DNA of 46,850 nt from Deltaproteobacteria bacterium (GTDB lineage Bacteria; Desulfobacterota; DSM-4660; Desulfatiglandales; HGW-15). The stretch lies in contig JAFGFM010000192.1 of NCBI GenBank assembly GCA_016931115.1, forward strand, positions 1 through 46,850. The letters run 5' to 3'. The position numbers and the translations under genes are program-made. Below, piece after piece: positions 1 through 46,850 of the stretch. How positions within the stretch are numbered: the first letter of the stretch is position 1; each line of letters opens with the position of its first letter. The notes under the pieces were generated by a model that saw only the letters and a list, made by a program, of their open reading frames with translations, had not been told where the DNA came from and searched no databases.

Positions 1-4
1 CAAC

Positions 5-110
5 ACGTCATTCCCCGACCCCGATCGGGAAATCCAGTTTTTTGATTTGTTATTACTTGTCCACCTCGGGTGAATTTGGCTTTGTCCAATGTCAAGGGCT
101 GACCCCAATT
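5..110. repeat. Dispersed intergenic repeat, copy 1
   Basis: The stretch begins ACGTCATTCCCCGA, runs through a short inverted repeat (arms near CCCGA and TCGGG) to ATCCAG, and continues into a T-rich tail and TCCAATGT. A closely similar stretch lies at 25667-25765 with the same order of blocks: palindrome, AATCCAG, T-rich tail, ATTACTT, CCAATGT and AAGGCT. Palindromes of this CGTCATTCCCG type are scattered between genes in many proteobacterial genomes. No function is assigned. The rest of 111-397 shows no gene; it is AT-rich and presumably holds the promoter of the next gene. Confidence 0.6.
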
Positions 111-397
111 TTCACACTGTCCTTATATCATATCCATTCTCAAGTAAATGTGTGGCAAAAGAATGCCTGAAACTGGATCGGAAATCTATTTACTCTTTTC
201 CCTATCATACTGCATCATCTATTTGTAGGCTCTAAAACTCTGTCATAAGAATAACTTATTCAAAATATGTTAAATTTGGATTAACTCAAGTTAAGAGAAT
301 AAAAATCAGGAATTTCCTGATGGACAGTTATTTTTTAGCCTTTTATATTCCGTCTCAATACTTAATTGACCATGAGTCTTCTTATATTGGAGAAAAA

Positions 398-1666
398 ATG
401 ATTATGGAAAAATTTCTTCTGTTTTTCATCCTCTTCACACTGTTTTTCTGCTGCAATACCTATGCAGATGATTCTTTGCTTGATAATGGAATATTTGAAG
501 GATTACCTGGGCCTCCGGGTCTGTCAGAAAAACCGGTAAAATTTGAGCCTGACCCGGACGACACAGACGGGGATCGCCTCTCTAATGCAGATGAAGAGAA
601 ATATGGCACAGATCCATATGACCCCGATACAGATGATGATGGTATGACTGATTTTTTTGAGGTCACAAATGGCACAGACCCGACTATTCCCAACTCTATA
701 GGTTACCTTGAGGTCATTGATCTGGAAAAAGGTAATAAACCTGTTCCTCCCTCAGATGATAATAATGATAAAATTGATAAGGATTATTTAAATATCCTGC
801 CCGGAAATATCAACGAGACAACACCGGATAATCCAGATGAATATGAAGAATATGTTCCCCCTGATGCTGGAATAGATTTTGACCCCATCCCTCCACCCTG
901 GGATGATATCAGTGATAAGGATAATATCGACAAACAGAATGACCGCTCAGAAAATAACAAAGAAGCAGGGCTTAACAGATCTTCCACTGGCTTTGACCTG
1001 ACCCCCATTTTTATGCTGCTTCTCCTTGATGAGGATTCAGATTCAGATGGTCTTCTGGATACATGGGAGATGGAGCATTTTGGGAGCCTTAGTTATGATG
1101 CAGAAGATGACCCAGATCAGGATAACCTCAGCAATTTAGGGGAGTATAACAACCATACTGATCCCAATAATCCCGACACAGATGGAGACGGGCTCACTGA
1201 TGGCTTTGAGGTGCTGAATGGATTAAATCCGAACAGCATTGATACAGATTCAGACGGGCTAAATGATGGGTATGAAGTCTCAAACAATCTTGATCCTTTA
1301 GACCCGGATATGGATGATGATGGCCTACTGGATGGCGCTGAGATAGCAGCAGGCACTGACCCTCAGAATTCCGATACGGACCATGATGATCTCCCTGATT
1401 ACTGGGAGGTAAACTCAGGGACCAATCCTGTAGTCTATGACAGGGACAATGATCTGGATTCTGACCTTTACACTAATTATATCGAGTATATCCTTGATAC
1501 TGATCCTGATAATATAAATTCTTCACCCATACCTGGTTTTCACCACAAATATGATGATAAAGGTCGCCTGATAAGTTCAATCGCCCTCAAAAACTATCAA
1601 ATTGAGTATGATATAAGATATGCCTACGATATGGCAGGTAACCGCTCAATAAAGTTGATTAGATAG
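398..1666 (+). CDS. Exported thrombospondin type 3 repeat protein with a C-terminal YD-repeat stub
   Basis: The reading frame opens at 320, but the ATG at 398 is preferred: GGAG lies 5 bases upstream at 389-392, and the product then starts with a textbook signal peptide ([17 protein letters not shown], cleavage near TYADD). About eight Asp-rich calcium-binding repeats of the form DxDxDGLxDxxE follow, in two blocks (roughly residues 50-100 and 215-365), separated by an acidic Pro/Asn-rich linker. This is typical of secreted adhesive or scaffold proteins with thrombospondin type 3 repeats. The last ~40 residues ([20 protein letters not shown]) are YD/RHS repeat units, an abrupt change of domain. 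The gene is 26 bases upstream of the large RHS gene, which has its own signal peptide and the same type of calcium repeats, so the two probably form one operon. The precise role is unknown. Confidence 0.75.
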
Positions 1667-1692
1667 AAAGGTATTATACAGGAGCAAACAGG

Positions 1693-4600
1693 ATGAAAAA
1701 TATAAAAACCAGCAGTCAGGCTTTAATATTCATAATTTGGATAAGTTTATTATTATATCCTTCCATATCATTTGGCGGTGCCAATGGGACACTTACTGTA
1801 AATATTTCTTCAAACCCCAGTACCTGTGTTGTGAGCAGCATATCTGCTACAGCAGTCCTGCAATCTGATAATACTTATAATTTAGGTTATCCCCCAAATG
1901 CCTGCGGTTGTGTTGATTACACGTATGCCTATTTCAGGATATATATAAACAATACACAAAGATACACGCACACTTTTTACCGTTGCTGCCAGGAGCTTAA
2001 CTTCTTTCCCGCTTCAAAAACCTTTACTGTAAGCCTTTCATACCTTTCAACAGGGCATAATACAATTCGGTTTGAATTGATCGACAGGTATGACACTGGT
2101 ACAGTAATTTACAAAACAGAGGAACGGCATATTTATGTTGATCAAAACGGGAGAAAAATAGATAAAGACTCAGATGCAATCTCAGATTGTATAGATAACT
2201 GTCCTGATGCATATAATCCTGATCAGGCTAACAGTGACGGTCATAATTTTGGCGATGCCTGTGATAATTGCCCTTATGTAACAAATCCTGGACAGGGGGA
2301 TAGAGACAATGATGGTATAGGAGACGAATGCGACTGTTCAATATCATTGTCAATGGATAAGGATAAACTTGCACCGGGTGATACTGCAACAGTGAGCTCA
2401 AATGCCAAAAACCTGTCGGAAAACATAACCTGGACAATCTCAAGTGTTAAAGGAGATGCAAAGGCCAAAATTTCACCATCAGGTTCAACAACAGAAGCCA
2501 CCATTACCGATGTAACAGGTGAAGGCAGGCTCAAGATCCGGGCAGAAAACCCAAATGACCCTACCTGTTATGATGAAGAAGAAATTGAAGTAGGGTGCGG
2601 ACAATGCAGTGACTGCGCTAATGCAGGAAGCGGTGATTCTGATTTATCAAGCATAGATACCCAATTCAGTGTAGGGAAAACAAGCCAGGGCAGGTCTGCC
2701 GGTACTATTTATCTGGCAGCAGATACTATTGATCCAATAAATTCCACACCCCAGATATTGAAGTTTTCTTCTTTTAACAATGATACTTTAGTTTTGTATG
2801 ATGGCGCTACTCTTCGCCAGATAGTAGCTCCTGAGACTTTCGTGGATATTGTGACCATAAATGCCTATAAGTATGAAATACGATTCCTCAGGCCCGATGA
2901 ACTGGGCAGCCTTTCTAATGGTTTTTACACCCCTGTTACAGGCGCAGTTCCCTTTGTAAAATGGACAATTGAAAACCCTGATTCATCATCAACAATATAT
3001 AACCGGCTGCGTATAACCGAAGACAGAGATGGCAATATCAAGTCTGCCGATTATACGTGGGATGAAGCTCAGAGCACATGGAGTTTAAGTAAAGGCAATG
3101 GGCTTCAGGTAAAGACAAAAAAAGAAGAAATAATAAATAATGATCGTGTAATAACAGAGACACTTAAAGACTCATTAGAAAACATAGCCTCAAAAACAAA
3201 AACCACCTGGCATACCTTCCCCTGGGGAGATGAGATAATAGAAGAGGTTATTGACCCGGATAATGCATCTCTTACCACCACCATGACCTATTATGATGTT
3301 ACCGGTGAAAACGGCTATGGCAGTATTAAGTCACAGGATAATCCTGATGGATCATGGGTAAGATATGAGTATGACTCAACAGGAAGAAAAATAACAGAGA
3401 TAAGCTCATGGTTGGATTCCCCTGTTGGAACTGCCGCCGGTTCATCCAGGGCAGTCTCCTATGACTATACACCACAGGATAGCTCTGACTCAAATATGGC
3501 TGAGGATATCAGGAGACCCCGTAAAGTAACTGAAGAGATACAGGGCATAGTTGTTTCAAAGACTTACTATGTTTATATAGTAGATAGCTTAACCGGTGAC
3601 AAGACAGAAATAGTGGAAAGGGCGAAAAACCCAGCAGCAGGGTTTGGTGCGGTAGGTAATGAAAGAACAATAACTGTTACCTATGAGTATGGAAATGATA
3701 CCCCTGAATCAGGAAAAACAAAGAGCGTTACATACCCTGATGCAAGGATGGATTCCTACACATATGAAAATGGCACTTATACCCCAGGCGCAAACTCTAC
3801 CCCTGGCACCTTTACCGCAGGCACAGGAGAATATGTAAAGGAAACTATTACTCATGGGACAACAGGTAACCCTGCCGGAGTAGCCAATAAGACTACAAGG
3901 GATATTATAATAACCAACCCTGTAGGTCTGGAACTTCTAAAAGAAACCTATGTGTATACTGGTACAGGTTATGAAAGGATTAACTGGTCTGTCCAGACCT
4001 ATGATGAAGACAGGCATGTTACAGAATTAAACATGTCAAACGGCACAAAAAGTTCAAGTATATGGAATTGCTGCGGAAAGGAATCTGATACAGATATCCA
4101 GGGGATAGTAAAAACCTATACATATGATGACCTTAACCGTGTGGAAACAGAAACCAAAGAGGCTGGCAATGATGATATTTACACCGATTACACCTATGAT
4201 GCCGCAGGAAGGGTTCTTACACAGATCATTAGCAGCGGTAGTCTGGAACTTGGCACTACAAATGTATATGATTCTGCCGGGAGGATTGACTATGCTACAG
4301 ATCAGGCAGGGTTACTAACTGATTACGCATATACCTCAGGAGGAAGAATAACAACTGTTACCAGACCCGGCGGGGCGACTGAAATAACTAATAACTATAT
4401 TGATGGCAGGGTCAAGACTATTACCGGTACAGGTGTGGTCTCAAAGTATTATACATATGGGGTTAATGCAGATAGTACACAATGGACAAAGATAAATATC
4501 GGGAGCGCTGATTCGCTCATGTGGGAAAAGAGCACAGTGGATATGCTTGGAAGGACAGTATCAACTGAAAAACCAGGGCCGAATGGTACAGAAACCATTC

Positions 4601-7467
4601 AGAATATCTACAACAACCTTGGTCAGCTTGAAAGGGTAATAACCCCCGGCCAGGCAGATACGATATACACCTATGATTCATTAAGTAATCAAATTTTAAA
4701 CGGCTTGGATGTTGATGGGAACAGCCAGCTTGATCTGGCATCAAATGACAGGATAAACAGGGCAGAAACCTCATTTGTCAAGATCAGTAATGACTGGTAT
4801 GGGGAGGCCATCCAGCAAGTGTATGCTGATGATTTAAGCGGTAATGCAACAACAGTATCAACCCGGAGGCAAAGGCTTACGGGTTTAGGCACAGATAACC
4901 TTGTAATGGAAAATGTTACAATTGATATACACGGAAACCAGACTGTCTCAAAAACATATGTTGACAGGGGAACCAAAACAGTTACACAGGTAACAGACTA
5001 TCCTGATTCAACCATTAATGAAACCACTGTAACAGTAAACGGGCTGGTCGTCTCAAACCAGAGTAAGACAGGCGTAACAGTAACATATGGCTACGATCCA
5101 TTGGGAAGAAGAACAGATGTAATTGACCCAAGGACAGGTGCTGCTACCACTCATTATAACACCCTTGGTCAGGTGGATTATTGGGAGGATGCTGCACATA
5201 ACAGGACTTCATACACCTATGATCCGGCTACCGGTTTAAAATTGACAGAAACAAACCCCGCCAACAAGGTAACGAGGTATAGATATAATACCCACAGTAA
5301 GCTGACCCATACATGGGGTGATGCTGTTGAGCCTGTAAAATATGTATATGATGATTACGATAGAATGGTTGAGATGCACACCTTTAAGGGAGGGACAGGC
5401 TGGAATGGTGAAGCGTGGCCGGAAGCAACAACCGGTACTGCTGCCATAACCATATGGCATTATGACCCCGCAACAGGGCTTTTGACCAGCAAAGAATATG
5501 ATGATGGTAAGGGTGTTAGCTACACATATGCTGCCGGAGGTAAACTGGAAACAAGGCAATGGGCAAGGCTGAATAATGGGAATCCTCTGGTGACCACATA
5601 TGGGTATGACCCTGATACCGGAGAACTTACCTCAATAGATTACTCAGACAATACACAGGATATTGCATTTACCTATGACAGGCTGGGAAGGCAGAAGACA
5701 ATAACCGATGCTGTAGGTTCAAGAACATTCGGTTATAATATCCAGCTTCAGCAGGAGACAGAGACCATTACAGGCTTGTACAGTAAGGTGATTACAAGGA
5801 CGTATGAAACAGCAGGGGTAACAGGAAGGGCAACCGGTTTTAACCTTGGAGCCGGTTACACTGTTACATATGGTTATGAAGCTGGAACTGGAAGGTTCAG
5901 GTCGGGAGATTGGTCAGCAGGAGGGCAAACAGGGAGTGCTGTTTATGGTTATTTGAATAATTCAGATTTAATACAACAATTATCCATTAACAATTCACTA
6001 TTAACCACTTTTACTTATGAGGCTGACCGGAACCTAACAACTCAGGTAAAGAATGAATTTAACTCACAATTGATTTCTCAGTATGACTATAATTACAACA
6101 GCCTCGGCTTAAGGGAACATTCAGATACAAGCGGAAGTGCGTTTACCGGAACCCCGATAGAACCTACACCGGAAACAAGCACATATACTACAAATTCATT
6201 AAATCAGTATACGCAGATAACCAAAGACAATGGGCAAGTAACCACCGATACCCTGACCTACGATGATGATGGAAACCTTTCTTCAATAGTCACAGGAAAT
6301 AATACAAAGCTTTATAAATATAATGCGGAAAACCGATTGACGATAGTTGAACCTGCTACACCAGCCGATGGTGATAAAAAGGTTGAGTTCGTTTATGACT
6401 ATATGGGCAGGAGGGTTCAGAAGAAAGTCTATATTTATGAGTCTTCAGCCTACAGCCTTCAGTCTATTCACCTGTTCCTCTTCGATGGCTGGAACATGAT
6501 TCAGGAAATGGATGGAACAGGGCTTGTTCAGAAAGCCTATATATATGGATTGGACTTATCACAGAGTACAGAAGGTGCTGGTGGAGTTGGTGGACTTCTC
6601 TCGGTTGTTGATAGCGGAGAAGCTTATCTCTTCCTCTACGATGCAAACGGAAATGTAGGGCAACTATTAAAGGCTTCAGATGGTACCATCAGCGCACATT
6701 ATGAATACGATCCATTCGGGGTATTACTCAAATCTTATAGCTCAAAGGCAGAGGATAACCTGTTTAGATATAGTACAAAGTATTTCGATACTGAAACAGG
6801 ATTATACTACTATGGGCATAGATTTTATTCTCCCTCCTTAGGTAGATGGACTACAAGGGATCCTATTGAAGAGGTTGGAGGATTGAATTTATATGCTTTT
6901 GTGTCAAACAACCCATTAAGGTATCTGGATTATTTAGGACTTAAGGAGATATATGGAATTGAAATTGATAGACAATATTGCGGATGTCAGAAAAAATTAA
7001 AAAATGAAATTGCTTGGGCTAAGAAAATGCAGGGGATATATAAAGGCTGTGGTGAGAAAACAAAATTTTTTAGCCAGACTCCAAAATATAAATTAGCTAA
7101 GGAAATTGAGCAATGCGTTAGATCTGCATTAAATATACAAAAAATAGAAACAAAAACAGCCGGTACCACTGATAAAGCTGGAAATACAAATGTTATAAAA
7201 GTTTCTGGAAAATGTGGCCCATTGAATGAGAGAGGGACTTGTATTCATGAGCAAGGACATAGTGATTTAAGAAAAAGACTTCAAGAAGAATTTCATGTAT
7301 CTGATCTTGAAAATCTAAATGACCCAGCAACCAGAAATTACTACAAAAAATTATTTTCTGCCCCTAGCTGGTGGCAAGATGAATACGCTGCATATGGTGC
7401 AGAAATACCTTTTTATGAAGCTGTGATTAAAGAGTTAGATGATATATGCTGCAGTGCTAATCCTTGA
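1693..7467 (+). CDS. Secreted RHS/YD-repeat polymorphic toxin with HExxH metallopeptidase-like C-terminal tip
   Basis: This is a 1924-residue protein. An AGGAG Shine-Dalgarno sits ~9 bases before the ATG. It has a signal peptide ([20 protein letters not shown]), thrombospondin type 3 repeats near residues 155-215 ([21 protein letters not shown]), an Ig-like stretch, then more than 1000 residues of YD repeats forming the RHS shell. The RHS-associated core ends with [15 protein letters not shown] and [14 protein letters not shown] at about residues 1710-1745. The final ~175 residues differ: they are Lys-rich, carry eight cysteines, and contain HEQGH at residues 1852-1856 followed ~45 residues later by DEYAAYGAE, the arrangement of a zinc metallopeptidase with a downstream Glu ligand. 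In this family the tip is a variable toxin delivered to competitors and the shell encapsulates it. There is no PAAR or VgrG domain, so delivery is probably by Sec export rather than type VI secretion. The toxin role is inferred from architecture and from the small genes downstream. Confidence 0.85.
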
Positions 7468-7541
7468 TTAAGTAAGCATTATAATAGTGTATATTTAGTT
7501 GTATTATTGATTAAAAATAAAATGATAAAGAGTGAGGAAAT

Positions 7542-7940
7542 ATGGATATAAGAAATAAGTTTTTAATATGGATGGTGTTTTTTCTTTCTATTTTTATAGT
7601 TTCTTGTACGAGTAAAGTTATGCAAAAGAACCCAAAAGTTCAGTCCCAATTTATAGGGAAAATTGATTCCATAAATGCGTTAAGTGAAGGAGAAACTATT
7701 GAAAGGAAAAGATGGGAAGTCAACCTTACAGTAATAGAAGTGATTGCAGATGAAAAGAATAACCTTTTAAATAAAGGAGATAAAATAAAAATTCTTGTTC
7801 ATAGTATCGTGATATCATTTAAAAAAGATAGAGAGTTAATATTAGAAAAATGTTTCAAATTTAGCTTTTATGACGACTTTGAAAAAGTATATTCAGGAGA
7901 ATTTGAAATGGAGCCATATAATTGTACGGAAATTAATTAG
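7542..7940 (+). CDS. Small lipoprotein, candidate immunity protein for the RHS tip
   Basis: This 132-residue protein starts with a short positively charged N-terminus, a hydrophobic run and a lipobox-like IVSC around residue 22, so it is probably a lipoprotein. GAGG lies ~7 bases before the ATG. The mature part is Lys/Glu-rich and β-strand-like, and no family is recognised. It begins 74 bases after the RHS gene and is similarly AT-rich. In polymorphic toxin loci the gene directly behind the toxin tip usually encodes the cognate immunity protein, and a periplasmic lipoprotein would fit a metallopeptidase acting in the periplasm. The function rests on position only; it could also be an unrelated lipoprotein. 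Confidence 0.6.
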   Translation: MDIRNKFLIWMVFFLSIFIVSCTSKVMQKNPKVQSQFIGKIDSINALSEGETIERKRWEVNLTVIEVIADEKNNLLNKGDKIKILVHSIVISFKKDRELILEKCFKFSFYDDFEKVYSGEFEMEPYNCTEIN

Positions 7941-7971
7941 GAAGACATCGTAGTGTCGGAGTATATCTCCG

Positions 7972-8012
7972 GATATAAGCTTCAGCAGGAGATAGAGACC
8001 AAAACAGGTATT
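7972..8012 (+). pseudogene. Micro-remnant of an rhs gene
   Basis: The words CTTCAGCAGGAGATAGAGAC and AAAACAGGT match, almost letter for letter, the rhs core at 5746-5775 (CTTCAGCAGGAGACAGAGAC) and the orphan rhs fragment at 8590-8622. It lies between the two small candidate immunity genes and is too short to be expressed. The likely reading is a scar left when rhs tip/immunity cassettes were exchanged by recombination in the conserved core. Confidence 0.6.
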
Positions 8013-8023
8013 TTAATGTAGCT

Positions 8024-8410
8024 ATGAAAAATAAAAAAATAACATTTATTATTATTTTGTCACTATTGTTAATGGGTTATAATTGTTCCATGAAAAATAA
8101 AAATCTCGAAAGTGCACGATATACAGCCTTGAAATCAGCGGTAAGTGAATGGCTCCAATCAAATAATGAACCAGAGATTAAAGCCTTTGGAAAGGAGCTT
8201 GAACTTTCGGAGGTTATAATCAAAAAGTCCGGTATCCACATTGGTTCTTGGATTTATGAAGAAGAAGAATCAGGTACGCTTACTAAATATCTAGAACCTG
8301 ATAAATCTTATGGTTTTGATTATATTCTTCATATTGTGGAAAAGAATGGGGTATGGCAAATTGTAAAACTTGAAAAGGTTGAAGTTAGTCATAACCCCTC
8401 CGCTTTTTAA
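8024..8410 (+). CDS. Small exported protein, possible second (orphan) immunity protein
   Basis: This 128-residue protein has an N-terminal hydrophobic run (ITFIIILSLLLMGYNC) and a Cys that may be lipidated, although GYNC is not a strong lipobox. The mature region contains AVSEWLQSNNEPEIKAFGKE and ends in a β-rich stretch (YILHIVEKNGVWQIVKLEKV) resembling small NTF2-like or DUF-type folds, but no family is recognised. The gene is flanked on both sides by rhs fragments (7972-8012 and 8456-9391), the usual setting of an immunity gene retained from a displaced tip. No clear Shine-Dalgarno precedes the ATG. The immunity role is inference. Confidence 0.5.
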   Translation: MKNKKITFIIILSLLLMGYNCSMKNKNLESARYTALKSAVSEWLQSNNEPEIKAFGKELELSEVIIKKSGIHIGSWIYEEEESGTLTKYLEPDKSYGFDYILHIVEKNGVWQIVKLEKVEVSHNPSAF

Positions 8411-8455
8411 AAGTTTATATCTATGACCTTATGGGGATAGGGACAGGATAGTGGT

Positions 8456-9391
8456 CCCGCAACAGATGAATTAACCTCTATTGACTATTCTGACAATACG
8501 CAGGATGTTGCATTTACATATGACAGGCTGGGAAGGCAGAAGACAATAACTGATGCAATAGGATCAAGGACGTTTGGATATAATACCCAGCTTCAGCAGG
8601 AGACAGAGACGATTACAGGTTTATATAATAAGGTGATTACAAGGTCGTATGAAACAGCAGGGGTAATGGGAAGGTCAACAGGCTTTAACCTTGGAGCTGG
8701 TTACAGTGTGACATATGGTTATGAAGCTGGTACAGGAAGGTTCAGGTCGGTAAATTGGTCAGCAGGAGGAGAGAATGATATTGCAACATATAGTTATATC
8801 CCAAACTCAGCCCTGCTATATCAACTGACAACAACCTCTGGCCTTGCAACAACATACAATTATGAAAATGATCGGGACCTGAAGACGCAGGTTAAAAATG
8901 AGTTTAACGCTCAACTTATCTCCCAGTATGATTATAACTACAACAGCCGCGGTTTACGTGACCATATGGATACCAGTGGATCTGCTTTTACCGGAACCCC
9001 GATAGAGCCAACACAAGAAACAAGCACCTACAATACAAACTCTCTGAACCAATATACACAGATAACAAGGGATAATGGTCAGCAGACCACTGATACCTTG
9101 ACCTACGATGATGATGGCAACCTCTCTTCGATAGCTTCAGGAAATTCAACAAAGACTTACAAATATAATGCAGAAAATAGACTTGTCAGTGTAGAACCTG
9201 CGACCCCTGTTGATAATGATACAAAGGTTGAGTTTGTATATGACTATATGGGCCGGAGAGTGCAAAAGAAGGTTTACACTTACAACTCAAGTTCATGGCC
9301 TCTGACTTCCGACTCCCGATATATTTATGACGAGTGGAATGTAATACAAGAATTAAATGCCAGTGGTACATGTGATTTACCAAAATCCTAG
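8456..9391 (+). pseudogene. Orphan rhs core fragment, truncated at both ends
   Basis: This is a ~900-bp partial duplicate of the core of the upstream RHS gene (about 5614-6530). In the rhs frame it reads [20 protein letters not shown], then [47 protein letters not shown] and [19 protein letters not shown]. An in-frame stop lies just upstream (near 8441), and the only usable internal start is the GTG at 8633. The 3' end is cut: after ELNASG the frame runs into the transposon end at 9371 (CDLPKS, stop). Core-specific motifs downstream of this point and any toxin tip are absent. The fragment can still serve as a recombination donor for the intact gene. Confidence 0.8.
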
Positions 9392-9660
9392 CATAACTTT
9401 TTCCGAATTAACTATCGAAGGAATTGGGGCATTTTTTGATGTTTTGCCGAATTCTTCCGGTCATTTGGAGAAGGTATGATATGCCTCCGGCTTTACCGGA
9501 TTAATGTCAAAGGTTCAGCGTGATTTTACCGAATTGTTTTTCAGGGGAAAGGGCTAAAACGATTAAACAATCCAGGTAAAATTATGACAACAATTCAGCA
9601 AATGTTATGACGGCAATCTGGTAATACGGGTAGACACGTAGGTCTACCCGTACGAAAAAT
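9371..9660. mobile_element. Transposon end, copy 1, with transposase-site array
   Basis: The end begins TGTGATTTACC and truncates the rhs fragment. Its first ~104 bases (9371-9474) recur at 10110-10213 and 10409-10512. Within 9371-9560 there are about five direct repeats of a ~21-base unit with consensus TTrCCrnATT followed by GTCATAA (for example TTGCCGAATTCTTCCGGTCA and TTTACCGGATTAATGTCAAA). Between 9577 and 9625 the same unit appears about three times inverted (TTATGACGGCAATCTGGTAA). Multiple ~20-base sites behind a 5'-TGT end are typical of Tn7, Tn402/Tn5053 and IS21-like elements whose transposase works with an AAA ATPase, and an ATPase remnant follows at 9860. No transposase gene remains. 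Confidence 0.6.
9625..9652. repeat. Perfect 11-bp inverted repeat in the transposon end
   Basis: The arms TACGGGTAGAC (9625-9635) and GTCTACCCGTA (9642-9652) flank the 6-base loop ACGTAG. A second copy, GGGTAGAC and GTCTACCC, lies at 10677-10698 in the same position relative to the other transposon end. Read on the minus strand it follows the small ORF and the ATPase, so it may act as their terminator, though there is no strong T-tract. Confidence 0.55.
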
Positions 9661-9673
9661 GCCTCCTTTATGA

Positions 9674-9844
9674 TCAGAAAGGCCAGGGCTCTTCCTTATT
9701 ATTATCATTATTTTCATCCTGCCAGTACGCCTGCATAAGGTTGTCCAGGACATGCGACATGGCCTTAAGTATAAGAAGTTCAAGTTTATCTGTAATATCC
9801 TCTATCTTTGTATCATATTCAAAATCTCTTTCTACTGTATCCAT
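9674..9844 (-). CDS. 56-residue acidic protein of the transposon remnant
   Basis: The ORF opens at an ATG (9842-9844) preceded by AAGGAG about 8-10 bases upstream, and begins MDTVERDFEYDTKIEDITDK. It has a Leu-rich middle (LELLILKAMSHVLDNLMQAY) and an Asn/Asp-rich tail ending EEPWPF. It starts 15 bases after the stop of the AAA ATPase remnant on the same strand, and its Shine-Dalgarno overlaps that gene's end, so the two were an operon. The last codons are echoed at 10747-10775 (AAAAAGGCCAAGGCTC versus GAAAGGCCAGGGCTC), inside another damaged copy of the element. Family and function are unknown; it may be an accessory gene of the transposon. Confidence 0.5.
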   Translation of the reverse strand: MDTVERDFEYDTKIEDITDKLELLILKAMSHVLDNLMQAYWQDENNDNNKEEPWPF

Positions 9845-9859
9845 AATAAAGAATCTCCT

Positions 9860-10123
9860 TTATTCATTTAAAAAGATGTGCTCCATGTCCTTGTCAATCC
9901 GCAAGTGAGGCTGGATCAGGACCCGGTTGACATTATCTATGTCTATAGTTTTCTTTCTTGATCTGACTGCCTCTACCATGCATGAGAGTGATATGTTTCT
10001 GGCCTTTCTCAAGATGCCGTCGCTTGATCTTGCGATAAGTGAGAGGGCGTTTTCAGAAAAGGTGTTATGTGGCAGCCCTGCCTTATCGAGTTCATGCGTG
10101 ATAAATGATTGTGATTTACCCAA
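9860..10123 (-). pseudogene. C-terminal fragment of a transposon AAA+ helper ATPase (ExeA/TniB-like)
   Basis: The 87-residue ORF reads FITHELDKAG, then FSENALSLIARSSDGILRKA, RNISLSCMVEAVRSRKKTID and IDNVNRVLIQPH. This is the C-terminal helical lid of the ExeA-like AAA ATPases that accompany DDE transposases (pattern: YI.HRL..AG, F...A...I...S.G..R..N.L...AL, and a final I....V). The Walker A and B region is missing. The first five residues (MGKSQ) come from the adjacent transposon-end copy at 10110, so the gene was cut by insertion of, or recombination with, a second copy of its own end. The product cannot be a working ATPase. Confidence 0.65.
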
Positions 10124-10213
10124 ATACCATCATACTTTTTGCCGAAATATTGGTCATAAGAATTGGGGCATTTTTTTATATTTTGCCGAATTCTTCCGGT
10201 CATTTGGAGAAGG
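10110..10213. mobile_element. Transposon end, copy 2
   Basis: This starts TGTGATTTACCC and is nearly identical to 9371-9474 over its second half (TTGCCGAATTCTTCCGGTCA followed by TTTGGAGAAGG). It contains three ~21-base sites, including TTGCCGAAATATTGGTCATA. Sequence beyond 10213 is unrelated to the other two copies. On its left it abuts the truncated ATPase. It is a solo end with no associated transposase. Confidence 0.65.
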
Positions 10214-10263
10214 TTGTCAATGGTCGTTAAAAAGTGAGCCAATTTTGGTCGTGAAAACATGTA

Positions 10264-10374
10264 GCCGGAGATAAGGAAAAGGCAAAGAAGGATTATCTTG
10301 ATGCATTTAATAAAGACCCTGTGAATAAAGCAGCAAAAAATAATTATGATAATTTAAAGAAGCTGGAATCATAA
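10264..10374 (+). pseudogene. 3' tail of a lost gene (TPR-like C-terminus)
   Basis: An in-frame run of 36 codons reads AGDKEKAKKDYLDAFNKDPV then NKAAKNNYDNLKKLES and stop. The frame is closed by a stop at 10252-10254 and has no start codon. The composition and the xxAKKDYLDAFNKDP pattern look like the last helices of a tetratricopeptide-type protein. It is wedged between transposon-end copies 2 and 3, so the body of the gene was probably deleted by element activity. The parent family cannot be named. Confidence 0.4.
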
Positions 10375-10392
10375 CAGGGTATCCTGTTTTAT
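10373..10392 (+). terminator. Short hairpin after the gene tail
   Basis: AACAGG (10373-10378) and CCTGTT (10383-10388) form a 6-bp stem with a GTAT loop, followed by TTATTT. It overlaps the stop codon of the preceding tail, as simple intrinsic terminators often do. The stem is short and AT-containing, so the call is weak. Confidence 0.35.
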
Positions 10393-10408
10393 TTGTGGTG
10401 TCGTTAAA

Positions 10409-10700
10409 TGTGATTTACCAAAATCCTATCATACATATTGCCGAATTAACGGTCATAAGATTTGGGGTTGTTTTTGGAGTTTTACCGAATTAAAGCGGTC
10501 TTTTGGAGAAGAAAAGGGATAAAAGTACTTATTTAAATTGATTGCCAAATTATTGTCATAAGAAAAGGCGGTATTGCCGGAATGATGTTCCAGCAAACCG
10601 CCTGCAAATATTAAGAAACCCTCCTGTATTTTATAATATTAATTTGGCAAGGATTATGACGAAAATCTGGTAATGCGGGTAGACACTCAGGTCTACCCCT
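10409..10700. mobile_element. Transposon end, copy 3, with transposase-site array
   Basis: TGTGATTTACC at 10409 opens the third copy. Direct ~21-base sites follow: TTTACCAAAATCCTATCATA, TTGCCGAATTAACGGTCATA, TTACCGAATTAAAGCGGTC and TTGCCAAATTATTGTCATAA. Inverted sites lie at 10640-10675 (TTTGGCAAGGATTATGACG, then ATCTGGTAATGCGGG). The order of direct sites, inverted sites and the GGGTAGAC hairpin is the same as in copy 1, and a vestige of the 56-codon ORF follows at ~10747. The rest of 10124-11104 holds no intact gene: only these ends, the gene tail at 10264 and the repeats listed separately. Confidence 0.6.
10566..10603. repeat. 38-base imperfect inverted repeat (hairpin)
   Basis: Nested arms pair as AGGCGGT with ACCGCCT, TTGC with GCAA and GGAA with TTCC, around a TGATG loop, interrupted only by single-base bulges. 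It lies inside transposon-end copy 3, between the direct and inverted site arrays. It is not present in the other copies. It has no T-tract, so it is not an obvious terminator. Confidence 0.55.
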
Positions 10701-10807
10701 ACAATCCCTCTCCAGAAATCTTAATTGCTTTATGTTCAAAAAGGCCAAGGCTCATCCTGAGCTTTAAATCATCTCCAGTTCCTCTTCCCTGAGTTCCTTT
10801 AGACGCG

Positions 10808-10831
10808 TAGAGCGGGACGTAGAGCGGGACG
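10808..10831. repeat. Tandem duplication of a 12-base unit
   Basis: TAGAGCGGGACG occurs twice in a row, preceded by a related GACGCG and followed by TCC. No gene covers it. It is probably a degenerate piece of the GACGCAGAGCGTC-type palindromes found nearby. Confidence 0.5.
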
Positions 10832-10890
10832 TCCATAAGAAACTAAATAACTTATAGGATGCAGTAATATCAAGGCAGTTGAAGGTTAAG

Positions 10891-11028
10891 GTCTTTGACT
10901 GCCTTGCTTTTTATGGGGTGGTTTAAGGAAAATAATGCTTTTAAAATCTTAAGAGTGGTCATCATTTTTGGTAGGAAGACGCAGAGCGTCAAATAAAGAC
11001 ATTCCCACTGTGACCATGGGAACATGAG
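10891..11028. repeat. REP-like dispersed repeat, copy A
   Basis: This ~138-base stretch matches 12064-12200 over most of its length (TCTTTGACTGCCTTG, then AAGGAAAA, CTTAAGA, TGGTCATCA and GACGCAGAGCGTCAAAT). It contains the palindrome GACGC-AGA-GCGTC and a second inverted repeat, TTCCCAC and GTGACCATGGGAA. Such palindromic pairs are typical of non-coding REP-like elements. The two copies bracket the toxin-antitoxin genes. A 67-codon minus-strand frame across it has no coding features. Confidence 0.6.
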
Positions 11029-11104
11029 TAAGGATGTGGTAGCCTCGCCATACATTAGCGGGATAAACTTCAAAGCTAGCCCACAGACAAAGACCTTCCC
11101 TGCC

Positions 11105-11449
11105 TTATTTTAATGCATAAGCTTTGTCATGAGGTCCGACAGTTAAGAAGACAACAGTCTTACTGTCTAGGCCCTCACAAAAGCAATACTCACATTCCGG
11201 TATGTTTCTACATTCTTCGCAGATCACAAAAATAATCCGGAATTTTCTGTCTACCCGTGCGCTTCGTACGCCTCTCAGGTTAAGCTTTCCGCTGGCATCT
11301 GCGAGGGTTTCGGTGTTCTGATATGGATCGGATAAAACCCTTTCAACACGGCGTTTGATATTTTTTCTTATGGAACTGTACCGTCGTAAATTACTAACAA
11401 ACTTGTCTTCATATACAGCGTTATAATCAGTCACTCCAAACCTCTTCAT
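11105..11449 (-). CDS. RelE/ParE-superfamily toxin with a Cys-rich insertion
   Basis: The 114-residue product has the RelE-type layout: an N-terminal helix (EDKFVSNLRRYSSIRKNIKR), helix 2 ending LSDPYQNTETL, then LNLRGVRSARVDRKFRIIFV, and a C-terminal VVFLTVGPHDKAYALK. This fits an mRNA interferase of the RelE/YafQ type. Between the last strands is an insertion, CEECRNIPECEYCFC, whose cysteines could bind a metal. The gene starts inside the upstream antitoxin gene (23-base overlap), the usual translational coupling of a type II toxin-antitoxin pair. The catalytic residues are not certain. Target and activity are inferred from the family. Confidence 0.75.
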   Translation of the reverse strand: MKRFGVTDYNAVYEDKFVSNLRRYSSIRKNIKRRVERVLSDPYQNTETLADASGKLNLRGVRSARVDRKFRIIFVICEECRNIPECEYCFCEGLDSKTVVFLTVGPHDKAYALK

Positions 11450-11651
11450 GAGAATGCAGTTTGATTTTATGCTGGGCTTTACGTTGGCTTATATCTTCCA
11501 TATCATCATAAATAGGCATATCCGGCGTAAGCTGAAAGATATCCGAATTCTTTTTTAAAACCTTTAATAGTTCTTCCCTGACAACCCGCCTTATCATCGG
11601 CTCCAGTGTATTAGCCAGATCTTTTGAATTTATTTTTTCAGTTTGAGACAT
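11427..11651 (-). CDS. Antitoxin partner of the RelE-like toxin
   Basis: This is 74 residues from the ATG at 11651, which has GGGGG a few bases upstream. The frame could extend to a TTG at 11666, but that would place the ribosome site inside the gene, so the ATG is chosen. The N-terminal half is helical (KDLANTLEPMIRRVVREELL) and the acidic C-terminal part (MPIYDDMEDISQ, then HSHEEVWSD) probably wraps the toxin. No DNA-binding motif is obvious. It lies first in the two-gene unit, as antitoxins normally do, and presumably neutralises the toxin and represses the operon. It is recognised by context more than by sequence. Confidence 0.65.
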   Translation of the reverse strand: MSQTEKINSKDLANTLEPMIRRVVREELLKVLKKNSDIFQLTPDMPIYDDMEDISQRKAQHKIKLHSHEEVWSD

Positions 11652-11689
11652 AGTATCCCCCTTCAATTAAACTTACATTTTATTTATGC

Positions 11690-11843
11690 CCTGCTTCCAT
11701 CAGTTTTATCGCAACATCACGGGTAATATCTATTGCTTCTGTAGCGGTTCTGCCTTGAGCCACCAAGCCTGGCACATCCTCAGAGGTGGCAAGAAAAACT
11801 CCTTCAGGAATTTTTCCACATTAATATTTCTAAACTGTTCCAT
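11690..11843 (-). pseudogene. Frameshifted HicB-like antitoxin remnant
   Basis: From an ATG at 11841-11843 the frame reads MEQFRNINVEK. One base out of frame it then continues IPEGVFLATSEDVPGLVAQG and RTATEAIDITRDVAIKLMEA, ending GHK and stop at 11690. Together they match the single β-α-β fold of HicB/DUF1902 antitoxins (NVEK.P.G.F.ATS.DVPGLVAQG.T..EA). The break lies at a T run (11812-11816, an A run in the sense strand): five bases are present and six would restore the frame. No HicA-like toxin is visible next to it. Either it is a decayed antitoxin or the homopolymer was miscalled. Confidence 0.65.
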
Positions 11844-12063
11844 TGTCTTTATTTCTTCTGCACTTTAAGTTCAAGATAAGTCTACTTAAAACAACCCATT
11901 AAATCAAGATGTTCTCAGATTTACTTTTGAGATTGGCCGCTAGTCAGGCAGCTACTTTGAAAGACCTGGAACAGACCATCATTTTTCTTGTGAGTTAGTA
12001 GGAGACGACCTGGAAATTTAAAATAACTTCGAGAAGCAATATATTAAAGCATTGGAAAATTAT

Positions 12064-12200
12064 TATCTTTGACCGCCTTGTTTTATTGTGGGTGGTTGAA
12101 GGAAAAACTGATATTAAAACCTTAAGAATGGTCATCAATTTTTAGCAATAAGACGCAGAGCGTCAAATCAAAACATTCACATGGTGACCATGGGAATGAG
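12064..12200. repeat. REP-like dispersed repeat, copy B
   Basis: This is the second copy of the element at 10891-11028, with the same GACGCAGAGCGTC palindrome and an ATGGTGACCAT palindrome in place of copy A's second inverted repeat. The rest of 11844-12303 shows no supported gene; a 29-codon frame at 11909-11998 has no recognisable features. Confidence 0.6.
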
Positions 12201-12303
12201 AAAAGAGGGCACCCAGCCGTCGCTAACCACCTTCTCAAAAGCTATGGTGGTTGGAGAAGGTATGGTTAGTTTGGCAGAATTTATATATCGATCAGAGAGA
12301 AAA

Positions 12304-13062
12304 TCAAATATCCTCAGAGTCCTGTTTATCCTTGAACCTTTTATCTGTATACCAGTCTATCTGTCTGCATATACCCCTGATCAGCCTTACCTCCCTGGCC
12401 CTTAATTGCAGCCTTGAGAAGAACCTCCTTACATAGCGCATCCAGAGGTCAGGGTTTTGCGGATTCAGGTAGCCTATCTTAGATAGTACACCACCAAGGT
12501 GATCATACATCCCTTCAAGTTCAAAACTGTTGGCAAACCTTGGAATGCTTGAGTCAGTATGTATTACTGAGGCCTTAAATATTTCATAGCAGATAATCAG
12601 GACTGCCTGGGCAAGATTTAATGAGGAAAAATCCGAGGTCGGAATAGTGGTAATTGTATGACAGTATTGAAGATGCTCATTTGATAGCCCCTTATCCTCA
12701 GAACCGAATAAAATGGCTATCTCATTATTCTGTGATATTTCAACAAGCTTTTGGGCAAGGCTTTCAGGTGCTGTCATGGCTGGCCTATAAGTGCCAAGCC
12801 TTGCAGTTGTACCGACAATATATCCGAACCTTCCTATTGCCTCTTTAAGGTCACTGAAAATCTCTATACTGTCTATTATCCGCTCAGAATGAATAGTCCC
12901 TGATTTAAGCATCTTATCTCTGTCAATCCTTTTTGGATTAACCAGGATCAGCTTATCTATCCCCATGTTATTTATTGCACGTGCAGCAGCCCCAATATTT
13001 TCCGGTATCTTGGTATCAACCAGTATAATGGTAATATTCTCTTTTTTGGTTCTTATTTCCAT
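12304..13062 (-). CDS. TrmJ-like tRNA/rRNA 2'-O-ribose methyltransferase (SpoU/TrmH superfamily)
   Basis: This 252-residue protein starts at the ATG at 13062; an upstream TTG at 13080 is possible but lies close to the preceding terminator. The SPOUT fold is visible: motif 1 VDTKIPENIGAAARAINNMG (residues ~15-34), motif 2 AILFGSEDKGLSNEHL, motif 3 IPTSDFSSLNLAQAVLIICY. These bind AdoMet through the trefoil knot. The protein lacks the N-terminal extension of RlmB-type enzymes, and the long C-terminal helical tail (YVRRFFSRLQLRAREVRLIR) is typical of TrmJ, which methylates position 32 of tRNA. No neighbour is functionally related; the gene follows the RND operon but is separated from it by a terminator. 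Substrate assignment is by family. Confidence 0.85.
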   Translation of the reverse strand: MEIRTKKENITIILVDTKIPENIGAAARAINNMGIDKLILVNPKRIDRDKMLKSGTIHSERIIDSIEIFSDLKEAIGRFGYIVGTTARLGTYRPAMTAPESLAQKLVEISQNNEIAILFGSEDKGLSNEHLQYCHTITTIPTSDFSSLNLAQAVLIICYEIFKASVIHTDSSIPRFANSFELEGMYDHLGGVLSKIGYLNPQNPDLWMRYVRRFFSRLQLRAREVRLIRGICRQIDWYTDKRFKDKQDSEDI

Positions 13063-13083
13063 ATCTGTATAGAAAAGCAAAAT

Positions 13084-13119
13084 AAAAGGCAGCAGAGGTT
13101 ATTTTCTTTGCTGCCTTTT
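13084..13119 (-). terminator. Intrinsic terminator of the RND efflux operon
   Basis: AAAAGGCAGC (13084-13093) and GCTGCCTTTT (13110-13119) form a 10-bp stem around a 16-base loop. On the minus strand the hairpin follows the RND permease stop codon by a few bases and is followed by a T-rich tract. It separates the efflux genes from the methyltransferase gene. Confidence 0.75.
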
Positions 13120-13123
13120 TATT

Positions 13124-16100
13124 CTAAATCTCCTGTGTATCATCCTCAGGCTTTATACCTGTAAGCCTGTAGAATGGGGCCCAGTATGCCCTTCTCAATC
13201 TTTGTCTACCTTGCTTATACGCCAGGCCTGAAGTATGTACCAGTGAGTAGAGGGTTGGAACCACTACCAGGGTCAGGATGGTTGCAATGGCAAGACCGAA
13301 TATTACTGCAATAGCCATTGATGTCCACCACTGACTCGATTCACTCATCCATGCGATCTCCATGATATGAAAATCATATGAAACGCCTGTAACCATAGGG
13401 AGAAGCCCCAGTATGGTGGTAATTGCAGTTAAAAAAACCGGCCTGAGCCTGGTGCATCCTGCTGCGATTATTGCCTCTCTCACATCCATGCCCCTTTTAC
13501 AGAGCTTGTTTGTATAATCAATAAGCACAATGGCATTATTTACCACAACACCCACGAGCGATATCACGCCAACACCGGTCATGATGATCCCAAAGGGGAA
13601 ATTCATTACGGTAAGCCCGAAAAATACACCACCCAGAGAGAGCAGCACAGATATCATGATGATTGTAACCTGGAGTATGGAGTTAAACATGGCTACCAGG
13701 ATAATTAGAACAAGAAAAATAGCAATAAGGAATGCCTTGCTCAGAAACTCCTCGGCCTCCTTCTGCATATCCTCTTCACCTGTAAACTTGATGTTATATC
13801 CGGGAGGGAGATCAAACTGTGCAAGCTGTTTTTCTGCCTCTTTTCTTACAACCGCACCTGGTATCTTGTCTTCATCCACGTTTGCCTTGACAGTAACTAT
13901 GCGTTCATCATTCTTTCTGTTTATCTGCCCCAGACCGCCTGTAACTTCAAATTTCGTAACTGTACTTAAAGGTATAAGCCCACTGGTAGTTGGTATGAGC
14001 AGTTCCCTCAGGATATCGGTATTTTTTCTTGCATCCTCACCAAGCTGCACAGTTATGTCATAATCGTCATTATCTTCCCGGTATGTAGATACCTTCATGC
14101 CATTATAAGCAACCTTTAAGACAAAGCCGATTGTGTTTGTTGAAAGGCCCAGCATTGCAGCCTTCTGCCTGTCAACATGCACTTTGATGGTAGGAGAGCC
14201 TGAAACATAGTCGTCCCTTACATCATAGACATATGGCATTTTTTCGAGTTTGCTGCGTACCTCATGAGTGATCTCACCTAATACTGATGGGTTATCGCCC
14301 GAAATCTCAATATTGATAGCGCTTCCGGTGGGGGGGCCTTCCTCTTCTTCTGCAATGGTAATCTCACCTCCGGTAACATTTTTTATCCTTTCTCTTATTA
14401 TATCAATATTTTCATATGAAGAGCTGTTTCTCTCCTTTAACCCATAGAGCTGCACGCCTATCCTGTTTGGTGAGTTGTCCTCAAAAAGAGAGACCCCTCC
14501 GCCCTGCACAGATACAGCTTTTGAGAAGATATACTGGATATCAGTCAGGTCAGTAATGCTTTTAACCTTTTTACCACTTTTAAGCGTATGGTTTCTGCTC
14601 TCATCCTGCTGATTGTAACACTCTATCGGTTCTTCACCAGATCCAGGGATATAATCTGCGCCCCTGCAAAGGGCAAGCTCTATGTCCCTTGCAACCCTGT
14701 CAGAGTAATCAAGATCAGCGCCTTCAGGCATTTCTATGTTGATATATACGTTTTCAGGTTCAATGTTGGGGAAAAATTCTTCGCTTTTTTCAAGACCTAC
14801 CCTGTAGAACCAGAGCATTATTAATAATGCCACAACCAGAAAGGATGTAATCAGCACCGGTATTCTGTTGTTGAGGGAACTTGTGAGCAGGCCTCTGTAT
14901 GCCCTTAAAATCGGGCCATTAACCTCTATTGGCGCCTCACCCGCCTTTTCCACCTCTTCAGCGCTCATGGTGCCTTTCTTTTTGCCGGGTGGGGTTTTCA
15001 TAAAAATAGAGGCCAGTACCGGGTTGATGACAAGCGCCACAAATAGTGATGAAATAAGGGTAATTATAACTGTTTTAGGCAGGTAATTCATAAACCCGCC
15101 CATGATGCCAGGCCAGAAAACCAGCGGGAAAAAAGCCGCAACAGTAGTCAGGGTGGAGGCTATAACCGGCATGGCAACCTCATCAGTCGCCTTTATGGCA
15201 GCCTGTATTTTGGGCACACCCTGCTCCATGTAGCGGTATATATTTTCAACAATAACAATGGCATTATCCACAAGCATGCCAAGCGAAAGGGTCAGGGAGA
15301 AGAGCACAACCATATTAAGGGTTATACCCAGTACATCAAGTATTACAAAGGATATGAACATAGAAAGAGGTATTGCCGTAGCGACCAGGATGGCATTTCT
15401 CATGCCCATTGCAAAAAAGAGGACAAATATAACCAGGATTAACCCGGTTATTATATTGTTCTCAAGATCCTCAACAAGCATCCTGATATCCTTGGCCTCA
15501 TTCATCAGCTTGGTAATCTCTGTTCCTTTTGGCCATAGTTTTGACTGTTCTTCAATTATCTCATTTATCTTATCAACAATTTCTATAATATTTTCGCCTG
15601 CGCGTTTTTTGATCTGTATATTTACAGCAGGCTTTCCGTTCAGGCGCGATCTGCCTGTCTCTTCCTTGTAACCATCAACTACCCTTGCTACATCTTTAAG
15701 GTAAACGGGGTGGCCGTCATGGGTGCCTACAATAAGGCCATATATCTCATCAGGTGTCTCGAATTCACCCGGTACCCTCAACTGGAACCTGCCATCACCC
15801 ATCCTGATGCCACCGCCTGATGTATTCCTGTTTTCATCAGCGATTACAGCCTGGAGACTTACTAGAGAAAGGCCATAGTATGCAAGCTTTGAGGGATTAG
15901 GCTCTACCCTTATCTCCCTTTCAAGGCCGCCTGTGATCTCTGCCTCAAGTACGCCCGGTATGGCCTCTATCTCATCACCGAGATCCTCTGCCATATCCTT
16001 TATCCTTACCAGACCGACTGTCCCTGACAATGAGAGCACAAGAATCGGCATCTCGGAGATGTTTATTTCACTGACAACAGGGTCATCTTCCAGGTCAGAA

Positions 16101-16462
16101 GGCAGCTCCCCCTTTGCCATATCCACCTTGTCCTTGGTCTTTGTAACCACCTCGTCAATATCAGTCCCGGTGATAAATTCAATAACAATAGAGCTTGATC
16201 CTTCAACGCTTGATGAGGTGATGTTCTTAACACCCTCAAGCCCCTTGAGCTTCTTTTCAATAGGTATGGTAATGGATTGCTCAATATCAAGAGGGGCAAC
16301 GCCTGAATATACTGTGCTTACGAAGACGTAAGGTATAGAGATATCCGGCGCAGACTCCCTGGGCATGGAATAATATGATACTATGCCAAAAATGCTAAGG
16401 CATATCATCAGTACTATTACAGCTGTACTTTTTTTAACTGAAATGGCTGTTAGTGATGTCAT
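13124..16462 (-). CDS. RND-family efflux transporter permease (HAE-1/AcrB-like)
   Basis: This is a 1112-residue inner-membrane proton-driven pump. It has the RND layout: TM1 (AVIVLMICLSIFGIVSYYS), then PRESAPDISIPYVFVSTVYS and SVEGSSSIVIEFITGTDIDE, a first porter domain, TM2-6, a second porter domain and TM8-12. TM4 carries LGMLVDNAIVIVEN; the second Asp of the AcrB proton-relay pair is Asn here, as in many non-enterobacterial members. The TM10-11 region (VGVVVNNAIVLIDYTNK) is intact. The start codon overlaps the stop of the membrane-fusion gene by four bases (ATGA). Such pumps export drugs, detergents, lipids or metals; nothing here fixes the substrate. No outer-membrane TolC-like gene is in the window. 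Confidence 0.93.
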   Translation of the reverse strand: MTSLTAISVKKSTAVIVLMICLSIFGIVSYYSMPRESAPDISIPYVFVSTVYSGVAPLDIEQSITIPIEKKLKGLEGVKNITSSSVEGSSSIVIEFITGTDIDEVVTKTKDKVDMAKGELPSDLEDDPVVSEINISEMPILVLSLSGTVGLVRIKDMAEDLGDEIEAIPGVLEAEITGGLEREIRVEPNPSKLAYYGLSLVSLQAVIADENRNTSGGGIRMGDGRFQLRVPGEFETPDEIYGLIVGTHDGHPVYLKDVARVVDGYKEETGRSRLNGKPAVNIQIKKRAGENIIEIVDKINEIIEEQSKLWPKGTEITKLMNEAKDIRMLVEDLENNIITGLILVIFVLFFAMGMRNAILVATAIPLSMFISFVILDVLGITLNMVVLFSLTLSLGMLVDNAIVIVENIYRYMEQGVPKIQAAIKATDEVAMPVIASTLTTVAAFFPLVFWPGIMGGFMNYLPKTVIITLISSLFVALVINPVLASIFMKTPPGKKKGTMSAEEVEKAGEAPIEVNGPILRAYRGLLTSSLNNRIPVLITSFLVVALLIMLWFYRVGLEKSEEFFPNIEPENVYINIEMPEGADLDYSDRVARDIELALCRGADYIPGSGEEPIECYNQQDESRNHTLKSGKKVKSITDLTDIQYIFSKAVSVQGGGVSLFEDNSPNRIGVQLYGLKERNSSSYENIDIIRERIKNVTGGEITIAEEEEGPPTGSAINIEISGDNPSVLGEITHEVRSKLEKMPYVYDVRDDYVSGSPTIKVHVDRQKAAMLGLSTNTIGFVLKVAYNGMKVSTYREDNDDYDITVQLGEDARKNTDILRELLIPTTSGLIPLSTVTKFEVTGGLGQINRKNDERIVTVKANVDEDKIPGAVVRKEAEKQLAQFDLPPGYNIKFTGEEDMQKEAEEFLSKAFLIAIFLVLIILVAMFNSILQVTIIMISVLLSLGGVFFGLTVMNFPFGIIMTGVGVISLVGVVVNNAIVLIDYTNKLCKRGMDVREAIIAAGCTRLRPVFLTAITTILGLLPMVTGVSYDFHIMEIAWMSESSQWWTSMAIAVIFGLAIATILTLVVVPTLYSLVHTSGLAYKQGRQRLRRAYWAPFYRLTGIKPEDDTQEI

Positions 16463-17604
16463 GAATTCAAGATCTCCCTCGGGTCAGTAACCTGCCTGAT
16501 GACATCAACCTTCTGCCCGCTGTCCAGAACCCTGTGTCCCACAATTATAAGGTGGTCGCCCGGCTCAAGCCCTTTTGTCACCTGTATTTCCCAGTCTGAA
16601 AGGAGACCCAGTTCTATGGCCCTTTTTTCCACAACGCCATTTTTTTCTATATATACAAATTTATCATTCCCCTGTGCGATCACCGCATAAAGAGGTATTA
16701 CAAAGGCATTTTCAAATCTCTTTTTTACTATCTCCACCCTTGCAAACATGCCTGGCAATATCCTGCCATCCGGGTTGGGCACACCCAGTTCAAGGTTGTA
16801 TAACCTTGCCATTGAACCAGGGTTGCGGGACAGAAATATCTTTTTGCCCTTGACCAGCATATTATCGAGCGCCTCGATTTTTATATCGGCCTCGCTTAAA
16901 TCAAAGACAGCAGCAACATCACTTTCAGGAATACCCACAGTCACCTTGACATTGCCTATCTGAAGGATCTGGGCAACCGGTTTATCAACACCTAACCAGT
17001 CACCAACCGTTGCCTCTATTTCATTTAATCTCCCGCTTATGGGTGCCTTTATGCTTGTCCTTTCCAGGGTAAGCTTTGCCTCATCATACTGTGATTTAAG
17101 GGATTTTAACTGGGCATTAATTTTATCAAGGTCTGTTCCTGCCGCTATCTTTTTTTCAGCCAGTTCTGAGATACGCTTTTGATCAAGCACTGCCAGTTCA
17201 TAACTTGCCTCAATGCTGTCAAGCCTCAATTGGTAATCCCTGTCATCCAGTTTAACAAGCACCTCTCCTTTTTCTATGTACTTGCCCTCCTCAGCAGGTA
17301 TGCTGACCACCCGGCCTGAGGCCTCTGACTTTACCCAGAGGTCTTCAAAGGATTCTATCTCTGCAGGGAGATTTATCCTGTCTTTGAATTCCCTTGGTTC
17401 CATAAGCAAAGTGACCACCTTGACGGCCGCAGTCTCTTCCTTCTGGGCGTTTTTTTTCTCATTATCAAGGCGCTCTTTTTTTGAGGCAAGCATTATACCG
17501 GTACTCCCTGAGAGTATGAGAAACAGGATTACCATCAGCCAGGGAAAATAACCCCATACAAACCGAAGTATCTTTATCTTTGTATCTGATTCAGGATGTG
17601 ACAT
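16459..17604 (-). CDS. RND efflux periplasmic adaptor (HlyD/AcrA family)
   Basis: This is a 381-residue membrane-fusion protein with an N-terminal anchor (WLMVILFLILSGSTGIMLA) and no lipobox. A β-barrel/lipoyl half-motif (SGRVVSIPAEEGKYIEKGEV) is followed by an α-hairpin (about residues 125-185, ASYELAVLDQKRISELAEKK) and a second lipoyl half (IKAPISGRLNEIEATVGDWL). The C-terminal membrane-proximal domain ends LEPGDHLIIVGHRVLDSGQK. It bridges the RND pump to an outer-membrane channel. A short AAGG precedes the ATG, and the gene is first in the two-gene operon. Confidence 0.92.
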   Translation of the reverse strand: MSHPESDTKIKILRFVWGYFPWLMVILFLILSGSTGIMLASKKERLDNEKKNAQKEETAAVKVVTLLMEPREFKDRINLPAEIESFEDLWVKSEASGRVVSIPAEEGKYIEKGEVLVKLDDRDYQLRLDSIEASYELAVLDQKRISELAEKKIAAGTDLDKINAQLKSLKSQYDEAKLTLERTSIKAPISGRLNEIEATVGDWLGVDKPVAQILQIGNVKVTVGIPESDVAAVFDLSEADIKIEALDNMLVKGKKIFLSRNPGSMARLYNLELGVPNPDGRILPGMFARVEIVKKRFENAFVIPLYAVIAQGNDKFVYIEKNGVVEKRAIELGLLSDWEIQVTKGLEPGDHLIIVGHRVLDSGQKVDVIRQVTDPREILNS

Positions 17605-17993
17605 TTCCTTAATTTCCTTTATCTTTAGATTGTCATATTACAGGCATGAGCGAATAACACAGTTCTGGTATACAGCTCAACCAATTCCATAATTGATTTG
17701 TAATAACTATACTATTTTACGATGAGAATCCAACCACCTTTAAGCTCAGAGATGTGTGATTGTTAAACAATACTGCCATTTCTGAAAATATATAATGAGG
17801 TAAATACCCGATTCAAATTTTTGCCGAATATAATAGGAGTATATTATTCAGGTGTCAAGTAGCAAAAAGCGATAAGATAAATCTTGAAATCCTCATATAA
17901 ATATTCTAATTTCTTCAATATTCATGGCATGGTAAAGCTTTTGAAGCGACCCTGCCAAAAAAGGGATTTTACATCAGGGGAGACTTTATTAAT
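17605..17993. other. Divergent intergenic region
   Basis: This 389-base AT-rich stretch lies between the minus-strand efflux operon and the plus-strand GAF-ANTAR gene. It must hold both promoters, but no confident pair of -35/-10 boxes stands out. An imperfect inverted repeat (GAATATAATA and TATATTATTC around GGAG, 17826-17849) is a weak operator candidate. No ORF or RNA gene is seen. Confidence 0.4.
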
Positions 17994-18707
17994 TTGGACA
18001 ACCTTACCACGATTGATTATGAAAAATATATCAAGGCGCTTTCTGATATAAGCAGCGCCATTACATCAGACCTCTATATAGAAGAGATACTTAAACTTAT
18101 TGTTATGGTTACAGCAAAGGTTACAGGGCTTGAAATCTGTTCCCTGTGGCTTGTGGATAATTCAGGTACACAGAAAAAGATACGGCTGAAGGCCACACAG
18201 GCGATTGACCCTGATTACATGCAGGACAGGTCCCTTGATTTCAACGAGGGGGTTGTAGGTTATGTGGTATCCAATAATAAACCCCTTATACTGAAGGAGG
18301 TCATAAATGAACCAAGATTCAAGGAAAAGGAGATGGCAAAAAAACTTGGCCTTGTTTCCATGCTGAGTGTACCACTTCAGATTAAAAAGGGGGAGGTTAT
18401 AGGTGTTTTAAACTGTTTTACCGCAGTTCCACATGATTTTACAGAACCTGAGATCAACCTTATTACTGCGGTCGCAAACCAGGCAGCAGTGGCTATCATG
18501 AATACTGAGTTGATGGTAAAATCAAAGGTGATACAGGAAGAACTTGAGGCCAGAAAACTGGTTGAAAAGGCAAAAGAGATCATCATGAGCCGTAAGAATA
18601 TCAGCGGAAACGATGCCTTCAGGTGGATACAGAAGCAAAGCATGAACACTCGTAAATCCATGAGACAGGTGGCCGAGGCAATACTGCTTTCAGAGGATAT
18701 AGGGTAA
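17994..18707 (+). CDS. GAF-ANTAR transcription antiterminator
   Basis: This 237-residue protein starts at a TTG; AGGGGAG lies ~11 bases upstream and the next in-frame ATG would cut into the GAF fold. Residues ~10-170 form a GAF sensor domain (EICSLWLVDN, FNEGVVGYVVSNNKPLILKE, MLSVPLQIKKGEVIGVLNCF, AVANQAAVAIMN). A short coiled coil leads into a C-terminal ANTAR domain (ARKLVEKAKEIIMSRKNISG, DAFRWIQKQSMNTRKSMRQV, AEAILLSEDIG). ANTAR domains bind pairs of hexaloop hairpins in leader RNAs and block terminator formation; partners such as AmiR, NasR and EutV act in nitrogen metabolism. Such a pair of hairpins lies ~165 bases downstream, in front of the FMN glutamate synthase-like gene, its probable target. 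The ligand of the GAF domain is unknown. Confidence 0.9.
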   Translation: MDNLTTIDYEKYIKALSDISSAITSDLYIEEILKLIVMVTAKVTGLEICSLWLVDNSGTQKKIRLKATQAIDPDYMQDRSLDFNEGVVGYVVSNNKPLILKEVINEPRFKEKEMAKKLGLVSMLSVPLQIKKGEVIGVLNCFTAVPHDFTEPEINLITAVANQAAVAIMNTELMVKSKVIQEELEARKLVEKAKEIIMSRKNISGNDAFRWIQKQSMNTRKSMRQVAEAILLSEDIG

Positions 18708-18712
18708 TATTC

Positions 18713-18786
18713 CCTTACCCTTACTCTTGCTCTTACTCTTGATCTTAATCTTGATCTTAATCTTACTCTTTCTCCTGCTCTCTTTT
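18713..18786 (+). repeat. Pyrimidine-rich hexamer repeat tract
   Basis: A run of degenerate 6-base units (CTTACT, CTTGCT, CTTGAT, CTTAAT) begins a few bases after the GAF-ANTAR stop and grades into a C/T-only tail ending TCTTTTTTTAG. It is simple-sequence DNA likely to vary in length by slippage. It has no strong hairpin. Its position between the regulator and the downstream promoter suggests a spacer or a Rho-type unloading stretch, but nothing proves a role. Confidence 0.6.
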
Positions 18787-18827
18787 TTTAGTAATACTAA
18801 ATAATTTCAATTTTTTAATTATTACTA

Positions 18828-18856
18828 TTGACATTTCATTTTAGTAAAACTAAAAA
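18828..18856 (+). promoter_or_regulatory. Sigma70-type promoter of the ANTAR-controlled leader
   Basis: TTGACA at 18828-18833 is followed after exactly 17 bases by TAAAAA at 18851-18856. Transcription would begin near 18863, about ten bases before the first hexaloop hairpin. This gives a leader RNA of ~150 bases before the coding sequence of the FMN glutamate synthase-like gene, separate from the regulator's own transcript. Confidence 0.6.
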
Positions 18857-18871
18857 TATACAAAAATAATA

Positions 18872-18916
18872 TTACACAACGGCGTGTAAATTTAAAAAAA
18901 TAAGACAAAGACGTCT
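18872..18916 (+). promoter_or_regulatory. Tandem hexaloop hairpins: ANTAR-binding RNA motif
   Basis: Hairpin P1 has arms TTACAC (18872-18877) and GTGTAA (18884-18889) around the six-base loop AACGGC. Hairpin P2 has arms AGAC (18903-18906) and GTCT (18913-18916) around the six-base loop AAAGAC. Both loops have A at position 1 and G at position 4, the signature described for ANTAR targets. The loop and 3' arm of P2 coincide with the 5' arm of the terminator at 18907-18947, so P2 and the terminator are mutually exclusive. The GAF-ANTAR protein encoded just upstream should stabilise P1/P2 and allow read-through. The P2 stem is only 4 bp, which is short. Confidence 0.75.
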
Positions 18917-18947
18917 ACTCCATTTTTGGAGAGGCGTCTTTTTTTTT
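18907..18947 (+). terminator. Leader terminator controlled by the ANTAR hairpins
   Basis: The lower stem AAAGACG (18907-18913) pairs with CGTCTTT (18935-18941). The upper stem continues with TCT against AGG (one G-U), a bulged A, and CTCCA with TGGAG around a TTTT loop. A run of nine T ends at 18947. It is a strong intrinsic terminator placed 65 bases before the start codon of the downstream gene, which makes sense only if it is conditional. Confidence 0.85.
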
Positions 18948-19012
18948 GGTTTTATACATCTTCACCATTATGGAGAAGACCATGAATAATTATTTTATTG
19001 GAGGTATCAAAA

Positions 19013-20665
19013 ATGAGGTTTGATAAAAGCAATGATGTTCTTGGAACAGTAAATAGAGGGAACCCTGCCGAATCAGGGCTGTGTACACTTTGCAGGGCAG
19101 ACTGCCAGGGTAAGTGTGAAACATGGCTTGCCAGTCTGGTAGGGCGTAAACTTTTATATCCCAGGGATTTCGGGACAGTAACTGCTGGAGCAAATAATAC
19201 CACCAGTATCGGGGTAAATTACAATGCGCTTCGTATACAGGGGTACGCCTATGGCTCTCACGGCCTCAAAGCCGGCCTTTCCAATGACCCTGATGACTGT
19301 ATTTTCCCGAATGTTGACCTTTCAACAGAGTTTGGCAATGAGATGAAGACAAAGGTGCGCGTCCCTTTAATGACTGGTGCACTCGGATCAACATTTATAG
19401 CGGCAAAATACTGGGATTCATTTGCTATTGGCGGATCACTTGTTGGTATCCCTGTTGTAATAGGCGAAAACGTAGTCGGCGTTGATCTTAAATCAAAGAT
19501 CGGCAAGGGCAAAACAAGAAAAGGCAAGATAACAGGCGCCCCTGAACTTGAAAGAAGGATAGATACATACCTGAGGTATCATGATGGTTATGGTGCAATT
19601 ATTGTTCAGATGAATGTCGAGGATACAAGAAACGGTGTTGCAGAATTTATAATAGAGAAATATGGCAACAAATGCATTATAGAACTCAAGTGGGGCCAGG
19701 GGGCAAAGTGTATTGGCGGAGAGATACAGGTAACAAGCCTTGAATATGCCCAGTTCCTGAAGGATCGCGGTTATGTTGTTGACCCTGATCCAACAAGGCC
19801 TGCAGTACAGCAGGCATTCAAAGAGGGTTCAATAAAATCCTTTGCACGTCACAGCAGGCTTGGCGGCACCAACCTTGATACAGTGGATCAGGTGAAAAAG
19901 GATTTTATGGATTCTATTGATTACCTGAGAAGCATTGGTTTCAAGAGAATCACCCTTAAGACAGGTTCATACGGCATGGAAGAGCTGGCCATGGCAATCA
20001 AGTTTGCGAGCGATGCAAAGTGCGACCTCCTCACCATTGACGGGTCAGGCGGCGGTACAGGTATGAGCCCCTGGAACATGATGCAGAGCTGGGGTGTGCC
20101 CTCCATATTCCTGCACTCAAAGGCATATGAATATGCCAGCATCATTGCAGCAAAGGGTGAAAAGGTTGTTGATATGTCATTTGCAGGTGGTTTTGCCCTT
20201 GAAGACAGCATATTCAAGGCCTTAGCGCTTGGCGCGCCATACACAAAGATGGTCTGCATGGGCAGGGCGGTCATGATACCGGGTTTTGTAGGCTCCAATA
20301 TAGAGGGCGCCCTTATGCCTGAAAAGAGAGAGGCATTAAACGGAAACTGGGAGAGCCTGCCAAGGACAGTCAGCAGCATAGGAGAAAAGGCAGAAGAGAT
20401 ATTTGCCTCCTATTTTGATGTCCTGAACAAGGTGGGTAAAAAAGAGATGAAAAATATCCCATACGGTGCCATTGCCTTTTATACCCTTGCTGATAAACTT
20501 TCATGCGGGTTGCAGCAGCTCATGGCCGGTGCCAGGAAATTCTCACTGAATCAGATAAGCAGGTCAGATATCTTCTCTGCAAACAGGGAGACTGAGAGAG
20601 AAACAGGTATTCCTCACGTTACTGAAATCAATGATGAGACCGCAAAGAAGATACTTAAAGGCTAA
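19013..20665 (+). CDS. FMN-binding glutamate synthase-like protein (GltB central/FMN domain)
   Basis: This 550-residue protein starts at the ATG at 19013, with GGAGGT at 19000-19005; an in-frame TTG at 18998 overlaps that site and is rejected. Residues ~20-40 hold a four-Cys motif, CTLCRADCQGKCETW, that could carry an Fe-S cluster. The rest is the TIM-barrel FMN domain of glutamate synthases: GAIIVQMNVEDTRNG, CIIELKWGQGAKCIGGEIQV, LLTIDGSGGGTGMSPWNMMQ, VVDMSFAGGFALEDSIFKAL and MVCMGRAVMIPGFVGSNIEG. The three clustered cysteines that hold the 3Fe-4S centre of classical GltB are not seen after the FMN site, and no glutaminase domain is present. The product may therefore make glutamate from ammonia supplied by a partner, or act on another substrate. 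It is preceded by an ANTAR-type leader, consistent with nitrogen control. Confidence 0.85.
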   Translation: MRFDKSNDVLGTVNRGNPAESGLCTLCRADCQGKCETWLASLVGRKLLYPRDFGTVTAGANNTTSIGVNYNALRIQGYAYGSHGLKAGLSNDPDDCIFPNVDLSTEFGNEMKTKVRVPLMTGALGSTFIAAKYWDSFAIGGSLVGIPVVIGENVVGVDLKSKIGKGKTRKGKITGAPELERRIDTYLRYHDGYGAIIVQMNVEDTRNGVAEFIIEKYGNKCIIELKWGQGAKCIGGEIQVTSLEYAQFLKDRGYVVDPDPTRPAVQQAFKEGSIKSFARHSRLGGTNLDTVDQVKKDFMDSIDYLRSIGFKRITLKTGSYGMEELAMAIKFASDAKCDLLTIDGSGGGTGMSPWNMMQSWGVPSIFLHSKAYEYASIIAAKGEKVVDMSFAGGFALEDSIFKALALGAPYTKMVCMGRAVMIPGFVGSNIEGALMPEKREALNGNWESLPRTVSSIGEKAEEIFASYFDVLNKVGKKEMKNIPYGAIAFYTLADKLSCGLQQLMAGARKFSLNQISRSDIFSANRETERETGIPHVTEINDETAKKILKG

Positions 20666-20673
20666 CACAAAAA

Positions 20674-20715
20674 AACAGAATGCCTGCCAGGGATATTGTC
20701 GGCAGGCATTCTGTT
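20674..20715. terminator. Bidirectional terminator between convergent genes
   Basis: A perfect 15-bp stem, AACAGAATGCCTGCC (20674-20688) with GGCAGGCATTCTGTT (20701-20715), encloses a 12-base loop. On the minus strand it is followed by a run of seven T; on the plus strand the downstream T-tract is short. It ends the glutamate synthase-like gene and, from the other side, the minus-strand KaiC-like/XRE/cupin gene. Confidence 0.85.
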
Positions 20716-20776
20716 TAAACATTCCTTTATTAAATTAAACTAATAATGGAAACTTTATTCATTCACATAATGATAT

Positions 20777-22075
20777 TTATAATATTTTGATCCAGAGAAG
20801 TCTTGCCACATCTGTGCCTGTGTTTTTCCAGCAGGCAGGGGTATCATTTGCAAGGTATATAAGATCACCTGCCCTTGCGATATATGAGGTTTTTTCCAGA
20901 TTCATCTGTAGCTCGCCTGATAATATATAACCTATCTCATCTCCCTTATGTGAAAAAAAATGGCCGGGAAAATTTTTATTGGGCGCAATCTCAATAATGT
21001 AAGGCTCAGCCTTTGCTTCAAAATCAAGGGGTGTAAGGAGCTTTCCTGAAATACTCTCTTCAGGAAGATCACCAAACCTTATATCGGATGCATCAGAGCT
21101 GGTGAACACATTTTTTGGCCTGGCTTCACCTCCCCCCTGAAAAAATGCGCTGACTTCAATGTTAAGTATTTCTGCCATTTTTAAAAGTGCGGGAACAGAG
21201 GGATATATAAGATTGCTTTCAATCTGTGAAATGGTGCTGGGTGTAACACCTATTAGCCTTGCCACCTCTGTCTGTGATAATCCTCGTTTTACCCTGAGTT
21301 CTTTAAGGCGTATACCCATATCAATACTGGCGGTCGGCCTCTTTTCTGAATCAAAAAGGATATTCATATCCCTTGTCCAGTAACCATAGGGCCTATTGAG
21401 TGTGCTTGAATCTCGCTTTTCCGCCTTGAGGACTGTCAATGATGTCTTACCCCGTTTTACTGAAAGCTCTATAGCCACCTGTGCTATCTGATTTATGCTC
21501 GCCCTCAGACGTGGCGTATGTGCCTCCTTTTCCATGATCCAGTATGCTATTGTATTTAGTTCATACAATCTTGGGCATGAATGGGAGTAAAAGGTGAGTA
21601 TTGACTCTTCACCACCCCACAGCTCCTGCATCCCTGTTATGCTTTCAAATACAAAACGCACATCACCGGTCATATCAGCGTGAATGCCATAAAAGGCATC
21701 CATTACCTTTTCCACCTTTTTTGGCTCCTTTGATGTGACTATTCTGCATTTGATCTCAGACATTTTTTCCCTGTAAAATTTCAGGAATATCTCAGAACCT
21801 TCACCCTTTCCATATGTGAAACAATCCAGTATGGTAAGCTTTTCATAATCAGCAAGGGCACCCAGTTTATCAAGGAGATTTTTAGGAGACCTGTCAAAAC
21901 TTACATAGATTATATGTTTATCCTGTGATTCTGATGCCTGCATGAAATTAAGGCAGAATGCATATGCAAGACTACCCGCATCATCGTACCAGACTACGTT
22001 ATCGCCAACAAACAGGCCACCCAAAATCCTGTCAAGCTGACTTACACCAGTAGCTATCCTATTCATTTCGTCCAT
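20777..22075 (-). CDS. KaiC/RAD55-like domain fused to XRE DNA-binding and cupin domains
   Basis: This 432-residue protein has three parts. Residues ~1-235 resemble the KaiC/RAD55 ATPase fold (TGVSQLDRILGGLFVGD, HIIYVSFDRSPKNLLDKLG, LTILDCFTYGKG, VRFVFESITGMQELWG), but the Walker A GKT is replaced by YDDAGS, so ATP hydrolysis is doubtful. Residues ~253-310 are an XRE/Cro helix-turn-helix (LKELRVKRGLSQTEVARLIG, VTPSTISQIESNLIYPS). Residues ~345-432 are a cupin_2 sensor (FPGHFFSHKGDEIGYILSGE, IYLANDTPACWKN). XRE-cupin regulators are common; an N-terminal KaiC-like fusion is not. It probably represses or activates genes in response to a small ligand or a partner protein. The start is three bases after the TrmH-like stop, so the two genes are cotranscribed. 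Confidence 0.8.
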   Translation of the reverse strand: MDEMNRIATGVSQLDRILGGLFVGDNVVWYDDAGSLAYAFCLNFMQASESQDKHIIYVSFDRSPKNLLDKLGALADYEKLTILDCFTYGKGEGSEIFLKFYREKMSEIKCRIVTSKEPKKVEKVMDAFYGIHADMTGDVRFVFESITGMQELWGGEESILTFYSHSCPRLYELNTIAYWIMEKEAHTPRLRASINQIAQVAIELSVKRGKTSLTVLKAEKRDSSTLNRPYGYWTRDMNILFDSEKRPTASIDMGIRLKELRVKRGLSQTEVARLIGVTPSTISQIESNLIYPSVPALLKMAEILNIEVSAFFQGGGEARPKNVFTSSDASDIRFGDLPEESISGKLLTPLDFEAKAEPYIIEIAPNKNFPGHFFSHKGDEIGYILSGELQMNLEKTSYIARAGDLIYLANDTPACWKNTGTDVARLLWIKIL

Positions 22076-22078
22076 CAG

Positions 22079-22801
22079 TTAAAACCTTTCTCTACGACTC
22101 TCATACAGGGCTATTCCTGCTGCAACAGAAAGATTCAGCGAGTCTATTCTGTTATCCTGCGGGATAGATATGGTTGTTCCATTAATATCAATATCATCAG
22201 ATAGCCCTGAGCTTTCGTTCCCGAATACAAGGCTAAATGGCCTGATAAAACTGGTCTCCCTTATGCTGCTGTTATTCCCGGTTTTAAAGAGGTAGATATT
22301 ATTGTTAAATGCCCTCTGGTAATCCTGAAGGCTTTCAAAATAGGCAATGTTCAGGCGGAATAGAGAACCCATTGAGGCGCGTATGACCCTGGGGTCAAAG
22401 TAATCAAGGGCAGGCCTTATCAATACCAGATTAAGCATACCAAACCCGGCCATTGTTCGTGCAATGGTGCCTGTGTTCCCCATGTCAGAGGGGTTTACAA
22501 GTACCAGGTGGTTTTTATCCGGCTCAATCGCGGAGAGGTATTTGTTAAAGACACCTACTGCAAGATGTTTTCCATTCCGGCAGATCCTCTCTATAAGCCT
22601 GTCATTGGTCTCAAAGGGTATGTTATGATCCTTGCAGATGTTGACTATGCGTGTGATCCCGCTGTTCCTTTCGCCGGATGATGATAATAATAGACGGGTT
22701 ACATGTTCGGGATGGGTATCAAGCAGCTCTATACAGCTATAGACCCCTTCCGCATAGCTGAATGCAAATTCCTTTTGATATCGTTTTAACCTGTAATCCA
22801 T
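22079..22801 (-). CDS. TrmH/SpoU-family RNA 2'-O-methyltransferase
   Basis: This 240-residue protein has an N-terminal substrate-binding part (KRYQKEFAFSYAEGVYSCIE) followed by the SPOUT catalytic domain: HLVLVNPSDMGNTGTIARTM, FSLVFGNESSGLSDDIDING and ISIPQDNRIDSLNLSVAAGI. These are the three knot motifs that bind AdoMet, with the N-x-G-x-x-x-R variant of motif 1 intact. This layout is closest to RlmB/TrmH enzymes that modify a ribose in 23S rRNA or tRNA; the exact nucleotide cannot be read from sequence. It sits between an HD-GYP gene and the KaiC-XRE-cupin gene on the same strand with short gaps (53 and 3 bases). Confidence 0.82.
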   Translation of the reverse strand: MDYRLKRYQKEFAFSYAEGVYSCIELLDTHPEHVTRLLLSSSGERNSGITRIVNICKDHNIPFETNDRLIERICRNGKHLAVGVFNKYLSAIEPDKNHLVLVNPSDMGNTGTIARTMAGFGMLNLVLIRPALDYFDPRVIRASMGSLFRLNIAYFESLQDYQRAFNNNIYLFKTGNNSSIRETSFIRPFSLVFGNESSGLSDDIDINGTTISIPQDNRIDSLNLSVAAGIALYESRRERF

Positions 22802-22854
22802 AGATCAATGCCCTCAATATGATAACAGGTTGATAAATATTTTATTATTTGTTT

Positions 22855-24228
22855 TTAGGCAATAAGATTTTTAGGGGATATTTCGCTTATCAGCTCTACA
22901 AAAATATCAACACTGTCGGGGCAGAGCTGGGTTCCCTTTGCAGTAAGGATTATATCCATTGCCTTTTGAAGGGGCATGCCATCCCTGTAGGGCCGGTCCG
23001 AGGTGAGGGCGTGATATGTATCTGCTACTGCCATTATTCTTGCCCATATTGGAATAGAGCTGCCTTTTATGCCATCAGGGTAACCTTTGCCGTCAAATCT
23101 TTCATGATGGTGTCTTATTGCGGGTATTATCTTTGCAAGACTTGCGATATTACCAAGGATATTCACGCCAACAAGGGGATGCTCCTTTACCAGGTTGAAT
23201 TCTTCATCAGTGAGCCTGCCAGGTTTTAAAAGTATATTGTCAGGGACCCCTATCTTTCCTATGTCATGCAGCTTTCCTGCAATACTGACTGATTCGACAT
23301 CCTCTATTGACATACCCATCTTGACAGCCATTTTTTCAACAATAGCGGCTACTGCCTGAGAGTGACCGCAGGTGTAATGGTCCCTTGCCTCAAGCGCGGT
23401 AATCAGGCTGGTAATGCCTGAAAGCATAAACTGTCTTTCTGAATCCAGCCGCTCCTTTTCCTTGAGCAGTATGAGGTATTGGTCTGAAAGCAGTTTTTCA
23501 ATGGTAATCACCATCTGTTCCATGTTGAATGGCTTAACCAGATAGGCGCTTACCCCCCTTTCCAGCAGCTGGCGCATGGTGGCCCTGTTGTCATTGGCGC
23601 TCATAATCACAAATGGGATGGCCTTGAATGCAGATTCCATCCTGACCTTGTTACAGAGTTCTATGCCGCTCATCTCAGGCATATCTATATCGCTCAGTAT
23701 CAGATCAGGCGGGTCTTCATTTATCTTTTTAAGGGCCATTTTCCCATTTTCAGCGGTTGTTACATGGAACCCTGCCTTTTCAAAGGCATCTTTTACAATT
23801 GATCTTATTGTTGATGAGTCATCCACAACAAGGATTCTGTTATTATTATGAAACTTTGATTTTTTTAAGACCTCAAGTGTTGTATCGAGTAGTTTGGTCT
23901 TCAGATCGGTCTTGATAATGTATGAGTCAGCTCCAACCTTAAAGCCCTTATCAATATATTTGTCTGTATCATTGGAGCTGATAAGTATAACAGGTATGCT
24001 GATAGTATTGGGGTTGACCTTTAGTTTACTGCAAAGGGCAAACCCGTCCATATTGGGCATCTCAATATCAGAAATAATAAGATCATAGGAATCAAGCAGG
24101 GCCATATCAAGGCCTTTTCTACCATCTTCAGCATGTGAGAACGAACCATTAATAGATTTAAGTTCATTTTCTATCTGACTCCTGAAAAATGGACTGTCAT
24201 CAATTATTAGAATTTTAGGCTGACTCAT
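22855..24228 (-). CDS. Two-receiver response regulator with HD-GYP cyclic-di-GMP phosphodiesterase domain
   Basis: This 457-residue protein has REC1 at ~4-120 (ILIIDDSPFF, phosphoacceptor in DLIISDIEMPNMDG), REC2 at ~128-245 (ILVVDDSSTIRS, DLILSDIDMPEMSG), a short coiled linker, and an HD-GYP domain at ~270-455. The last has intact motifs: HTCGHSQAV, KLHDIGKIGVPDNIL, KEHPLVGVNIL, IRHHHERFDGKGYPDGI and AVADTYHALTSDRPYRDG. These hold the metal-binding His/Asp residues and the GYP signature, so it should degrade cyclic-di-GMP to GMP under control of two phosphorylation inputs. No partner histidine kinase is adjacent. The ATG has AAGG close upstream. It heads the minus-strand group with the TrmH-like and KaiC-XRE-cupin genes. 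Confidence 0.92.
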   Translation of the reverse strand: MSQPKILIIDDSPFFRSQIENELKSINGSFSHAEDGRKGLDMALLDSYDLIISDIEMPNMDGFALCSKLKVNPNTISIPVILISSNDTDKYIDKGFKVGADSYIIKTDLKTKLLDTTLEVLKKSKFHNNNRILVVDDSSTIRSIVKDAFEKAGFHVTTAENGKMALKKINEDPPDLILSDIDMPEMSGIELCNKVRMESAFKAIPFVIMSANDNRATMRQLLERGVSAYLVKPFNMEQMVITIEKLLSDQYLILLKEKERLDSERQFMLSGITSLITALEARDHYTCGHSQAVAAIVEKMAVKMGMSIEDVESVSIAGKLHDIGKIGVPDNILLKPGRLTDEEFNLVKEHPLVGVNILGNIASLAKIIPAIRHHHERFDGKGYPDGIKGSSIPIWARIMAVADTYHALTSDRPYRDGMPLQKAMDIILTAKGTQLCPDSVDIFVELISEISPKNLIA

Positions 24229-24473
24229 TTTAACCTTATGTAATAGATTACATACATTTCTGATGCTTCCAACAATATCGGTATAACTATTATAATACTT
24301 AAGGGTTTTTATTTGTGAAAAATTAACTAATTAAACCCTTTACTTACCCTTTCAACTTGACCGGGGAGTTATTTTTAACCTATAATATCGGACTTAATAA
24401 TGATTAATTAACCTTATTAAGGCATATTAAAACAATATTATTATAGTTTGCATTGGAAGAAGGTAAAAATTAA

Positions 24474-25616
24474 TTGAATAAAAAAGCTATTTCATACAGA
24501 TATATTACAGATTTTAATTCACTCCAGGAAGAGGCCTCTTCTATGCTAAAGGAGCATGCGATAGGGGTTGACCTTGAGTCAGACTCACTGTTTCATCACA
24601 GGGAAAAGATCTGCCTGTTACAGATATCAACAATCAATAAAAACCTTTTAATAGATACACTTGCCATAAAGGACATCTCTCCGCTTGCCCCTGTCTTTTC
24701 AAACAGCTCCATACGAAAGATACTCCATGGATCAGACTATGATATACGCTCCCTTTATCGTGATTTTGGGATTGAGATATCGTCTCTGTTTGATACCCAG
24801 ATCGCAGCGCGCCTGCTTGGGTCAGAGGAAACTGGTCTTGCAAGCCTGTTAAAACTGCATTTTGATGTTGATCTTGAAAAAAAATACCAGAAGAGAGACT
24901 GGTCAAAAAGACCCCTGTCAGAAGAGATGCTTACCTATGGTGTATATGATACCTTTTATCTGATACCTTTAAGCGAGAAACTTGAAAAGGCCTTGATTAA
25001 AAAAGGCCGCATCACTTGGCTCGAGGAGGAGTGCGATATATTAAGCAGGGTAAGGTTTGCTCCCGGGAATGAAGAGCCTTTCTATATGAAGTTTAAGGGT
25101 GCAAAAAGGCTGGCCTCGAGAAACCTGGCTGCGCTTGAGGCAATATTAAGGCTGAGAGATGAAGCGGCCACTGAAAAAGACAGGCCGGCCTTCAAGGTAT
25201 TAAGCAATGAACAGGTATTGAATATAGCAGAAAAGATGCCGGTAAACCGTAACGAGCTTAACTCGCTTTCTGATATGCAGGTTAAAAATATGGGCACTGA
25301 TATACTCAGAAAAATAGGTGAGGTTATGAGAATGCCGGAAGATGATCTGCCTGTATACCCGAAAAATGGGACAAGGGGCATTGAGGCAGAGTTCAAGATG
25401 GAGATAGGGCTTATAAAGGAATGGAGAAACAGAATAGCTAAAAAGCTTGAACTGGAGCCATCTGTTTTGTGCAACAATTCCCAGATACTGCAACTGGTAC
25501 AGGTTGATCCGTCTGATATATCCACACTTTCAGGCCAATCGATATTGAAAAACTGGCAGATGGAGCTGTTCGGGGATGAATTGTACCGAATGCTTAAAGA
25601 GATGCATAAAGGTTAA
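24474..25616 (+). CDS. rnd: Ribonuclease D (3'-5' exoribonuclease)
   Basis: This 380-residue protein starts at a TTG with AAGGT ~10 bases upstream; no better start exists before the first catalytic motif. DEDDy motifs are present: Exo I AIGVDLESDSLF (~residue 31), Exo II HGSDYDIRSLYRDFG (~83-97) and Exo III YGVYDTFYLIPL (~155). Then an HRDC-type region follows (AILRLRDEAATEKDRPAFKV, about 215-290) and a second, divergent helical repeat. RNase D trims 3' ends of tRNA precursors and other stable RNAs. Length and order match the family. The gene stands alone, followed by palindromic repeats. Confidence 0.9.
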   Translation: MNKKAISYRYITDFNSLQEEASSMLKEHAIGVDLESDSLFHHREKICLLQISTINKNLLIDTLAIKDISPLAPVFSNSSIRKILHGSDYDIRSLYRDFGIEISSLFDTQIAARLLGSEETGLASLLKLHFDVDLEKKYQKRDWSKRPLSEEMLTYGVYDTFYLIPLSEKLEKALIKKGRITWLEEECDILSRVRFAPGNEEPFYMKFKGAKRLASRNLAALEAILRLRDEAATEKDRPAFKVLSNEQVLNIAEKMPVNRNELNSLSDMQVKNMGTDILRKIGEVMRMPEDDLPVYPKNGTRGIEAEFKMEIGLIKEWRNRIAKKLELEPSVLCNNSQILQLVQVDPSDISTLSGQSILKNWQMELFGDELYRMLKEMHKG

Positions 25617-25630
25617 ACCGGTTTTTTTAT

Positions 25631-25765
25631 CGTCATTCCCGTGAAAACGGGAATCCAGGCACCGAACGTCATTCCCGACTTGATCGGGAATCCAGTTATT
25701 TTTGTTTTGTAATTACTTTTCCGCTTATTGTGGGTTGAAAATTTTCCAATGTGAAGGCTAGACCA
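25631..25765. repeat. Dispersed palindromic repeats after rnd (includes copy 2 of the 5-110 element)
   Basis: Two units stand in tandem. CGTCATTCCCG and CGGGAATCCAG flank TGAAAA at 25631-25658, and CGTCATTCCCGA and TCGGGAATCCAG flank CTTGA at 25667-25694. The second unit continues into the same T-rich tail, ATTACTT, CCAATGT and AAGGCT seen at 5-110. The hairpins may also terminate rnd transcription. They are non-coding. Confidence 0.7.
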
Positions 25766-26046
25766 CGCTTGATCATTTCCCCCTAATAACCTAAAGCCTG
25801 CTACCCTGGCCCGGCATTTTATCCCGCCATAGTTTTTAACGAAGGCTGAAGCCTCGGCGGCGACGGCAGACTTCTTTCAGCCTTGAGCTTCCAGCTTTGA
25901 GCTCTTATATTTGTTCATTGATCATTGATTATTGATCATTGTTCACTGATACTATCTTGACCAATATACTTTCATAATATAAAGATAACGCTTCAAGCAT
26001 TTCAGAAAGATCATCAATCAGAATAGAATATCAAGGGAGGCACGCA
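25766..26046. other. Intergenic region with simple repeats
   Basis: No gene is visible. Near 25835-25875 is GAAGGCTGAAGCCTCGGCGG, with partial dyad symmetry. At 25913-25955 the word TTGATCATTGATTATTGATC is part of a degenerate tandem repeat of CATTGAT-like units. GGGAGG at 26035-26040 is the ribosome site of the next gene. Confidence 0.45.
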
Positions 26047-27081
26047 ATGAAGGAGGAGCAAAAAGGAGAACTGATCCTCTATCAATCTGAAGATAAAATA
26101 ACCAAAATAGAAGTCCGCCTGGAAAATGATACCGTGTGGCTTACTCAGTCACAAATGGTTGATTTATTTCAATCCAGCAAGGCAAATGTCAGCGAGCATA
26201 TCAAGAATATTTTTAAAGAGGGGGAGTTGGAGAAAAAATCAGTTGTTCGGAATTTCCGAACAACTGCCACAGACGGCAAAAACTACAACATAGATCATTA
26301 CAATCTTGATATGATTATATCACTTGGATACCGAATAAAATCATCTATTGCTACCCGTTTCAGACAGTGGGCTACTGATCGCCTGAAGGAGTATATTGTC
26401 AAGGGTTTCACTATGGATGATGACCGCCTTAAAGGCGCTGGCGGTGGTAATTACTGGAAAGAGCTTTTAGATCGAATTCGTGATATCCGCAGCAGCGAAA
26501 AGGTATTATACCGCCAGGTACTTGATCTTTATGCCACAAGTATTGATTATGATCCGAACACAGAAGAATCAACCCTGTTTTTCAAGACTGTTCAAAACAA
26601 ACTTCATTATGCGGTGAATAAACAAACAGCAGCTGAAACAATCTATTCACGCGCTGATGCTGAAAAAGATTTTATGGGGCTAACGACTTTTGCTGGTGAT
26701 ATCCCAATAAAATCAGAAATAAAGATCGCCAAAAATTACCTTGATGAAGATGAATTGTTTCGTCTTAATCGTATGGTATCGGCCTTTTTTGACCTTGCTG
26801 AAATGAGAGCCCGTGAACATGCCAGGATGCGAATGAAGGATTGGATAGCGGAACTTGATAGATTTACTGAAATGTATGGCAAGGGTATACTGCCGGACGC
26901 AGGCAAAATCAGCCATGATGATGCAATGGAAAAGGCTGAAAAAGAATACCGCAAATATCAGGTTAAAACTCTCTCTCCTGTGGAAAAAGCCTATTTGGAT
27001 ACCATTAGATCTGTGCAGAAAAAGGCTGAGAAGAAGGCAAAAGACGAGAACCAGCATAAAAAAACCAGTGAACAAATTTGA
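26047..27081 (+). CDS. RhuM-family (virulence RhuM) protein
   Basis: This 344-residue protein starts at an ATG with GGGAGG six bases upstream. The N-terminal ~100 residues are the diagnostic RhuM segment: VWLTQSQMVDLFQSSKANVS, EHIKNIFKEGELEKKSVVRN, YNIDHYNLDMIISLGYRIKS and FRQWATDRLKEYIVKGFTMD. It resembles phage antirepressor/Bro-type DNA-binding folds. The C-terminal half (TTFAGDIPIKSEIKIAKNYL, LNRMVSAFFDLAEMRAREHA) is the conserved second part of the family. The biochemical role is not established; homologues sit in pathogenicity islands and near restriction or toxin genes. It ends 19 bases before the macroglobulin start, yet shares no known function with it, and repeats flank its 5' side, so it looks like an acquired gene. 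Confidence 0.82.
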   Translation: MKEEQKGELILYQSEDKITKIEVRLENDTVWLTQSQMVDLFQSSKANVSEHIKNIFKEGELEKKSVVRNFRTTATDGKNYNIDHYNLDMIISLGYRIKSSIATRFRQWATDRLKEYIVKGFTMDDDRLKGAGGGNYWKELLDRIRDIRSSEKVLYRQVLDLYATSIDYDPNTEESTLFFKTVQNKLHYAVNKQTAAETIYSRADAEKDFMGLTTFAGDIPIKSEIKIAKNYLDEDELFRLNRMVSAFFDLAEMRAREHARMRMKDWIAELDRFTEMYGKGILPDAGKISHDDAMEKAEKEYRKYQVKTLSPVEKAYLDTIRSVQKKAEKKAKDENQHKKTSEQI

Positions 27082-27100
27082 AACAGGTACCGGAGGACTC

Positions 27101-30100
27101 ATGGCAAGAGTTATAAGGATTTTGTGCTTGATAATGTTAGTGGCTGCTCTCAGTTTCAATGTAATAAATGCTTCCGGTAATACAGACCCGGATAATAAAC
27201 CCAAGCCTCTTGAAATAGTAAGCATTACACCAAGCGGTGAGGATGTACCTGCTGCCAGGCAGATTACATTCAAGTTCAACAGGCCGGTTTTGCCTGTGGG
27301 CAGAATGGAGCGTGATGCCTCCGAAATGCCTATTGAAATAAAACCAGAAGTAAAAGGCCAGTGGCGATGGATTGATACCTCTACACTTGCTTTAATGCTG
27401 GATGAAGAGAACGCCCTTGCACCTGCTACACGTTATGAGATAACAATAAAACCAGGCATAAAGGCTGAAGAGGGAGCAACTCTTAAGAAAGCTATTAGTC
27501 ACACCTTTATTACCGAACGCCCAAAAGTCACCAATACACGGTTCAAGAGATGGGAAACGCCATATGTGCCAGTAATACAAATAACCTTTAATCAACCCGT
27601 TTCTAAGGAGGCTGTTGAAAAACAAATATTTTTAACAGTTAAGGGTCAGGGAAATATCCGAACTGCTATATTAGCAAAACCCGATCCTGTGAGTGATGAG
27701 ATATTGTTGACTGAACGAATCGAAGACGAGGAATTTGGTACCTATTCTGTAAAAAATATTTCAAATTATTTCAATAAAAGAATCAGTTCAGTTGTAAATG
27801 GTGTTCTTTACAGAATGGTATGGCTGGTTTATCCAAAATCTGATTTACCAGAGGTTAGTGAAATAGAATTCAAAATTGGCCCGGGATTAGAATCTGTCTC
27901 TGGCCCTGAGAAGGGCCAAGAGAATAGGACACTGTACTCTGTACCTGCCTTTCCAGCATTTTCATTCCTAGGCTTAAAGTGTACAGATAATAAAAGAAAA
28001 AGATTATTCATCAAAACTGGTAATGAACAGAGTCTGTGCAATTCTGAAGAAGAAATATCACTTGTTTTCTCGTCACCTGTTTACCATAAAGAGGTAATCG
28101 ATAAAATTATTATTAAACAGGTTAAACATGATAAGCAAATTAACCCTTATGGTCAGGTTTATGATAATTACAATTACTCCTATTTTCTTGGTAAAGAATC
28201 ATATGATGAATTTGAGGTAAAAATCCATGTCAAACTTGAACCCAATCAGGAGTATAGAGTTACAAGCATATCAAAAGACATTATTGATCCTTTTGGACGC
28301 ACTTTAGATAAGCCTATAGATATAAGCATGTCTACTGATCACCTTTCTCCTGACTATTTTTTCGATGATCCTGTTGTGCTTGAAAAATATTCTGATACAG
28401 ATATGCCATTCACTGTAACAAACCTGGATAGCCTGACATTTACATATGACAAAATTACACATAATGGTAAGGAGGATTCATTAAAGCAGGAAATTAAAAC
28501 CCCTAATGTCAAAGATATTAAAAAAGTAATTCCAGCCCGGATTCGTGAAATGTTAAATGGGCAATCTGGTGTTATTTATGGGAAGGTGACAACATCTCCC
28601 TATATAGACCCAGGCTACACTAAGCCAGAATTTTTATTAGCTCAGGTTACACCGTTTCATGTCCATCTAAAGAAAAGTTATTCCAGTATACTTGTATGGG
28701 TAACAGATATGAAGACAGGGAAACCTGTATCAGGGGCGAAGGTAGAAATTTATAAAGATAGTTTTTATAAAAATGAAACCATAGATTTAACAGCCAATCC
28801 ATCCATTCTTTCTGAAGGTTTTACAGATTCTGATGGAATAGTTATTTTCCCTGGAATGGGAAAGCTAAAGGTTGCATCAGATGAATTATTTGTAATGGTT
28901 ACAAAGGGAGATGATATTGCATTAATCCCTGGTTATTTTTTTAATGTTTATACCCCCTATGACTATTCTGAGAATATTTATCTTTGGGGTACAACGGCTC
29001 AGGGAGTCTATAAACCAGGAGACACTATTCAATATAAATATTATGTGCGGGATCAGGATAATATGGCATTTATACCTGCGCAAAAAAAAGGTTATGCCCT
29101 TAAGGTATATGACCCTGAAGATAAAATAGTCTTTGAGAAAAAAGACCTTGAATTATCTGATTTTGGTTCTTTACATGGGGAATTCAAATTGCCTGAAACC
29201 TGTTCTTCAGGCTTCTACAAGTTGATGCTTTCAGCTCCTTTTATTGAAAATGATATGCCTCAGGTAAAGGTCTTGGTAACTGATTTTTCAACTGCACCAT
29301 TCAAGGTGAAAACGGAAATAAATAAACAATATGTGCAGAAGGGTGATACATTTGAAGTGAATACAAATGCACAGTTACATGATGGAGGATCTTACTTGGA
29401 TGCATCTGCAAGGGTTACTGTGTTAATAAAAAGTTTTGGAAACCCAAGGTATTTCTTTCCAGATAGCAACGCATTAAATAACTTCAATTTTTTTACATCA
29501 GAAACATCGGGAAGATATTCTGAACAGGTATTAGATGAAGAAAAAGGCCTGCTTGATAAAGATGGTAACCTTAAAAACAGTTTTAAAATCACATCAGATA
29601 TTCTTTTTGGTGAACTTGTTATAGAAAGTGCAGTCAGTGACGATCGTGGCAAGTATGTAACCGCAAAGGCAGCGGCAAAATATTCTTCCAGAGATCATTT
29701 TGTGGGTATCAATTTTAATAAATGGGGCATAGAAAAAGGAGAGTCCTGTCCAGTAGATATAATTGTAGTTAATGCAACCGGTAATATGGTTTCTGGCATT
29801 CCAGTTAATATAAATATAGAGAGATTAGAGAAAATAGTACCGCAGGCTAAAAAAGGAGAGAATTCATATCGAGAGATTTGCAATGAAAAATGGAATCCTG
29901 TTTTGAGTTATGTACTAAAATCTGCTCAAAAGCCTGTTGAGTATTCATTCATTCCTAAAGAAACAGGTGAGTACCGAATAACTGCTTCAATAAAGGATTC
30001 AAAGGGGAGAGAACATAGATCAAGTGATACTATAAACATAGTAGAAAGAAGACCTGAACCAGTAAATAATAGGGAAGATAATGAAATTGAGATAATAGCT

Positions 30101-32971
30101 GACAAAAAAAATTATATGGTAGGTGAAACTGCAAAATATACTATAAAAAATCCATTTCCTGGTACTAATGCATTGATTACAATAGAACGAAATGGAGTTG
30201 TAAAGCACTGGGTTGAGAAATTTGAAACTGAAACCCCTGTTGTTGAAGTAAAAATTGAAAAAGATTTTTTCCCGGGATTTTATTTCTCTGCCTTAGTTAT
30301 GTCTCCAAGGACTGAGAAACCACTTGTAGGGAATAAAGACCCTGGAAAACCTGCATTTCGGATGGGCTATTTAAATACAACACTGGATGACAGATATAAA
30401 GAACTTGTTGTTGAGGTTAAGCCGGAAAAAGAATCATATAAACCAGGTGAATTAATAAAGGTAAATTTAAAAGCTTCATCCAAGTATAAAGAGAGTGAAA
30501 AGCCAGTTGAACTCGCTTTAGTGGTTATTAATGATGAAGTTTTCTCACTTATAAAAGATAGTAACAAATACTTTGATCCATATGAGGGGTTTTATTCCAG
30601 GTTCGGTCTTGGTGTTGATAATTTAAATTTATTGTCAGCTTTGATTGGTCGTCTACCCTTGGCCGAGTCAATTTTAGGTGAGGCATACGATAAAGCTGGT
30701 AATATCCCATTAGGTTCGGCACTTGGTCATGAAGTCGTTACAGATAGAGTTATTTTTGACTTACGCTCCAATTTTAAATTTGTTGCCTACTGGAACCCAT
30801 CTATTGTTGCAGATAAAGATGGAAAGGCGAGTATTGAGTTTGAGGCACCGGATAATCTTACTGGTTGGCGGATATTTGCAATGGCTGTTACTCCTACTGA
30901 CCAGATGGGATTAGGTGAGGGTAAATTTGCTGTTACAAAGGATACTGAGATACGACCTGTTATGCCTAACCAGGTAACAGAGGGTGATAGCTTTAAGGCT
31001 GGGTTCAGTATCATGAACCGGACCGATAAGACCAGAGAACTGACAGTTAATATTACAGCCGAAGGGGCTATTGAGACTGATCCGGGTAAGAATAATAAAG
31101 AGATCACACAAACCATTACTGCTGAACCTAATAAACGGAGCACTGTCTGGCTTCCTTTAAAGACAAAGAGTTCAGGTAAGATAAAATTCACAGCAAAGGG
31201 TGGAGACTCAACTGAACAGGATGGGCTTGTACATGAGCTTGAAGTGCGTAAAATGGTTAACCTTGAAACCTCTGCTACTTATGGAACTTCAATTGATAAG
31301 AAGGTAACTGAATTTATTAAATTTCCTTCGGATATAAGAACAGATGTGGGTAATGTTAAAGTATCCCTTTCACCTACAGTTATCGGAAATGTGGAAGGTG
31401 CATTCCAGTATATGCGTGATTACCCATATATATGCTGGGAGCAGAACCTTACAAAAGCGGTTATGGCATCTCATTATCAGAACCTGAAGAAATATATGCC
31501 TGCTGATTTTACATGGGAAGGCTCTGATAATCTGACCCAATCCATGCTGGATAAGGCAGCATCTTTCCAAGCACCTAACGGGGGTATGACATATTACACC
31601 CCTAATGATCAATATGCAGACCCATATTTAAGTGCATACACTGCTATTGCATTTTCATGGCTATCAGAAAGAGGCTACAAGATACCATCAGATGTGCATG
31701 AGAAACTTAATGGCTATTTGCTAAGCATGCTTAAAAAGGAACAAATCTCTGATTTCTATTCTAAAGGTATGGCATCCACTGTCAGGGCAGTTACTTTAAC
31801 TGCACTGGCCAAACAGGGTAAGATAGGTATTGATGACCTGAAACAGTATTATCCTCGTGTAAAGGATATGGACCTGTTCGGTAAAGCACATTTCTTAATA
31901 GCTACTATCAATATAAAGGGCACAGAGGATATGCAGAAAGAGGTTTTTAACATGATCCTCTCCCATTCTGACCAGACAGGCGGCAAATATGTATTCAGTG
32001 AGACACTTGATAGCGGTTATTCAAGGATATTAACATCATCCTTAAGGACAAACGCTGCCATATTGAGCAGCCTTATAGCCTATGGAAAGACAGAACAGGG
32101 TAAGGCCCTTGTTGGTGATATACCATTTAAGATAGTTCGTTACATAACCCAGACCAGAAAGCAGAATGGCAGGTGGGAAAACACCCAGGAGAACATCTTC
32201 TGTATGAATGCCCTAATTGAATTTAGTCAGGCATATGAAAACCAGAAACCAGATATGACCATCATTGCAAAGTTAGGCCAAGAGACTATGGGTAAAACAG
32301 AGTTCATGAATGTGCGTGATAAACCGGTTGAACTATCAAGACCGATTAAGGAAAATGACATTGGCAGGAAAACAGCCATAACAATAGAAAGAGAAGGTGA
32401 GGGGAGGTTATATTACAGTGCAGGTATGACCTATGCCCCTATTAAACCAAACAGAGAACCAGTAAATGCTGGTATAGATATAAAACGTGAGTATGCTGTT
32501 GAGCGTAATGGCGAATGGGTTCTTCTTAAGAGCCCAATGGAGATAAAGAGGGGAGAGCTTGTAAGGGTAGACCTGTTTGTTTCCATACCTGTTGCCAGGA
32601 ATTTTCTTGTGGTTAGTGACCCTGTACCCGGAGGGCTTGAACCGGTTAACAGCGACCTTGCTACATCATCAATTGTAGATGCAGACAAAGGAAACTACAA
32701 ACCTGCCGGAGGATCATGGTGGTTCCAGTATGGTGATTGGTTCTCATATGGCATATCCAGGTGGAGTTTCTATCACAGGGAGTTAAGACACCATGCTGCA
32801 ATATTCTACTCCGAATATCTCCCTGCTGGTAATTACCACCTCTCATACACAGCACAGGCAATAGCCTCAGGTGAGTTTACAGTAATACCTACCCATGCAG
32901 AAGAGATGTATGACCCAGATGTGTTTGGTAAATCAAGTGCGGGTATATTGAATGTGAAGATGGAGGAATAA
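27101..32971 (+). CDS. Secreted bacterial alpha-2-macroglobulin with thioester
   Basis: This is a 1956-residue protein. The open frame extends back to 26855 inside the RhuM gene, but the ATG at 27101 has GGAGG five bases upstream and begins a signal peptide (MARVIRILCLIMLVAALSF, cleavage near INASG), so it is chosen. Several macroglobulin-like β-domains follow (ITPSGEDVPAARQITFKFNR near the N-terminus; VWVTDMKTGKPVSGAKVEIY; YKPGDTIQYKYYVRDQDN), then the A2M signature FVAYWNPSIVADKDGKASIE and NLTGWRIFAMAVTPTDQMG. The thioester motif CWEQ is at residues 1445-1448, followed by the α/α thioester domain. Such proteins trap attacking proteases: cleavage of the bait exposes the thioester, which bonds covalently to the protease. 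The usual partner pbpC is absent. There is no lipobox, so it is probably periplasmic or secreted. An S46 peptidase and an OPT transporter lie downstream on the same strand. Confidence 0.92.
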   Translation: MARVIRILCLIMLVAALSFNVINASGNTDPDNKPKPLEIVSITPSGEDVPAARQITFKFNRPVLPVGRMERDASEMPIEIKPEVKGQWRWIDTSTLALMLDEENALAPATRYEITIKPGIKAEEGATLKKAISHTFITERPKVTNTRFKRWETPYVPVIQITFNQPVSKEAVEKQIFLTVKGQGNIRTAILAKPDPVSDEILLTERIEDEEFGTYSVKNISNYFNKRISSVVNGVLYRMVWLVYPKSDLPEVSEIEFKIGPGLESVSGPEKGQENRTLYSVPAFPAFSFLGLKCTDNKRKRLFIKTGNEQSLCNSEEEISLVFSSPVYHKEVIDKIIIKQVKHDKQINPYGQVYDNYNYSYFLGKESYDEFEVKIHVKLEPNQEYRVTSISKDIIDPFGRTLDKPIDISMSTDHLSPDYFFDDPVVLEKYSDTDMPFTVTNLDSLTFTYDKITHNGKEDSLKQEIKTPNVKDIKKVIPARIREMLNGQSGVIYGKVTTSPYIDPGYTKPEFLLAQVTPFHVHLKKSYSSILVWVTDMKTGKPVSGAKVEIYKDSFYKNETIDLTANPSILSEGFTDSDGIVIFPGMGKLKVASDELFVMVTKGDDIALIPGYFFNVYTPYDYSENIYLWGTTAQGVYKPGDTIQYKYYVRDQDNMAFIPAQKKGYALKVYDPEDKIVFEKKDLELSDFGSLHGEFKLPETCSSGFYKLMLSAPFIENDMPQVKVLVTDFSTAPFKVKTEINKQYVQKGDTFEVNTNAQLHDGGSYLDASARVTVLIKSFGNPRYFFPDSNALNNFNFFTSETSGRYSEQVLDEEKGLLDKDGNLKNSFKITSDILFGELVIESAVSDDRGKYVTAKAAAKYSSRDHFVGINFNKWGIEKGESCPVDIIVVNATGNMVSGIPVNINIERLEKIVPQAKKGENSYREICNEKWNPVLSYVLKSAQKPVEYSFIPKETGEYRITASIKDSKGREHRSSDTINIVERRPEPVNNREDNEIEIIADKKNYMVGETAKYTIKNPFPGTNALITIERNGVVKHWVEKFETETPVVEVKIEKDFFPGFYFSALVMSPRTEKPLVGNKDPGKPAFRMGYLNTTLDDRYKELVVEVKPEKESYKPGELIKVNLKASSKYKESEKPVELALVVINDEVFSLIKDSNKYFDPYEGFYSRFGLGVDNLNLLSALIGRLPLAESILGEAYDKAGNIPLGSALGHEVVTDRVIFDLRSNFKFVAYWNPSIVADKDGKASIEFEAPDNLTGWRIFAMAVTPTDQMGLGEGKFAVTKDTEIRPVMPNQVTEGDSFKAGFSIMNRTDKTRELTVNITAEGAIETDPGKNNKEITQTITAEPNKRSTVWLPLKTKSSGKIKFTAKGGDSTEQDGLVHELEVRKMVNLETSATYGTSIDKKVTEFIKFPSDIRTDVGNVKVSLSPTVIGNVEGAFQYMRDYPYICWEQNLTKAVMASHYQNLKKYMPADFTWEGSDNLTQSMLDKAASFQAPNGGMTYYTPNDQYADPYLSAYTAIAFSWLSERGYKIPSDVHEKLNGYLLSMLKKEQISDFYSKGMASTVRAVTLTALAKQGKIGIDDLKQYYPRVKDMDLFGKAHFLIATINIKGTEDMQKEVFNMILSHSDQTGGKYVFSETLDSGYSRILTSSLRTNAAILSSLIAYGKTEQGKALVGDIPFKIVRYITQTRKQNGRWENTQENIFCMNALIEFSQAYENQKPDMTIIAKLGQETMGKTEFMNVRDKPVELSRPIKENDIGRKTAITIEREGEGRLYYSAGMTYAPIKPNREPVNAGIDIKREYAVERNGEWVLLKSPMEIKRGELVRVDLFVSIPVARNFLVVSDPVPGGLEPVNSDLATSSIVDADKGNYKPAGGSWWFQYGDWFSYGISRWSFYHRELRHHAAIFYSEYLPAGNYHLSYTAQAIASGEFTVIPTHAEEMYDPDVFGKSSAGILNVKMEE

Positions 32972-32984
32972 TAAAGAGGTCGGG

Positions 32985-33130
32985 AGTCAGAATTCAGAAG
33001 TCAGAATTCAGGAGTCAGAATTCAGAAGTCAGAATTCAGAAGTCAGGAGACAGAGGTCAGGATACAGAAGTCAGGAGACAGGGGTCAGATGACAGGGGTT
33101 AGATGACAGAGGTCAGATGACAGAGGGAAG
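32985..33130 (+). repeat. Degenerate heptamer-based tandem repeat
   Basis: Units built from GTCAGAATTCAGAA, GTCAGGAGACAGA and GTCAGATGACAGAG recur about ten times, with steps of mostly 7 or 14 bases. It starts just after the macroglobulin stop and ends before the S46 peptidase gene. The region is purine-rich on the plus strand, lacks spacers of constant length and has no ORF. It is a probable slippage-prone spacer. Confidence 0.65.
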
Positions 33131-33241
33131 GCAGGAAATAGGAAATAGGAATACTGGGAAATCGATGCGGAGTATTCAGGTGTTACGTTACCAAGATCGT
33201 AGTAACTATAAAAGAATATAGCAGTAAATGAAGGAGATCAT

Positions 33242-35485
33242 ATGAAATCCGTCATTTTCTTGGTACTGCTGTTGGGTACCTGCTTAACATCATGTCAAAC
33301 AGCAGGAACAAAATCAGCAAAAGAGGTTTCACCTGTATCAATTCAAGACGAGGCAGTGTATGAACCAGGTGGCATGTGGATGCCACAGCAGATTGCAGGG
33401 CTTCACGCTGAAACCCTGAAAAAAATGGGGCTTGAGATAGACCCAGGGGTTTTTGCTGATCCGCTTGAGTTTCCGCTTAATGCAATTGTGCATCTGGGAG
33501 GATGTTCCGCCTCTTTTATTTCTCCTGAAGGACTGGTAATAACGAACTACCATTGTGTAAAGGGCTACCTGCAGTATAATTCATCCGAAGAGAACAATCT
33601 GTTACACACAGGATTCAAGGCGAACAATTGCAATGAAGAGGTATCAGCCGGACCGCTTGCGAGGGTTTATGTTACAACCGGGGTTACTGATGTAACAGAC
33701 CGTGTACTGACAAATATTGGCGATATCAGGGATGACCTGGAGAGATTTAACCTCATAGAAAAACGCACAAAAGAATTGATCAGGGAATTCGAGGATGCCA
33801 ATCCACATTCCCGATGTGATGTGGTTTCATTTTTTGGCGGTGGCAAATATTATGTTATCACACGCCTTGAAATCAAGGATGTCCGTCTGGTATATGCGCC
33901 TCACAGGGGTATTGGTGAGTTTGGGGGTGATATAGATAACTGGATGTGGCCCAGGCATACAGGCGATTTTTCTCTTCTGCGTGCATATGTTTCACCGGAT
34001 GGGACACCTTCTGAATACTCTTTAAAAAACATCCCTTATAAACCCAGGGCCTTTTTGAAGATAGCTAAAAAAGGATTTAAACCTGGGGATCTCGCCTTTG
34101 TGGTTGGATATCCCGGCAGTACCGAGCGGTTGACTACTGCTGTGGAAACAGAGTTTGATGTGGACTGGAACATGCCGTTTCGTTTAAAACTATATCAGGA
34201 ACTCATAGATGTGTTACATGAAACAGCAGGTGATGACGAAACATTAAATATCAAGGCAGCCGCAATGATATCCGGCCTTGAGAATACAAAGAAAAATTTT
34301 ACAGGGGTACTGGATGGTGTCAGAAAGAAAAATCTTGTTAAAGAAAAATATAATACTGAAAAGAGGCTTCAGGGATGGATAAATTCAGACAGGGATAGAA
34401 ATGCAAAATATGGAAACGTAATTGATGAGATAAGCCTGCTACTGAAAGATTTTTATCAAAATCGTGAGAAAGACCTTATGATACGCCAGACAGGCAGGGT
34501 TGCGATATTGAATTCTGCTGTGAATATTGTACGAATGGCAGAAGAGAGGGTGAAACCGGATCTCGAACGTGATCCCGAATATCAGGAGCGTAACTGGCAG
34601 CGTCTGGAACAAAACGAGATACAGATGCAGCAGACATACTCACGTGAATTAAGCATTGCAATACTGAAGCTACTGTTATCTGAAAGCGCTGCCTTTACAC
34701 AGAATGGCCGGTCCGGGATATTGACCGGCATATTTGGTAAATCAGATATTTCCGGACCGGAAATCGACAGTTTCATTAACGAGCTGTTCAGTAAAACCAG
34801 AATGGAAGATCTGGAATTTAGAAGGCATCTTTTTAAAAATGGTACTGTTGAGGAAATCAGGCAGAGTGATGACACTATAATAAAGCTGGGATTAGTTCTA
34901 AGCCCCATGCTTGAAGATATTAAGGAACGAGAAAAGCGTCTGTACGGGGCAATGGCACTGTTGCGGCCGCTCTATTTTGAGGCGCTGAGCAAATATAAGG
35001 CCGGAAATATCGCCCCTGATGCAAACAACACAATACGTGTTTCCTTTGGCACTGTGCGAGGTTTCAAACCAGACCAGGAGGCAGAAGAATACTATCCATT
35101 TACAAAGGTATGGGAAATGGTTGAGAAATGGGCAAAGAACCATGGTAAGCACCCCTTTGATGCACCTGATGCCATCATTGATGCGGTACAGCAGCGTGAG
35201 TATAAGGGTTATGTACCAGAATATATAGGCCAGGTCCCGGTAAATGTGTTGACTGATCTGGATATCACAGGCGGGAATTCAGGCTCAGCGACATTAAACA
35301 GTAAAGGTGAATTTGCAGGAATAGCATTTGACGGCAACATAGAAGGCGTTGCAAGTGACCTTGTATTTTTGCCTGAACTCACCAGGGCCATACATGTTGA
35401 TGTCCGATATATACTGTGGATACTTGATAAAGTCGAACATGCAAATTATCTAATTGATGAAATGGGGGCAAACGAAAAACAATAG
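33242..35485 (+). CDS. S46-family dipeptidyl-peptidase lipoprotein (DPP7-like)
   Basis: This 747-residue serine peptidase of family S46 removes N-terminal dipeptides from oligopeptides outside the cytoplasm. The N-terminus carries a lipobox-type signal (LLLGTCLTSC, lipidated Cys ~18). Catalytic residues are visible: His104 in EGLVITNYHCVKG, the Asp in GGDIDNWMWPRHTGDFSLL (family signature), and Ser680 in GGNSGSATLN. The residue 18 positions after the catalytic Ser, Gly in AFDGN, matches the Gly that gives DPP7 its preference for hydrophobic P1 residues; DPP11 has Arg there and prefers acidic residues. AAGGAG precedes the ATG. An OPT transporter follows after 80 bases, so dipeptides made here may be imported directly. 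Confidence 0.9.
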   Translation: MKSVIFLVLLLGTCLTSCQTAGTKSAKEVSPVSIQDEAVYEPGGMWMPQQIAGLHAETLKKMGLEIDPGVFADPLEFPLNAIVHLGGCSASFISPEGLVITNYHCVKGYLQYNSSEENNLLHTGFKANNCNEEVSAGPLARVYVTTGVTDVTDRVLTNIGDIRDDLERFNLIEKRTKELIREFEDANPHSRCDVVSFFGGGKYYVITRLEIKDVRLVYAPHRGIGEFGGDIDNWMWPRHTGDFSLLRAYVSPDGTPSEYSLKNIPYKPRAFLKIAKKGFKPGDLAFVVGYPGSTERLTTAVETEFDVDWNMPFRLKLYQELIDVLHETAGDDETLNIKAAAMISGLENTKKNFTGVLDGVRKKNLVKEKYNTEKRLQGWINSDRDRNAKYGNVIDEISLLLKDFYQNREKDLMIRQTGRVAILNSAVNIVRMAEERVKPDLERDPEYQERNWQRLEQNEIQMQQTYSRELSIAILKLLLSESAAFTQNGRSGILTGIFGKSDISGPEIDSFINELFSKTRMEDLEFRRHLFKNGTVEEIRQSDDTIIKLGLVLSPMLEDIKEREKRLYGAMALLRPLYFEALSKYKAGNIAPDANNTIRVSFGTVRGFKPDQEAEEYYPFTKVWEMVEKWAKNHGKHPFDAPDAIIDAVQQREYKGYVPEYIGQVPVNVLTDLDITGGNSGSATLNSKGEFAGIAFDGNIEGVASDLVFLPELTRAIHVDVRYILWILDKVEHANYLIDEMGANEKQ

Positions 35486-35565
35486 ATATATTGTGGAGTG
35501 ATAAGATGACAGATTAATAAATATTCAGATATCATCAGGGGAGTGTAATCACACAAGGAGTAAAA

Positions 35566-37542
35566 ATGCAGATGCAAAATGATAGCAATCGGGTATTTAA
35601 ACCATTCGTAGGCGCAGAACAGTCTATTAAAGAGGTTACCTGGAAGGCAATAATCCTTGGCTCTGTCATCTCTGTGGTCTTTGGTGTAGCCAATGCCTAC
35701 CTGGGGCTTAAATTCGGCATGACTGTCTCGGCCTCTATTCCTGCCGCAGTAATCTCTATGGCAGTATTGCGCCTCATGTTCAAGCGTGTAACAGTGCTGG
35801 AGAACAACATTGTTCAGACAATCGGTTCTGCCGGTGAGTCTCTTGCTGCAGGTATTGTCTTTACTATTCCTGCCTTTTTTATCTGGTCTGCTGATCAGTC
35901 TCTCCTTGCTGCCGGATATGTTCACGTAATCACAAAAACACAGATCTTCTGGCTTTCCATGCTTGGAGGCGGATTAGGTATTCTGCTTATGATTCCACTT
36001 CGTAAATATCTGGTCGATCAGGAACACGGGCGGCTTGCCTTTCCTGAAGGGACTGCATGTGCCGAGATAATAATTGCCGGTGATGAAGGCGGAACCAAGG
36101 CCAGGCTTGTATTTTTGGGGATCGCAATCGGTGCATTATACAAGGCCCTTCAGAATATGCTCAAGATATTGCCTGAATCTGTGAATTACGATTTCAAGGG
36201 TCTGCTTAAGGGCGGCACAATAGGTGTTGACGCCACCCCGGCCCTTCTGGGGGTGGGATATATCATAGGGCCAAGGATCTCTGCCCTTATGCTCAGCGGG
36301 GCCGTGCTCGGTTACCTTGGCTTTGCCCCACTTATTGCATTTATAGGCAACCAGATACCGGACATGGTCATATCTCCCGGTACCATCCCTATAAGCGAAA
36401 TGGATTCGGGCGCACTTCGAAATTTTTATATTAAATACCTTGGAGTAGGTGCTGTAGCCATAGGCGGATTTATTTCTCTCATAAAGTCGCTCCCTGTTAT
36501 CTTCTCTTCATTTTCAAAGGGGCTCGGACAGCTCCTGGGGAAAAATGCAGGAAACGAGGTCCCTGTACGAACTGACCGGGATCTACCCATGAAATGGGTT
36601 TTGATCGGCGTACTGGGCATCATTGCCGCAATATGGATTCTTCCCGGCACTGAACTGCATCTGATCGGTGTTATAATCTCAGTGGTGTTCGGATTTTTCT
36701 TTGTGGTTGTTGCTGCGCGTATTGTCGGTATTGTGGGGTCTTCATCATCCCCGGTATCGGGCATGACCATTGCCACACTTCTTGTTACATGTCTGATGCT
36801 TGTCTATTTTGGCGTATCAGGCGTAAAAGGGATGGTTACGGCCATGTCAGTGGGCACCATAGTCTGTATTGCAGTGTGTATGTCAGGCGATATTGCACAG
36901 GATCTTAAAACAGGTTATCTGCTTGGCGCCACGCCCTGGAAGCAGCAGCTTACAGAATTTATAGGCCTGATCTTTCCGGCGATTGCAATGGGATTTACTG
37001 TATTTTTTCTTAATGATGCCTTTGGTTTTGTTCAGATAGAGGGTTCAAACCGAGCACCCTTGCTTGCACCACAGGCAAATGTAATGGCCACGCTTGTTCA
37101 GGGAGTAATGAATTCCAGCCTGCCCTGGCTGCCCATTATCGTAGGAGGAATGGTTGCCCTTTCAATAGAACTGCTCGGGGTCTCTTCTCTTCCATTTGCC
37201 ATTGGACTCTATCTGCCTCTTTCTCTTTCCACACCAATAATGACCGGAGGGCTGATTTCCTATTTTATTAATAGATATGCCAGAGAAGAAAATAAAAAGA
37301 GTAAAAATGAAAACGGAATTCTCTTTTCGTCCGGACTTGTTGCAGGTGATGCGCTGGTATCAGTACTGGTGGCCTTTATGATAGGCACATGGACCTTTTA
37401 TGAGCGCTATTATGATGCACATGATGGTATGATGAGGACAATAACAGGCAGCCTTGGTCCCTGGATCTCTCTTGTATGTTTTATATCTCTTGCAGCGGTT
37501 CTCGGGCATCTTGCCTGGCATGGAGGCATAAAGGGGAAATAG
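35566..37542 (+). CDS. OPT-family oligopeptide transporter
   Basis: This 658-residue polytopic membrane protein starts at an ATG with AAGGAG ~6 bases upstream. The N-terminal signature is typical of prokaryotic OPT proteins: FKPFVGAEQSIKEVTWKAII, then VFGVANAYLGLKFGMTVSAS and ENNIVQTIGSAGESLAAGIV. Further hallmarks are RLAFPEGTACAEIIIAGDEG, LLGVGYIIGPRISALMLSGA and SGDIAQDLKTGYLLGATPWK. About 14-16 hydrophobic segments are spread to the end. Members import oligopeptides with protons (a related branch moves metal chelates). Direct linkage to the S46 dipeptidyl-peptidase supports a peptide substrate. Confidence 0.93.
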   Translation: MQMQNDSNRVFKPFVGAEQSIKEVTWKAIILGSVISVVFGVANAYLGLKFGMTVSASIPAAVISMAVLRLMFKRVTVLENNIVQTIGSAGESLAAGIVFTIPAFFIWSADQSLLAAGYVHVITKTQIFWLSMLGGGLGILLMIPLRKYLVDQEHGRLAFPEGTACAEIIIAGDEGGTKARLVFLGIAIGALYKALQNMLKILPESVNYDFKGLLKGGTIGVDATPALLGVGYIIGPRISALMLSGAVLGYLGFAPLIAFIGNQIPDMVISPGTIPISEMDSGALRNFYIKYLGVGAVAIGGFISLIKSLPVIFSSFSKGLGQLLGKNAGNEVPVRTDRDLPMKWVLIGVLGIIAAIWILPGTELHLIGVIISVVFGFFFVVVAARIVGIVGSSSSPVSGMTIATLLVTCLMLVYFGVSGVKGMVTAMSVGTIVCIAVCMSGDIAQDLKTGYLLGATPWKQQLTEFIGLIFPAIAMGFTVFFLNDAFGFVQIEGSNRAPLLAPQANVMATLVQGVMNSSLPWLPIIVGGMVALSIELLGVSSLPFAIGLYLPLSLSTPIMTGGLISYFINRYAREENKKSKNENGILFSSGLVAGDALVSVLVAFMIGTWTFYERYYDAHDGMMRTITGSLGPWISLVCFISLAAVLGHLAWHGGIKGK

Positions 37543-37636
37543 AAAAGGGTAGGGGCGTAATTATTCGACACTACAGGATAAAAAAACGGGATTTGTATCC
37601 TGTTCCCAAGATGAGAATGCAAACATGATGGTGTTT

Positions 37637-37692
37637 TAGGGTGGCATTTTATATGCCACATCTTTATCGGTGGGGTATAAAACCCCACCCTA
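37637..37692. terminator. Hairpin pair between convergent genes
   Basis: GTGGCA (37641-37646) pairs with TGCCAC (37654-37659). GGTGGGGT (37669-37676) pairs with ACCCCACC (37682-37689). Alternatively TAGGGTGG (37637-37644) can pair with CCACCCTA (37685-37692), giving one long structure. It lies between the OPT gene (plus) and rsmE (minus) and probably ends both, although T-tracts are poor. Confidence 0.5.
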
Positions 37693-37700
37693 CGAAAAAC

Positions 37701-38405
37701 CTAAAACAATCTACCGATAAGAAAGGGCAGGGCGGTTTCCACACGCAGTATCCTGTCACCCAGGGATACTGCCTTAAAACCTGTTCGCTTTAAGGCATCT
37801 ATTTCATAGGTGATAAAACCCCCTTCAGGGCCTATGGCAATAGTAACAGGCGAAATCACCTGACCGGGGCATGGGATATCTGCAACCGGGTCAGCCACCA
37901 GGGCAAGGGTATCTTTTATAATTAATGGCAGTTCATCTTCAATAAAAGGTCTAAAGAGTTTTCTGATTTTGATTTTGGGCATAACAGTGTCTTTACCCTG
38001 TTCCAGCCCCATTATCATCTGTATACGAAGATTATCCTCATCAAGCACAGGGCTTTCCAGATAGCTCTTTTCTACCCTCCATGTCTTAATAATGTATATT
38101 TCCTTGATGCCCATTGTTGCAGCATGCTGGATAACCCTGTTTAAGACCTTTGGTCTTGGCATGGCAAGGATAAGTATAAGAGGAAGAGGGGCAGGGGGGG
38201 TGTCATCCAATTCGACCTTCAATATAAGTCTATCCTTATTGAGATCAATTACTACCCCCTTTCCCATTAGACCGTTCAGGAGCCCTGCTTTTAATGTATC
38301 ACCATGAGCCGGTTTTATACAGGTGAGAATATGCTCTAATTTTTTACCTGTTATTTCAGCCTTGCCATCATGGATATCTTCTTTATCGAGAATTATCAGA
38401 TTCAT
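37701..38405 (-). CDS. rsmE: 16S rRNA m3U1498 methyltransferase RsmE
   Basis: This 234-residue protein has an N-terminal PUA-like β-domain (KKLEHILTCIKPAHGDTLKA) followed by a SPOUT domain: PLILILAMPRPKVLNRVIQH, ATMGIKEIYIIKTWRVEKSY, VTIAIGPEGGFITYEIDALK and AVSLGDRILRVETALPFLIG. GPEGGF and LGDRILRVETA are the family signatures for the AdoMet-binding knot. It methylates N3 of U1498 in the decoding region of 16S rRNA. It starts 41 bases after the SpoIIE phosphatase gene on the same strand with only a weak ribosome site, so it may be read from the end of the hydrogenase operon. Confidence 0.92.
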   Translation of the reverse strand: MNLIILDKEDIHDGKAEITGKKLEHILTCIKPAHGDTLKAGLLNGLMGKGVVIDLNKDRLILKVELDDTPPAPLPLILILAMPRPKVLNRVIQHAATMGIKEIYIIKTWRVEKSYLESPVLDEDNLRIQMIMGLEQGKDTVMPKIKIRKLFRPFIEDELPLIIKDTLALVADPVADIPCPGQVISPVTIAIGPEGGFITYEIDALKRTGFKAVSLGDRILRVETALPFLIGRLF

Positions 38406-38446
38406 TTTTTACCAGGGTATTATGATAAATTTAAAATTATCTTCCT

Positions 38447-39637
38447 CTACCAGAAATGGAGTTTTGTCTCTTTCTCGTAATTGGTCTCAAGCAGTCTCCT
38501 GATAGCAGCAATAATAGTCCTTCGCAGACCTATCTCATCAGGTAGAGATGGATCCTGCCATGCCTCATTTATCCGTGTCCCGACCATAAAGTGTATTATA
38601 TCGCTGTCAAGCATCATCGCTACTATCTTCGAAGCAGGGCTGTTTTCATCATGATCAGGAGATGTCCCTCTTGCAAGCATGACCTGAACATGATGCAGGG
38701 TGATTATCCCTTCAGTAACAAGATCTATTCCCGCGATAGCAGAAAGCGGAGGCTGTGATGATATGAAGCGTTCATTTACGAAAGTCAAATCCCGTTTAAG
38801 CTCTCTTGCAATGATCTTTGCGGTTGTGCCGCCGCATATGATCTTTTTCCCGTTAAAATTAGATAAAGCCGCTGCAAGCGCCGCATCCCTTGAGTTATCA
38901 AGCGGGGGGCCGCTAACCATAAGCAGCTCCTGAGATGTCCTTAAGTGTATAACCCCGCATGTCCCGTCATCGTGCATCTGGTAGTGATCAATTTCATTGG
39001 CCCTGCTGATGATGCTTTCTGCTAGTTCCCGTGCGCCGGGTAACCCTTCAGTGGCAATCAGTTTTTCAGTAAAAAGGGTAACCCCCTGATTGCCCCAGCC
39101 AAGCGGATATCTTTTTGAACCCATACCTGCCTGTGTGATACCGTCCGAGAGCAGTATTATGCGGTCATCCTGTTCAAGCTTTAAATGCATAAACTCCAGC
39201 CTGTACTTTCTTTTTCCATGAATGCCTTCACTGTATTCTGCAGGCAGTATCTCACACCTGTTTTTCTTTACGACGATTGGGAGAGGATTATCATAATTTA
39301 TAATTCGGACATTATGTTCACTGTCAATTTCAACAATCGTAAAGGTGGCATAACTTATCTTTCTTACGCTGCATACAGGGAGTGTCTTCATGATAATCTG
39401 CGCACAACGGTTTACATCCCTTAAACCGCATGTAAAGTTCATTGCCATTGTGGCGGTTAGAGTTGACAGCACATTCGCCTTTATACCGCTCCCAAGACCA
39501 TCCGAGAGGATAACAATCAGCCTGTCTTCTTCCCTGATATGATGATACTGGAATGTATCACCAAATACCCTCTGGCCATATTTCATCAGCTGCTTATGTT
39601 TTATATCAATCGAGCCTATGGGTTCTGTATCCACCAT
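38447..39637 (-). CDS. SpoIIE-type (PP2C) serine phosphatase linked to HydS
   Basis: This is 396 residues from the ATG at 39637, which has AGGAGG upstream and overlaps the hydS stop in TAATG; a longer frame to 39667 would lie within hydS. PP2C/SpoIIE metal-binding motifs are present: LIVILSDGLGSGIKANVLST (~residues 40-60), RIILLSDGITQAGMG (~160) and DDGTCGVIHL (~225). The last ~160 residues (NFNGKKIICGGTTAKIIARE, LTEGIITLHHVQVM-like helices) form a separate domain that I do not recognise. In related loci a phosphatase of this kind accompanies sensory [FeFe]-hydrogenases, so it is the probable output of HydS signalling. Its target, perhaps an anti-sigma antagonist or another phosphoprotein, is not in the window. 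Confidence 0.83.
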   Translation of the reverse strand: MVDTEPIGSIDIKHKQLMKYGQRVFGDTFQYHHIREEDRLIVILSDGLGSGIKANVLSTLTATMAMNFTCGLRDVNRCAQIIMKTLPVCSVRKISYATFTIVEIDSEHNVRIINYDNPLPIVVKKNRCEILPAEYSEGIHGKRKYRLEFMHLKLEQDDRIILLSDGITQAGMGSKRYPLGWGNQGVTLFTEKLIATEGLPGARELAESIISRANEIDHYQMHDDGTCGVIHLRTSQELLMVSGPPLDNSRDAALAAALSNFNGKKIICGGTTAKIIARELKRDLTFVNERFISSQPPLSAIAGIDLVTEGIITLHHVQVMLARGTSPDHDENSPASKIVAMMLDSDIIHFMVGTRINEAWQDPSLPDEIGLRRTIIAAIRRLLETNYEKETKLHFW

Positions 39638-41355
39638 TACTCCTCCTGATCCTGTGGACCAAAACACTCTATGATTCCTGATAGCACCATCTCAGTCTCA
39701 GAGGCATTTTCACCCAGCAGGTATGCAATCTTCTGAACAGTGGATAGATTTTTTCGAATAACACTTCGCGCCCGTTTTATTATCTCTTCTCTCTGCATCT
39801 CAGGGTCTGTAATGTCACTGAAGATGCCGCCTGCAATCAGTCCTGGTTCAATTGTAAAGATCGTGCATCGTAAAAGACGATTATTAATATTGATTTCACG
39901 ACTTGATATATCCTCTTCACTCTCAAGCACATGCCTGAAAAATGAACCGACAGGCAGCACCTTATCAAGCACCGCACCGGCCATGCCGGGTCTCTGTTCA
40001 AAAATTGTCATTGCATCGTCACCTGCAAGAATGGCAAACCTTTCATTGCACTCTATTATGCGCATTGATGTATCAACAATGACAACGCCAAGCGGGATAG
40101 CAGAGATGAGTTTGTTTGCCTTTTTGCTGGCAAGTTTTCTCATATAGGTGACACACATGGCTGTCTCAGCCCTGCCCTCTACCACGGCCTTTGCAAAATC
40201 ACGGCAGTTCAAATATCCGCACCCACCGCAGTTATGTTCGTCTTCAGGGGTATATTTACCTGTAGCACGCAGTACCTTGATGATATCCTCGTCGCTCACC
40301 TCTTTTGATGGAATCTCAAAAGGTTCAGTGATTCCCTCAACATTTTCAACTGTGACTGCGGGGTCTCTCCACATTAATTCCTCGGTGTTTCGGAGAATGG
40401 ATATTCTTTTTGATAATATACTATCATCTTTTTGTGCAACAGGGCCATTTATACACCCTCCTGGGCATGCAAGCAGTTCAAGAAACAGTGGCTCTTCTGT
40501 TTTTAATGTGCTGAGTGAATTTAATACCGATTCAATCTCAGGAAGCCCTGAAAAGTGCATCATATGACGATCAATTATCCTTCCATTACCTCTGATGCCT
40601 GCAATCATTCCACCATCAACAGGATATACTGTGCCCTCTTGTGCCTTTCGTGGAGTAAAAATGTCTGTACCTGCTTTTCCATTACCAAATGTAATACCCT
40701 TTTGTTCAAACATCGTTCGCAGGTTTTGAAATGTCAGTACACAGTCGCAAAGGTTTGGATACTGTACTATCTCATCTTTTTTGGCAATACACGGCCCGAA
40801 AAAAACCACGGCAGAGTCTGGATATATTTCTTTAAGCAATTTTGAATGGGACAGCATTGGTGATAATACAGGGGATAGAAGCCGGGTCAATGATGGGTAA
40901 TATTTTCGGATATAATTAACCACAACCGGGCATGCAGTGGATATCATGGGCTCGTTATATTCAGATGATTCATTCAGCAACCTGTATACATGACCTGATA
41001 CCTCTTCCGCGCCCAGGGCGGTCTCTGAAACACCTGAAAAACCAAGTTGTTTTAATGCATAAATAAAATCATGATCAGTAATATGGTCAAATTCTGATCT
41101 GAAGGATGGGGCAATGGAGGCGATTACACTTTTTCCACTGGCGAATAGTTTTTCTGCCAGAGCAATATCATTGCGTACCTTTTTCGCGCCTCTCGGGCAG
41201 GCTGCTACACATTTTCCGCAATGGATGCATAATTCTTCCAGTACCGATGCAACTCCCTGTTCTATTTTTATAGCCTTTACAGGGCAATTGCGCAGGCACC
41301 TATAGCAGTCCTGGCACTCTGCTTTTTCTGTGTAAACCGGGCTCAGTGCATTCAT
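39637..41355 (-). CDS. hydS: Sensory [FeFe]-hydrogenase HydS with PAS domain (group C type)
   Basis: This 572-residue protein opens with two [4Fe-4S] motifs (Cys14, 17, 20, 24 and Cys43, 46, 49, 53). The H-cluster domain then carries STACPVVV (Cys142), FGPCIAKKDE (Cys189) and LACPGGCINGP (Cys297, Cys301). All four cubane ligands are kept, but the preceding proton-relay Cys of the catalytic TSCCP motif is Ala141. That substitution is typical of HydS-type sensory enzymes, which turn over H2 poorly. A further four-Cys motif, CGGCGYLNC plus Cys401, follows, then a PAS domain at ~412-520 and a helical tail. It is coupled to the SpoIIE phosphatase (1-base overlap) and the [2Fe-2S] protein (4-base overlap). 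It probably reads H2 or redox state and passes it through PAS to the phosphatase. Confidence 0.88.
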   Translation of the reverse strand: MNALSPVYTEKAECQDCYRCLRNCPVKAIKIEQGVASVLEELCIHCGKCVAACPRGAKKVRNDIALAEKLFASGKSVIASIAPSFRSEFDHITDHDFIYALKQLGFSGVSETALGAEEVSGHVYRLLNESSEYNEPMISTACPVVVNYIRKYYPSLTRLLSPVLSPMLSHSKLLKEIYPDSAVVFFGPCIAKKDEIVQYPNLCDCVLTFQNLRTMFEQKGITFGNGKAGTDIFTPRKAQEGTVYPVDGGMIAGIRGNGRIIDRHMMHFSGLPEIESVLNSLSTLKTEEPLFLELLACPGGCINGPVAQKDDSILSKRISILRNTEELMWRDPAVTVENVEGITEPFEIPSKEVSDEDIIKVLRATGKYTPEDEHNCGGCGYLNCRDFAKAVVEGRAETAMCVTYMRKLASKKANKLISAIPLGVVIVDTSMRIIECNERFAILAGDDAMTIFEQRPGMAGAVLDKVLPVGSFFRHVLESEEDISSREININNRLLRCTIFTIEPGLIAGGIFSDITDPEMQREEIIKRARSVIRKNLSTVQKIAYLLGENASETEMVLSGIIECFGPQDQEE

Positions 41356-41615
41356 GGCATCCTCTTTTCATGGGCTAGTTTAATTATCTCAGACAGAATT
41401 TCACCTTCACTGCATCTGCATGGTTCACCATTAATCCTGCCATTGGGGCCTGTACGACATTTGTTTTCACACATTGCCCCGCGAATATGCACCTGTTCCT
41501 CCAGACCATGTTTTTTAACAAAATCATCTATAGCAGCAGCAGTGATCCGGTTTCCACGTGCAAAGCAGGCGCTCCCCATACATAGTTCAATATCTATATG
41601 TTTATCAGTACCCAC
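41352..41615 (-). CDS. Small thioredoxin-like [2Fe-2S] ferredoxin (NuoE C-domain type)
   Basis: This 87-residue protein has the four-Cys pattern of the NuoE/HydC ferredoxin fold: CMGSAC (Cys12, Cys17), then GAMCENKCRTGPN ~35 residues later. It would pass single electrons. It lies between hydA (19-base gap) and hydS (4-base overlap with the hydS start), so it is likely to serve HydS, as an electron donor or acceptor that links the sensor to the catalytic complex. The family's soluble members are often annotated as (2Fe-2S) ferredoxin domain proteins. Confidence 0.85.
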   Translation of the reverse strand: MGTDKHIDIELCMGSACFARGNRITAAAIDDFVKKHGLEEQVHIRGAMCENKCRTGPNGRINGEPCRCSEGEILSEIIKLAHEKRMP

Positions 41616-41634
41616 AATACCTCTCTATTAAAAC

Positions 41635-43629
41635 TTACAAAATATCATTAATCCTTTTCTGTATATTGTCAAAGGTGCAGCCTGCAACAATATCGTTGTT
41701 TATCATAACCATAGGCGCCTTTCCGCTGCACTTTTCAAAACAGAATGCGGCCTTTACTTCAACAATGTCCTGAAGCGCATGTGAATTAACATATGCCACA
41801 AGATCTCTCATCAGTTCATGGGCACCACCCAGGCAGCAGTTTGTTCCCACGCAGATGGAAACAGATAATTTAGGTGCCGATGATCCAAGAAGATGAAATG
41901 CATCATCTCTCACCCTTTTCCGGCTCCTGTAATGTGTGTGAAGCAGCTTATGCGCCTCATCAGAGCCTGAATTACCAAGATACTCCTTGTATATTTTAGC
42001 AACACTGCTGTTAGAAAGGGTTGTGCTGATTTTACTTTTATTATCTATCTCTCTTAATCCTTCAGCCCTTTTTGTAACACTCTTAAAGTCAGTAATTACA
42101 GGTTGTCCGGCCCCGTTTATACAACCACCAGGGCATGCCATAACCTCAATAACCTGGTATGGTGATGAGCCATTAACTATATCCTTACAAATAGCACGGG
42201 CGTTTTTAAGACCGTATACAACCGCGCTTTTAAAGGAGGTGTCACCAATGTTAACAGTTAATTCAGTGATACCCTCTGTAACCCTGTTTTTAACCACCTC
42301 GCAGGTATCAATGCTTCCGGCAATCTTTTCAGCCGCAAACCTTACAACTGCCTCTGTTACACCTCCTGACATACCGAATATGATCCCTGCGCCTGATGCT
42401 ATTCCAAAAGGCATATCAAAATCTTCATCCTTAAGATCAGTAAATCTTATGCCTGCTGATTCAATCATTTTGCCCAGTTCCTGTGTGGTAATAACCGCAT
42501 CCACATCACGTCCATTTTCAGTAGTGAACTCATGACGTGCTGCCTCAGCCTTTTTTGCAGTGCAGGGCATAACTGAAACCACCTTGAATTTATCATTCGA
42601 TTTGCCAATTTTATCCGGCATGATCTTGTGTGCAAGGCTTCCAAACATCTGCTGTGGCGACCTGCATGTGGATAGGTTTTCTAATAGTTCGGGAAAGTAC
42701 TGCTCCGCAAATTTCACCCATGAAGGGCAGCATGATGTTATGAGAGGTAAATGTTTTTTCTCTGAGAGACGTTTAAGAAGCTCTGACCCCTCTTCGATTA
42801 CTGTAACATCTGCTGTAAATGCTGTATCATATACATTGTCAAAACCGATATTACGCAGGGCAGCGATCAGTTTACCGGTTGTTATTGTGCCTGCCGACAA
42901 TGAAAAATATTCACCAAGTGCAACGCGTATTGCAGGGGCAACCTGTGCAACCACTGTTACAGATGGGTCATCAATCATTGCCCATACTGCATCTATCTCT
43001 GGTTTTGGAACAATTGCGCCTGTGGGGCATACCCTTGCACACTGGCCGCAGTCAACGCACTCTATCTCTCCAAGCCCGCGGTTAAACACCGGGACTACCT
43101 TTGCATTGGCCCCGCGCCATGCAAAGTCGATGGCTCCAATACCCTGTATTTCATCGCAGGCACGCACGCAGTCACCGCATAATACACATTTATTCGGATC
43201 ACGTATAAGAGCAGTTGATGAGGTATCATGCATTTCCTTACGCACTTTAGATTTATACCTTATTTTATCAATGCCCATGGTGCGGGAGAGTTTCTGAAGT
43301 GAGCATGTCCCGTTTTTAAGACAGGTTGTACACTCCCTTTCATGATTTGCAAGGAGCAGTTCAAGATTTAATTTTCTTATGTTTCTGACCTCACGTGTAT
43401 TAGTCCATACAACCATGCCCTTTTCAGGAGGCGTTGAACATGAGGTAACAATACCACGCCCCTCTATCTCTACCAGGCACATGCGGCAGGCCCCGTACAC
43501 GCTAAGTTCAGAATGATAGCAGAATGTGGGTATATCAATACCGGCCTTCCTCGCTATCTCTAAAACATTGCGCTCATTTTCTATAAGGTATTCACATCCG
43601 TTTATTTTTATTGTTTTTGTTTCGTTCAT
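41635..43629 (-). CDS. hydA: NAD(P)-linked [FeFe]-hydrogenase catalytic subunit HydA/HndD
   Basis: This is a 664-residue protein. Its N-terminal [2Fe-2S] ferredoxin has Cys37, 48, 51, 64; a His-Cys3 cluster has His96, Cys100, 103, 109; two [4Fe-4S] clusters have Cys148-158 and Cys191-201. The H-cluster domain is fully catalytic: LITSCCPSWVKF (Cys300 relay, Cys301 ligand), VMPCTAKKAE (Cys356) and MACPGGCINGAGQP (Cys499, Cys503). The small-subunit segment follows, then an extra C-terminal [2Fe-2S] thioredoxin-like domain (Cys593, Cys598 or 599, Cys630, Cys634). With HydB and HydC it forms the trimeric electron-bifurcating or NADP-linked hydrogenase that couples NADH and reduced ferredoxin to H2. 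Its start overlaps the hydB stop by one base (TAATG). Maturases HydEFG are not in the window. Confidence 0.93.
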   Translation of the reverse strand: MNETKTIKINGCEYLIENERNVLEIARKAGIDIPTFCYHSELSVYGACRMCLVEIEGRGIVTSCSTPPEKGMVVWTNTREVRNIRKLNLELLLANHERECTTCLKNGTCSLQKLSRTMGIDKIRYKSKVRKEMHDTSSTALIRDPNKCVLCGDCVRACDEIQGIGAIDFAWRGANAKVVPVFNRGLGEIECVDCGQCARVCPTGAIVPKPEIDAVWAMIDDPSVTVVAQVAPAIRVALGEYFSLSAGTITTGKLIAALRNIGFDNVYDTAFTADVTVIEEGSELLKRLSEKKHLPLITSCCPSWVKFAEQYFPELLENLSTCRSPQQMFGSLAHKIMPDKIGKSNDKFKVVSVMPCTAKKAEAARHEFTTENGRDVDAVITTQELGKMIESAGIRFTDLKDEDFDMPFGIASGAGIIFGMSGGVTEAVVRFAAEKIAGSIDTCEVVKNRVTEGITELTVNIGDTSFKSAVVYGLKNARAICKDIVNGSSPYQVIEVMACPGGCINGAGQPVITDFKSVTKRAEGLREIDNKSKISTTLSNSSVAKIYKEYLGNSGSDEAHKLLHTHYRSRKRVRDDAFHLLGSSAPKLSVSICVGTNCCLGGAHELMRDLVAYVNSHALQDIVEVKAAFCFEKCSGKAPMVMINNDIVAGCTFDNIQKRINDIL

Positions 43630-45521
43630 TATTGCACCCCCGTAATCGCATCAAACTTGCATTTCTGTGCACAGGCCCCGCAGCGGATGCATATGTCAGC
43701 ATTTATGGAATGAGGCTGCTTTTTCTCACCGGTTATTGCCCCCACAGGGCAGACCTTTGCGCAGACCCCGCATCCTATACATATGTCAGCATGAATTTCA
43801 GGTTTTTGAAGCGCCTTGCACTGACCGGCCCTGCATTTTTTATCAACAATATGTTCTATATACTCATCACGGAATGCCCTGATTGTAGATAAAACCGGGT
43901 TTGGCGCAGTCTTCCCAAGGCCGCATAAAGAGGCGGTTCGCACTGCATTGGCCAGCTCTTCCATATCAGTAAGTGTTTGAAGGGTTGCCTTTCCCTGTGT
44001 AATCTCTTCAAGCATTAAAAGAAGCTGTTTTGTGCCTTCCCTGCATGGTACGCATTTGCCGCATGACTCATTCTGTGTGAAATTCATAAAATATTTTGCA
44101 ACCTGCACTATGCAGGTATTGTTATTCATGACAACAAGACCGCCTGAGCCAACCATTGCACCAATTGATTTGAGAGAGTCAAAATCAAGGGGGAGTGACT
44201 TGTTTCCCTCTGTAAGGCAGCCGCCGGATGGCCCGCCGATCTGTACCAGCTTGAAACTTTCGCTCCTTTCACCCTCTGCGGTAAGCACCCCTCCACCAAT
44301 ATCATTTACAATTTCGTTAAGCGTTGTACCAAAGGGCACCTCTATAAGCCCGGTATTTGCCACATGACCTGTGAGTGCAAATGTCTTTGTGCCTGGTGAT
44401 TTTTCCGTGCCGATTGTGAGGAATGTATCCGCCCCCATGCGTAAGATTATAGGGACAGTGGCCAGTGTCTCCACATTGTTTATAATAGTGGGCTTTCCAT
44501 GCAGCCCCTGCTGAGATGGAAATGGAGGTTTAGGCGAGGGCATACCGCGTCTTCCCATTACAGATGCCATAAGCGCAGTCTCCTCACCGCATACAAAGGC
44601 GCCTGCGCCCTCCATCACATCAATATTAAAGCTGAAACCGGTGCCCAGTATGTTATCACCAAGAAAGCCTTTGCTTAATGCATCCTCAACAGCCCTTTTC
44701 ATACGCTTGACCGCCAGAGGGTATTCCGCCCTGACATAGACCACACCCTCTTTTGCGCCAATCGCCTTTCCGGCTATGATCATCCCTTCAATAACAGAAT
44801 GGGGGTTTCCTTCCATAACACTTCTGTCCATAAATGCGCCCGGATCACCCTCATCACCATTACATATTACATATTTCTGGTCACCAGGTTCAATTCGTGC
44901 AAGGTCCCATTTTTTACCGGTCGGGAAACCTCCACCACCGCGACCGCGAAGCCCTGATTTCATTATTTCCGCACATATTTTTTCAGGCGCTGTTTCTGAC
45001 AGCATGGAAAAAGCGGCCTTATACCCGTCATGTGCTATATATGCCCCGATATCTTCAGGGTCTATAATGCCGCACATTTCAAGGGTCAGGCGGTGCTGTT
45101 TCTGGTAGAATGGTATTTCAGCCTTTCCTTTGCAGCGCACACCTGTCGAAGGATCAATATATAGAAGTCGTTCTATAACCCTGCCATTTTTAATGGTTTC
45201 ATTTATTATTTCATCAACGTCAGAAATCTTTACCTTCACATAAAATATCCCCTGTGGATCAATCGTTATCAGCGGCCCCATCTGGCAGAATCCCTGGCAT
45301 CCGCTGCCTGTAATACCAATAGCTCTATTATCATCATGTTTATCTATTGCGAGTACGGCATTATTTTTATCAAGTTCCCAGAGATTCGATTTAAAGGCAT
45401 CAATAATGGCCTGAGCACCATTGGCTATACAGCCTGTTCCGGCACAGATAGTGATCCTGGTTTTTTGTCTCTTTATGCGGTTTTCATATTTGTTTCGAAG
45501 TGCTGTAATTTTCTCGTTCAT
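43629..45521 (-). CDS. hydB: Hydrogenase flavoprotein subunit HydB (NuoF-like)
   Basis: This is a 630-residue protein. An N-terminal [2Fe-2S] thioredoxin-like domain has Cys26, 31, 75, 79. The NuoF core shows the FMN/NADH loop GLRGRGGGGFPTGKKWDLAR (~190-208), CNGDEGDPGAFMDRSVMEGN (~220-239) and GAFVCGEETALMASVMG. The N3-type cluster is ESCGKCVPCREGTKQL, and two C-terminal [4Fe-4S] motifs are CIGCGVCAKVCPVG and CIRCGACAQKCKFD. It oxidises or reduces NAD(H) through FMN, the likely site of electron bifurcation. The ATG overlaps the hydC stop (ATGA, 45518-45521). All cofactor residues look intact. Confidence 0.93.
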   Translation of the reverse strand: MNEKITALRNKYENRIKRQKTRITICAGTGCIANGAQAIIDAFKSNLWELDKNNAVLAIDKHDDNRAIGITGSGCQGFCQMGPLITIDPQGIFYVKVKISDVDEIINETIKNGRVIERLLYIDPSTGVRCKGKAEIPFYQKQHRLTLEMCGIIDPEDIGAYIAHDGYKAAFSMLSETAPEKICAEIMKSGLRGRGGGGFPTGKKWDLARIEPGDQKYVICNGDEGDPGAFMDRSVMEGNPHSVIEGMIIAGKAIGAKEGVVYVRAEYPLAVKRMKRAVEDALSKGFLGDNILGTGFSFNIDVMEGAGAFVCGEETALMASVMGRRGMPSPKPPFPSQQGLHGKPTIINNVETLATVPIILRMGADTFLTIGTEKSPGTKTFALTGHVANTGLIEVPFGTTLNEIVNDIGGGVLTAEGERSESFKLVQIGGPSGGCLTEGNKSLPLDFDSLKSIGAMVGSGGLVVMNNNTCIVQVAKYFMNFTQNESCGKCVPCREGTKQLLLMLEEITQGKATLQTLTDMEELANAVRTASLCGLGKTAPNPVLSTIRAFRDEYIEHIVDKKCRAGQCKALQKPEIHADICIGCGVCAKVCPVGAITGEKKQPHSINADICIRCGACAQKCKFDAITGVQ

Positions 45522-46066
45522 TTCTTTACCCCTGCCTCATGCTTCCTGATATTTTCTATAATATCTTTTACCTTGTTTTCTGTGAGCTGGCCGTATACAT
45601 CGCCGTTCACCATCATTACCGGGGCAAGCCCGCATGCGCCCAGGCAACTTACGGTCTCAACAGTGAACAAAAGATCGTCAGTGGTAGTTTTTTTATCAGA
45701 AAGGGATAGTACCTTCTTTATCGTTTCAAACATGTTCATTGATCCTTTAACATGACAGGCTGTTCCATCACATACCCTTACAACATATTTGCCTTTAGGC
45801 TGTAGCGCAAAATGGGCATAAAAGGTCGCCACGCCATAAACCCTTGCAGGGCTAATTCCGAGCGCGTTTGCCACATACATCATTACCGCCTCAGGCAGAT
45901 ATCTGTATTCTTCCTGCACAGCGTGCAGTATGGGGATAAGTTTTTCATGATTATATTGGTAATTTTCCAGTATTTTAACCACTACATCATACTGACGTAC
46001 AGGTGTTGCCACCTTTTTTGAATCAGCATCATTTTCTGATGCCATATTTTCAATATTATCTCTCAT
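45518..46066 (-). CDS. hydC: Hydrogenase [2Fe-2S] subunit HydC (NuoE-like)
   Basis: This is a 182-residue protein. The N-terminal helical bundle (LIPILHAVQEEYRYLPEAVM, ISPARVYGVATFYAHFALQP) and the C-terminal thioredoxin-like [2Fe-2S] domain (Cys99 and Cys104 in VRVCDGTACHVKG, Cys141 and Cys145 in SCLGACGLAP) are those of NuoE/HndA. It transfers electrons between HydB and HydA. AAAGGA precedes the ATG. The gene overlaps the end of rex by 11 bases, so the regulator and the enzyme it is expected to control are translationally coupled. Confidence 0.93.
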   Translation of the reverse strand: MRDNIENMASENDADSKKVATPVRQYDVVVKILENYQYNHEKLIPILHAVQEEYRYLPEAVMMYVANALGISPARVYGVATFYAHFALQPKGKYVVRVCDGTACHVKGSMNMFETIKKVLSLSDKKTTTDDLLFTVETVSCLGACGLAPVMMVNGDVYGQLTENKVKDIIENIRKHEAGVKK

Positions 46067-46691
46067 GTTTCATTCCTTTCTGGAGTATAACTAAGGATGT
46101 TATCAGGTCTTCCTGCTGTACAATAACAGTTTTAGGGACCTTAAGTGCGCATGGTGAAAAATTCCATATACCTTTGATACCAGCCTCCACCATCATATCG
46201 GCAATTTCCTGCGCTGCTTGAGGGGGAACAGCAATTATACCGATCTCCACATGAAGCCTTTTTACGAGATTCACCATCTTATTAATTGGAAAAATTGAAA
46301 CCCCATTGATCAATATCCCGGCCTTTGAAGGGTCATTATCAAAACCGGCAATTATTTTGAATCCCCGTTTTTTAAATCCATTATAGCCGATGAGGGCTGA
46401 ACCCAGGCTGCCGCATCCGACAATAACCAGCTCATCCAGATTTCCCCATCCCATGTATTCATAAATAGCCGCAATAAGATTTGGAATATCAAAGCCGATT
46501 CTTGGCCTTCCGACAGCGCCTATTGCCTCACAATCCTTGCGTACCACTATTGGGTCAATATTTAGATGGGCCGCAATGGCTGTTGAGGATATGGTCGTAA
46601 GGCCCTGGGAAAGGGCGGATTCCAGGTATGAATGATATTCCGGCAGTCTTCTGATAAGAGGCGCGGAAAAGGTCCGAATAGATTGTGGCAT
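46056..46691 (-). CDS. rex: Redox-sensing transcriptional repressor Rex
   Basis: This is 211 residues from the ATG at 46691, chosen because AAGGAG lies seven bases upstream; a longer frame to 46733 would overlap the operator. The N-terminal winged helix (APLIRRLPEYHSYLESALSQ, STAIAAHLNIDPIVVRKDCE, AIGAVGRPRIGFDI) is followed by a Rossmann domain (LVIVGCGSLGSALIGYNGFK, IIAGFDNDPSKAG) and the C-terminal swapped helix. Rex leaves DNA when NADH is high, de-repressing NADH-consuming pathways. As first gene of the rex-hydCBA-hydS operon it should both regulate the hydrogenase and autoregulate through the palindrome in its leader. Confidence 0.93.
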   Translation of the reverse strand: MPQSIRTFSAPLIRRLPEYHSYLESALSQGLTTISSTAIAAHLNIDPIVVRKDCEAIGAVGRPRIGFDIPNLIAAIYEYMGWGNLDELVIVGCGSLGSALIGYNGFKKRGFKIIAGFDNDPSKAGILINGVSIFPINKMVNLVKRLHVEIGIIAVPPQAAQEIADMMVEAGIKGIWNFSPCALKVPKTVIVQQEDLITSLVILQKGMKHER

Positions 46692-46717
46692 AACCAGTCT
46701 CCTTATAAATAATAACC

Positions 46718-46739
46718 TATCGATAACAAGCAATCGATA
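46718..46739 (-). promoter_or_regulatory. Candidate operator (palindrome) in the rex-hyd leader
   Basis: The arms TATCGAT (46718-46724) and ATCGATA (46733-46739) are perfect inverted repeats separated by eight bases. They sit between the predicted transcription start (~46744) and the rex start codon, where a bound repressor would block elongation. Rex-family sites are ~18-20 base palindromes with TTG...CAA ends; this one contains TTGTTATCGATA but is not a classical match, so another repressor cannot be excluded. Confidence 0.5.
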
Positions 46740-46750
46740 AAAGTATATCT

Positions 46751-46779
46751 AATATACAAGTATAAAAAACAGGTGTCAA
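46751..46779 (-). promoter_or_regulatory. Sigma70-type promoter of the rex-hydrogenase operon
   Basis: On the minus strand TTGACA (46779-46774) and TATATT (46756-46751) are separated by exactly 17 bases, a near-consensus pair. The region around it (46780-46850) is A/T-rich, resembling an UP element. The start site would be near 46744, giving a ~53-base leader before rex. No gene is seen between 46692 and 46850. Confidence 0.7.
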
Positions 46780-46850
46780 GAAAAGTTTTTAAAATTTTTT
46801 ATTAAAAAAATATCTGTCTATTTAATAATTAACAGGGTGAAGCTTTCTAC

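Follow-up and report, generated by a model that had tools for sequence, protein, structure and literature searches.

A predicted ANTAR-controlled transcription attenuator in the leader of a glutamate-synthase-like gene in Desulfobacterota

The stretch of deltaproteobacterial DNA analysed here (46,850 nucleotides, the window) contains, between a gene for a GAF-ANTAR protein and a gene for a glutamate-synthase-like protein, a leader that is very probably an ANTAR-controlled transcription attenuator, and the GAF-ANTAR protein, as its RNA-binding partner, almost certainly operates the switch. The leader has alternative structures, it is conserved and covaries among related bacteria, its cognate protein carries RNA-contact residues, and the element stands before a nitrogen-type set of genes. 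The features of the region are these:

17994–18707, forward strand: GAF-ANTAR protein, 237 aa, TTG start (Pfam GAF 1.1e-20, ANTAR 2.9e-19)
18828–18833, forward strand: −35 element TTGACA (TTGAC kept in orthologous leaders)
18851–18856, forward strand: −10 element TAAAAA (spacing from the −35 element fixed in aligned promoters)
18872–18889, forward strand: P1 hairpin, TTACAC-AACGGC-GTGTAA, hexaloop AACGGC (A1/G4; from sequence and fold)
18890–18902, forward strand: P1–P2 linker, 13 bases (from sequence)
18903–18916, forward strand: P2 hairpin, AGAC-AAAGAC-GTCT, hexaloop AAAGAC (A1/G4; from sequence and fold)
18907–18941 with T-run to 18947, forward strand: intrinsic terminator (from fold and covariation)
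19000–19004, forward strand: ribosome binding site GGAGG (from sequence)
19013–20665, forward strand: glutamate-synthase-like FMN-domain protein, 550 aa (Pfam Glu_synthase 5.2e-14)
20777–22075, reverse strand: KaiC-like/HTH/cupin regulator gene, convergent to the glutamate-synthase-like gene

A preliminary description of this DNA had placed regulator and target side by side, with two A1/G4 hexaloop hairpins (A at loop position 1, G at position 4) between them; the GAF-ANTAR gene is indeed directly 5′ and the Glu_synthase-domain gene directly 3′, and the hairpins are borne out base for base. Folded alone, P1 has a stem of six perfect pairs (−5.1 kcal/mol, z −3.9) and P2 a stem of four (−3.3 kcal/mol, z −2.6), and the terminator, in which 18907–18916 and 18918–18922 pair with 18927–18941, reaches −21.2 kcal/mol (z −7.2). 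The 5′ arm of the terminator starts exactly at 18907 and consists of the loop and 3′ arm of P2, so that 18907–18916 are common to both structures, which exclude each other as had been claimed: the full leader folds as P1 plus terminator, and the leader cut at 18920 folds as P1 plus P2, as expected of a default-off attenuator. The window thus has the features of published ANTAR targets, namely tandem A1/G4 hexaloop hairpins with stems of at least three pairs, a terminator that overlaps P2 and a linker of limited length. Natural eut linkers are 5–12 bases long, and induction at eutP was impaired when the linker was engineered to 14 bases, so the 13 bases found here lie near the EutV limit; linker length differs between orthologous leaders, and in some it exceeds that of the window.

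The attenuation mechanism would be that of EutV, NasR and AmiR (PMC3369931, PMC8934654). Transcription is expected to start near 18863, a few bases 5′ of P1. Without active protein, the terminator (−21 vs −3 kcal/mol for P2) would form and transcription would stop before the target gene. Signal sensing by the GAF domain of the adjacent protein would lead the ANTAR domains to bind first the P1 hexaloop and then the P2 hexaloop; P2 would be held closed, the 5′ arm of the terminator would be withheld, and RNA polymerase would read into the gene. We infer both the binding and the direction of control, and the signal is probably nitrogen status, for example glutamine or 2-oxoglutarate.

The preliminary description had suggested that orthologous leaders be aligned and inspected for the hexaloops and for compensatory changes. 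Leaders were sampled from target orthologues at 80 Desulfobacterota loci and from GAF-ANTAR gene loci in 61 related genomes, using a pattern of P2 as GAC-ANNGNN-GTC, with A1 and G4 required, and an upstream P1 in which only one of A1 and G4 was required. This gave 77 distinct leaders, the window counted, and all but two have both A1 and G4 in P1, one of the two exceptions being a mis-assigned P1 that the covariance model places rightly. Two otherwise good leaders (L051 3893–3946 and L028 2558–2601) have the P2 loop GAAGGC, with G for A at position 1, and are natural variants of the A1 rule. Among 62 leaders, with the window excluded, P1 has two-sided changes at 6 of its 7 family pairs (63 cells), a level reached by none of 500 shuffles, and slid controls are far lower. 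In the longer alignment A2, which includes the window, 97.8% of terminator cells are paired and 11 are two-sided, and changes at the fifth base of the P2 loop are matched by changes in its pairing partner in the terminator (G-C/A-U/G-U; A-U in the window). Nearly every leader collected in this way carries both hexaloops, and compensatory changes occur in both P1 and the terminator, so the refuting outcome named in the preliminary description, leaders devoid of them, did not arise.

P2 itself is uninformative for covariation because its core never varies: GAC/GTC, three of the four pairs, is invariant across 61 distinct leaders, and the fourth pair forms in about 74% of leaders. The four-pair stem, which had been regarded as the weak point of the proposal, is accordingly the norm in this family. 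The invariant core could partly be kept for the terminator, which can, however, form without the GAC 5′ arm of P2. ANTAR binding could in principle act on translation or RNA stability, as has been proposed in the 2012 survey for some ANTAR targets that have no terminator (PMC3369931), and here we consider that extremely unlikely, since the overlap of P2 with the terminator is conserved and covarying and the terminator lies about 50 bases 5′ of the ribosome binding site.

The strength of the terminator and its position downstream of the ANTAR gene would also suit a plain intrinsic terminator that ends the GAF-ANTAR transcript, the hairpins being incidental. This is very unlikely, because the ANTAR gene and P1 are separated by a conserved promoter, which places the terminator in the target's own leader, because P1 is dispensable for termination yet strongly covarying, and because the same leader also turns up at loci with no ANTAR gene nearby. 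The promoter had been predicted at 18828, where TTGACA is in fact found; of 76 leaders, 75 have TTGAC in the 150 bases 5′ of P1, as against 13% of shuffled sequences. The spacer between the −35 and −10 elements is 17 bases long, and the −10 consensus of the aligned orthologous promoters is TAAAnn. Before other targets, too, the leaders nearly always carry TTGAC some dozens of bases 5′ of P1, and this conservation at the window and at other targets argues that the attenuator has its own promoter.

Other elements were seen in the DNA around this promoter. The dyad TTAGT-N3-ACTAA occurs in two perfect copies (18788–18800 and 18841–18853), one of them between the −35 and −10 elements, and its combination with TTGACA is unique in the genome; many orthologous promoters have a related dyad, TAAGTnnnGCTAA, in the equivalent position, and flpD promoters lack it. 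About 20 related loci have the KaiC-like/HTH/cupin gene beside the glutamate-synthase-like gene, and L160 has it beside an flpD operon; its product is a candidate dyad-binding protein. A pyrimidine-rich hexamer repeat (CTTACT/CTTGAT/CTTAAT) occupies about 18712–18775, after the ANTAR stop codon and before the promoter, and the sister genome has it in degenerate form.

With the window and the sister genome both left out of its training set, a covariance model still recovered the window, at 48.2 bits (E 1.2e-12 in the window search and 1.3e-10 in the genome search, these E-values being rough because calibration was short). The search of the whole genome with such a model, another check that had been suggested, recovered the window as the only strong match in 5.2 Mb, the next being 16.7 bits (E 0.2); weak matches on C216, C66 and C132 (at most 16.7 bits) have no leader architecture and were rejected. 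The genome has exactly one ANTAR domain gene, directly 5′ of the site. Across 118 related genomes the element is present in 51 of 69 with an ANTAR domain vs 7 of 49 without (Fisher p 7e-11, a guide only, since the test ignores shared ancestry and several assemblies are incomplete); the discordant genomes are thus 7 with the element and no detected ANTAR gene and 18 with an ANTAR gene and no element, several of them incomplete. Where the target leader is without the element (Desulfamplus, Desulfoprunum and one Desulfobulbus), no GAF-ANTAR gene was found in the DNA on either side.

P1, P2 and the terminator also resemble a generic attenuator, and the PyrR model gives a weak match (E 5.4), so one might suppose that another ligand or protein is at work (riboswitch, T-box or PyrR-like). 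The probability of this seems to us negligible: no Rfam family reaches threshold, matches at gathering and relaxed thresholds being at chance level with no matching family for the leader, both loops have A1 and G4 with conserved closing pairs as in EutV targets, and the distribution of the element follows that of ANTAR genes.

The GAF-ANTAR protein is predicted to be a one-component RNA-binding antiterminator. Its GAF domain resembles the GAF domains of the NifA and PtsP families, which are linked to nitrogen status, and its ANTAR domain (PF03861) scores 69–72 bits against a curated cut-off of 27.3. The RNA contacts of EutV (PMC8934654) were transferred by hand through a protein alignment, and 7 of 11 are identical: EutV Arg142, Lys143, Lys147, Lys149, Met172, Asn173 and Arg175 correspond to R187, K188, K192, K194, M217, N218 and R220. 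EutV Tyr164, which stacks on loop G4 (PMC8934654), is replaced by Phe209, also aromatic, and EutV Glu160, Arg168 and Arg177 are changed. A scan of IMG/VR for the GAF-ANTAR regulator gave no match.

The target gene probably starts at the ATG at 19013 behind GGAGG; an alternative TTG at 18998 would give 555 aa, and orthologues align from the ATG. Its match to Glu_synthase (PF01645; 52.6 bits) covers only part of the domain, and the FMN-domain signature is kept (motifs GQGAKxxGG and GGTG). The [3Fe-4S] cysteine triad of GltB, present also in the genome's own GOGAT operon, is absent from the target, as is a GATase domain for glutaminase activity, and an N-terminal CxxCxxxCxxxC is invariant in the target and its orthologues. 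The earlier label of glutamate synthase-like thus stands for the FMN domain and fails for the cysteine triad and glutaminase; judged by its sequence, the protein is a divergent FMN-domain paralogue and putative glutamate-synthase-like enzyme. Its predicted structure has a mean pLDDT of 44 and was set aside, and a PDB sequence search with the protein gave no match.

The proposed link to nitrogen assimilation is strengthened by the targets of relatives. The commonest target of the element in Desulfobacterota is the same glutamate-synthase-like gene as in the window; it also precedes canonical gltB (L176, and by likeness L182 and L183), a GATase-GXGXG gene with hdr-like neighbours (L153), gdhA (L201), amtB (L208 and L217), and an aspS-gatC fusion and gatA-like gene (L159, 43.7 bits), the last suggesting that amidotransferase-dependent tRNA charging is under the same ANTAR control. 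Taken with the GOGAT operon, these targets suggest that the regulon is best read as one for nitrogen assimilation. That operon is found on contig C189 of the window genome (metV-metF, two FMN/ferredoxin-type Glu_synthase genes and a GXGXG gene) and is apparently its working GOGAT. In the sister genome the same operon begins with flpD and has an ANTAR leader upstream (L150); C189 begins inside metV, so a second ANTAR target was probably lost at the contig end, and the idea that the window site is the genome's only target was dropped. At L150 (2001–6050) the leader stands before flpD, metV, metF and Glu_synthase-domain genes, and similar operons occur at L151, L154, L155, L157, L206, L215 and L219; from its gene content this appears to combine one-carbon and nitrogen functions in a single operon behind one attenuator.

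A more far-reaching combined reading, which we hold to be doubtful, would have the Desulfobacterota GAF-ANTAR protein directly sense glutamine or 2-oxoglutarate as a nitrogen-status switch acting by transcription attenuation, its best-conserved target, the standalone FMN protein (with N-terminal CxxCxxxCxxxC and without glutaminase or [3Fe-4S] site), be an uncharacterised nitrogen-assimilation enzyme, and the KaiC/HTH/cupin regulator control initiation at the same promoter through the TTAGT-N3-ACTAA dyad.

In its main text, a 2012 survey of 1902 genomes placed predicted ANTAR targets ahead of glutamate synthase genes in Desulfotomaculum reducens and of nitrogenase genes in Pelobacter, and predicted a nitrogen regulon of 13 sites in D. 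acetoxidans (PMC3369931). That main text gives no regulator type or leader covariation for Desulfobacterota, and the literature searched on ANTAR in sulfate reducers and deltaproteobacteria held nothing relevant beyond the survey, whose supplementary tables may include relatives. The preliminary description had called the gene pair undescribed in this lineage; no account of the pair was found in that literature, but the general connection between ANTAR targets and glutamate synthase genes had already been predicted in 2012. These sources contained no description of the one-component GAF sensor or of the phylum-specific regulon; the mechanism itself is known. The window offers an unusually clean ANTAR attenuator in sulfate-reducing-type bacteria, where the regulator gene adjoins its target and orthologues are plentiful. 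The covariance model defines a phylum-wide nitrogen regulon that would connect an FMN enzyme of uncharacterised function with nitrogen assimilation and bring a methylenetetrahydrofolate reductase/GOGAT operon under the same control; the predictions can be tested directly in cultured relatives, among them Desulfatibacillum alkenivorans, which has the same gene pair (L049).

Among known systems, the leader is most like those that EutV controls before eutP, eutG, eutS and eutA in Enterococcus faecalis, which have two A1/G4 hexaloop hairpins with conserved closing pairs (PMC3369931, PMC8934654) and P2 embedded in the intrinsic terminator after a short linker, and the earlier claim of a published ANTAR architecture holds in each of hexaloops, closing pairs and embedded terminator. 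EutV is a phosphorylated REC-ANTAR response regulator, whereas the window regulator is a one-component GAF-ANTAR protein, and unlike the eut targets those of the window element are nitrogen-assimilation-type genes. In these respects it resembles NasR and the nasF leader of Klebsiella oxytoca, where a one-component sensor-ANTAR protein acts on an attenuator in a nitrogen gene leader; NasR responds to nitrate and nitrite through a different sensor domain, and the window protein carries GAF. The predictions for Desulfotomaculum reducens and D. acetoxidans (PMC3369931) are, as given in the survey's main text, of the same element class and the same functional target class, in Firmicutes and computational only.
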